DNA of 48,099 bases from Methanoregula sp. (GTDB lineage Archaea; Halobacteriota; Methanomicrobia; Methanomicrobiales; Methanospirillaceae): contig JAUYTV010000055.1 in NCBI GenBank assembly GCA_030694985.1, positions 1 through 48,099 on the forward strand, written 5' to 3'. Positions 1-48,099 of this stretch are shown in pieces. The position numbers were made by a program, and so were the translations under genes. Numbering within the stretch: position 1 is the stretch's first letter; the number at the start of each line of letters is the position of its first letter. Under the pieces are notes generated by a model. That model searched no databases. It was not told the origin of the DNA and saw nothing but the letters and a program-made list of their open reading frames with translations.

Positions 1-7
1 AAAAAAA

Positions 8-685
8 TTATTCTTCTTTCTTCTCAGGTTTTTTGTAGCTCTCGACAAGAACGATCTCGGAGATGCCCTTGATATGCTCAAAACCCTCGTGAATGATCCG
101 GCCGCGCCAGAGCATCCAGCGGCGGTCGTAGTTGATTCCTGCGGGAAGAGTAACGGTTGCCTTTTCATCTTCAAGAGTTGCTTCCATCTCCCTTCCTGCG
201 TACAGGCGGATGAGACCTTTAAGCTCTTCGAGCGGGTCGGTGACTTCTTCTTCAATCTTATAGTGGTAGACAAGTGTCTGACCAGCGAGGGGTGCATTGA
301 AGTCCACAATCACGCGGTTGCCGATCACATCGACAACCGTGCCTTCACCGAGCTCTTCCATCTTGACCGGCATACCGCGGACCGGTTTCTGGGTGAACTT
401 GTTCTTGGGATAGGACTGAACACGTTTCATATCGCGGTCCCCGAATGCTTTTTCGGGTAGAACGGTTATATCGCCCTCTGCACCGGCTTCCATACCCACA
501 AGTGCTTCGTCAAGACCCAGAATTACATGTTTCTGGCCGACACAGATCGTTACCGGGCCATAGATCGCATTTTCGCTGTGAATATTGGCAGTTTTTGCTT
601 CTTCTTCAAAAGTAGAATCAAAAACATTACCATTCACACTGCCCGTATAGCTCAGTTTGATAAAATCTCCTTCTTTTATTGCCAT
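8..685 (-). CDS. FKBP-type peptidyl-prolyl cis-trans isomerase, long archaeal form
   Basis: A 225 aa cytosolic prolyl isomerase, expected to help fold proteins by isomerising Xaa-Pro bonds. The first ~30 residues (GDFIKLSYTG, then NGNVFDST) and the later GLDEALVGMEAGAEG stretch are the SlyD/FKBP core; the segment between about residues 85 and 135 matches the insert-in-flap chaperone domain, and the ~75 C-terminal residues are the extra domain of the long archaeal FKBPs. No signal peptide. AGGTG lies about 8 bases before the ATG. It is divergent from the CYTH gene across a 55-base gap that must hold both promoters. The family call is secure; client proteins are unknown. Confidence 0.93.
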   Translation of the reverse strand: MAIKEGDFIKLSYTGSVNGNVFDSTFEEEAKTANIHSENAIYGPVTICVGQKHVILGLDEALVGMEAGAEGDITVLPEKAFGDRDMKRVQSYPKNKFTQKPVRGMPVKMEELGEGTVVDVIGNRVIVDFNAPLAGQTLVYHYKIEEEVTDPLEELKGLIRLYAGREMEATLEDEKATVTLPAGINYDRRWMLWRGRIIHEGFEHIKGISEIVLVESYKKPEKKEE

Positions 686-740
686 GCTTCACCTGACTAT
701 ATTAAATCGCAACGATGACAGATAAAAGTGTGGCACACCT

Positions 741-1283
741 ATGCTCGAAGTTGAATTGAAAGTTAAAGTCCCTTTGCTTGAACCCGTCCGCAAACAACTG
801 CTGGAGAAAGGAGCGGTATGTTCAGGCAGGATACACGAGCACGATATTTACTATAACGCTCCCCATCGTGACTTTGGTGTCACTGATGAAGCAGTCCGGG
901 TCCGGTACACAAACGACCATGCGGTAGTCACCTACAAAGGAGCAAAGATCAAAAAGTTCGGGCTCAAGGCAAGAGAAGAGCTGAATACTGCAGTGGAATC
1001 CGGTGAAGTGTTTGAAAAGATGCTTAACCGTCTTGGTTTTACCAAAACCACTGAAGTCAACAAGTGGCGCGAGAACTACCGTTTCTCTGATGCTGCGATC
1101 TCACTCGATGAAGTTGATGAGCTTGGCACTTTTGTCGAGATCGAGATCCTGGCAGAAGATGAGAATTCCAATGCCGCTGTCCTGATTCAAAGAATTGCAA
1201 AAGAGATTGGTGTATTTGGCGAGCCAATCCTCGCCTCGTACCTTGAACTGCTCCTGTCTAAACGGTCAGCAGTTCAATTTTGA
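741..1283 (+). CDS. CYTH-domain protein (class IV adenylate cyclase / thiamine-triphosphatase-like)
   Basis: A 180 aa single-domain CYTH protein. The diagnostic ExExK signature is at residues 3-7 (EVELK), followed by the basic and acidic strands of the triphosphate tunnel (VRVRYT, VTYKG, AREELN, VEIEIL). CYTH proteins act on triphosphates; archaeal members are often called CyaB-like cyclases, but the sequence alone cannot separate cAMP synthesis from triphosphatase activity. No Shine-Dalgarno is obvious before the ATG, so translation may be leaderless. Its 3' end overlaps the convergent phosphoesterase gene by 26 bases. Confidence 0.85.
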   Translation: MLEVELKVKVPLLEPVRKQLLEKGAVCSGRIHEHDIYYNAPHRDFGVTDEAVRVRYTNDHAVVTYKGAKIKKFGLKAREELNTAVESGEVFEKMLNRLGFTKTTEVNKWRENYRFSDAAISLDEVDELGTFVEIEILAEDENSNAAVLIQRIAKEIGVFGEPILASYLELLLSKRSAVQF

Positions 1284-1899
1284 TATCTTTGGCATCGTTG
1301 CCGAAGTGAATCATTGCACAGTGCCCGTCCATTGCCGGACCGGGATTTACAATTTTTACACCGTCAACTTCCATTATGCCCCGTGATTCGTGAATGTGGG
1401 CACAGCACACGATATCAAACGATTTCATGTGCTTTCTTATGCTGTGACTCCCGATATGCTCATTTCCCGGTTTGTCGAGGATCTCATACGGGGGTGCATG
1501 GCAGAGCAGTACATTGTGAATGGACTTTTGCATCTTTTTCATCGCGCTGTTCAACACGTCATCTATCTGCTTGTCGGTCAGCTCGAACGGGGTTCCGAAC
1601 GGTGTGGGGTTGGATCCGCCAACACCAGCGATCGTCATCTTGCCAAGGTTGATACTGGCGCCATGAAGGCTGACGGTGTCGGAGTGTTCAAGTGTCTCTA
1701 GGATCTCACGCGGGTCACAGTTTCCGGGAACTGCAAAGCACGGCACATCGATACGTGAAAGCACGTCGTCGACCGTGTCAACTGGACCCATATTGGTGAT
1801 ATCTCCTGCAATAAATACCGCTTCTGGATTCAATTCCAGAAATGAATCAATTTTACCGAATTGACCATGGAGATCTGCTATCAATAGCACATCTTTCAT
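1258..1899 (-). CDS. Calcineurin-like metallophosphoesterase (YfcE/MJ0936 type)
   Basis: A 213 aa single-domain metallophosphoesterase. Metal-binding motifs appear in order: D9-x-H11, GDITN around residue 33, GNCD around residue 60, LCHAPP near residue 134 and AHIHE near residue 170. This is the full dinuclear-metal set of the small archaeal/bacterial phosphodiesterases such as MJ0936; the physiological substrate is unknown. No signal peptide, so cytosolic. Tail-to-tail 26-base overlap with the CYTH gene. Confidence 0.9.
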   Translation of the reverse strand: MKDVLLIADLHGQFGKIDSFLELNPEAVFIAGDITNMGPVDTVDDVLSRIDVPCFAVPGNCDPREILETLEHSDTVSLHGASINLGKMTIAGVGGSNPTPFGTPFELTDKQIDDVLNSAMKKMQKSIHNVLLCHAPPYEILDKPGNEHIGSHSIRKHMKSFDIVCCAHIHESRGIMEVDGVKIVNPGPAMDGHCAMIHFGNDAKDIKIELLTV

Positions 1900-1984
1900 G
1901 GTATATCATTTGAAGGGGGTCTAAAAAACCTTACCGCAGGTTCACTCCACAAACCCGTGTTTTTTCCCCTCAAAACGAGTTTTC

Positions 1985-2036
1985 CACAGACTTTTTTTGT
2001 TTCATTCAGGAGTGAACGCGCGGTTGTTCCGGCGAG
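1985..2036 (-). pseudogene. Short remnant of the radical SAM gene's 3' part
   Basis: A tract of about 50 bases matches the 3' part of the radical SAM gene near 3822-3875. The best-preserved part is a 26-base block at about 2011-2036 with one mismatch to about 3850-3875, and the match extends weakly upstream through the CAGACTTTTT segment. Same orientation as the intact gene, no open frame. I infer the scar of an old tandem duplication. The rest of the 204-base gap (1900-2103) shows only T-runs. Confidence 0.5.
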
Positions 2037-2103
2037 CGGGCTTTTTTTAGTGAAAGAACAATAGGGCCGGTATCATACCTGCAAGTTCCCCTGCCGGGCG
2101 GTC

Positions 2104-3438
2104 TTATTCTTTTCGGGAGAGCAGGTAAAAAACGATACACGGGATCAGGTAAAGGAGCGGTTCGTGAAATGAGATCCCAAAGAGGAACTCGCTATCCATA
2201 AGCATGGCGACAACTGCGGTTATGGGAAAGATAAGGAGGCGCAGGGAAATACTTTTCACCCGCGCCGCACCTGTTGCCGGATAGATAAGCCTCCCGCCTC
2301 CAGAAGCATGTTTCCAGAGAAAAAACATGATCAGGCCGGAGATAAGGATATTGGTATGAAACAGGACCCCGTACGGAATCTGCACATCGGTGATTTCATA
2401 CAGGAGCGATGTTAGTGGTATGAAAATGAGAGCCAAAATAAAAACAAAGGAGGTATAGACGAAATACCGGTCAAGTGTACGGATGTATCGCAACATTTCA
2501 AAGAACAGTATGTAAAAAATTGCAAAGATGATGAACAGGAAGACAAAAGTTACCAGATCTGCCAATACCCCGTCTCCTAAGTATTCCAACAGGAGAGTCA
2601 GGTCATCACTACCGGATAACTTGGGCAGCGGGATATTGTTCCGGATGATCAGCGTCATAACAAAGGCAAAGACCCCGTTTATCATGATCTCGAACATGTC
2701 GTGCGGGACTATACCGTTGCAGATACTGTCCGGACGGTGATTACCTGACACGGTTTCTTTTACATTACCACCGTCAATCCTGCAGCTACCCCCGCTTGCC
2801 TTGAGATTTCTCCAGGAGAATAGCGATGTCAGTGCAAATGCCACCATGGTGATATAGTAAATGTATTGTGTGTAGGGAAGATCAATTACTGCAAGGATGA
2901 TGCCGGCAAATGCAGTTACCGGAAGAAAGATCATCTTTAGCGTTATGCAGTCTATCTGCCAGCCACAAACACCGGGCCTCATCACCGCCGGTGTGCGGGA
3001 GATATGGAACCATTCGAAAAACAGTAAAAGACCCAGCAGGAGCATGATGCAATGGAATATTACTGGAAAGAGTGATTTATTCGGAAAAACCCCCGTGTAA
3101 TGGCACCCTATCGGTATCATAGTCAACAGCATCAGGATAGCAAGATGGAGATAAAGATAGGTCCGGTCAATGCGGGCAACCATATGAAAAACATGAAACG
3201 CGAGGATCCATATCATCCCGATGATCATGTATGCGGTGAGAAAACTCAGGATATCCGGTAGCTGCATAAGCCCGAAAACATGCGGTGAAACCTCTGCGAT
3301 ATAATCGCCATATGCCGGGATCCGGATCTTGGTAAAGAGGAGAAGCAGTGTAAAGACGAAGATTGAATTCGTCAGCCTGCCGATATTTACCTTTGTTACT
3401 GGTCCTTCTGTACCGATATCCTGCGTCATTACAATCAC
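2104..3438 (-). CDS. Double-repeat TMEM175-like (DUF1211) membrane protein
   Basis: A 444 aa protein with about 12 hydrophobic segments in two homologous halves. Each half opens with a TM1 resembling the TMEM175 motif (first half GRLTNSIFVFTLLLLF; second half FEIMINGVFAFVMTLII, close to the FSDGVFAI consensus), followed by a helix ending in a histidine- or aromatic-rich turn (FHVFHMVARIDR; FFEMLRYIRTLDR). Bacterial and archaeal TMEM175 proteins usually have one six-helix repeat and form tetrameric K+-conducting channels; this gene has two fused repeats as in eukaryotic TMEM175. The canonical FSD of repeat 1 is poorly kept, so function could differ. Residue M4 is an alternative start. Confidence 0.72.
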   Translation of the reverse strand: MIVMTQDIGTEGPVTKVNIGRLTNSIFVFTLLLLFTKIRIPAYGDYIAEVSPHVFGLMQLPDILSFLTAYMIIGMIWILAFHVFHMVARIDRTYLYLHLAILMLLTMIPIGCHYTGVFPNKSLFPVIFHCIMLLLGLLLFFEWFHISRTPAVMRPGVCGWQIDCITLKMIFLPVTAFAGIILAVIDLPYTQYIYYITMVAFALTSLFSWRNLKASGGSCRIDGGNVKETVSGNHRPDSICNGIVPHDMFEIMINGVFAFVMTLIIRNNIPLPKLSGSDDLTLLLEYLGDGVLADLVTFVFLFIIFAIFYILFFEMLRYIRTLDRYFVYTSFVFILALIFIPLTSLLYEITDVQIPYGVLFHTNILISGLIMFFLWKHASGGGRLIYPATGAARVKSISLRLLIFPITAVVAMLMDSEFLFGISFHEPLLYLIPCIVFYLLSRKE

Positions 3439-3751
3439 TAAGTGTATGGGAAGGGTTCGTGATAAGGTTCGCGGAAGATTCTTCTAAATGGACTTTGATC
3501 CGGATCGGGAAAGGCTTTTTTTCCCTTAATGATTGCCACCCGGGCCTTCTGATCGCTGACAAAAAGGGGGATACTAAAAAAATGGCGGGGTTGGTGTCTG
3601 AAGACAGGAATTCTCGTGGAATGATTTATTTATTCTGGTTGGAGAGCACCTCCCTACTGCGGGTTTAAAAAAAATTCCCCATGAGAGAGTTTCTCCCCAT
3701 CACACCTGTGACCATTTCATCGATAGTAAAAAAAAATATCCTGGCTAATCG
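3439..3751. other. 313-base intergenic gap, no gene seen
   Basis: The gap separates two minus-strand genes. It holds A/T homopolymer runs (3571-3581, 3665-3675, 3726-3737) that could be terminators or promoter elements. The small reading frames crossing it have no ribosome site and no recognisable protein character. Confidence 0.5.
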
Positions 3752-4849
3752 TTACCGGAAAAACCGTATCCCGGGGTCCGTCCATGACCCGGTCAGTCTT
3801 CCTGTCAGAGCAAGGGACCCGCAGACTTTTTCGGTCTCCGGAAGCAGGGAACGCGCGGTTGTTACGGCGAGCGGAGTTCCGGGCAACGGGATGAACCGGT
3901 GGACATGAACTTTCCCGGACCGTGCCACCTGTTTAATCAGGTTCACTGTCGCCAGCTGTTCGTCGTCACTCTCAAACGGGAAACCTACAATAAAATCTAC
4001 AACCGGAGTGATGCCGGATTCCGTGCAGAGATCTACTGCATGGATCACATCATCTACGGTGTGTCCGCGATGCAATCGTTCCAGCACAGCGTCACTTCCT
4101 GACTGGGCACCGAAATGGAGTTTTGTGTTTGTACAATAACGGTTAACGAGAGATAGGGACTCTTTGCAGATAAATTCCGGGCGCACTTCGGAAGGAAACG
4201 TGCCAAAAAAAATCTGGTGAGAAAGCCGTTTGAAGAGCGCCTCGATCTTTTCCCAGCGGGGATGGATACCATCAGAGCCATAAGCAAACGCATTGGGCGA
4301 GACAAACCGGGCATGCTCATAACGGTTCGAAAATTCTGCGATCGTATCGATCGAGCGGTGTCGCATGCAGTGACCAAAGATCTGTGGTGTCTGGCAGTAC
4401 CCGCAGGCAAACGGACATCCCCTTGAGATCTCCACAAACCCCTGCTTATCAGAAAACGCCGGGTACGCATCGAGCCTGACGCACGAAGCTGCCGGTTTGT
4501 GGTGATCGCGTGTCGCCACACCGGAAATATTTCCCGGGCCGCCATGCTCGATCTCTTCTAAAAGACGGGGCAACGTGTACTCCCCTTCCCCCACAATAAC
4601 ATAGTCTGCATATGCAGCAACTTCAGCTGGACATGCAGTTGCGTGTGGTCCGCCAACAATGGTGATACAGTCTGCTCCTGCAATCTCATCGCAGTAGAAC
4701 TGCTCATTGATTGAGTTGAGACTGTAGCATGTCACATCTGCTTTTGGAAGATCTACTAACCTGAGAGAAAAACCATCCAGTTCGCATGCGGCAGTGAGTG
4801 CTGCATATGAGTTCCGTGCCGCTTGGATCTGTCGCCAGTTTACCCGCAT
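3752..4849 (-). CDS. B12-binding domain / radical SAM protein (MJ_1487-like)
   Basis: A 365 aa protein. Residues 1 to about 115 have the B12-binding (Rossmann-like) pattern with IVGGPHA and VIVGEGE; residues ~135-345 are a radical SAM barrel with the cluster motif C145-x3-C149-x2-C152 (RGCPFACGYC). It later has FGAQSGSD and VVDFIVGFPFE, typical of methylthiotransferase/Elp3-like radical SAM folds. It resembles the archaeal MJ_1487 family; the substrate is unknown. Its 3' part is the source of the short remnant near 2.0 kb. It is separated by 47 bases from the lipoprotein gene upstream. Confidence 0.85.
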   Translation of the reverse strand: MRVNWRQIQAARNSYAALTAACELDGFSLRLVDLPKADVTCYSLNSINEQFYCDEIAGADCITIVGGPHATACPAEVAAYADYVIVGEGEYTLPRLLEEIEHGGPGNISGVATRDHHKPAASCVRLDAYPAFSDKQGFVEISRGCPFACGYCQTPQIFGHCMRHRSIDTIAEFSNRYEHARFVSPNAFAYGSDGIHPRWEKIEALFKRLSHQIFFGTFPSEVRPEFICKESLSLVNRYCTNTKLHFGAQSGSDAVLERLHRGHTVDDVIHAVDLCTESGITPVVDFIVGFPFESDDEQLATVNLIKQVARSGKVHVHRFIPLPGTPLAVTTARSLLPETEKVCGSLALTGRLTGSWTDPGIRFFR

Positions 4850-4896
4850 GATAAAAAAATAATCCTTTTGTGTTTGAAAAAAGAAAGGAAAATCGT

Positions 4897-5352
4897 TTAC
4901 TGGCGGGTGCGGTACGGGCTCATCACATCATTTATCGTGTAACTCTGCCCGTTGTCCATGGACACCCTGACAACCACTCTGTCCGTCTGTTTGGTGCCTT
5001 CAAGTTCAACATGATCACCTTTCTTTATACCTATGGTTGCCGTCTTTACCTGCCCGTCAGAACGATACAATGTCACATCGATCTTTTTTACATGGATCTG
5101 ACCCATACCGCCCTGGAAAATTACCGGGATATTACCCAGATAATCCTTCTCACCTACATCTGCCATGACCTGATTATAATCCGGCACTGAATCGGTTGGG
5201 GAGACAACCATGTTTCCGGTAGAATAAACTGGAGATCCGGTTCCTGATGCCGCAGCGGGTGCAGCGGAAGTATTCTGCGTTCCTGTACAGCCGGCAATTG
5301 CGAGTGCGGCACAGATGAGAATAATAAGAGAAACTGTGATTCGATACTGCAT
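4897..5352 (-). CDS. Secreted lipoprotein, paralogue of the one at 45.3 kb
   Basis: A 151 aa protein with a hydrophobic signal and lipobox (AIAGC, Cys about residue 21), then a Ser/Ala/Gly linker and a C-terminal beta-rich domain of about 85 residues. That domain aligns with the lipoprotein at 45303-45809 (shared pattern YQGG/FQGG, DG, GD-V/I-V-G-TK--DR, Y-V/I). It is expected to be anchored outside the membrane. The family is unknown to me and resembles other methanogen surface lipoproteins. Confidence 0.75.
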   Translation of the reverse strand: MQYRITVSLIILICAALAIAGCTGTQNTSAAPAAASGTGSPVYSTGNMVVSPTDSVPDYNQVMADVGEKDYLGNIPVIFQGGMGQIHVKKIDVTLYRSDGQVKTATIGIKKGDHVELEGTKQTDRVVVRVSMDNGQSYTINDVMSPYRTRQ

Positions 5353-5403
5353 ACCAGAAAGTACGAGTTGGAGTTATATGATGCTTGTGCTCAGGATCTC
5401 TAA

Positions 5404-5823
5404 TCAGGGAGAGGCAAGCTCACCTTCATATTCCAACTCCCCAAGATCCCCATCCACCGTCACGCGGGTACCATTTTTGAGCATCGTTATTGGCACATCA
5501 ATCCGGTCGATCATGGGAATTTTACTGATGATAGCACCGGTTGCGATGATCGCTTCAGCTTCAGCATTCACAATAGCCAAAGGCGCATGTCCGTTCCTGC
5601 TCAGTGCATACAGAACATAAGATCCGACCGTTGAACCTTTGCCATAGGGAAAAACCAGAACTTTACCACTGATGCACTGCCCATTAAGCGGATGGCCTTT
5701 TTCTACAATTATCCCTGAGTCCGGATCCACTCCGGACAGAAACGAGATCGGCTGTGGGCTCACGAGCAGCGGGCCACTTGCCTTTCCCATTGAAATACCT
5801 CTTCCTCTGATTAGCAAAATCAC
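5404..5823 (-). CDS. DUF126 / aconitase-X swivel subunit, phosphomevalonate dehydratase small subunit
   Basis: A 139 aa swivel-domain protein (RGRGISMGKASGPLLVS, DPDSGIIVEKGHPLNG, VFPYGKGSTVGSYVL, NAEAEAIIATGAI). In archaea this partners the DUF521 large subunit to dehydrate 5-phosphomevalonate to trans-anhydromevalonate phosphate in the archaeal mevalonate pathway to isoprenoid lipids. The large subunit is not in this window. The start is GTG at 5823; a TTG two codons later sits at ideal spacing from AGGTG and may be the true start. It is divergent from pan across only 29 bases. Confidence 0.88.
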   Translation of the reverse strand: MILLIRGRGISMGKASGPLLVSPQPISFLSGVDPDSGIIVEKGHPLNGQCISGKVLVFPYGKGSTVGSYVLYALSRNGHAPLAIVNAEAEAIIATGAIISKIPMIDRIDVPITMLKNGTRVTVDGDLGELEYEGELASP

Positions 5824-5852
5824 ACCTAATAAATGTTTGAAGATTTCAGTAT

Positions 5853-7022
5853 ATGATAGATATGGAAGAGACTGCCGTTAAATTCTCTGCACCGCAAAAT
5901 GAGCTCAAATACCAGATTCAGCTCAACGAGTTAGAGGCTATTTTACTCGATCTAAAGGTAAAAGTGGACGAGCTCCAGAAGGAGAACGGCCAGCTCAAGC
6001 GCGAAAATAACCAGTTAAAGCGCATGCCCCTCTTTGTTGCAGTGGTTGTAGATATTCTTAAAAACGGCGAGATTTACCTCCGCCAGCAGGGCAATAACCA
6101 GGAATACTTGTCCCTTGCTCCTGATGAACTCCGCCCTTATATCAAACAAGGGGCAAAAGTTGCAGTCAACAACGCACTTTCAATTGTAAAAGTAATCGGC
6201 AATATCTACGATTCCCGTGTCAGGGTTATGGAACTTGAGGAATCCCCGGATATCAGCTATGCGCAGATCGGTGGTCTTGTTGAGGAGATAAAAGAAGTCC
6301 GTGAAGCGGTTGAATACCCGCTGACACGACCAGAGATATTCAAGCGCGTTGGTGTCGAGCCACCAAAGGGCATCCTGCTCTATGGGCCACCGGGAACCGG
6401 TAAAACCCTTATTGCAAAAGCAGTAGCCCATGAAGCAAAAGCCACCTTCATCCGCATGTCCGGAAGTGAACTTGTCCATAAATTCATAGGCGAAGGTGCT
6501 GGTCTTGTCCGCGAACTGTTCCAGCTTGCCCGTGAACGTGCACCAGCGATAGTCTTTATCGATGAGATTGATTCTGTTGGCAGCATGCGCACCAACGACG
6601 GGACTTCCGGGAGTGCTGAAGTCCAGCGGACAATGATGCAGCTCCTTGCAGAAATGGACGGGTTTGACAACCGGGGCGATGTGCGGATCATGGCTGCAAC
6701 AAACCGTGTGGATATGCTGGACCCCGCCCTGCTCCGTCCCGGTAGATTCGATCGACTTATCGAAATTCCCCTGCCCGATCTGGACTCCCGGCTTGAGATC
6801 TTAAAGATCCATTCGCGGAATATGCATATGGATGGAGTGAGCTTAGAAATCGTGTCAGCAATGACAGAGAAGGCAACAGGAGCAGAACTCCAGGCAATCT
6901 GCCGCGAAGCCGGGATGATGGCTGTGCGGCGCGAGGCAGTGTCAATTGAAATGGCTGATTTCACTACTGCGGTTAGAAAAGTAAAACTGGATAAGATTAC
7001 TGATACCCGCATGTATACATAA
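5853..7022 (+). CDS. pan: Proteasome-activating nucleotidase PAN, copy 1
   Basis: A 389 aa AAA+ ATPase that unfolds substrates and feeds them into the 20S proteasome. Residues ~15-55 form the N-terminal coiled coil (ELEAILLDLKVKVDELQ), followed by an OB domain and one AAA domain: Walker A GPPGTGKT at ~178-185, Walker B with D237-E238 (VFIDEID), and the LRPGRFDR second region of homology. It ends in Met-Tyr-Thr, a match to the HbYX motif that docks in the 20S alpha-ring pockets. M4 is an alternative start. A second, divergent PAN lies 0.75 kb away on the other strand. Confidence 0.95.
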   Translation: MIDMEETAVKFSAPQNELKYQIQLNELEAILLDLKVKVDELQKENGQLKRENNQLKRMPLFVAVVVDILKNGEIYLRQQGNNQEYLSLAPDELRPYIKQGAKVAVNNALSIVKVIGNIYDSRVRVMELEESPDISYAQIGGLVEEIKEVREAVEYPLTRPEIFKRVGVEPPKGILLYGPPGTGKTLIAKAVAHEAKATFIRMSGSELVHKFIGEGAGLVRELFQLARERAPAIVFIDEIDSVGSMRTNDGTSGSAEVQRTMMQLLAEMDGFDNRGDVRIMAATNRVDMLDPALLRPGRFDRLIEIPLPDLDSRLEILKIHSRNMHMDGVSLEIVSAMTEKATGAELQAICREAGMMAVRREAVSIEMADFTTAVRKVKLDKITDTRMYT

Positions 7023-7148
7023 AAAAAATCACAGGATGCCGAGATCCGCAGCCTTACATGTACATGAAAATGGCAGAGTCATTTCCCCATTAAAAAGGTG
7101 TTTTTTATAAAAAATCACCCCTTAACAAATCAGGTATCAGGAGATCGC

Positions 7149-7643
7149 ATGAACATCCTTGTGCTCCAGAAAGAAAAAATCGATCTCCACCACACCCTCT
7201 TCACTTCTGAGACCAGCCGGATGGTGCTGCGTTTTTACCACCCGAAAAAAAAGCCCTGCGGAGTTTTGATAACCACAACTTCTCTTGGTAGCGCAATGTC
7301 CCTTGTGGCAGAACTGCGCTGGTATATCCGGCGCTATGCAAAGGAGTCGCTCTTTGAAGTGGCAAAAGGAATATACTGCACCCAGCAGATGGCACAGGAT
7401 ATCTATTACGAGCGGGTGACTGTGCTTGGTCCAACGTGGCCGCACCGCAGGCTCTATGGATTTTCTGGTGGCAGACGGATCACCACCGTGATCATGTCAC
7501 CGGGTTCCACGGTTGAAGAATATCACCAGGAATATGCCGGAGTCGATAAAGCGATAGAGATCTGGTGCACGGAAGACGAAGTGGAAGATATCGGAGAAGC
7601 AATTCCTCTTGAAGAAGCAGGTGGGACTGGCGGAGAAGAATAA
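7149..7643 (+). CDS. Conserved hypothetical protein between the two pan genes
   Basis: A 164 aa protein without signal peptide or membrane segments, opening with MNILVLQKEKIDLHH and ending in an acidic tail (EEAGGTGGEE). I do not recognise a family. The ATG at 7149 is chosen over one 17 codons upstream because AGGAG sits 7 bases before it. It is co-directional with pan copy 1 (126-base gap) and convergent with pan copy 2. Location between two PANs may suggest a proteostasis link, but that is context only. Confidence 0.75.
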   Translation: MNILVLQKEKIDLHHTLFTSETSRMVLRFYHPKKKPCGVLITTTSLGSAMSLVAELRWYIRRYAKESLFEVAKGIYCTQQMAQDIYYERVTVLGPTWPHRRLYGFSGGRRITTVIMSPGSTVEEYHQEYAGVDKAIEIWCTEDEVEDIGEAIPLEEAGGTGGEE

Positions 7644-7776
7644 ATCATTGATAAGTCCTGCATTCTATGTGCTAACTTATGGTACATACAGACGCGGGTT
7701 TTTTTAGCGTCCACTCACTGATGAGAGGGAGATTTGATCATTACCCACGGATTGTACGGGAACAAAAAAAATTCCC

Positions 7777-9087
7777 TTATGCAAACATCTCGCCTTCAAC
7801 ATCCAGCGAGCCACGGTTGAAATCAAAGATAACCTTTGCAACCGCTGCACGGAAATTTTCCTGCGTAATGGACGGGCTTTCCTTTCGTATCGCATACATA
7901 CCGGCCTCCATGCAAATCGCATAGAGATCAGCTCCGTTCCTGCCTTCAGTGAGCTGGGCAATTTCCATGAGATCCACATTGTCATCTATTGCAAGGGAAC
8001 GGCTGTGCACGTTTAAGATCGAGAGGCGGCCATCAACATCGGGAAGCGGGATCTCGATGATCCGGTCAAACCTGCCGGGACGGAGCAGTGCCTTATCTAA
8101 AATATCGATCCGGTTTGTGGCCCCGATTATCTTCACATCGCCACGCTTCTCAAACCCGTCCATGCCGGCCAGCAACTGCATAAGCGTCCGCTGCACTTCG
8201 CGATCACCGGAGGTATTTGCCTCAGTGCGCGACGCACCTACCGCATCGATCTCATCGATGAAGATGATGGTAGGGGCTTTTTTCTTGGCCAGATCAAAGA
8301 GCTCGCGGACAAGCCGGGCCCCTTCACCTATGTATTTCTGGACCAGCTCTGAACCTACCACCCGCATAAAATGGGCATTGGTCTCGTGGGCAACCGCTTT
8401 TGCAAGCAGGGTTTTTCCTGTGCCGGGAGGTCCGTGAAGCAACACACCTTTTGGAGGTTCAATACCAATACGCTTGAAAAGATCGGGGCGCTTGAGCGGC
8501 AGCTCCACGGCTTCCCGGATTTCGTTGATCTGGTCTTGCAACCCGCCAATATCTGCGTACGTTTCTGTAGGTGAATCCACCAGTTCCATGCCATATATCA
8601 GCGCATCGAAACTGTTTGGCAGAAGTTCGACAATTGCTAACGACTGCTGGTTGAGTGTACACCTCACACCGGGCTTGAGGTCATCGGCATTTACCGACGT
8701 TGAACTCCGCACCATAAAGCGGGGACCGGCACTGCTCCGCACAATCACCCGCGTGGAATCGACGATATCGGTGATGGTCCCGATGATCAGCGGGGGACTT
8801 CTGAGCTGTTCGCTCTCGCTTTTTAGCTTTCGCACATCGCGTTCGTACCGGATTTTCTGGGTCTCTATATACCGTTTGTCCGCCTCGCTCTGCCGCAGCT
8901 GCTCGCGGAGTTCGAGGTTCCGGGATTCTAAATTTCCTACACGCTCCATCATCTGGACTTCAAGATCGTGCTTGTCGTTTTCGATCTGGCCCAGCTGTTC
9001 ACGGAGTTGTTCAGTGAGCGCACGGTATAATCGGTAGAGCTCTTCTGGCGTCTGTGGTTCCGTGGAATGATGGATGATGTCACTCAT
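7777..9087 (-). CDS. pan: Proteasome-activating nucleotidase PAN, copy 2
   Basis: A 436 aa paralogue with a longer N-terminal coiled coil (about residues 15-90, rich in E/Q/R/L), an OB domain, and an AAA domain: Walker A GPPGTGKT from residue 219, Walker [12 protein letters not shown], and [16 protein letters not shown]. The C-terminus is Met-Phe-Ala, a phenylalanine variant of HbYX. The ATG at 9087 is preferred to an in-frame TTG four codons upstream. It is divergent from the aMBF1 gene with 53 bases between them. Two PANs suggest alternative or mixed hexamers, as proposed for haloarchaea. Confidence 0.94.
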
Positions 9088-9140
9088 CTCGTATCTCAAT
9101 TAGGTATATAGGGAAAATGGTATAAAGTGTTTGTGAGATT
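9088..9140. promoter_or_regulatory. Shared divergent promoter of pan copy 2 and aMBF1
   Basis: This 53-base gap contains TATATA (about 9103-9108), placed for the plus-strand aMBF1 start, and on the opposite strand TTTATA (complement of about 9121-9126), placed 35-40 bases before the PAN ATG. The spacing fits archaeal TATA boxes. Not tested. Confidence 0.45.
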
Positions 9141-9659
9141 ATGCAGTGCGAAATGTGCGGAGAAACGGTACGCGGCACCCCAAAATTAGTCCGTGTCGAA
9201 GGAGCTGAACTTCAGGTATGCTCCAAGTGCGAGAAGTACGGCACCGAGGTGCAGCAGGTGCGGCGGACGGATCTTAAGATTCCTGCCCGGGGATCTGCTG
9301 CAAAACCCGCTTCAACAGCTGCTGGTAAACCAGCCCAGACATGGCACAAGCGGGATATGTTTGATTTTATGGGAGGAGAGGTTGTAGACGACTATGCAGT
9401 CCGTATCCGGAATGCACGAATGGAAAAAGGCCTATCCCAGAAAGATCTCGCCATGCAGATGAAAGAGAAAGAACACTTAATAAAAAAGATCGAGAATGCC
9501 GAGCTTATGCCTGAAGACAGTGTGCGGAAAAAAATAGAGAAGGTTTTGGAGATCCGGCTTATCGATGCACCGGCAGAAGCAGAAGTGGAAAAGAAGGTGC
9601 CGGGCAGTCTTACACCAACCCTTGGGGATCTCACCATTATACGAAAAGTCAAGAAATAA
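9141..9659 (+). CDS. aMBF1, archaeal multiprotein bridging factor 1
   Basis: A 172 aa protein with an N-terminal zinc ribbon (C3-x2-C6 and CSKC near residue 27), a Gly/Ala/Pro linker, then an XRE-type helix-turn-helix (ARMEKGLSQKDLAMQMKEKEHLIKKIENAEL). This is the archaeal version of MBF1, which associates with the ribosome and/or bridges transcription factors. Divergent from pan copy 2. Typical length and domain order for the family. Confidence 0.93.
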   Translation: MQCEMCGETVRGTPKLVRVEGAELQVCSKCEKYGTEVQQVRRTDLKIPARGSAAKPASTAAGKPAQTWHKRDMFDFMGGEVVDDYAVRIRNARMEKGLSQKDLAMQMKEKEHLIKKIENAELMPEDSVRKKIEKVLEIRLIDAPAEAEVEKKVPGSLTPTLGDLTIIRKVKK

Positions 9660-9689
9660 AAAGTATCTCTACTCCCTATATCCTTTTTT

Positions 9690-10355
9690 TTATGCCAGAT
9701 CAATCACCGCATTGTGCAGGGTATCTAACGTATCCCGCATTGCCCGTCCCGCATCCCGCAGGTGATGATAGATCTCCCGTGTCCGCAGGGCATTCATCGC
9801 ATCATCTGTCCTGAATAGATCAGCCATACTGGTGATATACAGATCTTCCATCTGGTTGTACGTATCCCGTGAGTGGCGGATCTCTTCTTCAACCGCGTCT
9901 TTATCTGAATTTAATTTTTTTATCCCCCGCGAGATGCACATTGTACCCTCAAGAAGATTTTTTGCCATCTGACGTATCGGTGTATCCGGTTTTACGCCAA
10001 ATGCGTACATCTCTTTTGCCGTCTCTTTTGCATAGTTGAGTATGTAATCCATGTCGCGGGAGATGCTGTAAATGTCCTGGCGATCAAAAGGTGTGGAAAA
10101 TGAGCGGATAAGTTTGTCCTCCATCTCGTGACGCATATGATCTACTTCATTTTCGATCCGTTCGAGTTCATGAGGATTGTTGAGAGGAAGTGTATCCAGC
10201 CACACAACGAATGCCTGTACACCTTCAACGGTTCGATCGGACTGGATGGCGAGCATGGATTCAAAATCATAATCCCGTGGGAAAATTGCAGAAAGAAGAC
10301 TTTCTCTGCGTTCCGGCTGCGTTTTTTTTGGTTGATGCTTTTCATTGTTAATCAC
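9690..10355 (-). CDS. DUF47 / PhoU-like partner of the PiT transporter
   Basis: A 221 aa helical cytosolic protein of the DUF47 (PhoU_div) family (ELERIENEVDHMRHEMEDKL, DIYSISRDMDYILNYAKETAKEM). Such genes commonly follow pit and are thought to regulate phosphate uptake. The start is GTG with GGAG about 11 bases upstream, lying inside the last codons of pit; 6 bases separate the pit stop from this start, so the pair is one operon. Confidence 0.9.
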   Translation of the reverse strand: MINNEKHQPKKTQPERRESLLSAIFPRDYDFESMLAIQSDRTVEGVQAFVVWLDTLPLNNPHELERIENEVDHMRHEMEDKLIRSFSTPFDRQDIYSISRDMDYILNYAKETAKEMYAFGVKPDTPIRQMAKNLLEGTMCISRGIKKLNSDKDAVEEEIRHSRDTYNQMEDLYITSMADLFRTDDAMNALRTREIYHHLRDAGRAMRDTLDTLHNAVIDLA

Positions 10356-10361
10356 AGGAGA

Positions 10362-11390
10362 TCACACTCCGATAATGAGAGAAATTATCCGGTATAATAC
10401 CGCTGATATCAGCAGGGTGACCGGAATGGTAATTATCATGGCAATAAGAATATGGGTTCCAACCGACCACTTCACTTTTTTGGGATTTTCAGCCGCCCCG
10501 ACACCAACAACGGACATGGTAATGATCTGCGTTGATGAGACGGGTGCCCCAACAAGAGTGGAAAGCAGAATGGAAGCTGAGGAGAACAACTGCGAATCAA
10601 AGGAATGGACAGGCTCAATTTTAAAGATCCTGCGCCCCAGCGTGTTCATGATGCGCCATCCGCCGCTGATAGTGCCAAACCCAAGCAGGAGTGCACAGGC
10701 AATGCGGGCCCATAATGGAACATCAGCAACCGTGGAGAAGCCGACAGCGAAGAGGGCAAGTGCGATGATGCCCAGTTGTTTCTGTGAATCGTTTGCCCCG
10801 TTTGAGAATGCCATGACTGCCGCAGCGCACCAGTTCAGTTGTATGATCGTTTTGTTTGCCGTTCGTTCTGCGTTGCGCAACAGCAGGGCCGTTGTTTTGT
10901 GCAGGATGTAACTTCCGAAAAACCCTATCAGGATAGATATTCCGAAAAATAAGAGGATCTTTACAAGACCCGTACATGCATAGGGAGGCGTGATGAGTTC
11001 GTGCAGTCCCCAGAAGATGCTGCCGAGGCCGGCTGCTGCAATACCGCCCCCGACAAGACCCCCGATAAGGGAATGCGTTGAGGACGCCGGAAGGCCAAAT
11101 TTCCAGGAGATGATATTCCAGAACGTTGCTGTCAGGAGTGCAACCAGGAGCACCAGCATCAATTGATCTGATGATGGCAGGGTGAGCAGACCGGTGATGG
11201 TAAAAGCTACAGCACTTCCCCCGAGGATGGCCCCCAGAAATGAGACTGCTGCAATAAAGATGATGCCGGTTTTTGGGGTTGCGGAACGAGATGCGATGAA
11301 CGTTGCAGCAATGCTGCTGGCATCCTGGAACCCGTTGGTAAACGTGAACGCCAGAGCGAGTATGATCGTGATGATGGCAATCTCGAACAT
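10362..11390 (-). CDS. pit: PiT-family inorganic phosphate permease
   Basis: A 342 aa, about 10-helix transporter importing phosphate with H+ or Na+. Both inverted-repeat signatures are present: FTNGFQDASSIAA near the N-terminus and FSNGANDSQKQLG in the second half. The reading frame is open 19 codons further upstream to a TTG, but that extension is hydrophilic; the ATG at 11390 begins directly with a hydrophobic helix (MFEIAIITIILAL). First gene of the operon with the DUF47 partner. Confidence 0.93.
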   Translation of the reverse strand: MFEIAIITIILALAFTFTNGFQDASSIAATFIASRSATPKTGIIFIAAVSFLGAILGGSAVAFTITGLLTLPSSDQLMLVLLVALLTATFWNIISWKFGLPASSTHSLIGGLVGGGIAAAGLGSIFWGLHELITPPYACTGLVKILLFFGISILIGFFGSYILHKTTALLLRNAERTANKTIIQLNWCAAAVMAFSNGANDSQKQLGIIALALFAVGFSTVADVPLWARIACALLLGFGTISGGWRIMNTLGRRIFKIEPVHSFDSQLFSSASILLSTLVGAPVSSTQIITMSVVGVGAAENPKKVKWSVGTHILIAMIITIPVTLLISAVLYRIISLIIGV

Positions 11391-11668
11391 GGGAAGATAT
11401 GGTAATGCAAGTCTGCGGCAGGAAAACCAGTCCGGCAGCTGGCACAACGCTCTATCTCACTTCTGCTCATAAAAACATGGTGCCGGTTTTAAAAATCGTT
11501 ATGACTCATCCATCCTGCGGGAAGTGAGATTTTTTTAGGTATTTACGAGCGGTGTGGTACAACTCAACGTGTGAAAAATATCGTTGATATGTAAACGCAC
11601 ACGATGAGATGTGTCTGACTGCAGGTATCCCAAAATATAAGAAGTGAAAACGCGGAATGGGATCGTAT

Positions 11669-12046
11669 ATGCCTGGCACAAAAACCCTCCTTATTGTAGA
11701 CAATATCAACAGCGGGGTGTTGCAGCCATTTAAGGATTTTTCCGCAGGTACGGCAGCTGTTTCCGGAGCGGGTACCCAGACCCTCAGTACGTTGACCCAC
11801 AGTCCGGTGGGGATGAAGAAGGAATGGAAGCGTTTTTTAAAAGATCTGGACATTCCTTCACGCACACTGGACAAGAGTGAATTCCTGTCAGAATTCAGCT
11901 CTGTGCACCCCAAAACTACGTTTCCTGTTGTGTTTACCCAGACCGGAACTGAACTGGCAGTTCTTATCAGCACTGAAGAACTCAGCCGGTGCAGGGATCT
12001 CCATGACCTTATACTTCTATTGAAACAACGGCTTTTATTCGAATAA
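11669..12046 (+). CDS. Hypothetical protein, 125 aa
   Basis: A short soluble protein (MPGTKTLLIVDNINSGVLQP ... LKQRLLFE) that I do not recognise. It has a central Ser/Thr/Gly-rich stretch and a helical C-terminus (LHDLILLLKQRLLFE). An ATG four codons upstream (11657) is an alternative start; GGGA about 8 bases before 11669 favours the latter. It stands alone, divergent from the pit operon. Confidence 0.6.
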   Translation: MPGTKTLLIVDNINSGVLQPFKDFSAGTAAVSGAGTQTLSTLTHSPVGMKKEWKRFLKDLDIPSRTLDKSEFLSEFSSVHPKTTFPVVFTQTGTELAVLISTEELSRCRDLHDLILLLKQRLLFE

Positions 12047-12122
12047 ATTTTCACATTCAAAAAAAAATCAGAATTTTTGTTTTTACCGTGAACCTAAACC
12101 AAGGAGTAAAAAAGAGGTTTTC

Positions 12123-12506
12123 TTAAATTGGAGATAATTTTATAATGTTCGCTTTGACGTGGTACTGCTGCGTGCATTCGCCATCGAGCACCGATTCGAA
12201 CGTTCCTGACTGCCCGGCTTCCATTGTGCCGAAGAATACGGATCGCGAATCGCGTATTGTTCCGGTCCGGGTATCGACAAGGTTGAAGTTCAGCACTACG
12301 TTATCAACTGAGGAGTTTCCCGTATTGTAAACATACCCGGAAACCTTCCCATAGCATCCGAGACCGATTGACCAGCTGTCATGATATTCATAGTGCGCCC
12401 GGATCGTGTCCCGGGCTGTATCCTGACCGGCAGTTGGTGTTGTGGTACATCCGGCAAGAAATACAACGACAATAATGAGCAGGAAAGCAATAGCAGTTTT
12501 TTTCAT
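12123..12506 (-). CDS. Small secreted lipoprotein
   Basis: A 127 aa protein with a clean signal peptide and lipobox (FLAGC, Cys at residue 20). The mature part looks like a beta-sandwich of the FxLYD kind (GKVSGYVYNTGNSSVDNVVLNFNLVD in pattern), with two cysteines (GLGCYG and GECTQ) that could form a disulfide. Exported and membrane-anchored; function unknown. Confidence 0.78.
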   Translation of the reverse strand: MKKTAIAFLLIIVVVFLAGCTTTPTAGQDTARDTIRAHYEYHDSWSIGLGCYGKVSGYVYNTGNSSVDNVVLNFNLVDTRTGTIRDSRSVFFGTMEAGQSGTFESVLDGECTQQYHVKANIIKLSPI

Positions 12507-12713
12507 TGTTCAATCTCTTTTTCATTTATTTCTGTGATATGATTATTCCGTTTCGCTATTTGTTATTACTGGTCTTTATTACGCAGACCTCTTTCTTCTC
12601 ATAAAACCTGTCTGAATCAATTGTCATATTGGTAAACTATTTGAAAGGAAGAAGCGCTATTACGATTAGTGGACTAAAAAAAATTCGAACACCATAAAGG
12701 AACAACTACGATT

Positions 12714-15305
12714 ATGAATTTCAACAATTTCACCATTAAATCACAAGAAGCTGTTCAGAAAGCAACAGAGATTGCAACAGCACAACAGAACCAGGCTATC
12801 GAGACTTCACATATCTTGAAGGGAATTCTTCTGGTTGACGAACGTGTCATTCCTAACCTCCTGAAGAAACTGAATGTGAACCTTGATAGTTTTACTCATG
12901 CACTCGACCGGATCATCGATTCTTATCCGGAAGTCAGCGGTGGGGAGCAGCACTTTTCAAATAATGCTATAAAAGCCCTCGAGAAAGCCATCGCACTTTC
13001 CCAGGAATTCAAGGATGGATTTGTCTCATTGGAGATTCTTCTCCTGGGAATTTTTTCGGTTAACGACAGCACATCACGGCTGCTGAAGGAGAACGGGGTT
13101 TCCGAGAAAGACTTAAAAACCGCCATCAGCCAAATGCGGAAAGGCTCAACAGTGAACAACCAGAACGCAGAAGAGACCTATAATTCCTTAGAAACATATG
13201 CCAAAAATCTCAATGATCTTGCCCGGACCGGCAAACTCGATCCGGTCATCGGTCGCGACGAAGAGATCCGACGGGTGCTGCAGATCCTCTCCCGGAGAAC
13301 AAAGAACAACCCGATCCTTATCGGCGAACCCGGAGTGGGAAAGACTGCTATTGCCGAAGGTCTCGCCCACCGGATCATTGACGAAGATGTGCCAGAGAAC
13401 TTAAAAACCAAAAAGCTCTATTCGCTCGACATGGGAGCCCTCATTGCCGGGGCCAAGTTCAAGGGCGAGTTTGAAGAACGGTTAAAAAGCGTGGTCAAGG
13501 AAGTGATCTCTGCTGAAGGGGAGATCATCCTGTTCATTGACGAGATCCACACGCTGGTCGGGGCCGGCGCCAGTGAGGGTGCCATGGATGCGGCAAATAT
13601 CCTCAAACCCGCGCTTTCCAGAGGAGAACTGCATGTCATTGGCGCAACGACCTTAAAAGAATACCAGAAATATTTTGAGAAGGACAAAGCGCTTGAGCGG
13701 CGGTTCCAGCCGGTGCAGGTCAATGAACCGGATACTCTGGATGCCATCTCCATCCTCCGCGGAATCAAGGAGAAATACGAGACCCATCACCATGTTCGGA
13801 TCAAGGACGAGGCGATTATTGCTGCAGTTGAACTCTCGCAGCGCTATATCTCCGACCGTTTCCTGCCCGATAAAGCAATCGACCTGATCGATGAGGCCGC
13901 ATCAAAACTCCGGCTCGAGATCAACTCAAAACCAGAAGAACTTGATACGATTGAACGCAGGATCCAGCAGCTGGAGATCGAACGGGAAGCCATCAAACGG
14001 GAGAAAGACCAGGGAAAGCTCAAGGGCTTAAATGAAGAGATCGGGAACTTAACTGAAGAAAAAAACCAGTTAAAGGCAAAGTGGCAGTCGGAAAAAGAGT
14101 TAGTTGAACAGATACAGTTGCGGAAAAATGAGATCGAGAACTTAAAATTCGAAGCCGAAGGTTTCCTCCGTAAAGGCGATCTTGGAAAAGTGGCAGAGAT
14201 CCGTTATGGCCGTATTCCGGATACCGAGAAGCTCATCGAGGGACTCAAAGAAAAACTGACCGTGCTCCAGAAGGATTCTGCGATGGTGAACGAGGAAGTG
14301 GGTGCCGAGGAGATTGCCGCTGTGGTTTCACGCTGGACCGGCATTCCCGTGAGCAGGATGCTGCAGAGTGAGAAACAGAAACTCCTGACACTCGAGACCG
14401 AACTCCACAAGCGCGTGGTGGGCCAGGATGAGGCTATCGGGGCAGTTGCCGATGCAATCCGCCGGAGCCGGGCCGGGTTGCAGGACACAAAACGTCCGAT
14501 TGGTTCGTTTATCTTCCTTGGAACTACTGGTGTCGGAAAGACTGAACTTGCAAAGGCGCTTGCGGAGTTTCTCTTCAACAATGAGAACAGTATGGTGCGG
14601 ATCGATATGTCGGAATACCAGGAACGGCATACGGTCTCAAGGTTAGTCGGAGCGCCCCCGGGCTATGTGGGATACGAAGAGAGCGGGCAGCTGACAGAAG
14701 CAGTCCGGAGAAAGCCCTATTCCGTGGTGCTGCTGGATGAGATTGAAAAAGCCCACCCGGATGTGTTCAACATCCTGTTGCAGGTGCTTGACGATGGACG
14801 CCTTACTGATAACAAGGGCCGCACGGTGGATTTCAAGAATACGATTATCATCATGACCTCGAACATCGGGTCGCATCTCATCCAGGAAAACCTGGAGCAT
14901 GTCACCGACAAGAACCGGGACGAGGTATTTGATCGCACACGGGAGCAGGTCTACGATCTGCTAAAAAAGACCATCCGCCCCGAGTTCCTCAACCGGATCG
15001 ATGAGATCATCATGTTCAGACCGCTCTCAAAGGATGAGATCCAAACGGTTGTCGGGCTCCAGCTGGAAAACGTCCAGAAGATGCTAGGGAAGAGCGATAT
15101 CCGGCTCAGGGCAACGAAGAGAGCCATCCAGTTCATTGCCACGCAGGGCTTTGACCCGCAATTCGGTGCACGGCCGATCAAACGAGTGATCCAGAAGATG
15201 CTGATCAATGAACTGTCAAAGATGATCCTTGAGGGGACGATCAACAAAGATAATGAGATCGTGGTGGATGAGAAAGGAGGAAAGCTGACGTTTGGGAATA
15301 CCTGA
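12714..15305 (+). CDS. clpB: ClpB disaggregase
   Basis: A full-length 863 aa Hsp100 ATPase that extracts proteins from aggregates together with DnaK. It has the N-terminal double Clp-N domain (1-145), NBD1 with Walker A GEPGVGKT at 204-211, a coiled-coil M-domain (about 400-530, which separates ClpB from ClpA), and NBD2 with Walker A GTTGVGKT at 603-610 and [22 protein letters not shown] precedes the ATG. ClpB is patchy in archaea and generally regarded as acquired from bacteria. No dnaK/grpE is adjacent. Confidence 0.97.
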
Positions 15306-15307
15306 AC

Positions 15308-15357
15308 CAAAAAAAAACCTTTTTTAATGCATTTCCCGTTGTGGGATGATTTTTTTT
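15308..15357 (+). terminator. Probable T-rich terminator after clpB
   Basis: Just after the clpB stop come an A-run, CCTTTTTT and, about 25 bases later, an eight-T run. Archaeal RNA polymerase stops at oligo-T, so this is the likely end of the clpB transcript. No strong stem. Confidence 0.4.
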
Positions 15358-15362
15358 AATCC

Positions 15363-15537
15363 TCACGGTATTTTTTTGGCTTCTGCTTCCAGCCGGACCA
15401 TACGAATATGAATACCACATCAAACTCTTCAGGTAACGGCAGGGTCTTAGCATCTGGCTGCATGAACGAGAGATTCCGGTATTTATTTCCTGTGAATTGC
15501 CCATTCCAGGTCCACTCCCTTTTGGAATCTTGCGTGG
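15363..15537 (-). pseudogene. Doubly deleted remnant of the SAM methyltransferase
   Basis: This tract is a scrambled short copy of the intact methyltransferase at 18.3-19.1 kb, same orientation. It matches the C-terminal end (around 18328-18378, including the stop), then jumps to about 18812-18890 (AATACCACATC ... GCATGAACGAGAG), then to about 18926-18970 (GTGAATTG ... CCTTTTGGAATC). Two internal deletions therefore joined three pieces. It cannot encode a working enzyme. Confidence 0.75.
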
Positions 15538-15582
15538 CCCTTGATTAGTCAGGTTAAAGAATTATCCCGGCTATTTTCCTGT

Positions 15583-17208
15583 ATGAACAATTCTTCTGGT
15601 ATTATCCCTGTCCTGATTCTTGTGGCACTCCTGATCCTTTCTGCCGGTTGCACTGCGGCAAACGGGACTGGTCTCATTAAACCTGTCGCCACACCTTCCA
15701 CGGGCCAGTCTCACATTGTTACTGCTGTGGATTCCCGAAATGAGACGCAGCTCCGCGAGTTCATTGCTGATTTTGATACATACGCCGGGAAAGCGAGAGA
15801 GGCCTGGAAGGTCCCGGGCATGGCGGTTGCGATTGTAAAAGACGGCAAGATCGTCTTTGCCAAAGGGTATGGCACAAAGACCGCGGGCGGTTCAGATCCC
15901 GTGACTTCAGACACGGTCTTCCAGATCGGTTCCACCTCAAAAGCGTTCACGGCTGCACTCACGGCCATGGAAGTGGACAGCGGCCGGATGAACTGGAACG
16001 ATCCGGTTATCAAGTATGTTCCGGATTTCCAGATGAAGGATCCATGGGTGACCAAAGAGTACACGATCACCGATTCGCTTGCACAGAATAGCGGTCTTGA
16101 AGGTTACTGGGGAACAGAACTTCCGTTCGCCGGGTTCAACAGGAACGACATGATCCATGCTCTCCGGTATGCTGAACCGGTCTCCAGCTTCCGATCCGGG
16201 TTCAGGTACCAGAACCTTGCGTTCCTGGTCACAGCGGCAGCAATTGAAAAGACGAGCCAGAAGAGCTGGGAGGATGACCTGCAGACCCGGATCTTTACGC
16301 CGCTGCATATGACGAGCGCATCTTCGAGCTATGCCGCATTCCGGGCAGCACCCGACCACACTTCCCTCCACACGACCGGCGTCCGGAGCGACAAGACGGT
16401 AGGACCAATTCCTACGGATCCCGACTGGGAGTTCAATGACTTTGCCTATGTCATGGGACCGGCAGGCGGTATCAATGCAAACGTGAAGGATATGGCAACC
16501 TGGACGATCTTCAACATGGGAAACGGGTCATTTGAAGGCAAGCAGCTCATCAGCCCCGAGAACATGGCCTACCTGCACACCCCAAAGACTCCGGTTGCAA
16601 ACGTGATGACTGATTCAAAGAGGTATTACTGCCAGGGATGGATGTACCAGGAAGAGGCGGGATCGCCATCATTTGTCTGGCACAATGGTGCAACGGCCGG
16701 CAACCATGCAATGGTCCTGTTCGTCCCAGGCAAGGATATTGGAATTGTGATCCTTGCTAACGATCCCGATGCAAGCTTGCCTGATGTCCTTGGCCTCACA
16801 TTCTATAACCGGTATTTTGGCAGGGAGAACCCGGATTTGAGTGAACCATCCCTGAGTGCATACGAGAAGTTAAAGGAATCATTCCTTGTGCAAAAGCCGG
16901 TCCGGCCGGCAAACCCAACCCCACCACTCGCGCTTTCCGGGTACACCGGGTCATATGTGAATAATGTTTACGGAAAAGCTACAGTCACCGAAGTGAACGG
17001 GAACCTGAGTGTGACGTTTGGAAAGAGACCGGTAATATACAACCTGTCGCCATGGGATGCAAACAACTTTACTGCAAAATGCCCGCAGTGGGGCCCGGCA
17101 TTTGATAGCGGGGTTTCTTTTGCTTCCGGATCGGATGGTAAAGTCCGTGCGCTTACGTTAACGCCCCTGTTTAGTGAGGGCAAGATCGTGACATTTGACC
17201 GGGCGTGA
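15583..17208 (+). CDS. Beta-lactamase-fold serine hydrolase, lipoprotein
   Basis: A 541 aa exported protein: signal and lipobox (LSAGC, Cys 23), then a class C beta-lactamase/DD-peptidase-like domain with the catalytic S117-x-x-K120 (STSK), a YQN element in the place of YxN, and HNGATAG in the place of KTG, followed by a C-terminal DUF3471-type beta domain of ~90 residues (LSGYTGSYVNNVYGKATV). As archaea lack murein, it is more likely an esterase or peptidase than an antibiotic hydrolase. The ATG is used; a TTG 14 codons upstream extends the frame without benefit. Confidence 0.86.
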   Translation: MNNSSGIIPVLILVALLILSAGCTAANGTGLIKPVATPSTGQSHIVTAVDSRNETQLREFIADFDTYAGKAREAWKVPGMAVAIVKDGKIVFAKGYGTKTAGGSDPVTSDTVFQIGSTSKAFTAALTAMEVDSGRMNWNDPVIKYVPDFQMKDPWVTKEYTITDSLAQNSGLEGYWGTELPFAGFNRNDMIHALRYAEPVSSFRSGFRYQNLAFLVTAAAIEKTSQKSWEDDLQTRIFTPLHMTSASSSYAAFRAAPDHTSLHTTGVRSDKTVGPIPTDPDWEFNDFAYVMGPAGGINANVKDMATWTIFNMGNGSFEGKQLISPENMAYLHTPKTPVANVMTDSKRYYCQGWMYQEEAGSPSFVWHNGATAGNHAMVLFVPGKDIGIVILANDPDASLPDVLGLTFYNRYFGRENPDLSEPSLSAYEKLKESFLVQKPVRPANPTPPLALSGYTGSYVNNVYGKATVTEVNGNLSVTFGKRPVIYNLSPWDANNFTAKCPQWGPAFDSGVSFASGSDGKVRALTLTPLFSEGKIVTFDRA

Positions 17209-17630
17209 AGAGCCCCCTTTTCGTTTTTTTCCGGAGGGGTTCTTTAGTCCCCAGCCGGGCTCGGAACTTGCAAGAGAGATGGGTGATGGGCGGGATTTGG
17301 AGAATGTTTTTCGTAGCGAGGTTTTCCTGCATCAGGGTCTCTTTGAGATGCGGCCGGACAGGGTGGTTACATTTTGTCAGGAATCAAAACTGCCGCGGGG
17401 AGATCCCGTTGAGGGCGGCGGGGTGTTTTTTGTGTGAAGTATCATATCAGAATTTTTTATTAAGAACTGGTTTTCTACGATTTTTTTAAAAGTTATCCGG
17501 AATCCGTAAAAGAGACTTCACGTTTTTTTAAAAGACCGTTCAGGATTTTTTTACCGTTTTTTCTGGTTAAAAAAAAATGACTCATACGAAAGAATTGTAT
17601 TTCCCTAAAATCCATAGTGTAATGAGTATA
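17209..17630. other. Intergenic gap, no convincing gene
   Basis: The first ~220 bases keep two overlapping short frames open, but neither has a ribosome site or recognisable sequence. The rest (17450-17580) is rich in T-runs (17480, 17524, 17548, 17558), plausible terminators for the hydrolase and promoter DNA for the toxin-antitoxin pair. Confidence 0.45.
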
Positions 17631-17849
17631 ATGTCATCATCATCCAGTTCAGTTGAAGAAAAAATCCAGACACTGCCCCCGGATTTACGTGCAGACGCCA
17701 TTCACTATATCGATGAACTCGTTAAGCGTTCGAAAAAGAAATCGTCTAAAAAGTTCCGTTGCGTTGCTGAAGGGACACTTGCAGATCTTGGCAACAGGTA
17801 CTCGTCTGTGGATCTCCAACACAAGGCTCTGGAATGGCGGAGAGCCTGA
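17631..17849 (+). CDS. Antitoxin of a PIN toxin pair (DUF2281-like)
   Basis: A 72 aa protein with the pattern of DUF2281-type antitoxins: SSVEEKIQTLPPDLRADAIHYIDELV helix, a lysine patch (KRSKKKSSKK), then LADLGNRYSSVDLQHKALEW, the tail that occupies the toxin. Upstream ATGs at 17622 and 17577 are possible; none has a clear ribosome site. Its TGA overlaps the toxin ATG (TGATG), implying coupled translation. Confidence 0.72.
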   Translation: MSSSSSSVEEKIQTLPPDLRADAIHYIDELVKRSKKKSSKKFRCVAEGTLADLGNRYSSVDLQHKALEWRRA

Positions 17850-18256
17850 TGTTTCTTATCGATACCAACATTTTTCTTGAATATATTCTCCGTCGCTCAC
17901 ATGTGCAGGAAGTTAAGAATTTTTTTTCTCGCGCTGATCTATCAAATGTGTATGTGAGTGATTTTTCCTTACATTCACTTGGAGTGATTTACTTAAGGGA
18001 GCACAAGTTATTAGAATTCTTAACGTTTGTCAATGAGGATATTATTGCGAGTGGCATCCACGTTTTGTCTCTAGTACCTGAAGATTTTTCAAAGATTACC
18101 GATGCTGCAGGGCAATTTCATCTGGATTTTGACGATGCTTATCAATATGCGGTGGCGGAAAAGTATGGGCTCTCCATCGTAAGTTTTGATAAGGATTTTG
18201 ACCGGACAAAGAAGGGAAGAGTCGAGCCGGAGGATCTGTTCCGGAGTCATCAGTGA
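17849..18256 (+). CDS. PIN-domain toxin (VapC-like ribonuclease)
   Basis: A 135 aa PIN domain: first catalytic Asp in FLIDTN (residue 5), later acidic residues in HLDFDDAYQYAVAEKYGLSIVSFDKDFD. It is expected to cleave RNA with Mg2+ unless bound by the upstream antitoxin. The ATG at 17849 is preferred to one five codons earlier because it makes a TGATG junction with the antitoxin stop and has GGAGAG upstream. Confidence 0.82.
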   Translation: MFLIDTNIFLEYILRRSHVQEVKNFFSRADLSNVYVSDFSLHSLGVIYLREHKLLEFLTFVNEDIIASGIHVLSLVPEDFSKITDAAGQFHLDFDDAYQYAVAEKYGLSIVSFDKDFDRTKKGRVEPEDLFRSHQ

Positions 18257-18327
18257 TATGTCGATGGAATTTACAGGTTGGTTTTGTGAAGAATCCATTC
18301 CACCGGACAGTATCAGGTTTTTTAGTC

Positions 18328-19143
18328 TCACGGCATTTTTTTTGCTTCTGCTTCCAGCCGGACCATGCGAATATGAATTGTCCCGCTGTCATCTGCAGGG
18401 AACTTTTGAAGATATTCATCGATGAGCGCTTCTATGAATCCCGGTTTGGCATGCTCCGGTAACCGGGCCAGCCAGGGGAGCCAGGTGGTGCGGATCCAGG
18501 CTGCAAAATCCTTACGGGTTGCATACATCATGTCCTTTGGGATCAGTTCGACCCGGCAGGGTTCAAAGCCTGATGCGATCAACCACCCGCGGTACTCTGT
18601 TGTATCGAAAAAACCAAAGATGAAAGAGAAACCGCTGAAGTACTGACCCCATGCCGGTCTCTTCAGCAGGGAATCAAGTGCCACAAATGCCTGGTCTGCA
18701 TTCCCTTTCCCGCCCATCTGGATCAAAATTCTTCCCTCCGGGCGCAGGCTGCGTGCAATGCCAGCAAGCACCGGGCGGTGATCTAAAATCCAGTGGAGAG
18801 CTGCATTTGAGAATACCACATCGAACTCATCAGAGAATGGCAGGGCCTTGGCATCTGCCTGCATGAACGAGAGGTTCTGGTATTTATCAGGCGGGAAATG
18901 CTCGTTGGCAAACCGGATCATCTCCGGTGAATTGTCCACCCCAAGGACTCTGCCTTTTGGAATCCGGCTTGCGATCTCTGCAGTCACCTTCCCATCACCG
19001 CACCCGATATCCAGCACCCGGGAATTATGAGAGAGTCCAAGTTTTTCGATCAGCTCTTGTGCCCAGAGTTGCTGGGCCGGGGAACTTTTGTTATAATCGG
19101 CAGCATTCCAGGTAAATGTCGTTGGTGGATTGTGCGGGGTCAT
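18328..19143 (-). CDS. Class I SAM-dependent methyltransferase, Tam-like
   Basis: A 271 aa methyltransferase. Motif I (VLDIGCGDG, about residues 43-51), motif II acidic end (VLGVDNSPEM), FSNAALHWILDH, and a C-terminal helical part resembling trans-aconitate 2-methyltransferase. The substrate is not predictable; small acids or other metabolites are possible. The ATG at 19143 begins MTPHNPPTTFTWNAADY as usual for the family; the open frame upstream is not protein-like. A scrambled remnant of this gene lies 3 kb upstream of it. Confidence 0.88.
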   Translation of the reverse strand: MTPHNPPTTFTWNAADYNKSSPAQQLWAQELIEKLGLSHNSRVLDIGCGDGKVTAEIASRIPKGRVLGVDNSPEMIRFANEHFPPDKYQNLSFMQADAKALPFSDEFDVVFSNAALHWILDHRPVLAGIARSLRPEGRILIQMGGKGNADQAFVALDSLLKRPAWGQYFSGFSFIFGFFDTTEYRGWLIASGFEPCRVELIPKDMMYATRKDFAAWIRTTWLPWLARLPEHAKPGFIEALIDEYLQKFPADDSGTIHIRMVRLEAEAKKMP

Positions 19144-19295
19144 GGGTGCACTATCTCTCAGGAATAATCGGAATGATTGGTATAAATGAGAATTGGGTGA
19201 TGGATTCCCGGAAATGATTACCCCCTCCCATGCTGAGGGACCGGTCCCCGCCCCGCGCCGCATGATTTCTTATCCAGCAGGGACAACCGGTAAGC

Positions 19296-19766
19296 ATGAG
19301 TGCGGAAATACCCTGGGACAAGTCAAGGATGGAGTGGAAACCGGTTGACATGACCGTCACGTACAATGGCGATAGTGCTTTTACCGCTCTCACATCGTCT
19401 GGGATCTCCTTTCCTATGGAAGCCCCGGTTGGTATGGGCGGGCACGGCAAGGTGCCCAATCCCATCCAGTACCTTATCGGCTCGCTGGGCGGCTGCGTTG
19501 GCGTGAAGATCATCCTTGCCCTGTCGGACAATGGCATTGTCCCGGAGGAGCTTACTATCGGGATCCACGGGACCCGTGTAAAGACCATGCCGGCATTTTT
19601 CGATCATGTCCACCTGACAATCACGCTCCGGGCCAATGCGGACGATGCGATGGTGAAAAATATCATCGACCAGACCCTTACCCGTCTCTGCCCGATAGCG
19701 GCCATGTTTGCCGAGGTTGGGGAAGTGACCGCGGAACACCGGATTATCCGGACCGCATCCGGTTGA
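19296..19766 (+). CDS. OsmC/Ohr-family peroxiredoxin-like protein
   Basis: A 156 aa OsmC fold with the two redox cysteines, C67 in LGGCVG and C132 in RLCPIA. Members reduce organic hydroperoxides; the protein is cytosolic. The GHGKVPNPIQYLIGSLGGC segment is diagnostic. It stands as a single gene, with the downstream unknown co-directional. Confidence 0.9.
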   Translation: MSAEIPWDKSRMEWKPVDMTVTYNGDSAFTALTSSGISFPMEAPVGMGGHGKVPNPIQYLIGSLGGCVGVKIILALSDNGIVPEELTIGIHGTRVKTMPAFFDHVHLTITLRANADDAMVKNIIDQTLTRLCPIAAMFAEVGEVTAEHRIIRTASG

Positions 19767-19897
19767 TTGGCCCTTTTTCGCAAAAACCGGTGAGGAGCTT
19801 TGCGCGTGAAGCATCATACCAGCAATTAAAAAAAACCGGTCACCCCATCCCGCTCATTGCGTACAATTCAAACGTCCCGCCAGCTTATCTATCCGGC

Positions 19898-20236
19898 ATG
19901 AGCCGGATGGAATACGATGGCCTCAGGATCCTGGCACAATACGAGAGAAGGAAATCCCAGGAAACCTACAGTGAATCCCTGCGGGTCGATGGCCAGGGGC
20001 TGATACCGCGGGCAGAACCGAAGTACTGCGTGCAGATCACTGTAAAAGACGATCCCGGCAATTACCGGTTTCCCATTCCGGTGGAATTTAACAAACGGGG
20101 ATATTTTGTTATCAGGGCAACTGAACTTCCGGTTACCATTGCCTACGATGCTGATGTTACCATATCAATTATTGAAACAGACCGGAAAGGTGAAAAGGTT
20201 CTCGCACAATCCCCGTTGCGGTACCGGACTGTCTGA
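19898..20236 (+). CDS. Hypothetical protein, 112 aa
   Basis: An unrecognised soluble protein (MSRMEYDGLRILAQYERRK ...) with a beta-rich second half (YCVQITVKDD, GYFVIRATELPVTIAYDADVTISIIE). The frame is open back to a TTG overlapping the OsmC stop (19763), but the extra part crosses an eight-A run typical of non-coding DNA. The ATG at 19898 is a guess; 19907 is also possible. Confidence 0.5.
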   Translation: MSRMEYDGLRILAQYERRKSQETYSESLRVDGQGLIPRAEPKYCVQITVKDDPGNYRFPIPVEFNKRGYFVIRATELPVTIAYDADVTISIIETDRKGEKVLAQSPLRYRTV

Positions 20237-20543
20237 CGGGCGATGTTTTCACCCTTACAGACCGCATAGACCCTCTCTCATTATATCCCACATTATCTGA
20301 CCAAACCGCTGAGTAGATCCCCTGATTTAACCGGGGTGGGGGAAGAGGGGGCGTCTCGGGTTTTTGAGGAGTAACCACTTCTTGCCGGAAAATTTCCGGA
20401 TTATTTGTTATTTCACACGGCCTCCCCGCATGAACAACAAAAAAATCTTAAAGATTATTTTCACCCCGCGCCGGCATAGTATAAGTGCCCATACTTCCAG
20501 CTTATCTCTGTAGAGAATATAATCTCAAACCAGGAACCAGGAA
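20237..20543 (+). promoter_or_regulatory. 307-base gap; dinD promoter region
   Basis: Mostly featureless. At about 20478-20495 AGTATAAGTGCCCATACT combines a TATA-like element with an AGTAT/ATACT inverted repeat, which could be a dinD promoter/operator. AGGAA directly before the ATG at 20544 is the ribosome site. Confidence 0.35.
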
Positions 20544-21424
20544 ATGAAACAAGCACTTATCAGACGCCTTCATAAAAATTTCGAGGATTATGTCAAGGTA
20601 CAGGATGGTGTCGAGTTCTGGTTCGCCCGGGATTTACAAAACCTCCTTGGTTATACCGAGTGGAGAAATTTTTTGAAAGTTATCGAAAAAGCCCGTGAAT
20701 CTTGCCAAAACTCAAATAATGCAATTTCAGACCATTTTGTTGACGTCAACAAAATGGTTCCTCTCGGTTCTGGTTCAATGCGAGAACTGGAAGATATCCT
20801 ACTCACCCGCTATGCCTGTTATCTTATCGCCCAGAACGGTGATCCCCGCAAGGAAGAGATTGCATTTGCCCAGAGTTATTTTGCGGTGCAGACACGTAAA
20901 CAGGAGATTATCGAAGATCACATTCTTCTTGCTGAACGGTTGAAAGCGAGAAAAAAACTGAAAGACTCAGAAAAAGAATTATCGCGGAATATTTACGAGC
21001 GGGGAGTTGATGAATCAGGTTTTGCCCGCATCCGGAGCAAAGGAGATATGGCTCTTTTTGGGGGCCATACTATCCACATGATAAAAAACACCTGGAAATT
21101 GCTGATAACCGACCACTCGCTGATTTCCTTCCGACCGTTACTATCACCGCTAAGAATCTCGCAACGGAGATAACGAACTTCAATGTGACCAAGGAAAATA
21201 TGCAGGGTGAAGACCCTATCACGGTCGAACATGTCCAGAATAATCAGGATATCCGCGATCTGCTCCTGAAGCGGGGAATCTGGCCTGAAACCCTCCCCCC
21301 GGAAGAAGATCTCATAAAACTTGAGCGCAGGGTAAAGTCACAGGAGAAGCAGATAGCTGGCCGGGCGGGAAAAATTACTCCAGCACAACGTGATACCCGG
21401 CAAGAGCCGGAAGAACAGCAATAA
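20544..21424 (+). pseudogene. dinD: dinD homologue (DNA-damage-inducible protein D) with a -1 frameshift
   Basis: Residues 1 to ~180 match DinD (WFARDLQNLLGYTEWRNFLKVIEKA, LTRYACYLIAQNGDPRK, FAVQTRKQE, FGGHT). After the six-A run at 21083-21088 the frame becomes unrelated and stops at 21173. The alternative frame from 21089 reads on as a DinD C-terminus (NRPLADFLPTVTITAKNLAT ... RGIWPETLPPEEDLIKLERR) to 21424. One extra A would restore a ~293 aa protein. It may be a real pseudogene, a slippage switch or a sequencing error. DinD is LexA-controlled in E. coli; its job here is unclear. Confidence 0.85.
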
Positions 21425-21530
21425 ACAGATTATCTTTCGTATTCACAAAGAGTATTCGACCGCCCACAAATGGCACGGGCCGGGCGAGTGAGATGGCCGA
21501 CGGAATATCGTGATAGAACGGGGCGTCGCC

Positions 21531-22139
21531 CGGGATAGTGGAGATAGGCTCGCCCGCTTTCCCGTTCTGCACCCAGAATTATTATAGGCAGACACCCTCT
21601 CCCGAACCCCGAAAACTGACCCTAAAAAAACCCAATACGGGCTAAATTCCATCTTACCTGAAATTTGCCGTCCAATTGTGGCTAAATATGACCTCAATTA
21701 TTCCCGCCGTTCTCTGACCCTGTATTCCGGGTCTGTTCCTGTGTTTTTCCGAATTATGACCTCCCGATTTGGGAAGTCCGGGGAAAAGTGGTACAACCGG
21801 ACTGGTAGCGGGCTCCGTTGTACCAGAATTACCTCTGGCATACCTATGACCTGTCAGGGTCTCCCGTGAGGGGGTTCTACGACGGAGATTTCCTTCGCAA
21901 ACGATGGGGCTGGAAGGGGATAAGAGACAAAACATCGTCAGGACGACCTTTGCCTGTCAAAATATACGGGGCGATCTTTTTCATACGGTATGGATTTTCC
22001 GGAAAAACCGGTTGTAGAAAAAAGTCCTTTGGAAATTTCCCGGTACATGCCTTCACGGAAAAATACGGCACGGGAAAAAGTTTGGATTTTAATCCGGGGA
22101 TATCCGGTTAAAAAAAAGTTTGTGGAACTTTTCCGGCTT
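21531..22139 (-). repeat. Repeat tract A, downstream of the first 123 aa gene
   Basis: About 600 bases recurring near-identically as tract C and partly as tract B. It includes perfect 9+9 inverted arms TGGTACAAC/GTTGTACCA (21789-21797, 21817-21825), a second stem CCAGA/TCTGG (21823-21838), and TTTTCCGGAAAA. Frames differ between copies through 1-base indels in A-runs, so most of it is not coding. The T-run after the 123 aa gene (22113-22120 complement) probably ends that transcript before the tract. Confidence 0.75.
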
Positions 22140-22511
22140 TCACCCGGCTGTCGTGCTGGCCGGCAGCGGCTTTCCCTCCCGGTCGATCTCGACAAGCCCG
22201 GTTGCCGTGACCAGAAAGAACCGCCAGGTCCCGTGTTTGGATCGCAGCCAGAGCTCGGCCGTGATGGCAGCGTCCCGGGCGATAATCCGCAGCTGGGTGA
22301 TCTCGTCTTTGAAATCATTGGCAATCTCCACGATCGCTGCGAGGATTTGCGGCGCGAACATGACCCGAACGAACGTGATTGGAAGCCTTGATACGATCGA
22401 GATGTCGAAGATGCGTTCCGGCCCGAGGCCCGACATCTGGACAACGCCGCGTACCTGTGCGATCGGCATTGCTTCAGCGAGCGCCCGGTGCGGACGCGGT
22501 CCCCGGCTCAT
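22140..22511 (-). CDS. Unknown 123 aa protein, copy 1 of the repeated cassette
   Basis: The product begins MSRGPRPHRALAEAMPIAQ and contains GLGPERIFDISIV, FAPQILAAIVEI, RIIARDAA and ELWLRSKHGTWRFFLVTATG. It differs from copy 2 at about 12 positions, mostly conservative (V/L, R/K, I/V, N/D, E/Q), which supports this frame as truly coding over the antisense frame. GGAG lies 9 bases before the ATG, and the ATG overlaps the stop of a 36-codon ORF (ATGA). No signal or membrane segment. I do not recognise the family; the E-x-W-x-R-x-K stretch is only suggestive of a nucleic-acid protein. Confidence 0.72.
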   Translation of the reverse strand: MSRGPRPHRALAEAMPIAQVRGVVQMSGLGPERIFDISIVSRLPITFVRVMFAPQILAAIVEIANDFKDEITQLRIIARDAAITAELWLRSKHGTWRFFLVTATGLVEIDREGKPLPASTTAG

Positions 22512-22618
22512 GCTGAACGCTCCGGAATTTTTATTCTTCCTGCTGTGCCTGAATCCGGAGCAAAGCGTTGTGCCGCGACTTTACCGGATACATGGTTGTT
22601 ACTGGATGTGTTTTTCAT
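22508..22618 (-). CDS. Micro-ORF (36 aa) coupled to 123 aa gene, copy 1
   Basis: A 36 aa frame (MKNTSSNNHVSGKVAAQRFA ... ERSA) with a strong AAGGAGGT ribosome site and an ATGA overlap with the 123 aa gene. The same architecture recurs in copy 2 with a shorter, partly similar peptide. It may be a leader that sets translation of the next gene, or a small partner protein. Confidence 0.6.
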   Translation of the reverse strand: MKNTSSNNHVSGKVAAQRFAPDSGTAGRIKIPERSA

Positions 22619-22646
22619 GGTTTTGGTTTACCTCCTTTTTTCTTGT

Positions 22647-22666
22647 TGTCGCGGGGCCCTTTGACA
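22647..22666 (-). promoter_or_regulatory. 20-bp conserved motif, copy 1
   Basis: TGTCAAAGGGCCCCGCGACA on the minus strand, 28 bases before the micro-ORF start; identical to the copy at 24338-24357, although the flanking sequence has diverged. It has TGTC/GACA ends around GGGCCC. It could be an operator or an RNA 5' element. Confidence 0.5.
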
Positions 22667-22880
22667 TATTCCCATTAGTTACTGGGAGTGATGTGCGTGT
22701 CTGAATAAATCCGGATTCGTAAAAATGCCAGGTTTTGCTCGCGATAGAGAGGAAACAGAGCGAAAATTATAGAGATTGCAATTTGCCAAAATGGGAACAG
22801 GCCGGCTCAGGAAACGTATGAGTTTTGTAAAATTCAATCATAAGCACCCGGACCGCCTTGCCCTTGCTGAGTTGGGGGCA

Positions 22881-23327
22881 TCGGGAGGGAGTGTGGAGAC
22901 AGGCTCGCTCGCTTTTACCGATCTGCATCTAGAATTATTATCATCGGACACCCTCTCCCGAATCCCGAAACCGGACCCCAAAAAAACCCAATACGGGCTA
23001 AATTCCATCTTGTCCTGACTTTTGCCGTCCAAATATGGCTAAATATGACCTCAATTATTCCCGTCGTTCTCTGACCCAGTATTCCGGGTCTGTTCCTGCG
23101 TTTTTCCGAATTATGACCTCCCAATTTGGGGGGTCCAGGGAAAAGTGGTACAACTGGCATCGTTACGGGCTCCGTTGTACCAGAATTACCTCTGGCATAC
23201 CTATGACCTGCCAGGGTCTCCCGGGATGGGGGTCTACGACGGAGATTTCCTTCGTGAACGAAGGGGTTGGAGGGGGAGAAGAGACGAAACATCATCGGGA
23301 CGACCTTTACCTGACCTCAAAACCCGC
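22881..23327 (-). repeat. Repeat tract B, truncated
   Basis: A partial copy of tract A that breaks off near 23312 and runs into tract C. It keeps the TGGTACAAC/GTTGTACCA arms (23146-23154, 23174-23182) with a different loop, and the CCAGA/TCTGG stem. No 123 aa gene is attached. It is the most diverged of the three copies. The stretch 22667-22880 shows no gene and should hold the promoter of cassette copy 1. Confidence 0.7.
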
Positions 23328-23846
23328 CCTGAAAAAACCCAATACGGGCCAAATTCCATTTTACCTGAAATTTGCCGTCCAATTGTGGCTAAATATGACC
23401 TCAATTATTCCCGCCGTTCTCTGGCCCTGTATTCCGGGTCTGTTCCTGCGTTTTTCCGAATTATGACCTCCCGATTTGGGAAGTCCGGGGAAAAGTGATA
23501 CAACCGGACTGGTAGCGGGCTCCGTTGTACCAGAATTACCTCCGGCATACCTATGACCTGTCAGGGTCTCCCGGGATGGAGGTCTACGACGGAGATTTCC
23601 TTCGTGAACAATGGGGCTGGAAGGGGAGAAGAGACAAAACATCGTCAGGACGACCTTTGCCTGTCAAAATATACGGGGCGATCTTTTTCATACGGTATGG
23701 ATTTTCCGGAAAAACCGGTCGTAAAAAAAAAGTCCTTTGGAAATTTCCTGGTACATACCTTCACGGAAAAATCCGGCACGGGAAAAAGTTTGGATTTTAA
23801 TCCGCGGATATCCGGTTAAAAAAAGTTCGTGGAACTTTTCCGGCGA
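23328..23846 (-). repeat. Repeat tract C, downstream of the second 123 aa gene
   Basis: A near-identical copy of tract A, starting at the CCCAATACGGG block. The hairpin arms are TGATACAAC (23496-23504) and GTTGTACCA (23524-23532); as minus-strand RNA the change is a G-U wobble. The second stem also changed to a wobble on that strand. Confidence 0.75.
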
Positions 23847-24218
23847 TCACGCAGCAGTCGGACCGACCGGAAGCGGCTTTCCCTGCCGGTCGATCTCGAC
23901 AAGCCCGGTTGCCGTGACCAGGAAGAACCGCCAGGTCCCGTGTTTGGATCGCAGCCAGAGCTCAGCCACAACGGCAGCGTCCCGGGCGATAATCCGCAGC
24001 TGGGTGATCTCGTCTTTGAAATCATCGGCAATCTCCACAATCGCCGCGAGGATCTGCGGCGCGAACATGACCCGGGCGAACGTGACTGGAAGCTTCGATA
24101 CAATCGAGATATCAAAGATGCGTTCCGGCCCGAGGCCCGACATCTGGACGACGCCGCGTAACTGTGCGATCGGCATTGCTTCAGCGAGTGCCCGGTGCGG
24201 ACGCGGTCCCCGGCTCAT
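23847..24218 (-). CDS. Unknown 123 aa protein, copy 2 of the repeated cassette
   Basis: Same length as copy 1 and about 90% identical (begins MSRGPRPHRALAEAMPIAQ; ends GKPLPVGPTAA). GGGGTG precedes the ATG, which overlaps the stop of a 31-codon ORF (ATGA). The open frame upstream of this ATG is in a different frame from the micro-ORF and has no ribosome site, so I start here. Function unknown. Confidence 0.72.
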   Translation of the reverse strand: MSRGPRPHRALAEAMPIAQLRGVVQMSGLGPERIFDISIVSKLPVTFARVMFAPQILAAIVEIADDFKDEITQLRIIARDAAVVAELWLRSKHGTWRFFLVTATGLVEIDRQGKPLPVGPTAA

Positions 24219-24310
24219 GAGCGACACCCCGGGATTTTTCCTGCACCGGAACCCGGGCGATGGTTGATCGTCAGTCCCGGTATGGTTTTGTGATTTAATG
24301 AATTTCTCAT
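24215..24310 (-). CDS. Micro-ORF (31 aa) coupled to 123 aa gene, copy 2
   Basis: A 31 aa frame (MRNSLNHKTIPGLTINHR ...) preceded by AAGGAAG and ending in an ATGA overlap with the 123 aa gene. Its C-terminal half (RPGSGAGKIPGCRS) resembles that of copy 1 (DSGTAGRIKIPERS), while the N-terminal half has diverged. Confidence 0.6.
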   Translation of the reverse strand: MRNSLNHKTIPGLTINHRPGSGAGKIPGCRS

Positions 24311-24337
24311 ACGGTGTTACTTCCTTTTTTTTGCTTG

Positions 24338-24357
24338 TGTCGCGGGGCCCTTTGACA
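24338..24357 (-). promoter_or_regulatory. 20-bp conserved motif, copy 2
   Basis: Identical to the motif at 22647-22666, again about 28 bases before the micro-ORF start. Conservation of motif, ribosome site and overlap in both copies marks the functional boundary of the cassette. Confidence 0.5.
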
Positions 24358-24774
24358 AAGTAGACTCTGATGGACTGCGCGGATGAATCTTGCTGAAGCA
24401 AACCGGAATGTAAGGGGAATTTTGGATGAAGTGGGGGTCATACAATTCAGGTCCCAGGGTGGCGCTACCGCCCAGCCTTTGCTTGAGTATGGTGGGGCGT
24501 TGTCGTGATATTTGAGGGGGTTTGCCCGGCATTTTGAAATCAATTAGGGGAGCTGGGATGCCGGCAAGGGGTGGGATGTCTCCCTGTGCTGAGGGAGGGG
24601 GGATGAATTTAACTGATATGATGCGAATAACAAAAAAACATAACCATTCTTTAGAATAACAATAGGAACAATCAATAATTGTGAAATGTGTGATAAAAAG
24701 ATAGTAATTTTACAAACGCTCCTAAAAATTGGTTTTTAGATTAATCCTGGAATAACAAAATCGAGAAGAAAAAT
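24358..24774. other. Intergenic gap upstream of the hsd operon
   Basis: The left part is G-rich and featureless and must contain the promoter of cassette copy 2. From about 24610 it turns A+T-rich and carries the hsdM promoter. CTAAAAA-TTGG-TTTTTAG at 24722-24739 is a perfect 7-bp stem, 35 bases before the hsdM ATG. Confidence 0.45.
24722..24739 (+). promoter_or_regulatory. Perfect inverted repeat before hsdM
   Basis: CTAAAAATTGGTTTTTAG has 7-base arms around TTGG. In this position it may be an operator controlling the restriction genes or a terminator for upstream transcripts. Confidence 0.35.
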
Positions 24775-26229
24775 ATGTTTGAACAAACATTTCGAAACAT
24801 GGACGATATCCTTTGGAAGGATTCCGGGGCTGATAGTGAATTAGATTATGTCGGGCAGACATCTTGGGTATTATTCTTACGATACTTAGACGAGCTGGAG
24901 AAAGTTAAGGCAGATGAAGCCGGATTGAAAGGAAAGGAATACCAGTTCATTCTTGCTGAAGAATTCCGGTGGTCAAACTGGGCAATGCCCAAAGGTGCTG
25001 ATGGAAAGCTTGACCACCAAAAGGCTATGACAGGTCCAGACCTTGTCGATTTTGTAGATAAGAAATTATTCCCTTATCTTGGAGAATTTAAAAAGAAAGC
25101 GGAAAATGCCCGGACTATCGAATATAAAATTGGCGAGATCTTCTCTGAACTCAAAAATAAAATTCAAAGCGGATACAATCTGCGTGGAATATTGGATTAT
25201 GCCGATGATCTGAAATTCAGGTCAACAAAAGACAAACATGAGTTAAGCAGTCTGTATGAGACAAGGATCAAAAATATGGGCAATGCCGGGCGTAATGGCG
25301 GACAATATTATACACCAAGACCTTTAATCCGGGCAATGATTGAGGTAACAGATCCCAAGATCGATGAGAAAATATATGATGGTGCAGCAGGCTCATGCGG
25401 TTTTCTGTGCGAATCCTATGATTACATAATTAATCGGATGGACAAGACCACCGAAAATTTAAGAATTTTACAGGATGAGACATTTTATGGGAAGGAGAAG
25501 AAAAATCTCGCCTATATTATCGGAATTATGAATATGATTCTTCACGGAATCGAAGCTCCGAATCTTATTCACATCAATACTCTTACCGAAAATATTCGGG
25601 ACATTCAGGAAAAGGACAGATATCAGGTTATACTGACCAATCCCCCTTTCGGCGGTAAGGAACGAAAAGAAGTACAGCAGAACTTTGACATCAAGACCGG
25701 CGAAACCGCGTTCCTCTTCCTTCAGCATTTCATAAAATCCTTAAAGGCTAATGGAAGGGCAGCTATCGTCATTAAAAACACCTTCCTGAGTAATACTGAT
25801 AATGCCTCAGTTAGCCTCAGGAAACATCTTTTAGCAAGCTGTGACCTGCATACGATCCTCGATATGCCGGGTGGAACATTCCAGGGTGCGGGTGTGAAGA
25901 CGGTGGTTCTATTCTTCAAAAAAGGCGAGTCAACCAAAAAAATTTGGTACTACCAGCTTGATCCGGGTAGGAATATGGGTAAAACCAATCCCTTGAACGA
26001 TGATGACTTGAAGGAATTTGTCAAACTCCAGCCCATTAAACCCGAGACAGAAAAGTCATGGAATTTCAGGGTCGCGGATATCAACGAAGACACATTCGAC
26101 CTTAGTGTAAAGAATCCTAACAAGCCAGACGATGCACCTCTCCGGAGTCCTAAAGAGATTCTAAAAGAAATGGAAGCCCTTGATGCCCAGACGAATGCGA
26201 TTTTGAAGTCAATCAAGGAATTGTTATGA
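24775..26229 (+). CDS. hsdM: Type I restriction-modification methyltransferase subunit HsdM
   Basis: A 484 aa N6-adenine methyltransferase. The N-terminal helical domain (to ~150) precedes GQYYTPRPLIRAM, SAM motif I (DGAAGSCGF, D202) and catalytic motif IV NPPFGG (N289). It methylates the sites chosen by HsdS and forms part of the restriction complex. Its stop overlaps the hsdS start (ATGA). Confidence 0.96.
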   Translation: MFEQTFRNMDDILWKDSGADSELDYVGQTSWVLFLRYLDELEKVKADEAGLKGKEYQFILAEEFRWSNWAMPKGADGKLDHQKAMTGPDLVDFVDKKLFPYLGEFKKKAENARTIEYKIGEIFSELKNKIQSGYNLRGILDYADDLKFRSTKDKHELSSLYETRIKNMGNAGRNGGQYYTPRPLIRAMIEVTDPKIDEKIYDGAAGSCGFLCESYDYIINRMDKTTENLRILQDETFYGKEKKNLAYIIGIMNMILHGIEAPNLIHINTLTENIRDIQEKDRYQVILTNPPFGGKERKEVQQNFDIKTGETAFLFLQHFIKSLKANGRAAIVIKNTFLSNTDNASVSLRKHLLASCDLHTILDMPGGTFQGAGVKTVVLFFKKGESTKKIWYYQLDPGRNMGKTNPLNDDDLKEFVKLQPIKPETEKSWNFRVADINEDTFDLSVKNPNKPDDAPLRSPKEILKEMEALDAQTNAILKSIKELL

Positions 26230-27416
26230 ATGAGGCATCAGTCTTTTCATCCAAATATCCGCTAAAAAAAATTACTGATGTTTGTATGGTTATAGCGGGG
26301 CAATCACCTGAATCTAAGTATTATAATTCCGATGGTAAGGGATTGCCTTTTTATCAAGGAAAAAAAGAATTCACAAAAAAATTTCTCGGGAAACCAACAA
26401 TTTGGACTTCAAAAATTACAAAGGAAGCTCAAGAGGACGATATTTTAATGTCCGTAAGAGCTCCTGTTGGTCCAGTAAATTTTGCAACCCAAAAAATTTG
26501 TATTGGACGTGGTCTTGCTGCTATAAGATCTTCTGAAAAAGTTAATAAAAATTATTTATTTTACTTTCTTTTAATGGTCGAATCTGAAATTGAAGGAAAT
26601 GATGGAGCGATATTTAATTCCATTAATAAAGATCAAATTGGTGAAATTGAAATCCCAATCCCACCACTCTCCGAACAAAATCATATTGTCGCCATTCTTG
26701 ATGACGCATTTACAGCGTTCGATCAGGGCAAAGCCAACATCGAAAAGAACATTGAAAATGCCAGAGAGATTTTTCAGAGCAGGCTCATGGAGATTTTTTC
26801 CCGGAATGACAGGGGCTGGGAAGAAACGAAACTTGGAGAAGTATGTTACAAAATTACCGATGGAAAACATGGTGATTGTAAAAACGAACAAAATTCAGAA
26901 TATTATTTTTTAAGTGCAAAAGATGTTTTTAACGATACTTTAAATTATGAAAAGGCAAGACAAATTTCAAAAAAAGATTTTGAAGAAACCCATCGAAGAA
27001 CTGACTTGAAACCCGGGGATGTTTTAGTTACCAATAGTGGAACAATTGGAAGGATGGCGCTGGCTCCAGATGATGAAAAAACATATAGGACCATTTTTCA
27101 AAAAAGTGTAGCAATTATCAAGCCAAAAAATGATATTTTGAATAGCGACTTTTGTAAATATATTTTAGAGTCAGATTTAGATAAATTAGTAAATATTTCT
27201 GCCGGTACTGCTCAGCAAAATTTACTAATTGGTGATTTAAAAACACACACAATATATTTACCTTCGATAGAAGAACAGAGGATGATAGTAAATCAATTAG
27301 ATGAATTTAAAAAACAGTCTCTGAAGTTATGTAGACAATATCAAACAAAATTTGATTTAATCGAAGAACTCAAGAAATCTCTTCTTCAGAAAGCTTTTGC
27401 TGGAGAACTGACATAG
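26226..27416 (+). CDS. hsdS: Type I specificity subunit HsdS
   Basis: A 396 aa protein with two target-recognition domains (starting near residues 10 and 200), each followed by a conserved helix (PPLSEQNHIVAILDDAFTAFDQGKANIEK; PSIEEQRMIVNQLDEFKKQS). The two domains define a bipartite DNA target. The TRDs are conspicuously A+T-rich, typical of exchanged modules. The C-terminus LLQKAFAGELT is the usual ending. Confidence 0.96.
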   Translation: MNEASVFSSKYPLKKITDVCMVIAGQSPESKYYNSDGKGLPFYQGKKEFTKKFLGKPTIWTSKITKEAQEDDILMSVRAPVGPVNFATQKICIGRGLAAIRSSEKVNKNYLFYFLLMVESEIEGNDGAIFNSINKDQIGEIEIPIPPLSEQNHIVAILDDAFTAFDQGKANIEKNIENAREIFQSRLMEIFSRNDRGWEETKLGEVCYKITDGKHGDCKNEQNSEYYFLSAKDVFNDTLNYEKARQISKKDFEETHRRTDLKPGDVLVTNSGTIGRMALAPDDEKTYRTIFQKSVAIIKPKNDILNSDFCKYILESDLDKLVNISAGTAQQNLLIGDLKTHTIYLPSIEEQRMIVNQLDEFKKQSLKLCRQYQTKFDLIEELKKSLLQKAFAGELT

Positions 27417-27431
27417 GTAGATTACTGCCCC

Positions 27432-29801
27432 ATGACCCTGAACGAACCGGAGACCGAATTAGAGTATATCGATCCTGCACTAAAAGAAGCAGGTTGGGGT
27501 GTTGTCGAAGGAAGTCGCATCCGAAAGCAATTCCCGATAACAAATGGCCGACTCATTGGTCAGGGAAAAAGGGACAAGCCCCTTAAAGCCGATTATGTGT
27601 TACAATACAAAAACTGCAATCTGGCGGTCATCGAGGCCAAAGCCGAAGATAAATATTATACTGATGGCGTCGGGCAGGCCAAAGATTACGCACAACGATT
27701 GCGCATCCGGTATACCTATTCTACCAATGGCAAAGAGATCTATCACATCGACATGGACGAGGGAAAAGAAGGTGACATTACCAACTATCCCACTCCAGAT
27801 GAATTGTGGGAGATTACCTTCCCGAAACCGGTAACCGAGAAAGCGATCGAGATCGCCGATTGGAAAGAACGTTTCTCATACATTCCGTTTGAGGACCGGG
27901 GCGGAACATGGCAGCCGAGATATTATCAGGAAAATGCCATCAATAAAACACTTGAAGCAGTCGCGGATGGAAAAGAGAGAATCCTTCTCACTCTGGCCAC
28001 CGGAACCGGAAAAACCGCCATCTCTTTTCAGATTGCCTGGAAATTATTTCATTCCCGTTGGAATTTGAACAAAGACGGTATGAGAAGACCAAGAATACTC
28101 TTTCTCACAGACCGTAATTTTCTTGCGGATCAGGCATTCAATTCATACAATGCCTTTGAAGAGGATGCACTGGTTCGTATCTCTCCTGCCGACATCAGGA
28201 AGAAGGGGAAAGTCCCAAAAAATGGCAGTGTCTTCTTCACCATATTTCAAACCTTCATGAGCGGTCCGGATAACTCCCCCTACTTTGGCGAGTATCCCAA
28301 AGACTTCTTCGACTTCATCATCATTGACGAATGTCACAGGGGTGGTGCAAACGATGAAAGCACATGGAGATCAATCTTGGAATATTTCAGCCCCGCTGTT
28401 CAACTGGGTCTCACAGCTACGCCGAAAAGGGATGTAAATGTTGATACCTACGCATACTTCGGTGAACCGGTCTATATTTATTCATTAAAAGAGGGCGTCA
28501 ACGATGGGTTCCTCACACCTTTCCGTGTAAAAGAAATCTCGACAACCGGAGACGAATATACATTCACCTCAGATGATACAATCATTGAAGGTGAAATCGA
28601 AAAAGATCGTAAGTACACTCTGGAAGATCAGAACAGGATTATCCAGATAATGGATGTTGAAAGATATCGTGTACATATCTTCATGGATATGATAAACCAA
28701 AGTCAGAAGACATTAGTCTTTTGTGCAAACCAGATCCATGCTGCTGCTATTCGTGATTTAATCAACCAGTATGCCCGAAACAAAAATCCAAACTACTGCC
28801 ACAGGGTTACGGCAGATGATGGCGAGATCGGTGAACAACATCTGAGAGACTTCCAGGACAATGAAAAGAGTATCCCCACCGTACTGACAACATCCCAAAA
28901 ACTGAGCACTGGCGTTGATGCCCCTGAAATTAGAAATATCGTGCTGATGCGTCCGATTAATTCAATGGTGGAATTCAAACAGATTATAGGCAGAGGAACA
29001 AGACTCTTTGATGGAAAAGACTTCTTCACCATCTATGACTTTGTCAAAGCTCACGACCACTTCAATGATGATGAATGGGACGGCGAACCATTGGATCCCG
29101 AACAACCAATTTACAAACCAGAAACAATTGACGATAAATCCGGCATCAAAGATCTGAATTCCGTTTGTCTGGTATGCGGGGAATACCCGTGCACCTGTGA
29201 AGGCCCAAAAAGGAAGATGATCCGGGTAAAACTCTCTGACAATAAGATTCGGGAACTGGACTCAATGGTCAAAACAACATTCTGGAATCCCACAGGAACA
29301 CCCATATCATCAGAAGAATTCGTGAGGCAGCTGTTTGGAGACATACCTGCATTCTTTAATGACGAAAACGAACTGAGAAAGTTATGGAGCAATCCGAATA
29401 CCCGAAAGGAACTCCTCAATAAACTAAGCGAGAAAGGCTATTCAATAAATCAATTGGAAGAATTAAAGAAACTTGTTCATGGCGAAGACAGTGATCTTTA
29501 CGATGTCCTTGCATATGTTGCATATCACAGAAATATGGTTCCAAGATTCTCCCGTGCCGAAAAAGCAAAAAGTTGCCTAGATCCATACAACGATAAACAG
29601 CGGGATTTTTTGAATTTCGTTCTTGAACAGTATGTAAAAGAAGGTGATGGAGAACTGGACGTTGACAAACTCCCTAGTCTGCTGACACTGAAATATAAAG
29701 CTGTGACTGATGGAATAAACGCACTTGGCGATGTCAGTACAATTCGAAACGCTTTCATTGATTTTCAGAAATGCCTCTACCAACCAATAGCAGTTTACTG
29801 A
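27432..29801 (+). CDS. hsdR: Type I restriction endonuclease subunit HsdR
   Basis: A 789 aa motor-nuclease: N-terminal PD-(D/E)xK nuclease (KADYVLQYKNCNLAVIEAK), SF2 helicase with Walker A ATGTGKT (189-195), DECH at 299-302 and GLTATP, helicase C-terminal GRGTRLFDG, and an EcoEI-type C-terminal domain that docks on HsdM/S. It cuts unmodified DNA after translocation. 15 bases separate it from hsdS; the operon appears intact. Confidence 0.96.
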   Translation: MTLNEPETELEYIDPALKEAGWGVVEGSRIRKQFPITNGRLIGQGKRDKPLKADYVLQYKNCNLAVIEAKAEDKYYTDGVGQAKDYAQRLRIRYTYSTNGKEIYHIDMDEGKEGDITNYPTPDELWEITFPKPVTEKAIEIADWKERFSYIPFEDRGGTWQPRYYQENAINKTLEAVADGKERILLTLATGTGKTAISFQIAWKLFHSRWNLNKDGMRRPRILFLTDRNFLADQAFNSYNAFEEDALVRISPADIRKKGKVPKNGSVFFTIFQTFMSGPDNSPYFGEYPKDFFDFIIIDECHRGGANDESTWRSILEYFSPAVQLGLTATPKRDVNVDTYAYFGEPVYIYSLKEGVNDGFLTPFRVKEISTTGDEYTFTSDDTIIEGEIEKDRKYTLEDQNRIIQIMDVERYRVHIFMDMINQSQKTLVFCANQIHAAAIRDLINQYARNKNPNYCHRVTADDGEIGEQHLRDFQDNEKSIPTVLTTSQKLSTGVDAPEIRNIVLMRPINSMVEFKQIIGRGTRLFDGKDFFTIYDFVKAHDHFNDDEWDGEPLDPEQPIYKPETIDDKSGIKDLNSVCLVCGEYPCTCEGPKRKMIRVKLSDNKIRELDSMVKTTFWNPTGTPISSEEFVRQLFGDIPAFFNDENELRKLWSNPNTRKELLNKLSEKGYSINQLEELKKLVHGEDSDLYDVLAYVAYHRNMVPRFSRAEKAKSCLDPYNDKQRDFLNFVLEQYVKEGDGELDVDKLPSLLTLKYKAVTDGINALGDVSTIRNAFIDFQKCLYQPIAVY

Positions 29802-29837
29802 GAATCTTTCTTATCATTTTTTCAAACAATATATTGG

Positions 29838-30011
29838 TCGTGTCACACAATCAGCTAATCTCTCACGGATAGCAAAAAGACCTAAGCGTTCATGATATCA
29901 ATCGTATCGAAAATGGATTCCTGCAAACCCAACAACGAAACCGGTTAATTTGCCGCCGCGATGGTGTCCCATCGGCAGCGTTCATTGCTGGTAGAAATAT
30001 GAGGGTGCACT
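29838..30011 (+). pseudogene. Possible decayed reading frame after hsdR
   Basis: In the 244-base gap, one frame reads GRVTQSANLSRIAKR and, after a frame change, SVHDINRIENGFLQTQQRNR then VPSAAFIAGRNM to a stop. The first part looks faintly like an XRE helix-turn-helix. There is no start codon with a ribosome site. Weak. Confidence 0.2.
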
Positions 30012-30045
30012 GATATGGATTGATTATTGGAATAATTTCAAGTAT

Positions 30046-30444
30046 CTATTTAGGATTCTGATTTTCGGTTTCTGGCATTAGTATCGAAGATGCGAGAAAA
30101 AAACCGATTGCTAGAGAGGCCATATAGAGTGGGGCGGTAGACAATTTCCCATTAGTTGCAAGAGAAAGTTTTTCAAGAGCGATCATAATAACTGCGGATG
30201 GAATTAAAAAAATCCAAATGATATATTTTTCAATTTTTGGGTATTTTCGAATGGGACTAATTTTGACCATCGTCTTTGTAAAAAAAAGTCCAATAGAAAG
30301 CAAAGCAAGGGATAAAATGGCACATGATAGTTGGATATTGTCTGGAGAAAAATTCAGGAATGCAATTCCGAACATCCCAATTGCTAACAGTGTAGCTGAA
30401 ATTAACCCGACGAAAATTTTTTTAAGTTGATCCAATGAGCACAT
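30046..30444 (-). CDS. Small four-helix membrane protein
   Basis: A 132 aa protein with four hydrophobic segments (about residues 10-30, 38-55, 70-90, 103-120), short loops, and a charged tail (ETENQNPK). Unknown to me. It is the only gene between the type I operon and the solitary methyltransferase, and in orientation it belongs to neither. Confidence 0.6.
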   Translation of the reverse strand: MCSLDQLKKIFVGLISATLLAIGMFGIAFLNFSPDNIQLSCAILSLALLSIGLFFTKTMVKISPIRKYPKIEKYIIWIFLIPSAVIMIALEKLSLATNGKLSTAPLYMASLAIGFFLASSILMPETENQNPK

Positions 30445-30706
30445 AATACAAAATTGATTGAAGAACCTTTATTTCTTTTTAACTGTGATTGGAATTTATT
30501 ATAATTTTTATCGGCTTACTCAATTTATGATTGATTTTACAACTGTCATTCAATTTTTTTGTTATTTGAGTCTAAAAACAAAAATCCGAATTATAAGGGA
30601 GATCTTTAAGAAATTCTTTTGTTAGGAACTTATTAAAAGAGTCAGTGTACCCCGGAATAGAGAATTAAAAGGGGGAATTGTTAATTCATTATCTCGCTTA
30701 ATTAAA

Positions 30707-32290
30707 ATGACACTAATGAAGGATGATCAGATTTCTTCAAACAAAATAATTGATGCTTCAATATCCTTCGCGCGGATGCATTGCAAAGAATTTACTCCGC
30801 AAGCTCGCAAAAATAAAGGCCAATTTTTCACTCCGAAAAAAGTCGCGACATTCATGGCGGATCTTTTTGAGATCAGAAACGAAAAATTGCAAATATTAGA
30901 TCCAGGTGCGGGAACAGGAATTCTCCTTTCCGCAGTCTGTGATAGAATTTTCGAACAGGACATTTCATATAATATCCAAATTGATGCTTACGAAAATGAT
31001 GAGAGTCTTATTCCATTTTTAAAAAATACTCTAGAACTCAGTAATAAAAAATTATCAAAAAAAGGTCACAAGTTATCATTTAAAATTTTCAATTCAAATT
31101 TTATTCTCGAAGATAAATTTTCAACTAATCCGAATCAACCTGAAATAACGAAAAAAAATCAGTATGATCTGGTTATTTCGAACCCCCCCTATTACAAAAT
31201 AGACATAAACTCACCAGAATCTCGAAAATTAAAAGATTTTGTCTTTGGACAGCCGAACATTTATTCATTTTTTATGATTTCTGCAATGCAATTATTGAAA
31301 GACGAGGGCCAATTTATTTTTATTATTCCCAGAAGTTTTTGTTCAGGCCTCTATTTTGGGAAAATTAGAGATTGGTTTGTTAAAAATACGCAAATAGAGT
31401 TTATCCATTGTTTTGAGTCACGTCTGAAAATTTTTGAAGATAATGTGACCCAAGAGACGGTCATTTTCAAGGGAAACAAAACAAAACCTGACAAAAAACA
31501 ATCCGTAAAGATCAGTATTTCTGAGGATAAATCTTTTACAAATTCCTTTAGTTTTATGGCGAAAAACAAAATGGTTTTTGAGAGGAAAAGTACCGAATCA
31601 TTTATTCGCATCCCTCATTGTGAAAAGGATCTAAAAATAATTCAAGAAATTGATACTTGGGATAACTCTTTGAAAAGTCTAGGAATGGAAATATCTACAG
31701 GAAAAGTTGTAGATTTTCGCACGAAAGAAAATCTAATATACAATTTTGAAGGAAAAAATGGGGTTCCATTACTTTGGATGCATAACTTGAATGATGGATC
31801 AATAGATTGGCCTTCAAACAAATATTCAAAACCTCAAGGAATTTTGTTGAACGAACAAACAAAACATCAGGTAATCCCGGTCGATAATTATATTTTATTA
31901 AAACGGTTCACTTCAAAAAACCAAAAAAGAAGACTCTATGCTACACCATTGTTAAAGTCAAATTTTCCAGAGTACTCATCAATAGGCCTTGAAAATCATT
32001 TGAACTATATACATGGTGTGAAAAAGCCAATTTCAATCTTCGATTTATTCGGCATTACCGCCCTCTTTAACACTTCATTCTATGATATATATTATCGTTC
32101 TTTTAGTGGAAATACCCAGGTTAATGCAAATGAAATACGAAATATTTCTCTTCCGACAAGTGATAAAATAACAGCAATCGGGAAACTCGTAGAAAATAAA
32201 AAATACAAGTCAAATAAGGATCTAGATATCCATATAGGCAAAATTCTGAATTTTAATGAAGCACTTTTAGAAATAGTACAGAATTACTAA
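30707..32290 (+). CDS. Solitary N6-adenine DNA methyltransferase, Eco57I-like
   Basis: A 527 aa enzyme: GQFFTPKKVATFMADLF (motif X), motif I LDPGAGTGI (64-72), motif IV NPPY (159-162), and a C-terminal half with the pattern of TaqI/Eco57I target-recognition domains. It methylates adenine in double-stranded DNA. No type II nuclease is next to it, so it may be orphan or partner the minus-strand operon it faces. M4 is an alternative start. Very A+T-rich coding. Confidence 0.88.
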   Translation: MTLMKDDQISSNKIIDASISFARMHCKEFTPQARKNKGQFFTPKKVATFMADLFEIRNEKLQILDPGAGTGILLSAVCDRIFEQDISYNIQIDAYENDESLIPFLKNTLELSNKKLSKKGHKLSFKIFNSNFILEDKFSTNPNQPEITKKNQYDLVISNPPYYKIDINSPESRKLKDFVFGQPNIYSFFMISAMQLLKDEGQFIFIIPRSFCSGLYFGKIRDWFVKNTQIEFIHCFESRLKIFEDNVTQETVIFKGNKTKPDKKQSVKISISEDKSFTNSFSFMAKNKMVFERKSTESFIRIPHCEKDLKIIQEIDTWDNSLKSLGMEISTGKVVDFRTKENLIYNFEGKNGVPLLWMHNLNDGSIDWPSNKYSKPQGILLNEQTKHQVIPVDNYILLKRFTSKNQKRRLYATPLLKSNFPEYSSIGLENHLNYIHGVKKPISIFDLFGITALFNTSFYDIYYRSFSGNTQVNANEIRNISLPTSDKITAIGKLVENKKYKSNKDLDIHIGKILNFNEALLEIVQNY

Positions 32291-33009
32291 CAAATAGAAC
32301 ACTGATGACCAAGGTATGTATTGTCATCGTTCTCTAACCAAGATTGGCACGCCTCGAAATAGTTCTCCTGGAATAACTTTTGACTAAATCGGATAATATC
32401 GATCCATTCTCGTTTCTGTCGAAAATCATGAGTTTCGTTCGGGAAATAATTCACTAAAATATATTCTAATAATAGAACGATATCCATTGGGGGATGGGGG
32501 AATCTAGGTTCATGAATTGTTGTAGGAATCCAACAATGTTCATGCACATCTTGTTTTCCCCCGAAGTGCAAATGGCAGAGGGGCTCTGGGAGTGTAACCC
32601 CGGATTCTTTTTGTTCGAGATGAAAACGTATCATTACACGTTTCCATTCCCCTTCATTCACCAGATTCTTAATTCTAAATGAATCGAATGTTTCTCGATA
32701 ACAATACTGTGGTTTATCTGACCATAACAAAATATTTACACCATATTGGGCGATTTTTAGTTTATCGCCTAGTTCTTCAGCTTCAAATTTGAATAATAAT
32801 TCAACTTCAGAAAGAACATCATGTGATTCTGTATTAAAAATTAAGGGTTTCTCTAACAGATCCATTTTCCAAATTTTTTTCCCGCCAATAATTTGCATTG
32901 TACATACGGGAGGGATATTCTCTCGCGAATCGTCTCGAACCTTATTACGAATCTCTTTTTGAATGAAAAGCCATCGAAGTTTTTTATTATACTCTGATAA
33001 AAGAGTCAT
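32287..33009 (-). CDS. Unknown 240 aa protein, third gene of the GHKL/receiver operon
   Basis: A soluble protein with no family I know. Notable are a His/Cys-rich stretch (CHLHFGGKQDVHEHCW, about residues 145-160), HPPMDIVLLLEYILVNYFP, and a C-terminal CSIC. It lies 5 bases after the receiver gene, so it is co-transcribed. Its TAG overlaps the TAA of the methyltransferase tail to tail. The His/Cys cluster could bind metal. Role inferred from context: effector or target of the signalling pair. Confidence 0.65.
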   Translation of the reverse strand: MTLLSEYNKKLRWLFIQKEIRNKVRDDSRENIPPVCTMQIIGGKKIWKMDLLEKPLIFNTESHDVLSEVELLFKFEAEELGDKLKIAQYGVNILLWSDKPQYCYRETFDSFRIKNLVNEGEWKRVMIRFHLEQKESGVTLPEPLCHLHFGGKQDVHEHCWIPTTIHEPRFPHPPMDIVLLLEYILVNYFPNETHDFRQKREWIDIIRFSQKLFQENYFEACQSWLENDDNTYLGHQCSIC

Positions 33010-33014
33010 GAGAA

Positions 33015-34109
33015 TCAGGGCTTTAAATTTCGTTTCTTGATAATATCTCTCGCAACCTCATCAAATAAATCAAAATTCACGTCATCTCGTGTTTTAATTG
33101 ATCTAAAGGATACCCTTGCCTCATCCATCACTTCAGGCCGAGTATCAACATGATAGTGAAGTGAATACTTCAACATGGCAGGTCTCTGGGACAGGTAACA
33201 TACCGTCTCTGCCGGGCTATCGTCTTTGAATTCACAGACCGAAGGTGCTAACTTTTGTAAATGTGTTCTATTCCAATATTTGATGAAACCTTTACGAAGA
33301 GGCAAATTTTTTTCGGTTTCATCCATATTTTGTGCTGCAACTTCGATGAGTTTGGTTTTCCACCATCGATCGTTCTCATCAGAAAAAACGCCATAATATC
33401 TTGCTGGATTGAAAAATGTTTGAACCTCAGGTAACTGAAATGAATCCAATGTTATTCCTAGGTAGGTAGCTGCAAAAACTGGTTCATAGACGATTCCGGG
33501 AAATTTCAATAATGTTTTCCGTATCCATGTCGCCGCTTCGAATGCGGTCCATGTCTTTCTTTTTGCTTGTTCTATTGGATATGACATTTTTAAAACATCA
33601 TAACTTGATTCAGGGGCAGAAATTAATGCAATTAAATTATCCCAGTTTTTTGGTTCTTTATCTCGAAGTTTTTTATAACCCAATGCAATACTTATTAAAT
33701 ATCTAATTAAGTTAGAATGATTCGGAGGAATCAAATCCTCTTTGTATTTTGTATCATCAATGCATGCCAAAATCGCTTCATTATGAGGGAAGTCCGCTCT
33801 TTGTTCGTATGGTTTTCTTGTAAAAAGAACAATTGGAACATGAGAGAATTTTTGTCTGAATAAATTTGATAATGTCACTCCATTCATTCCAAGAACATCA
33901 CCCTCTGAATCAACATGTGAATAATCAAAATCTGCAAGAATAAGGTCAGGAGATTTATTATCAAGAATATTCGGGGTTTTTTTAACCTTAGTCCCGATAA
34001 TTTTTTCGACAATCAAGTTATAATGAGATGAACTGTTTTCTTCGATGAGAGAACCAAATCGGTCAAGATCGGGTTGCTCATCATCGAAATAGAGAATATT
34101 AAGGTCCAT
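33015..34109 (-). CDS. Receiver-domain protein with a large unknown C-terminal domain
   Basis: A 364 aa protein. Residues 1-130 look like a response-regulator receiver: acidic pair D9-D10 (LYFDDE), phosphoacceptor candidate D60 or D62 (LILADFD), T97 in VPIVLFT, and a Lys at 121/123. Residues ~140-364 are not a DNA-binding domain I recognise and include conserved-looking aromatic patches (WTAFEAATWIRK, FFNPARYYGVF, KYWNRTHLQ). It overlaps the upstream ATPase/kinase gene by 11 bases. Likely partner of that protein; the C-terminal part may be the effector. Confidence 0.72.
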   Translation of the reverse strand: MDLNILYFDDEQPDLDRFGSLIEENSSSHYNLIVEKIIGTKVKKTPNILDNKSPDLILADFDYSHVDSEGDVLGMNGVTLSNLFRQKFSHVPIVLFTRKPYEQRADFPHNEAILACIDDTKYKEDLIPPNHSNLIRYLISIALGYKKLRDKEPKNWDNLIALISAPESSYDVLKMSYPIEQAKRKTWTAFEAATWIRKTLLKFPGIVYEPVFAATYLGITLDSFQLPEVQTFFNPARYYGVFSDENDRWWKTKLIEVAAQNMDETEKNLPLRKGFIKYWNRTHLQKLAPSVCEFKDDSPAETVCYLSQRPAMLKYSLHYHVDTRPEVMDEARVSFRSIKTRDDVNFDLFDEVARDIIKKRNLKP

Positions 34110-36657
34110 TTTTCACCAGCGGAATTTTTATCTGAATGCATGTATTCCAACCAGATGGAGGTGGAATAAAGTTTACTTCCCCTTCATACGCTTCTACAAT
34201 ATCGCGTACGATCTTTAATCCCAAACCTGTCCCTGCACCATATGTCAGATCAGGTTCACCATAACTATTGAACGGTTTAAAGACAGTCTCCCATAATTCT
34301 TTATCAAGACCTTTTCCAGAATCTAAACATCTTAGATAAAGAATATCATTTTTCTCAAATCCTTGAATCTCAATTCTCCGGTCTTGTTGTCCGGTGACTG
34401 CCTTAATCGCGTTCGACATTAAGTTATGAATTATTGCGATAAACTCCGAGCGATACATCAAGGGAGTTCGAATCGTTTCTGGAATTGCATTATTAAATGA
34501 GATCCCACGTTTTTCAATTTGCATTTTAAATGGCGACTCAATATCATCAACAATGGGTTTGATTATCCATTTTCTCATTTCAGACTGACTTTCTTTACCT
34601 ATTGAAAGTCCTAAGAATCGCTGAAAATCCTGGATCATCTGGATTCGATCGTTAAAAGTCTTCAGGTCTTTTGAATATTTTTGTTGTTCTTGAGGAGGTG
34701 CTTTATTGATAATTTCCGTTAGTCGGTGCATCAATAATTTCATGTCCTCAATAAGTGCTTGGATCTCATGAGTGAAAATAAAAATTAGTGTTCCGGTAGA
34801 TGCAAGGACACGTAACCGGGAAAATTCTTGCCTTAATCTTTCTTTTTCTCGTTCCAGTTCTGATTTTTGAGTTCTGATTTTCTCTTCTTCTGCTTTTTTA
34901 GAAGTTTCAATAGATGTTCTTGCTGCAGCTTCCGCAATTTCACGTGTTTCATCGGCCTTTTTTATTGCATCTATTTCACGGGTTCGGCTTTGCTCTTCTT
35001 TTTGACGTAATTCATTTTCTTGTTTAATTTTTTCTAGCTCCAATTGACGAGCTTGCTCAGCTTTTACCAATTCTGGTTCGGCCGGTTTTTTTCTTGCAAT
35101 TGCTTCAGCTTCCCTCCTTAAAAGTTCAGCATGCCTTCTTTCTTCTTCTGCATTCCTGCGTTCTTGTTCGGCTTTTTGTCGTTCAAGTATGGCATTTTGG
35201 GCATCTTCTTGAGCTTTTTTCTTTTGTTTTTCGACCAGAGTGGCTGCTTCAATTGCTTTTCTTTTTTCTTCTTCAGCCTTTTTTTGACGTTCAATGTCTT
35301 CTTGTTTGATTTTATCTAATTCTAACTTTTTTTGATTTTCTTTTAACTTTTGATCCTCTTCGATTTCAGATGCGTAAATTACAGTCGCATGATCAATACC
35401 TAATCTAACAAATTTTCGAAGTTCTTTAAATGCTGAACTTTCACTGTCTAAACGATCCCGATTTATTAAAATTTCGAGGTTGGGATTTTTTTCGTGATTA
35501 AAGGTGACATAACCAAAGAGCGCCGCATTTCTAAATAATGCCAATCCAGGCCTTAATTCCGGATTATAAAAATTTACTAATTCTTCATCGACTGCAGCAC
35601 GAGATCTTGCACGATCATAGTCAACACAAAGCCAATCATTTCCCTTTTCCCCATATCCAAAAACCCTAAATTTATCGGCATAAACTTTGACGCCCCCGCG
35701 CTCACGTCCAATTACCTGTGATTTAGAAGAAGTCCATTCATTTTTAAAAAGATCAGTTCGGTAAGAGAAAATAAAAATCTTAAATTTTGCAGATCGTAAT
35801 TGTTTAAAGGGGATTTCTCGTTGAAGGGGTTTGGAAAATTTATGAATAATTCGTTGCTGAATTGAACAATTATATGTTGCCAAACCGTTTTCATCGACTT
35901 CGCCAGTCAGTATTGCCCAGGCATTTTCAAAAAAAGCTTTATCCAATGTATCTGGGCCTATAGAAAATTCTTTACTTATAAATTCATAATGAAAACCAGG
36001 ATCAAAAGTTGCATCTATTTTTTTCGCAATCTTTTTTTCTTGCTTCTCTTCTTCCAAAAAAATTAAAGGAGTAAATAATTCGCTAATCTCATTTTTCAAT
36101 CGAACAATATTTCGTTCGGTCCATGGTTCTGTTGTATTCTCTAAAATCAGAGTTGTTCCCGTTGAAACAGATGAATCGACTTGTTTTAGATTATATTTTG
36201 TTGGAATTTTATCAACATCGGATCCTGGAACAAATTTTGGCCAATCGAATTTTGCTGATAATTCTGTTTTAATTCCATTTTCACCTTCAGAGATTGTACT
36301 TAGTAATAGTTTTTTTGCGAGTTTTCTACATGCGAAACGACCGATCCCTTTTTGTCCTGATTTCGTCCGTTTATATTTCGGAGAAATGGGTTTTTCTTCT
36401 GAAAAGATTGTAGCAATCCTCATCCAGCCTCTTTTAAAGGTCTCCTCGTTCATTCCAATTCCATTATCTTGAATGGTTATACTTCCACCAGGATTCTTAA
36501 TTTTATTCAGAGTAATTATTGCTTTTGTAGCATCAGCGTCGAAGGAATTTTTTATTAATTCTGCCAGTGCAATTGCTCGATTTGTAACAAGTTTTTCTCC
36601 AATTTCATAGAGGAGTCGAGAATCGACTTCAAAAAATACTTCGTTATCTTGACCCAT
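34099..36657 (-). CDS. Double-GHKL protein: Hsp90/MutL-type ATPase plus histidine-kinase module
   Basis: An 852 aa protein. N-terminal Bergerat-fold ATPase of Hsp90/MutL/MORC type: N-box ELIKNSFDADA (N37), DNGIGM (64-69), GQKGIGRFA (101-109). Next a middle domain, then a long K/E/Q/R coiled coil (~430-615), then FTHEIQALIEDM with candidate phospho-His 630, and a second, kinase-type GHKL domain (HNLMSNAIKAV, DSGKGL, GAGTGLGLKIV). No membrane segment, so a cytosolic sensor. The ATG at 36657 follows AAGGGG; a start 34 codons upstream is less likely. It heads a three-gene operon in the defence island. Confidence 0.85.
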   Translation of the reverse strand: MGQDNEVFFEVDSRLLYEIGEKLVTNRAIALAELIKNSFDADATKAIITLNKIKNPGGSITIQDNGIGMNEETFKRGWMRIATIFSEEKPISPKYKRTKSGQKGIGRFACRKLAKKLLLSTISEGENGIKTELSAKFDWPKFVPGSDVDKIPTKYNLKQVDSSVSTGTTLILENTTEPWTERNIVRLKNEISELFTPLIFLEEEKQEKKIAKKIDATFDPGFHYEFISKEFSIGPDTLDKAFFENAWAILTGEVDENGLATYNCSIQQRIIHKFSKPLQREIPFKQLRSAKFKIFIFSYRTDLFKNEWTSSKSQVIGRERGGVKVYADKFRVFGYGEKGNDWLCVDYDRARSRAAVDEELVNFYNPELRPGLALFRNAALFGYVTFNHEKNPNLEILINRDRLDSESSAFKELRKFVRLGIDHATVIYASEIEEDQKLKENQKKLELDKIKQEDIERQKKAEEEKRKAIEAATLVEKQKKKAQEDAQNAILERQKAEQERRNAEEERRHAELLRREAEAIARKKPAEPELVKAEQARQLELEKIKQENELRQKEEQSRTREIDAIKKADETREIAEAAARTSIETSKKAEEEKIRTQKSELEREKERLRQEFSRLRVLASTGTLIFIFTHEIQALIEDMKLLMHRLTEIINKAPPQEQQKYSKDLKTFNDRIQMIQDFQRFLGLSIGKESQSEMRKWIIKPIVDDIESPFKMQIEKRGISFNNAIPETIRTPLMYRSEFIAIIHNLMSNAIKAVTGQQDRRIEIQGFEKNDILYLRCLDSGKGLDKELWETVFKPFNSYGEPDLTYGAGTGLGLKIVRDIVEAYEGEVNFIPPPSGWNTCIQIKIPLVKNGP

Positions 36658-36821
36658 TATATCCCCTTTTTTCAGATCTCTGACAATTGATCTATTAGTG
36701 AAAGAGTTAATAATCATATTCGTATTTTGATTTGAGACTAAAAATGTGAAAGATTCCAAATTCTTTTAACTCTTTTTCAAACTCAATTTTTTAACCAAGA
36801 CTTTTCTGTCTCTCCCAGACC

Positions 36822-36838
36822 GTGCTAAGCATTAGCAC
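36822..36838 (+). promoter_or_regulatory. Palindromic operator candidate upstream of the aro operon
   Basis: GTGCTAA-GCA-TTAGCAC: perfect 7-base arms around 3 bases, ending 4 bases before the TATA box and overlapping the BRE position. A regulator bound here would block or help TBP/TFB. No such palindrome was noticed elsewhere in the window. Confidence 0.6.
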
Positions 36839-36842
36839 ACAC

Positions 36843-36851
36843 AAATATATA
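36843..36851 (+). promoter_or_regulatory. TATA box (AAATATATA)
   Basis: A canonical archaeal TATA box. Usual spacing puts the transcription start at about 36872-36876, on or just before the ATG of the 21-codon ORF, and about 260 bases before the first aro gene. Confidence 0.6.
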
Positions 36852-36874
36852 CCCCCGGCATCATACAATAGAAT

Positions 36875-36940
36875 ATGCAGGACGAGTGCTACAGCATTCA
36901 TGAGGGTTTTTTTGCCCGTGAACGTCTTTATCTCCACTAG
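36875..36940 (+). CDS. Candidate leader peptide (21 aa) of the aro operon
   Basis: ATG 28 bases after the TATA centre, so probably leaderless. The peptide is MQDECYSIHEGFFARERLYL plus His, with two Tyr and two Phe in 21 residues, as in leader peptides of aromatic operons. Downstream are T-rich DNA (37012-37042) and a hairpin TACCGG/CTGGTA (about 37044-37063). It could equally be a chance ORF. Confidence 0.35.
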   Translation: MQDECYSIHEGFFARERLYLH

Positions 36941-37084
36941 TTCGCCCGCCCGTTGCATCAGTGAAATCGTTTCTGAACAGTCTTTGAATGCGAAGACCGC
37001 ATGGTCCCGCGTTTTTGGCTTTTTTGGCTTCTTTAGCTTTTATTACCGGTTTTATTACTGGTATTGATCAAGCCCCTTGGTTTG

Positions 37085-37099
37085 CACAATAAAATTGTG
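37085..37099 (+). promoter_or_regulatory. Second palindrome close to the first aro gene
   Basis: CACAAT-AAA-ATTGTG, perfect 6-base arms, 34 bases before the ATG at 37133 and just upstream of the GGGGGAGGAG ribosome site. Possible operator, RNA hairpin or second promoter element. Confidence 0.4.
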
Positions 37100-37132
37100 T
37101 GTGAATGCAGGGGGAGGAGTTGTTGTTACACT

Positions 37133-37924
37133 ATGAGAGGAAAGGAAATTCGTCTGGAAAGAATCATGAACCGGAATACGAAAAAAACGATCATCGTACC
37201 GATGGATCACGGGGTATCAGATGGTCCGATCGCGGGCCTGATCGATATGGGCCAGACCGTCAACATGGTGGCAGACGGCGGCGCAAACGCGGTGATCGGC
37301 CACGTGGGACTTGCGCTCCACGGGCATAGGCAGGGTGGCCGGGACATCGGCCTGATTCTCCACCTGTCAGCCAGCACGAAACTTGCGCCGGACCCGAACA
37401 GCAAGGTGCTCGTCAACTCGGTGACCAATGCCATAAAGATGGGGGCAGACGGGGTCTCGATGCATGTCAACATCGGGGCGGAGTCCGAAGAAAGGATGCT
37501 GCACGACCTTGGCATGGTTGCGGTGGAATGCATGGAATGGGGCATGCCTCTCCTTGCGATGATGTACCCGCGGGGCAAGAACATCAGTGTCGCAAACGAC
37601 ATCGACCAGGTGAAGCTTGCCGCCCGGGTGGCAGCCGAACTTGGCGCAGATATCGTCAAGACCGTGTACACCGGTGACCCGGAGAGTTTCCGCGAAGTGA
37701 CCCGGGGGTGCCCGGTGCCGGTTGTTGTGGCCGGAGGTTCAAAGACGGATGACCGCACAACGTTAGAATTAATTGAAGGGGCGATGGCAGGCGGGGCCGC
37801 CGGTATCTCGATTGGCAGGAACGCCTTCCAGCACAAAAACCCGGCAAAATTCGTGCGGGCCGCCGCCTGCATTGTACATGCAAACAAGAGCGTTGAAGAA
37901 GCACTGGAAATCTTAAAGGTGTAA
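37133..37924 (+). CDS. 2-amino-3,7-dideoxy-D-threo-hept-6-ulosonate (ADH) synthase
   Basis: A 263 aa class I aldolase (DhnA/FbaB type). In archaea it condenses 6-deoxy-5-ketofructose 1-phosphate with aspartate semialdehyde, the first step of the archaeal route to dehydroquinate. Asp in [10 protein letters not shown], Tyr in MMYPRGKN and Schiff-base Lys in [15 protein letters not shown] are present; the VYTGD and [10 protein letters not shown] patterns fit MJ0400 better than MJ1585. The ATG at 37133 follows GGGGGAGGAG. First structural gene of the aro operon. Confidence 0.85.
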
Positions 37925-37926
37925 TC

Positions 37927-38712
37927 ATGATTGGAAAGGATATCAGGATCGAACGGATAATGGACAGGAACACAGGGAGGGCAGTCATCGTGCCGATGGA
38001 CCACGGGTTCTCGATGGGACAGATTGACGGACTGCTGGACATGACACAGGTGATCTCGGACGTGAGCAACGGTGGCGCAAACGCAATCGTGCTCCACAAG
38101 GGGCTTGTCAAGCGCGGGCACCGGAAGCACGGCCGCGACATCGGCCTGTTCATCCATCTCTCGGGAAGCACATCGTTAAACCCGGACCCGAACGACAAGG
38201 TGCAGGTCTGCACGGTGGAAGAAGCGATCGCGCTCGGTGCCGACGGAGTCTCGATCCATATCAATCTCGGTGCCCCTAATGAGTCCAAGATGTTGGAGAT
38301 CGGTGCCAATGTTGCACGGGACTGCAACCGGTGGGGCATGCCACTCCTGATCATGAGCTACCCGCGTGGCAAGGGAATCGACTCCTTCTCGGCACAGTCA
38401 ATCGGGCATGCGGTCCGCGTAGCTGAGGAGCTTGGCGCAGATTTGATCAAGACCAACTACCCCAATGACCCGGAGGCGTTCAAAAAGATCGTGAAAGCCT
38501 GCTCGGTACCGGTCTTTATCGCCGGTGGGGAGAAGTGTGCAGACCTCGAATCCTTAAAGATCATCCGGGACTCGGTCAATGCCGGGGGTGCCGGGGTCTG
38601 CGTGGGAAGGAACGCCTTCCAGCGCAAAGATACAAAATCCTTTGTCCAGGCACTCTGCAACGTGGTGCACCACAACGTGGACCCGGCAAAGGCGCTGGAG
38701 CAGCGCAAATGA
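37927..38712 (+). CDS. Aldolase paralogue (fructose-bisphosphate aldolase / DKFP synthase-like or second ADH synthase)
   Basis: A 261 aa paralogue of the preceding gene, 2 bases downstream. Schiff-base Lys in ADLIKTNYPNDPEAF and Asp in PMDHGFSMGQ are kept. The differing active-site surroundings (NYPND versus VYTGD; AGGEKC versus AGGSKT) suggest a distinct substrate. By analogy with Methanocaldococcus, where MJ1585 makes the 6-deoxy-5-ketofructose-1-phosphate that MJ0400 uses, this pair may supply both steps. That assignment is inference. Confidence 0.8.
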   Translation: MIGKDIRIERIMDRNTGRAVIVPMDHGFSMGQIDGLLDMTQVISDVSNGGANAIVLHKGLVKRGHRKHGRDIGLFIHLSGSTSLNPDPNDKVQVCTVEEAIALGADGVSIHINLGAPNESKMLEIGANVARDCNRWGMPLLIMSYPRGKGIDSFSAQSIGHAVRVAEELGADLIKTNYPNDPEAFKKIVKACSVPVFIAGGEKCADLESLKIIRDSVNAGGAGVCVGRNAFQRKDTKSFVQALCNVVHHNVDPAKALEQRK

Positions 38713-39695
38713 AACAGTTCTGGGTGGATATCCGCCCATGGAACAAGGAGATTGCTACAACTGCTATCGAGAGCGGAGCGGATGCACTGTTCGTTGACAA
38801 GGCAGAAGATGTCAGGCGCCTCGGGCGGATTACAACCGTTAGTCCGGACGGGGATATCAGACCCGGCACCGGTGTCACGGAATGCACGATCACCGATAAG
38901 GAGAGCGAGAACAAGGCGGCACAACTCGGCAAGCACAAACCCGTAATAGTCACTACAAGCGACTGGACCGTGATTCCGTTAGAAAATCTCGTTGCCCAGT
39001 CCGACCACATCATCGCCCGGGTAAAAAACATTGCAGAAACCGAGATGGCAATTCACGTGCTCGAGAAAGGGGTGTACGGCATCCTCCTCTCTACAACAGA
39101 TCCCGCTGTTGTAAGAGCGGTTGCTGCGATCCTCAAGAGCACATCCGGAAAAGTCGGCCTCATCCCGTTCACCGTGACAAAGATCCGTCCGGTTGGTATG
39201 GGCGACCGTGTCTGCGTTGATACCTGCTCGATGCTCTCCGATGGTGAGGGGATGCTGATGGGAAACACCTCGTCTGCCATGCTCCTTGTCCATGCCGAGA
39301 CACTCGAAAATCCCTACGTGGCCCCGCGCCCGTTCCGGGTGAACGCCGGTGCCGTGCATGCCTATATCCTGTTGCCGGACGGTAAGACCGCGTACCTCTC
39401 GGATCTCTCCATTGGCGGGCAGGTGCTCGTTACTGATGCGAAAGGAACCGCACATACCGTTTGTATTGGCAGGACCAAGATCGAACGCCGTCCGCTCCTC
39501 CTTGTTGAAGCAACCGCCGGAAAAACAAAAGTCAGCCTCGTGCTCCAGAACGCAGAGACGATAAGGCTTGTAAAAGAGGACGGGAGTGCGATCTCGGTTG
39601 TGCACCTTGCCCCCGGCGACAAAATCATGGGCTGCGCACTCGAAGGCGGCAGGCATTTTGGGATGGCCGTCAAAGAGACCATTTGCGAGAAGTAG
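38709..39695 (+). CDS. aroB': 3-dehydroquinate synthase II
   Basis: A 328 aa archaeal-type synthase (begins MKQFWVDIRPWNKEIATTAI) that deaminates and cyclises ADH to 3-dehydroquinate with NAD+. PVGMGDRVCVDTCSML, GNTSSAMLLVHAE and RPFRVNAGAVHAY are family hallmarks. Unrelated to bacterial AroB. The ATG overlaps the upstream stop (ATGA). Confidence 0.93.
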   Translation: MKQFWVDIRPWNKEIATTAIESGADALFVDKAEDVRRLGRITTVSPDGDIRPGTGVTECTITDKESENKAAQLGKHKPVIVTTSDWTVIPLENLVAQSDHIIARVKNIAETEMAIHVLEKGVYGILLSTTDPAVVRAVAAILKSTSGKVGLIPFTVTKIRPVGMGDRVCVDTCSMLSDGEGMLMGNTSSAMLLVHAETLENPYVAPRPFRVNAGAVHAYILLPDGKTAYLSDLSIGGQVLVTDAKGTAHTVCIGRTKIERRPLLLVEATAGKTKVSLVLQNAETIRLVKEDGSAISVVHLAPGDKIMGCALEGGRHFGMAVKETICEK

Positions 39696-39697
39696 CC

Positions 39698-40522
39698 ATG
39701 AAAGCAGGCATTATTGGCGGAACCGGCAGGATGGGCAGGCTCTTTGTCCCGGTCTTTGAAAAGGCAGGATACGAAGTTGTCGTATCCGGAAGATCAACTG
39801 AACTCACGAATAAGGATATCGCAGAGCAGTGCGATCTCGTCATCGTATCGGTACCTATCCATGATACCGTGCGGGTCATTGACGAGATCGCCCCGCTCAT
39901 GAACAAGGACCAGCTGCTCGGTGATTTCACTTCCTTAAAAGTGCGGCCGGTTGAAGCCATGCTCCGGTCAAAAGCCGAAGTGATCGGCCTGCACCCGATG
40001 TTCGGACCGACCGTACAATCACTGCGCCACCAGACCATCATCGTCTGCCCGGCCCGTGCCAGTGATTCCACGCTCCACGACCTCCTTGCCATCTTCCGCC
40101 AGCAGGACGCCGAATGCACCATCACAACACCGGAATCGCACGACCGGATGATGGCAATCGTCCAGGGCCTTACGCATTTTGTCACGCTCTGCATGGCCGA
40201 CACTGTCAGGAGACTGGGGATAGAGATTGAAAAGACCGATGCGTTCACGAGCCCGGTCTACCAGATCGAACTCTCGTTAATGGGCAGGCTGCTCTCGCAG
40301 GACCCTGCACTCTATGCAGATATTCTCCAGCAGAACCCGTTTGTACCCGAGGTACTATCGGCATGCCGCTCCTCAGCGGGGGATCTCTGTGCGATTGTCG
40401 AATCAAAAGATGCCGAAGCTTTTAAAGCATTCTTTGAACAGAACAGCCGACACCTCGGAGATTACTGCCAGAAAGGACAGGATATCACCGACAAATTAAT
40501 CGAGAGCATGGTGAACCGATGA
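39698..40522 (+). CDS. tyrA: Prephenate dehydrogenase
   Basis: A 274 aa single-function TyrA: Rossmann GGTGRMGRLF at residues 7-16, then IVSVPIHDTVRVID, HPMFGPTV and a helical C-terminal dimer domain. It oxidises prephenate to 4-hydroxyphenylpyruvate for tyrosine. No fused chorismate mutase. Starts 2 bases after the aroB' stop. Confidence 0.93.
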   Translation: MKAGIIGGTGRMGRLFVPVFEKAGYEVVVSGRSTELTNKDIAEQCDLVIVSVPIHDTVRVIDEIAPLMNKDQLLGDFTSLKVRPVEAMLRSKAEVIGLHPMFGPTVQSLRHQTIIVCPARASDSTLHDLLAIFRQQDAECTITTPESHDRMMAIVQGLTHFVTLCMADTVRRLGIEIEKTDAFTSPVYQIELSLMGRLLSQDPALYADILQQNPFVPEVLSACRSSAGDLCAIVESKDAEAFKAFFEQNSRHLGDYCQKGQDITDKLIESMVNR

Positions 40523-41319
40523 AACTGATCACGCTCGGGCCGCAGGGCACGTTCTCCCACGAGATGGCGCTGAAGATGAATCTCACACTGCCAGAAGATC
40601 TCATCCTTCTCCCCACCATCAATGGCATCATGGCTTCGGTGGCCCGGGGCAACGGGGATGGCATTGTCCCGATGGAGAACTCCGAAGCGGGCAGCGTGGG
40701 CGAGACGCTCGACGGACTTGCACGGCACCCGCTCTTTATCACGGGCGAGATGTACATGCCCATCCATCACAACCTTGCCTCGCTCGTCCCGCTCGAAAAG
40801 ATCCGTGTCATCTACGCCCATCCCCAGACGAACGAGCAATGCAGCGATGCGATAGAGAAATGGGGTGTGCCCATCATCCACACGAGCAGCAATGCGTCGA
40901 GCGCGCTGGAAGCAAAAAAGACCCCTAATGCAGGAGCCCTCATCCCGGTCATTGCGGCTGAAATCTACCACATGCCAATTCTTGTACGGAACACCGAGAA
41001 CAATCCCTCGAACACCACGCGGTTCGTCCGAGTCTCTGAAAACCCCCAGCCGGACACAACGCCGGAAAAGTGCAGCATCCTCATCGATCCGAACGCGGAC
41101 CGGTCCGGCCTGCTCCATGACCTGCTCGAGGCATTTGCGAGCCGGAACATCAACCTGACCCGGATCGAGTCCCGGCCGTCAAAACGGAAGATCGGCGAAT
41201 ACGTCTTCTTCCTCGATACCACGTGGTCTTCAAAGACTGCCGAAGCGATCGCCGAACTCAAAACCATCACCGGTGTCAAGGAACTCGGCTGTTACCGGAA
41301 GATCGGGGTGGAACCATGA
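40519..41319 (+). CDS. pheA: Prephenate dehydratase with ACT domain
   Basis: A 266 aa enzyme making phenylpyruvate. Catalytic part: GPQGTFSHEMAL, MENSEAGSVGETLDGL, NNPSNTTRFVRV (TRF motif); C-terminal ACT domain (SGLLHDLLEAFASRNINLTRIESRP) that binds Phe for feedback control in relatives. No chorismate mutase domain. ATGA overlaps at both ends. Confidence 0.95.
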   Translation: MKLITLGPQGTFSHEMALKMNLTLPEDLILLPTINGIMASVARGNGDGIVPMENSEAGSVGETLDGLARHPLFITGEMYMPIHHNLASLVPLEKIRVIYAHPQTNEQCSDAIEKWGVPIIHTSSNASSALEAKKTPNAGALIPVIAAEIYHMPILVRNTENNPSNTTRFVRVSENPQPDTTPEKCSILIDPNADRSGLLHDLLEAFASRNINLTRIESRPSKRKIGEYVFFLDTTWSSKTAEAIAELKTITGVKELGCYRKIGVEP

Positions 41320-42581
41320 TCGTTACTGTAGAAAAAATATCTGAGGTTGATCTCACGTTCACTGCGCCGCCGTCCAAGAGTTACACCCACCGGGCCCTCA
41401 TTGCCGGTGCTCTTGCTGACGGAAAAACCACCCTGTTCCGGCCGCTGGAGGCTGAAGATACAAGGCTGACTGCCGGTGCCCTGCGGTCCCTTGGTGCAGT
41501 CCTCGAGGACCAGCCGGGAAGGATCATTATCACCGGCTGCAAAGGAATCCTCAATAATCGCAGGCCGACAACCCTCAACCTCGACAACTCCGGCACCAGT
41601 CTTCGTCTTCTGACCACTCTTGCCCTGCTCTGCGAGTACCCGGTCACCCTGACCGGCAGCGCCCGGATGCAGGAGCGGCCGATCGGGCCTTTAGCGGGAG
41701 CTCTTCCGGCTCTTGGTGGGACGGTTGAGTTCCTGCAAAAAGACGGTTACCCGCCGCTCCGTGTGAGCGGGAAACTGCTCGGGGGCCCGGTAGTTATTGA
41801 CGGCTCCATGAGCAGCCAGTTCATCTCATCGATCCTGATGGCCGCGCCCTATGCACAAAAAGAAGTTGAGGTGATCATCCCGGCACCACCGGCATCAGCC
41901 TCATATCTCGACATCACCCTCAGCGTGATGGAAGCGTTCGGGGCAACGGTGACCCGGACCGGCTACGAACGATTCGTTGTCAGCAATGCTGACCGCTACA
42001 AGGCACAGCGATACACGGTTGAGGGCGACTATTCATCCGCTTCGTACTTCTTTGCCCTTGCTGCTATCTGCGGCGGAAAGGTGACTGTTAAGAACCTGGC
42101 CCCGGATTCCGTGCAGGGCGACCGGAGGTTCCTTGACGCATTACAGGCCATGGGGTGCGTGGTGACCTATGGGACAAAAGCGGTTACCGTGGAAAACTCC
42201 GGAGAACTCCGGGGCATCACGTTTGATATGGCCACCTCGCCCGACACCGTCCAGACTCTCTGCATGGTCGCAGCTGTTGCATCAACGCCCACCACCATTA
42301 CGGGCATCAGTCATTTAAAATTCAAGGAGAGCGACCGTATCAGTAGTACAGCCGAACGGCTGCGACTGCTGGGCGGAGATGTGCAGGTATCTGATGACAG
42401 TATCACGATACGTCCTTCCCCCCTTCACGGCGGATCAATCGACCCGGCAAACGATCACCGCACCGCGATGAGTTTTGCCGTGCTGGGTTGTGGCATCGGG
42501 GGAGTTACCATACAAAACGCAGAATGTGTCGACAAATCGTTCCCGGGTTTCTGGGAACAACTTTCCGGAGTTATCCCATGA
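41316..42581 (+). CDS. aroA: 3-phosphoshikimate 1-carboxyvinyltransferase (EPSP synthase)
   Basis: A 421 aa enzyme joining PEP and shikimate 3-phosphate. PPSKSYTHRALIAGALADG, DNSGTSLRLL, GDYSSASYF, FKESDRI and NDHRTAMSFAVLG are present in order. The ATG at 41316 (ATGA overlap with pheA) is used; the frame upstream is pheA antiregister. Confidence 0.96.
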   Translation: MIVTVEKISEVDLTFTAPPSKSYTHRALIAGALADGKTTLFRPLEAEDTRLTAGALRSLGAVLEDQPGRIIITGCKGILNNRRPTTLNLDNSGTSLRLLTTLALLCEYPVTLTGSARMQERPIGPLAGALPALGGTVEFLQKDGYPPLRVSGKLLGGPVVIDGSMSSQFISSILMAAPYAQKEVEVIIPAPPASASYLDITLSVMEAFGATVTRTGYERFVVSNADRYKAQRYTVEGDYSSASYFFALAAICGGKVTVKNLAPDSVQGDRRFLDALQAMGCVVTYGTKAVTVENSGELRGITFDMATSPDTVQTLCMVAAVASTPTTITGISHLKFKESDRISSTAERLRLLGGDVQVSDDSITIRPSPLHGGSIDPANDHRTAMSFAVLGCGIGGVTIQNAECVDKSFPGFWEQLSGVIP

Positions 42582-43969
42582 AACGGATCGTGCTGACCGG
42601 ATTTCGCGGAACCGGTAAGAGCGAGGTAGGAAAAGTTCTTGCCCGCCAGCTGAACCTGCCGCTGCTGGATACGGATACGTTAGTTGAACAGAAGAGCGGC
42701 AGGTCCATTCCTTCCATATTTCACGAAGAGGGTGAGGAACGGTTCCGGGCAGAAGAGCGTGAAGTGATCGCTTCCCTGCCTCCAGACAATGTCGTGATCA
42801 GCACCGGTGGGGGAGCGGTGATTGACCCAAAAAACATGGAACACCTCCGCAGGCAGAGTGTTCTCATTTTATTATTTGCCGATATCGATGCGATCGAATC
42901 GAGGCTGGCACGTGCCCCCCGCCCTCCGCTGACCAGTCTCCCGCTGAGAGAAGAGATCTCTGAACTTCTCGATCGTCGCCGCCAGCACTATTACGCATCT
43001 GCGGATTTCTGCGTAGATACCAGCGAGACCACCCCAGAGGCAGCCGGTGAAAAGATACTGCATTTCTTATCCGGAGGTAATTCATCAGTAAAGCAGCGCA
43101 CAACCGCGTTGCAGTTCTTTAAAACCGGACGGATTCCACCTCTTGCACTCGAGAAACTGGAACAGGTGCTGGTGGGTGCAGAGCGGGATCCGCAGACCCG
43201 GATCATGGGGGTAGCCGGATACCCTTGCGCTCACAGCAAGAGTCCTGCGCTCTTCAATGGGCTCTTTGAGCACTATGGTCTCAATTATCACTACACATGG
43301 TTTGAGGATCCGGAGATCGATGAGATTATGAAAATCGCCCGCTGCGTTGATGCAAAAGGGCTCTCGGTAACGATTCCGTTCAAGACAGACGTGATGGAAT
43401 ATGTGGATGAAGTGGATGAACACGCAGCCCAGCCGATTGGTGCGGTGAACAGTGTGATCTATGCCTGCGGAACAGCAATCGGGTATAACACCGACTGGCT
43501 TGGCGTGAGAAAACCGCTGGTTCACTTAAAAGGAGCAAAAGCGGTGCTGCTCGGGGCCGGGGGAGTTGCTGCGGCAGCGGCTTACGCCCTTGTTGACCTC
43601 GATATGGATGTGACAATCTTAAACCGGACACCGGCAACGGCAAAAACCCTTGCCGACCGGTTTGGCTGCAAATCTGCGGACTGGGATGAATTTGATAATA
43701 TAAAACCGGATCTGGTAGTGAATGCGACCCCGCTGGGAATGGAGCCGGATACCCGGAGCCCGCTTACAGAAGACCAGATCCTTCCGGAGATGACGGTGTA
43801 CGATCTGGTCTACACTCCACCGGAAACCCCGCTCATACAGGCAGCACAGAAGAAAGGGTGTCATACCATTCTCGGAACCGAGATGTTCATCCATCAGGCG
43901 CGTGAACAGTTCTATCTGAACTTTGGCATCGATGTACCGGACACGATCATACGGGAGCTGGTCATATGA
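42578..43969 (+). CDS. Shikimate kinase-shikimate dehydrogenase fusion
   Basis: A 463 aa bifunctional protein. Residues 1 to ~165 are a bacterial-type P-loop shikimate kinase (GFRGTGKS at 8-15, DTDTLVE, STGGGAV). Residues ~195-463 are Aro[26 protein letters not shown] with catalytic Lys, GYNTDWLG, Rossmann [13 protein letters not shown]. It would convert dehydroshikimate to shikimate to shikimate 3-phosphate. Many archaea use an unrelated GHMP-type kinase instead. ATGA overlaps at both ends. Confidence 0.94.
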
Positions 43970-44952
43970 ACACATTTGGCAACAATTTCAGGATCACGAC
44001 ATTTGGAGAAAGCCACGGGCCGGCACTGGGCGTTGTTATCGATGGGTGCCCGGCAGGAATGGCACTATCAGAGATTGATATTCAGCCCTTCCTTGACCGG
44101 AGGCGCCCGGGCACTTCTCCGCTCACCTCCCCACGAAAGGAGAGCGACAAGGTAGAGATTCTTTCCGGCATCTTTGAAGGAAAGACCACCGGAACAACAA
44201 TCGCCCTGATGGTGCGAAACGAGAACCAGCAGTCAAAGGATTACGAAGAACTCCGTGAGAAATTCCGCCCGGGTCACGCCGACTTCACGTACCATGAGAA
44301 ATATGGGATACGGGATCACCGTGGCGGTGGCAGGAGTTCGGGCAGGGAGACGCTCTCGCGGGTAGCTGCCGGTGCCGTTGCGATGAAATTCCTTTCAAAA
44401 CGGGGAATTACCATTACCGGAACCATCTGTAAAGTGCATGGCAAAACAGATCCTGCGGAAATGGAAAAAGAGATCCTTGCTGCAAAGGCAGCCGGTGATT
44501 CTGTTGGCGGGATCGTGCAGGTTACTGCCACAGGAGTCCCGGTGGGGCTTGGCGATCCGGTCTTTGGGAAACTCGATGCACTGATTGCCGGCGCGATGAT
44601 GGGTATCGGTGCGGTCAAAGGCGTGGAGATTGGTGACGGGTTTTTAGCAGCGGAAAAGTTCGGAAGCGAGAACAACGACCAGATGACCGCTGATGGATTT
44701 TCAAGCAATCATGCGGGGGGCATTCTTGGCGGCATCTCTTCTGGTCAGGATATTGTCGTGCGGATCGCGGTGAAACCCACGCCCTCAATAGCAAAGATCC
44801 AGCAGACCCGGGATATCCACGGAAATGTTGTGGATATATCAGTTGGCGGCCGGCACGATCCCTGCATCGTTCCCCGCATTGTGCCGGTGGCTGAGGCCAT
44901 GCTTGCGCTCGTTCTGATGGACTGTGTTCTGGAACAGGAAAAATATCAGTAA
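43966..44952 (+). CDS. aroC: Chorismate synthase
   Basis: A 328 aa FMN-dependent enzyme, the last step to chorismate. The three signatures are present: [36 protein letters not shown] and [16 protein letters not shown]. It is a little shorter than typical ~360 aa archaeal homologues, without loss of the signatures. Last gene of the operon; ATGA overlap with the fusion gene. Confidence 0.96.
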
Positions 44953-45302
44953 CCATTTTACTTTTTAAAAGCGGGACTGTTTTTTATTTTTTACCCCTAC
45001 TGCAAGATGCGATTAACTCCGCCGCGCCCGACGGGGTGCCCCCGCAGCGGATCAATGACAAAACGCTGAGTCCTCCTTGCCCGGCTGTGCTTAAAGATAG
45101 GCCCTGATGCGGGACCCCTCGCAATATCACAGATTTTCATAATTCAGGTAGGAAAGCCAGTTTATGTACGTTTCTCTATAACGGAAAAATCACAAACGAA
45201 GCGAAGGGAATTTTTATCCTTGTCCGGTAAATGCTGGATAAGATTAATGGACGATGTCTACATAAAAAAAATAAAAAAATTGACTGAAAAAAAAAGTATT
45301 TC
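44953..45302. other. 350-base gap with T-rich terminator after aroC
   Basis: CTTTTTAAAAG and TTTTTTATTTTTT (44962-44993) directly after aroC form the likely operon terminator. The middle is GC-rich without a frame that looks coding. A-runs at about 45267-45295 probably terminate the facing lipoprotein gene. Confidence 0.45.
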
Positions 45303-45809
45303 TTAATAATACCCGCCGCCGATTGCGGCTTCGTCTAACACCTTATAGCGGACTCCGGCAGATGTCACGAAAACCTCGCACCGGTCATTTGCTTTTGTAC
45401 CCTGGACAACAATTTCATCACCGGGTAGGGGTTTCTTTCCATCACTCATCACATATTCCGTGTATGTCCCGTCTGAAGCGTACACCCGCATCATGATCTT
45501 ATTCGTGAATCTCTCCCCCGGACCGCCCTGGTATTGTAAATGAATTTCCGAGGTTGGCCGATCTTTTGTGAGCAGGACATTGACCTGTTGGTCGCCGGGC
45601 ATGATCTGAATGTATTCTGTTGTCGGTATAGGTACTGGTGTTGCAATGGATACCGGCACGGTTGTTGGTGCTGGGATAGACATCGGAGTTTGAGCCGTTG
45701 TTGCCTGCGTTATTGCGGGGGTATTGGTTCCGGGAATGGTGGTGCAGCCCGAAGAGAGCACGCACAGCAGTATTGCGAGAGCCGGTATCAGGATTTTAAT
45801 ACGTTTCAT
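45303..45809 (-). CDS. Secreted lipoprotein, paralogue of the one at 4.9 kb
   Basis: A 168 aa protein with signal and lipobox (SSGC), a long Thr/Pro/Ala/Ile linker (about residues 25-75), and the same C-terminal beta domain as the 4897-5352 protein. The ATG at 45809 starts the signal peptide (MKRIKILIPALAILL); the frame is open upstream without signal character. Anchored outside the cell; function unknown. Confidence 0.75.
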   Translation of the reverse strand: MKRIKILIPALAILLCVLSSGCTTIPGTNTPAITQATTAQTPMSIPAPTTVPVSIATPVPIPTTEYIQIMPGDQQVNVLLTKDRPTSEIHLQYQGGPGERFTNKIMMRVYASDGTYTEYVMSDGKKPLPGDEIVVQGTKANDRCEVFVTSAGVRYKVLDEAAIGGGYY

Positions 45810-45953
45810 GTCTAGCAGCTTGATTTTGATACCTATTTCTGATTTGTGCCTGTGTTTTTTTGCAGGATCAATGGAGACGAGGTTATCCTGGCTCACAAAC
45901 GAAACAGATTGTATGCCGGGTCTGAAGAAGTAGAGTCAAAATGCGTAATCGGA

Positions 45954-46856
45954 TTACCGTGGCAGATTTCCGGTCACGGTTATATTTTCTGCATGAGAAA
46001 CCCATTCAGTGAACCCGCCTTCGAACATCACAACATCCGTGTACCCGAGATACCATTTCAGGATGAGAAAAACTGATGTTGCAATTCTTCCTGTGCCGCA
46101 CGAGCAGATGATCGTTTTTTCCGGTGTAATCCCACGATCTGATAGAATTGAACGGATCTCACCCTCCGGTTTTAAGCGTGTGGTGTTATTCGCATCCATC
46201 AGATCTGTTGCCGGAAGATTAACTGCGCCCGGGATATGACCGGGCTTTCTCCACGGGCCTGAACCCTCATACACTCCTGTCGGCCGTGTGTCCAGCAGTA
46301 CCACATTCGGGTGATCCTTTATGCGAACACATTCTTCGTACGCAATGAAGAGATCGATTGGCATCTCTACGGTAAATCCTGATGGCAATGTCTCTCCGAA
46401 ATCCTGGGCACGTGGACGGCCTTCGTTTCTCCACTGCCCAAGGCCGCCGTCAAGTATCATCACCCGACGGCACCCGAACCGGACAAGCGAGTAGGCAACA
46501 AATGATGCTTCAAGCCCGTCGCCAGCAATTAATGCAGACGAGTTTTTCGACCGGCATTCCGAATATACAACAATCGGGTTGTCCTGTTCAAGGCCGAGTG
46601 TACGGAAAAGCACTTGTGCCAGTTCGGCTGGAATCCAGCGTACCGGTATCCTGCCGACATGCAGGCGGAGGAGTGATTCGTGGAGGTGGATGGCGCCGGG
46701 GATATGATCGGTAAAGTAGGCATGGGTGTTCTGCCGGCAGTCAATAATAATCAGCCCTGCATCGTTCCGGTGTGCTTCCAGCCATGCCGGAGAGATCCAT
46801 TTGATCATGCTTTTATCCGGGCTTTTTGGATCCGTCTCTTTCATAGAATGTGTCAT
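45954..46856 (-). CDS. Two-domain rhodanese (thiosulfate/mercaptopyruvate sulfurtransferase)
   Basis: A 300 aa tandem rhodanese. The second domain has the active-site loop CSCGTGR and the structural LLDTRPTGVYEGSG; the first has IIDCRQ and SECRSKNSS in the loop position. It moves sulfane sulfur from thiosulfate or mercaptopyruvate to a thiophile. Cytosolic. M17 in MIKWISPAWLEAH is an alternative start. Confidence 0.9.
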   Translation of the reverse strand: MTHSMKETDPKSPDKSMIKWISPAWLEAHRNDAGLIIIDCRQNTHAYFTDHIPGAIHLHESLLRLHVGRIPVRWIPAELAQVLFRTLGLEQDNPIVVYSECRSKNSSALIAGDGLEASFVAYSLVRFGCRRVMILDGGLGQWRNEGRPRAQDFGETLPSGFTVEMPIDLFIAYEECVRIKDHPNVVLLDTRPTGVYEGSGPWRKPGHIPGAVNLPATDLMDANNTTRLKPEGEIRSILSDRGITPEKTIICSCGTGRIATSVFLILKWYLGYTDVVMFEGGFTEWVSHAENITVTGNLPR

Positions 46857-47023
46857 TCCTCACTGAGTTATTTTCCCTGTGTGTCGTTGTAACGCTCTTT
46901 TTTGTGGGAACGGTTATACATTGCGCAATGATGTGAGGTTAAGACCTGATGAGTGTATTCTGCCGTGATGTCGACACTCCACAACACCCATTTGCATGTA
47001 TTGCAACAGGCCGGATAAAAAAA

Positions 47024-47413
47024 TCAGTACGCAATTATTGTCAGATCAGGGATTTTTTCAAAATGCCGGTCACGGGTTATGATCTCCCCATCATTACAGA
47101 GAGCAATTGCAGCGATCACTTCATCGAAATCCCCGATGGGGTTACCCGTTATGCACAAACCTGCTGCAATCCTGCCAAAGGCTTCGTATATGGTTTCGTC
47201 AATAGGCAAGAGGGTGAATAATTCCAGTAGGGTCCTGACTTTGATCAGGTTATTGCTGTTCCCCGAAACGTATGCCCCTTTGTATAACTCCATGGCAGTT
47301 ATTGCGGTTGTGGAGAGTGCAATTCCCTGTTCTTCAAATCCTGCATACCGTTTTAGTGCGCCACGGTCTCTCCGCATCAGGTCGACAAGAAATGAGGTGT
47401 CTGCAAGCGGCAT
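47024..47413 (-). CDS. vapC: VapC-type PIN toxin
   Basis: A 129 aa PIN domain: D5 in LADTSF, E near 42 (AMELYKGA), and Asp residues in GDFDEVIAAIA and ITRDRHFEKIP. An RNase held inactive by VapB. Its ATG overlaps the antitoxin stop (TGATG). Confidence 0.9.
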   Translation of the reverse strand: MPLADTSFLVDLMRRDRGALKRYAGFEEQGIALSTTAITAMELYKGAYVSGNSNNLIKVRTLLELFTLLPIDETIYEAFGRIAAGLCITGNPIGDFDEVIAAIALCNDGEIITRDRHFEKIPDLTIIAY

Positions 47414-47640
47414 CAGAACTTGACCTCACGCATCCTGCCTTTTCGCATTTCCCTGGATACCGTCTCAATATTGTTGGCCAGATCAGTACAGTCCCCGAGT
47501 TCGGCAAGTACGTCCGATAATTTACGCTTGACCGGGTAATATTTTACAATTACTTCAGAGAAACTTGTCTTTCCATCTTTCTTTAATGCCCTCAGCCGAT
47601 CATAAGCCTCTTCTGTAATGCTGATGGTTTTTGTGGCCAT
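47413..47640 (-). CDS. vapB: VapB-type antitoxin (DUF217)
   Basis: A 75 aa ribbon-helix-helix protein: [29 protein letters not shown], then a C-terminal arm that binds the toxin. It binds DNA as a dimer and probably represses its own operon. Confidence 0.9.
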
Positions 47641-48000
47641 GATCTATTCTGTGTATGTATGTGTATTTAATTATAATCGTGAGAAGGCTTTACCTGATAC
47701 CACATACATCCTGCTGTCAGGAGAATGCATACCATAACGATCATCAGGGCAAGTATTGTGCGGTGGAGAGCGAGGGTATCTAAGCATAGTCAACAAAACG
47801 GACAATAATTGTGGCACTCTACAGGTATGGTTGAAGAGAAGATGCAAAAAAGTGTTCTTGTCATTGTTTGTGGTGATGGCTGGCCTCGTGCTGGCCCGGG
47901 TGGACCCGTTGACCGCCCAGCAGGTAGTTAGGATTATTACGGGGATGGGAGGCTGGTAAGGGTTGGTGGCAGCAGACCCCGGCCTCTTTTTAATTCTGGT
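47641..48000. other. 360-base gap, no firm gene
   Basis: One frame on the plus strand (about 47756-47959) ends in a hydrophobic stretch but lacks a ribosome site and homology I know. ACAAT-A-ATTGT at 47802-47812 is a small palindrome. Confidence 0.4.
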
Positions 48001-48099
48001 TTACGGTTTGCCGGTGAACCGGTATGCACCCTTTGGCACTGCGATCTCGAACCGTGCCCCTTTGCCCGGCTCACCGGTCTCACGGATCGTGATGCCGGT
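48001..48099 (-). CDS. C-terminal end of a sensor histidine kinase (partial)
   Basis: Only the last 32 codons are in the window: ITIRETGEPGKGARFEIAVP, then KGAYRFTGKP and stop. This is the end of a HATPase_c kinase domain (final beta-strand G-x-F-E-I-x-V-P). The sensory part lies beyond the window edge. Confidence 0.75.
   Translation of the reverse strand, partial: TGITIRETGEPGKGARFEIAVPKGAYRFTGKP

Follow-up and report, generated by a model that had tools for sequence, protein, structure and literature searches.

Genes whose cognate repeats are dispersed through the genome have been described mainly in bacteria, and they encode HUH-type tyrosine transposases. In the RAYT/REP systems, the protein and its repeat co-evolve, and the abundance of the repeat tracks the gene (PMC2817692). 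The cassettes described here, which were found in a genome of the archaeon Methanoregula sp., resemble these systems in their logic: the gene lies beside its cognate repeat, the two co-diverge, several types occur within one genus, and the number of elements in a genome tracks the number of close family genes (Spearman 0.70, uncorrected for genome completeness or phylogeny). However, RAYT is an IS200/IS605-type tyrosine transposase, whereas a PD-(D/E)XK fold like that of Hjc is predicted for the archaeal protein. REPs occur as two inverted copies flanking the gene and in tens to hundreds per genome, whereas the archaeal element is a multi-box sequence of ~140 nt, usually present as one direct copy downstream of the gene and with up to 19 matches per genome. 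Because the protein is unrelated and the repeats are arranged differently, the system is not a member of the RAYT/REP group.

Other described systems share individual features with the cassettes. The archaeal resolvase Hjc (PF01870; 1gef of P. furiosus) shares the predicted fold, and the matching strand of both contains a W-R-F motif, but the 123-aa family encoded by the cassettes has neither a match to that sequence family nor the acid of the ExK motif, and it is multicopy, fast-diverging and linked to an element. Some solo copies of the element are similar to MITEs in their length, terminal inverted repeats (TIRs) and target duplications (TSDs), whereas the elements in the window and the type-2 solos lack such TIRs, and the element is, in addition, linked to a protein-coding gene. 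In type III toxin–antitoxin modules (ToxIN type), a small protein gene likewise adjoins a repeated, mostly non-coding tract; here, in contrast, the tract follows the gene, shows no conserved RNA fold and is mostly gene-free.

The window, i.e. the whole stretch of DNA that was analysed, comprises 48,099 nucleotides (contig JAUYTV010000055.1 of assembly GCA_030694985.1). Two tandem cassettes are located on its minus strand at 21.5–24.6 kb, and each contains, in order, a 20-bp dyad, a ribosome site, a micro-ORF, an ATGA overlap, a 123-aa gene and a T-run (Table 1). All of the cassette parts listed in the initial annotation were found in both copies, including the identical 20-bp motif. The conserved tract is also present, but in three copies (21612-21911, 22969-23268 and 23319-23618) rather than the two that had been claimed, and the ends originally given for the cassettes were too short, as the 5' homology to the sister genome G012 reaches 24600. 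G012 (93% identical) has the same left-hand gene but only one cassette next to it, suggesting that the pair in the window probably arose by local duplication. A sharp mobile end at 24600 was considered and dropped: G012 and G001 share sequence past this position, and the break therefore belongs to the window. Comparisons at the window locus and at one solo locus gave no clear orthologous empty site.

Table 1. Coordinates of the cassette and element features in the window.
Feature	Position	Strand	Basis
20-bp palindromic motif, copy 1	24338..24357	-	TGTCAAAGGGCCCCGCGACA; genus-wide search
Micro-ORF, 31 aa, copy 1; probable coupling leader/relic of upstream gene A	24215..24310	-	ATGA overlap
Gene for 123-aa protein of predicted Hjc fold, copy 1	23847..24218	-	Fold via copy-2 model; dN/dS 0.25
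Multi-box element a, 3' of gene copy 1	23385..23523	-	Model R1, E 6.5e-30
Multi-box element copy b, between cassettes	23036..23173	-	Model R1, E 3.1e-31
20-bp palindromic motif, copy 2	22647..22666	-	Same letters as copy 1
Micro-ORF, 36 aa, copy 2	22508..22618	-	ATGA overlap
Gene for 123-aa protein of predicted Hjc fold, copy 2	22140..22511	-	AlphaFold pLDDT 86, pTM 0.82
Multi-box element c, 3' of gene copy 2	21678..21816	-	Model R1, E 3.1e-30
Palindromic box, element c	21790..21824	-	Arms GGTACAAC (21817-21824) and GTTGTACC (21790-21797); read from sequence
Box a, element c, GAGGTCATAATTC	21751..21763	-	Sequence; co-changes with box c
Box c, element c, GAGGTCATATTTAGC	21681..21695	-	Sequence; co-changes with box a

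A type I restriction system (HsdM, HsdS and HsdR; 24775-29801) directly adjoins the cassettes, and another paralog in the same genome (L079) is likewise close to an hsdM-like gene. A possible defence island at 30707-36759 contains an Eco57I-type methylase, an unassigned 364-aa gene and an 886-aa HATPase protein. A Bro-N domain protein (20544-21173) also adjoins the cassettes.

The two 123-aa proteins of the window are 91% identical, and the selection that had been read from their conservative differences was borne out. The gene is under purifying selection, with an NG86 dN of 0.049 and dS of 0.20 for the window pair, i.e. a ratio of 0.25 rather than one near 1; the median dN/dS over 78 close family pairs is 0.23. 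Further copies were found elsewhere, homologous genes being present in 35 of the 36 Methanoregula genomes at 1–11 members per genome. The genome to which the window belongs (G000) contains five paralogs by sequence search and six by profile. One weak gene match was obtained in 24 genomes from other families of the same order (taxon names taken from the GTDB scan), and a profile search across the phylum (393 genomes) identified members in 27, all but one of which are from the same taxonomic family. The gene family is restricted almost entirely to one archaeal family, and the occurrence of gene and tract across Methanoregula is far above chance. Searches of Pfam, NCBIfam, PHROGs, PADLOC and PDB sequences found no relatives of the 123-aa family, and none of the papers searched was relevant to Methanoregula repeats or resolvases. 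A virus origin was rejected: protein relatives were not found in viral contigs, and the sole DNA pattern match, in an AT-rich contig, was a chance match.

Both micro-ORFs of the window overlap their 123-aa gene by ATGA, and in most of the 43 family members listed, the start codon overlaps the stop codon of an upstream ORF. This ORF is a micro-ORF in the window-type members, while elsewhere it encodes either B, a protein of 89 aa, or A, which is longer and coiled-coil-like and has a weak HSBP1 match below the Pfam cut-off; the gene order A-B-C is present at one locus. Because the start of the micro-ORF (MRE..) resembles that of gene A, the micro-ORF is probably a coupling leader, i.e. a relic of a longer upstream gene that has been kept for coupling, and this role appears to fit it better than that of a peptide partner. 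At L356 (2223-2701, minus strand), genes A (..CSLMERQDRMN..) and B (..SVKRTHWHHYN..) form an ATGA-overlapping operon with the Hjc-fold gene. A genus-wide search for the 20-bp dyad gave 28 matches, compared with one for the reversed control. The dyad is not specific to the cassettes, being found ahead of an A-type operon and of a second family (167 aa, MADFVQ...) as well; it is likely to be a common promoter-proximal control. This second family is multi-copy, occurring behind the dyad at L345, L347 and L350-L356 (e.g. L356:620-1123, minus strand), and its matches in Pfam and PHROGs were all insignificant.

An AlphaFold model of window copy 2, based on 43 members, had a pLDDT of 86 and a pTM of 0.82. 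Its best structural matches were archaeal Hjc resolvases (2wiw by Foldseek, E 3.4e-4; 1gef by VIA, Z 10.9, rmsd 3.0 over 104 aa), and a model of a divergent paralog from the same genome showed the same fold, again with Hjc as the best matches. The 123-aa protein is therefore predicted to have a PD-(D/E)XK fold like that of the archaeal Hjc resolvase. At the sequence level, no PF01870 match was obtained for the window proteins up to E 10 or for the 43 members up to E 1, and hhalign to a single Hjc sequence aligned the WRF stretch only (probability 1.3%). The catalytic residues of PD-(D/E)XK nucleases, including Hjc, form a D...ExK signature, which was not found in the 82 members examined. R21 and E86 are invariant (82/82), D36 is present in 64 and K51 in 27. 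Position 49, which corresponds to the Glu of ExK as judged from strand order rather than superposed coordinates, is R in 63 members, K in 8 and S in 6, and never Glu among the common residues. The absence of this acid makes catalysis doubtful, and its replacement, mostly by Arg, makes a binding protein, or an enzyme whose active site has been rearranged, more likely than a standard nuclease. PF01870 found no match in G000 and weak single-copy matches in several relatives, so the host Hjc resolvase of G000 may be divergent or may have been missed.

A palindromic box and short boxes that are repeated make up the element, which in the window lies about 330 nt past the stop codon of the 123-aa gene on the same strand. 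A 139-position model of the tract core matched 29 of the 36 Methanoregula genomes and none of the 24 genomes from the other families of the order. Among 114 copies studied, a sample partly picked for solo copies, 74 lack a family gene in the surrounding 700 bp; where a gene is nearby, the element follows it on the same strand in 32 cases and precedes it on that strand in 7, and the two are on opposite strands in 1. When counted from the genes, 43 of 82 have a same-strand downstream element within 900 bp, compared with 11 on the opposite strand, in a count that leans to finding more since the profile was retrained on downstream matches. In the subfamily to which the window genes belong, a majority of genes have such an element behind them on their own strand. 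Usually one same-strand downstream copy is present per gene, and paired copies are almost always in direct orientation. Several divergent genes are followed by a diverged element of the same build, as judged by eye, and for some long or divergent family members no element was detectable. Broken copies of the 123-aa gene were found upstream of elements at L045, L049 and L052, which suggests that cassettes decay to solo elements.

Two main types of element differ simultaneously at several boxes (GAGGTCAT versus GAGG(C/T)AAT and GCGGAA versus GCGGTAAT), and the outer arms of the palindromic box are not both kept in type 2. Protein and element distances are correlated (Mantel r 0.83 for 30 pairs; best of 2000 permutations, 0.33). 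Boxes a and c co-change across 96 copies, and their similarity within an element is 0.858, compared with a mean of 0.793 across elements (maximum of 5000 shuffles, 0.825). Three genes that were found later, outside model building, have the downstream element type expected from the protein subfamily, i.e. type 1 for L365, which is from another genus, and type 2 for L366 and L370. The mean number of elements is 7.0 in genomes with a close gene and 1.6 in those without, and the nearest neighbour of an element is in the same genome in 24 of 101 cases (7 expected), which points to proliferation. As gene and element are linked, common inheritance with no contact between them could also account for their co-divergence.

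The explanation that we favour, with a confidence that falls a little short of even, is that these are tandem repeat-associated gene cassettes whose Hjc-fold protein binds its own dispersed type of element. Each cassette would probably be transcribed into one mRNA, on which the short coupling ORF would hand ribosomes to the 123-aa gene via the ATGA overlap. The protein is most likely sequence-specific for its own element type, probably as DNA, and the elements would be its dispersed sites. Cassettes and elements would then spread and decay as semi-selfish units, and one subset of elements clearly moves in the manner of a MITE, bounded by terminal repeats of its own and presumably driven by an unrelated transposase.

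It is rather unlikely that the pairing operates instead at the RNA level, with the element acting as RNA in the 3' part of the transcript, binding the protein and thereby exerting feedback on the cassette, while solo copies put other transcripts under the same control. The usual placement of the element behind the gene, on the gene's own strand, would suit such a mechanism, as would the local hairpin predicted in many type-1 copies and the finding that elements are flanked about twice as frequently by convergent as by divergent gene pairs (26 vs 13). However, the structured nature that had been ascribed to the tract was not supported. RNAalifold on 18 and on 100 nonredundant copies, local hairpin pair counts and a flank-duplex test revealed no conserved fold: the 100 copies have no consensus fold on either strand, their strongest co-varying columns are not complementary, the flank helices are no stronger than mismatched pairs (p 0.40), and no Rfam match was obtained.

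A sharp-ended subset of solo copies was identified in G031, G005 and G016. At L157, L158, L133 and L120 (in G025, G016 and G031), the element is bounded by the TIR TGCTCTGTAGAAAT and by perfect 8-bp TSDs, with scores exceeding every mismatched control. These MITE-like solos are ~360 bp long (one is 358 bp), with TIRs of ~14 bp and AT-rich target duplications. The same terminal repeat is also found on elements without the core, and the subset thus looks like MITEs carrying the core; because G016, one of the genomes in which it occurs, lacks a close gene, the subset does not depend on the 123-aa protein to move. The mobility proposed in the initial annotation holds for this subset of the tract family, whereas the window copies have no such ends: neither the window cassette nor the type-2 solos gave terminal repeats above the mismatched control. 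An autonomous transposase with the same TIR was not found in the stretches of G033 and G025 that were read. A MITE family (TIR TGCTCTGTAGAAATC) in which the core was not detected is present at L320, L329, L337, L311, L322 and other G016 and G033 loci; G016 has 54 TIR matches. An autonomous element was not found. In the genome of the window, a contig end (L166:1640-2552) contains tandem repeat units of ~720 bp around a solo element.

These TIRs and 8-bp TSDs, the TIR-bearing elements that lack a core, and the direct repeats that flank cores and cassettes could all be accommodated by passive linkage, in which a duplicating gene carries a neutral 3' repeat that is spread by MITE transposition and recombination, with nothing binding to it. 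We consider this unlikely, because certain positions in the boxes do not vary among diverse copies and the boxes change in concert, and because the element has been kept downstream of genes down to 50% identity and in another genus.

It is very doubtful that the cassettes constitute a recombination-site system, in which a retargeted Hjc-like resolvase would act at palindromic-box junctions or on paired direct-repeat elements and so control duplication and loss of the cassette. The fold, the direct-repeat elements that bracket the gene at several loci, the tandem arrays, and the duplication in the window versus the single copy in G012 are consistent with such a role, but the catalytic acid of ExK is absent from all members, the family falls outside PF01870, and no direct sign of element-specific recombination was found. 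A toxin–antitoxin or defence module, in which either the tract RNA or the micro-peptide would serve as antitoxin, could draw on the nuclease-like fold and on the proximity of the small coupled ORFs to a type I restriction system, but it is highly improbable, since no toxin, antitoxin or defence family (including PADLOC) was matched, the sequence of the micro-ORF is not conserved and longer genes take its place in other members, the catalytic acid is absent, many solo elements are gene-free, and the type III layout, with a tandem-repeat antitoxin RNA before the toxin gene, was not found (the core precedes the gene in 7 cases and follows it in 32).

Binding of the protein to its own dispersed element type remains the reading that we prefer. 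In a broader form, which we put forward more tentatively, the cassettes may represent an archaeal repeat system in which an Hjc-like protein without the usual catalytic acid recognises its cognate elements and maintains, moves or recombines them, the matched pairs diversifying so that several types exist in one genus. If this is true, a junction-resolvase scaffold can become the partner of a genomic repeat, as in this lineage-restricted archaeal family with an Hjc-type fold, and many natural protein–site pairs would be available for testing how sequence specificity evolves.
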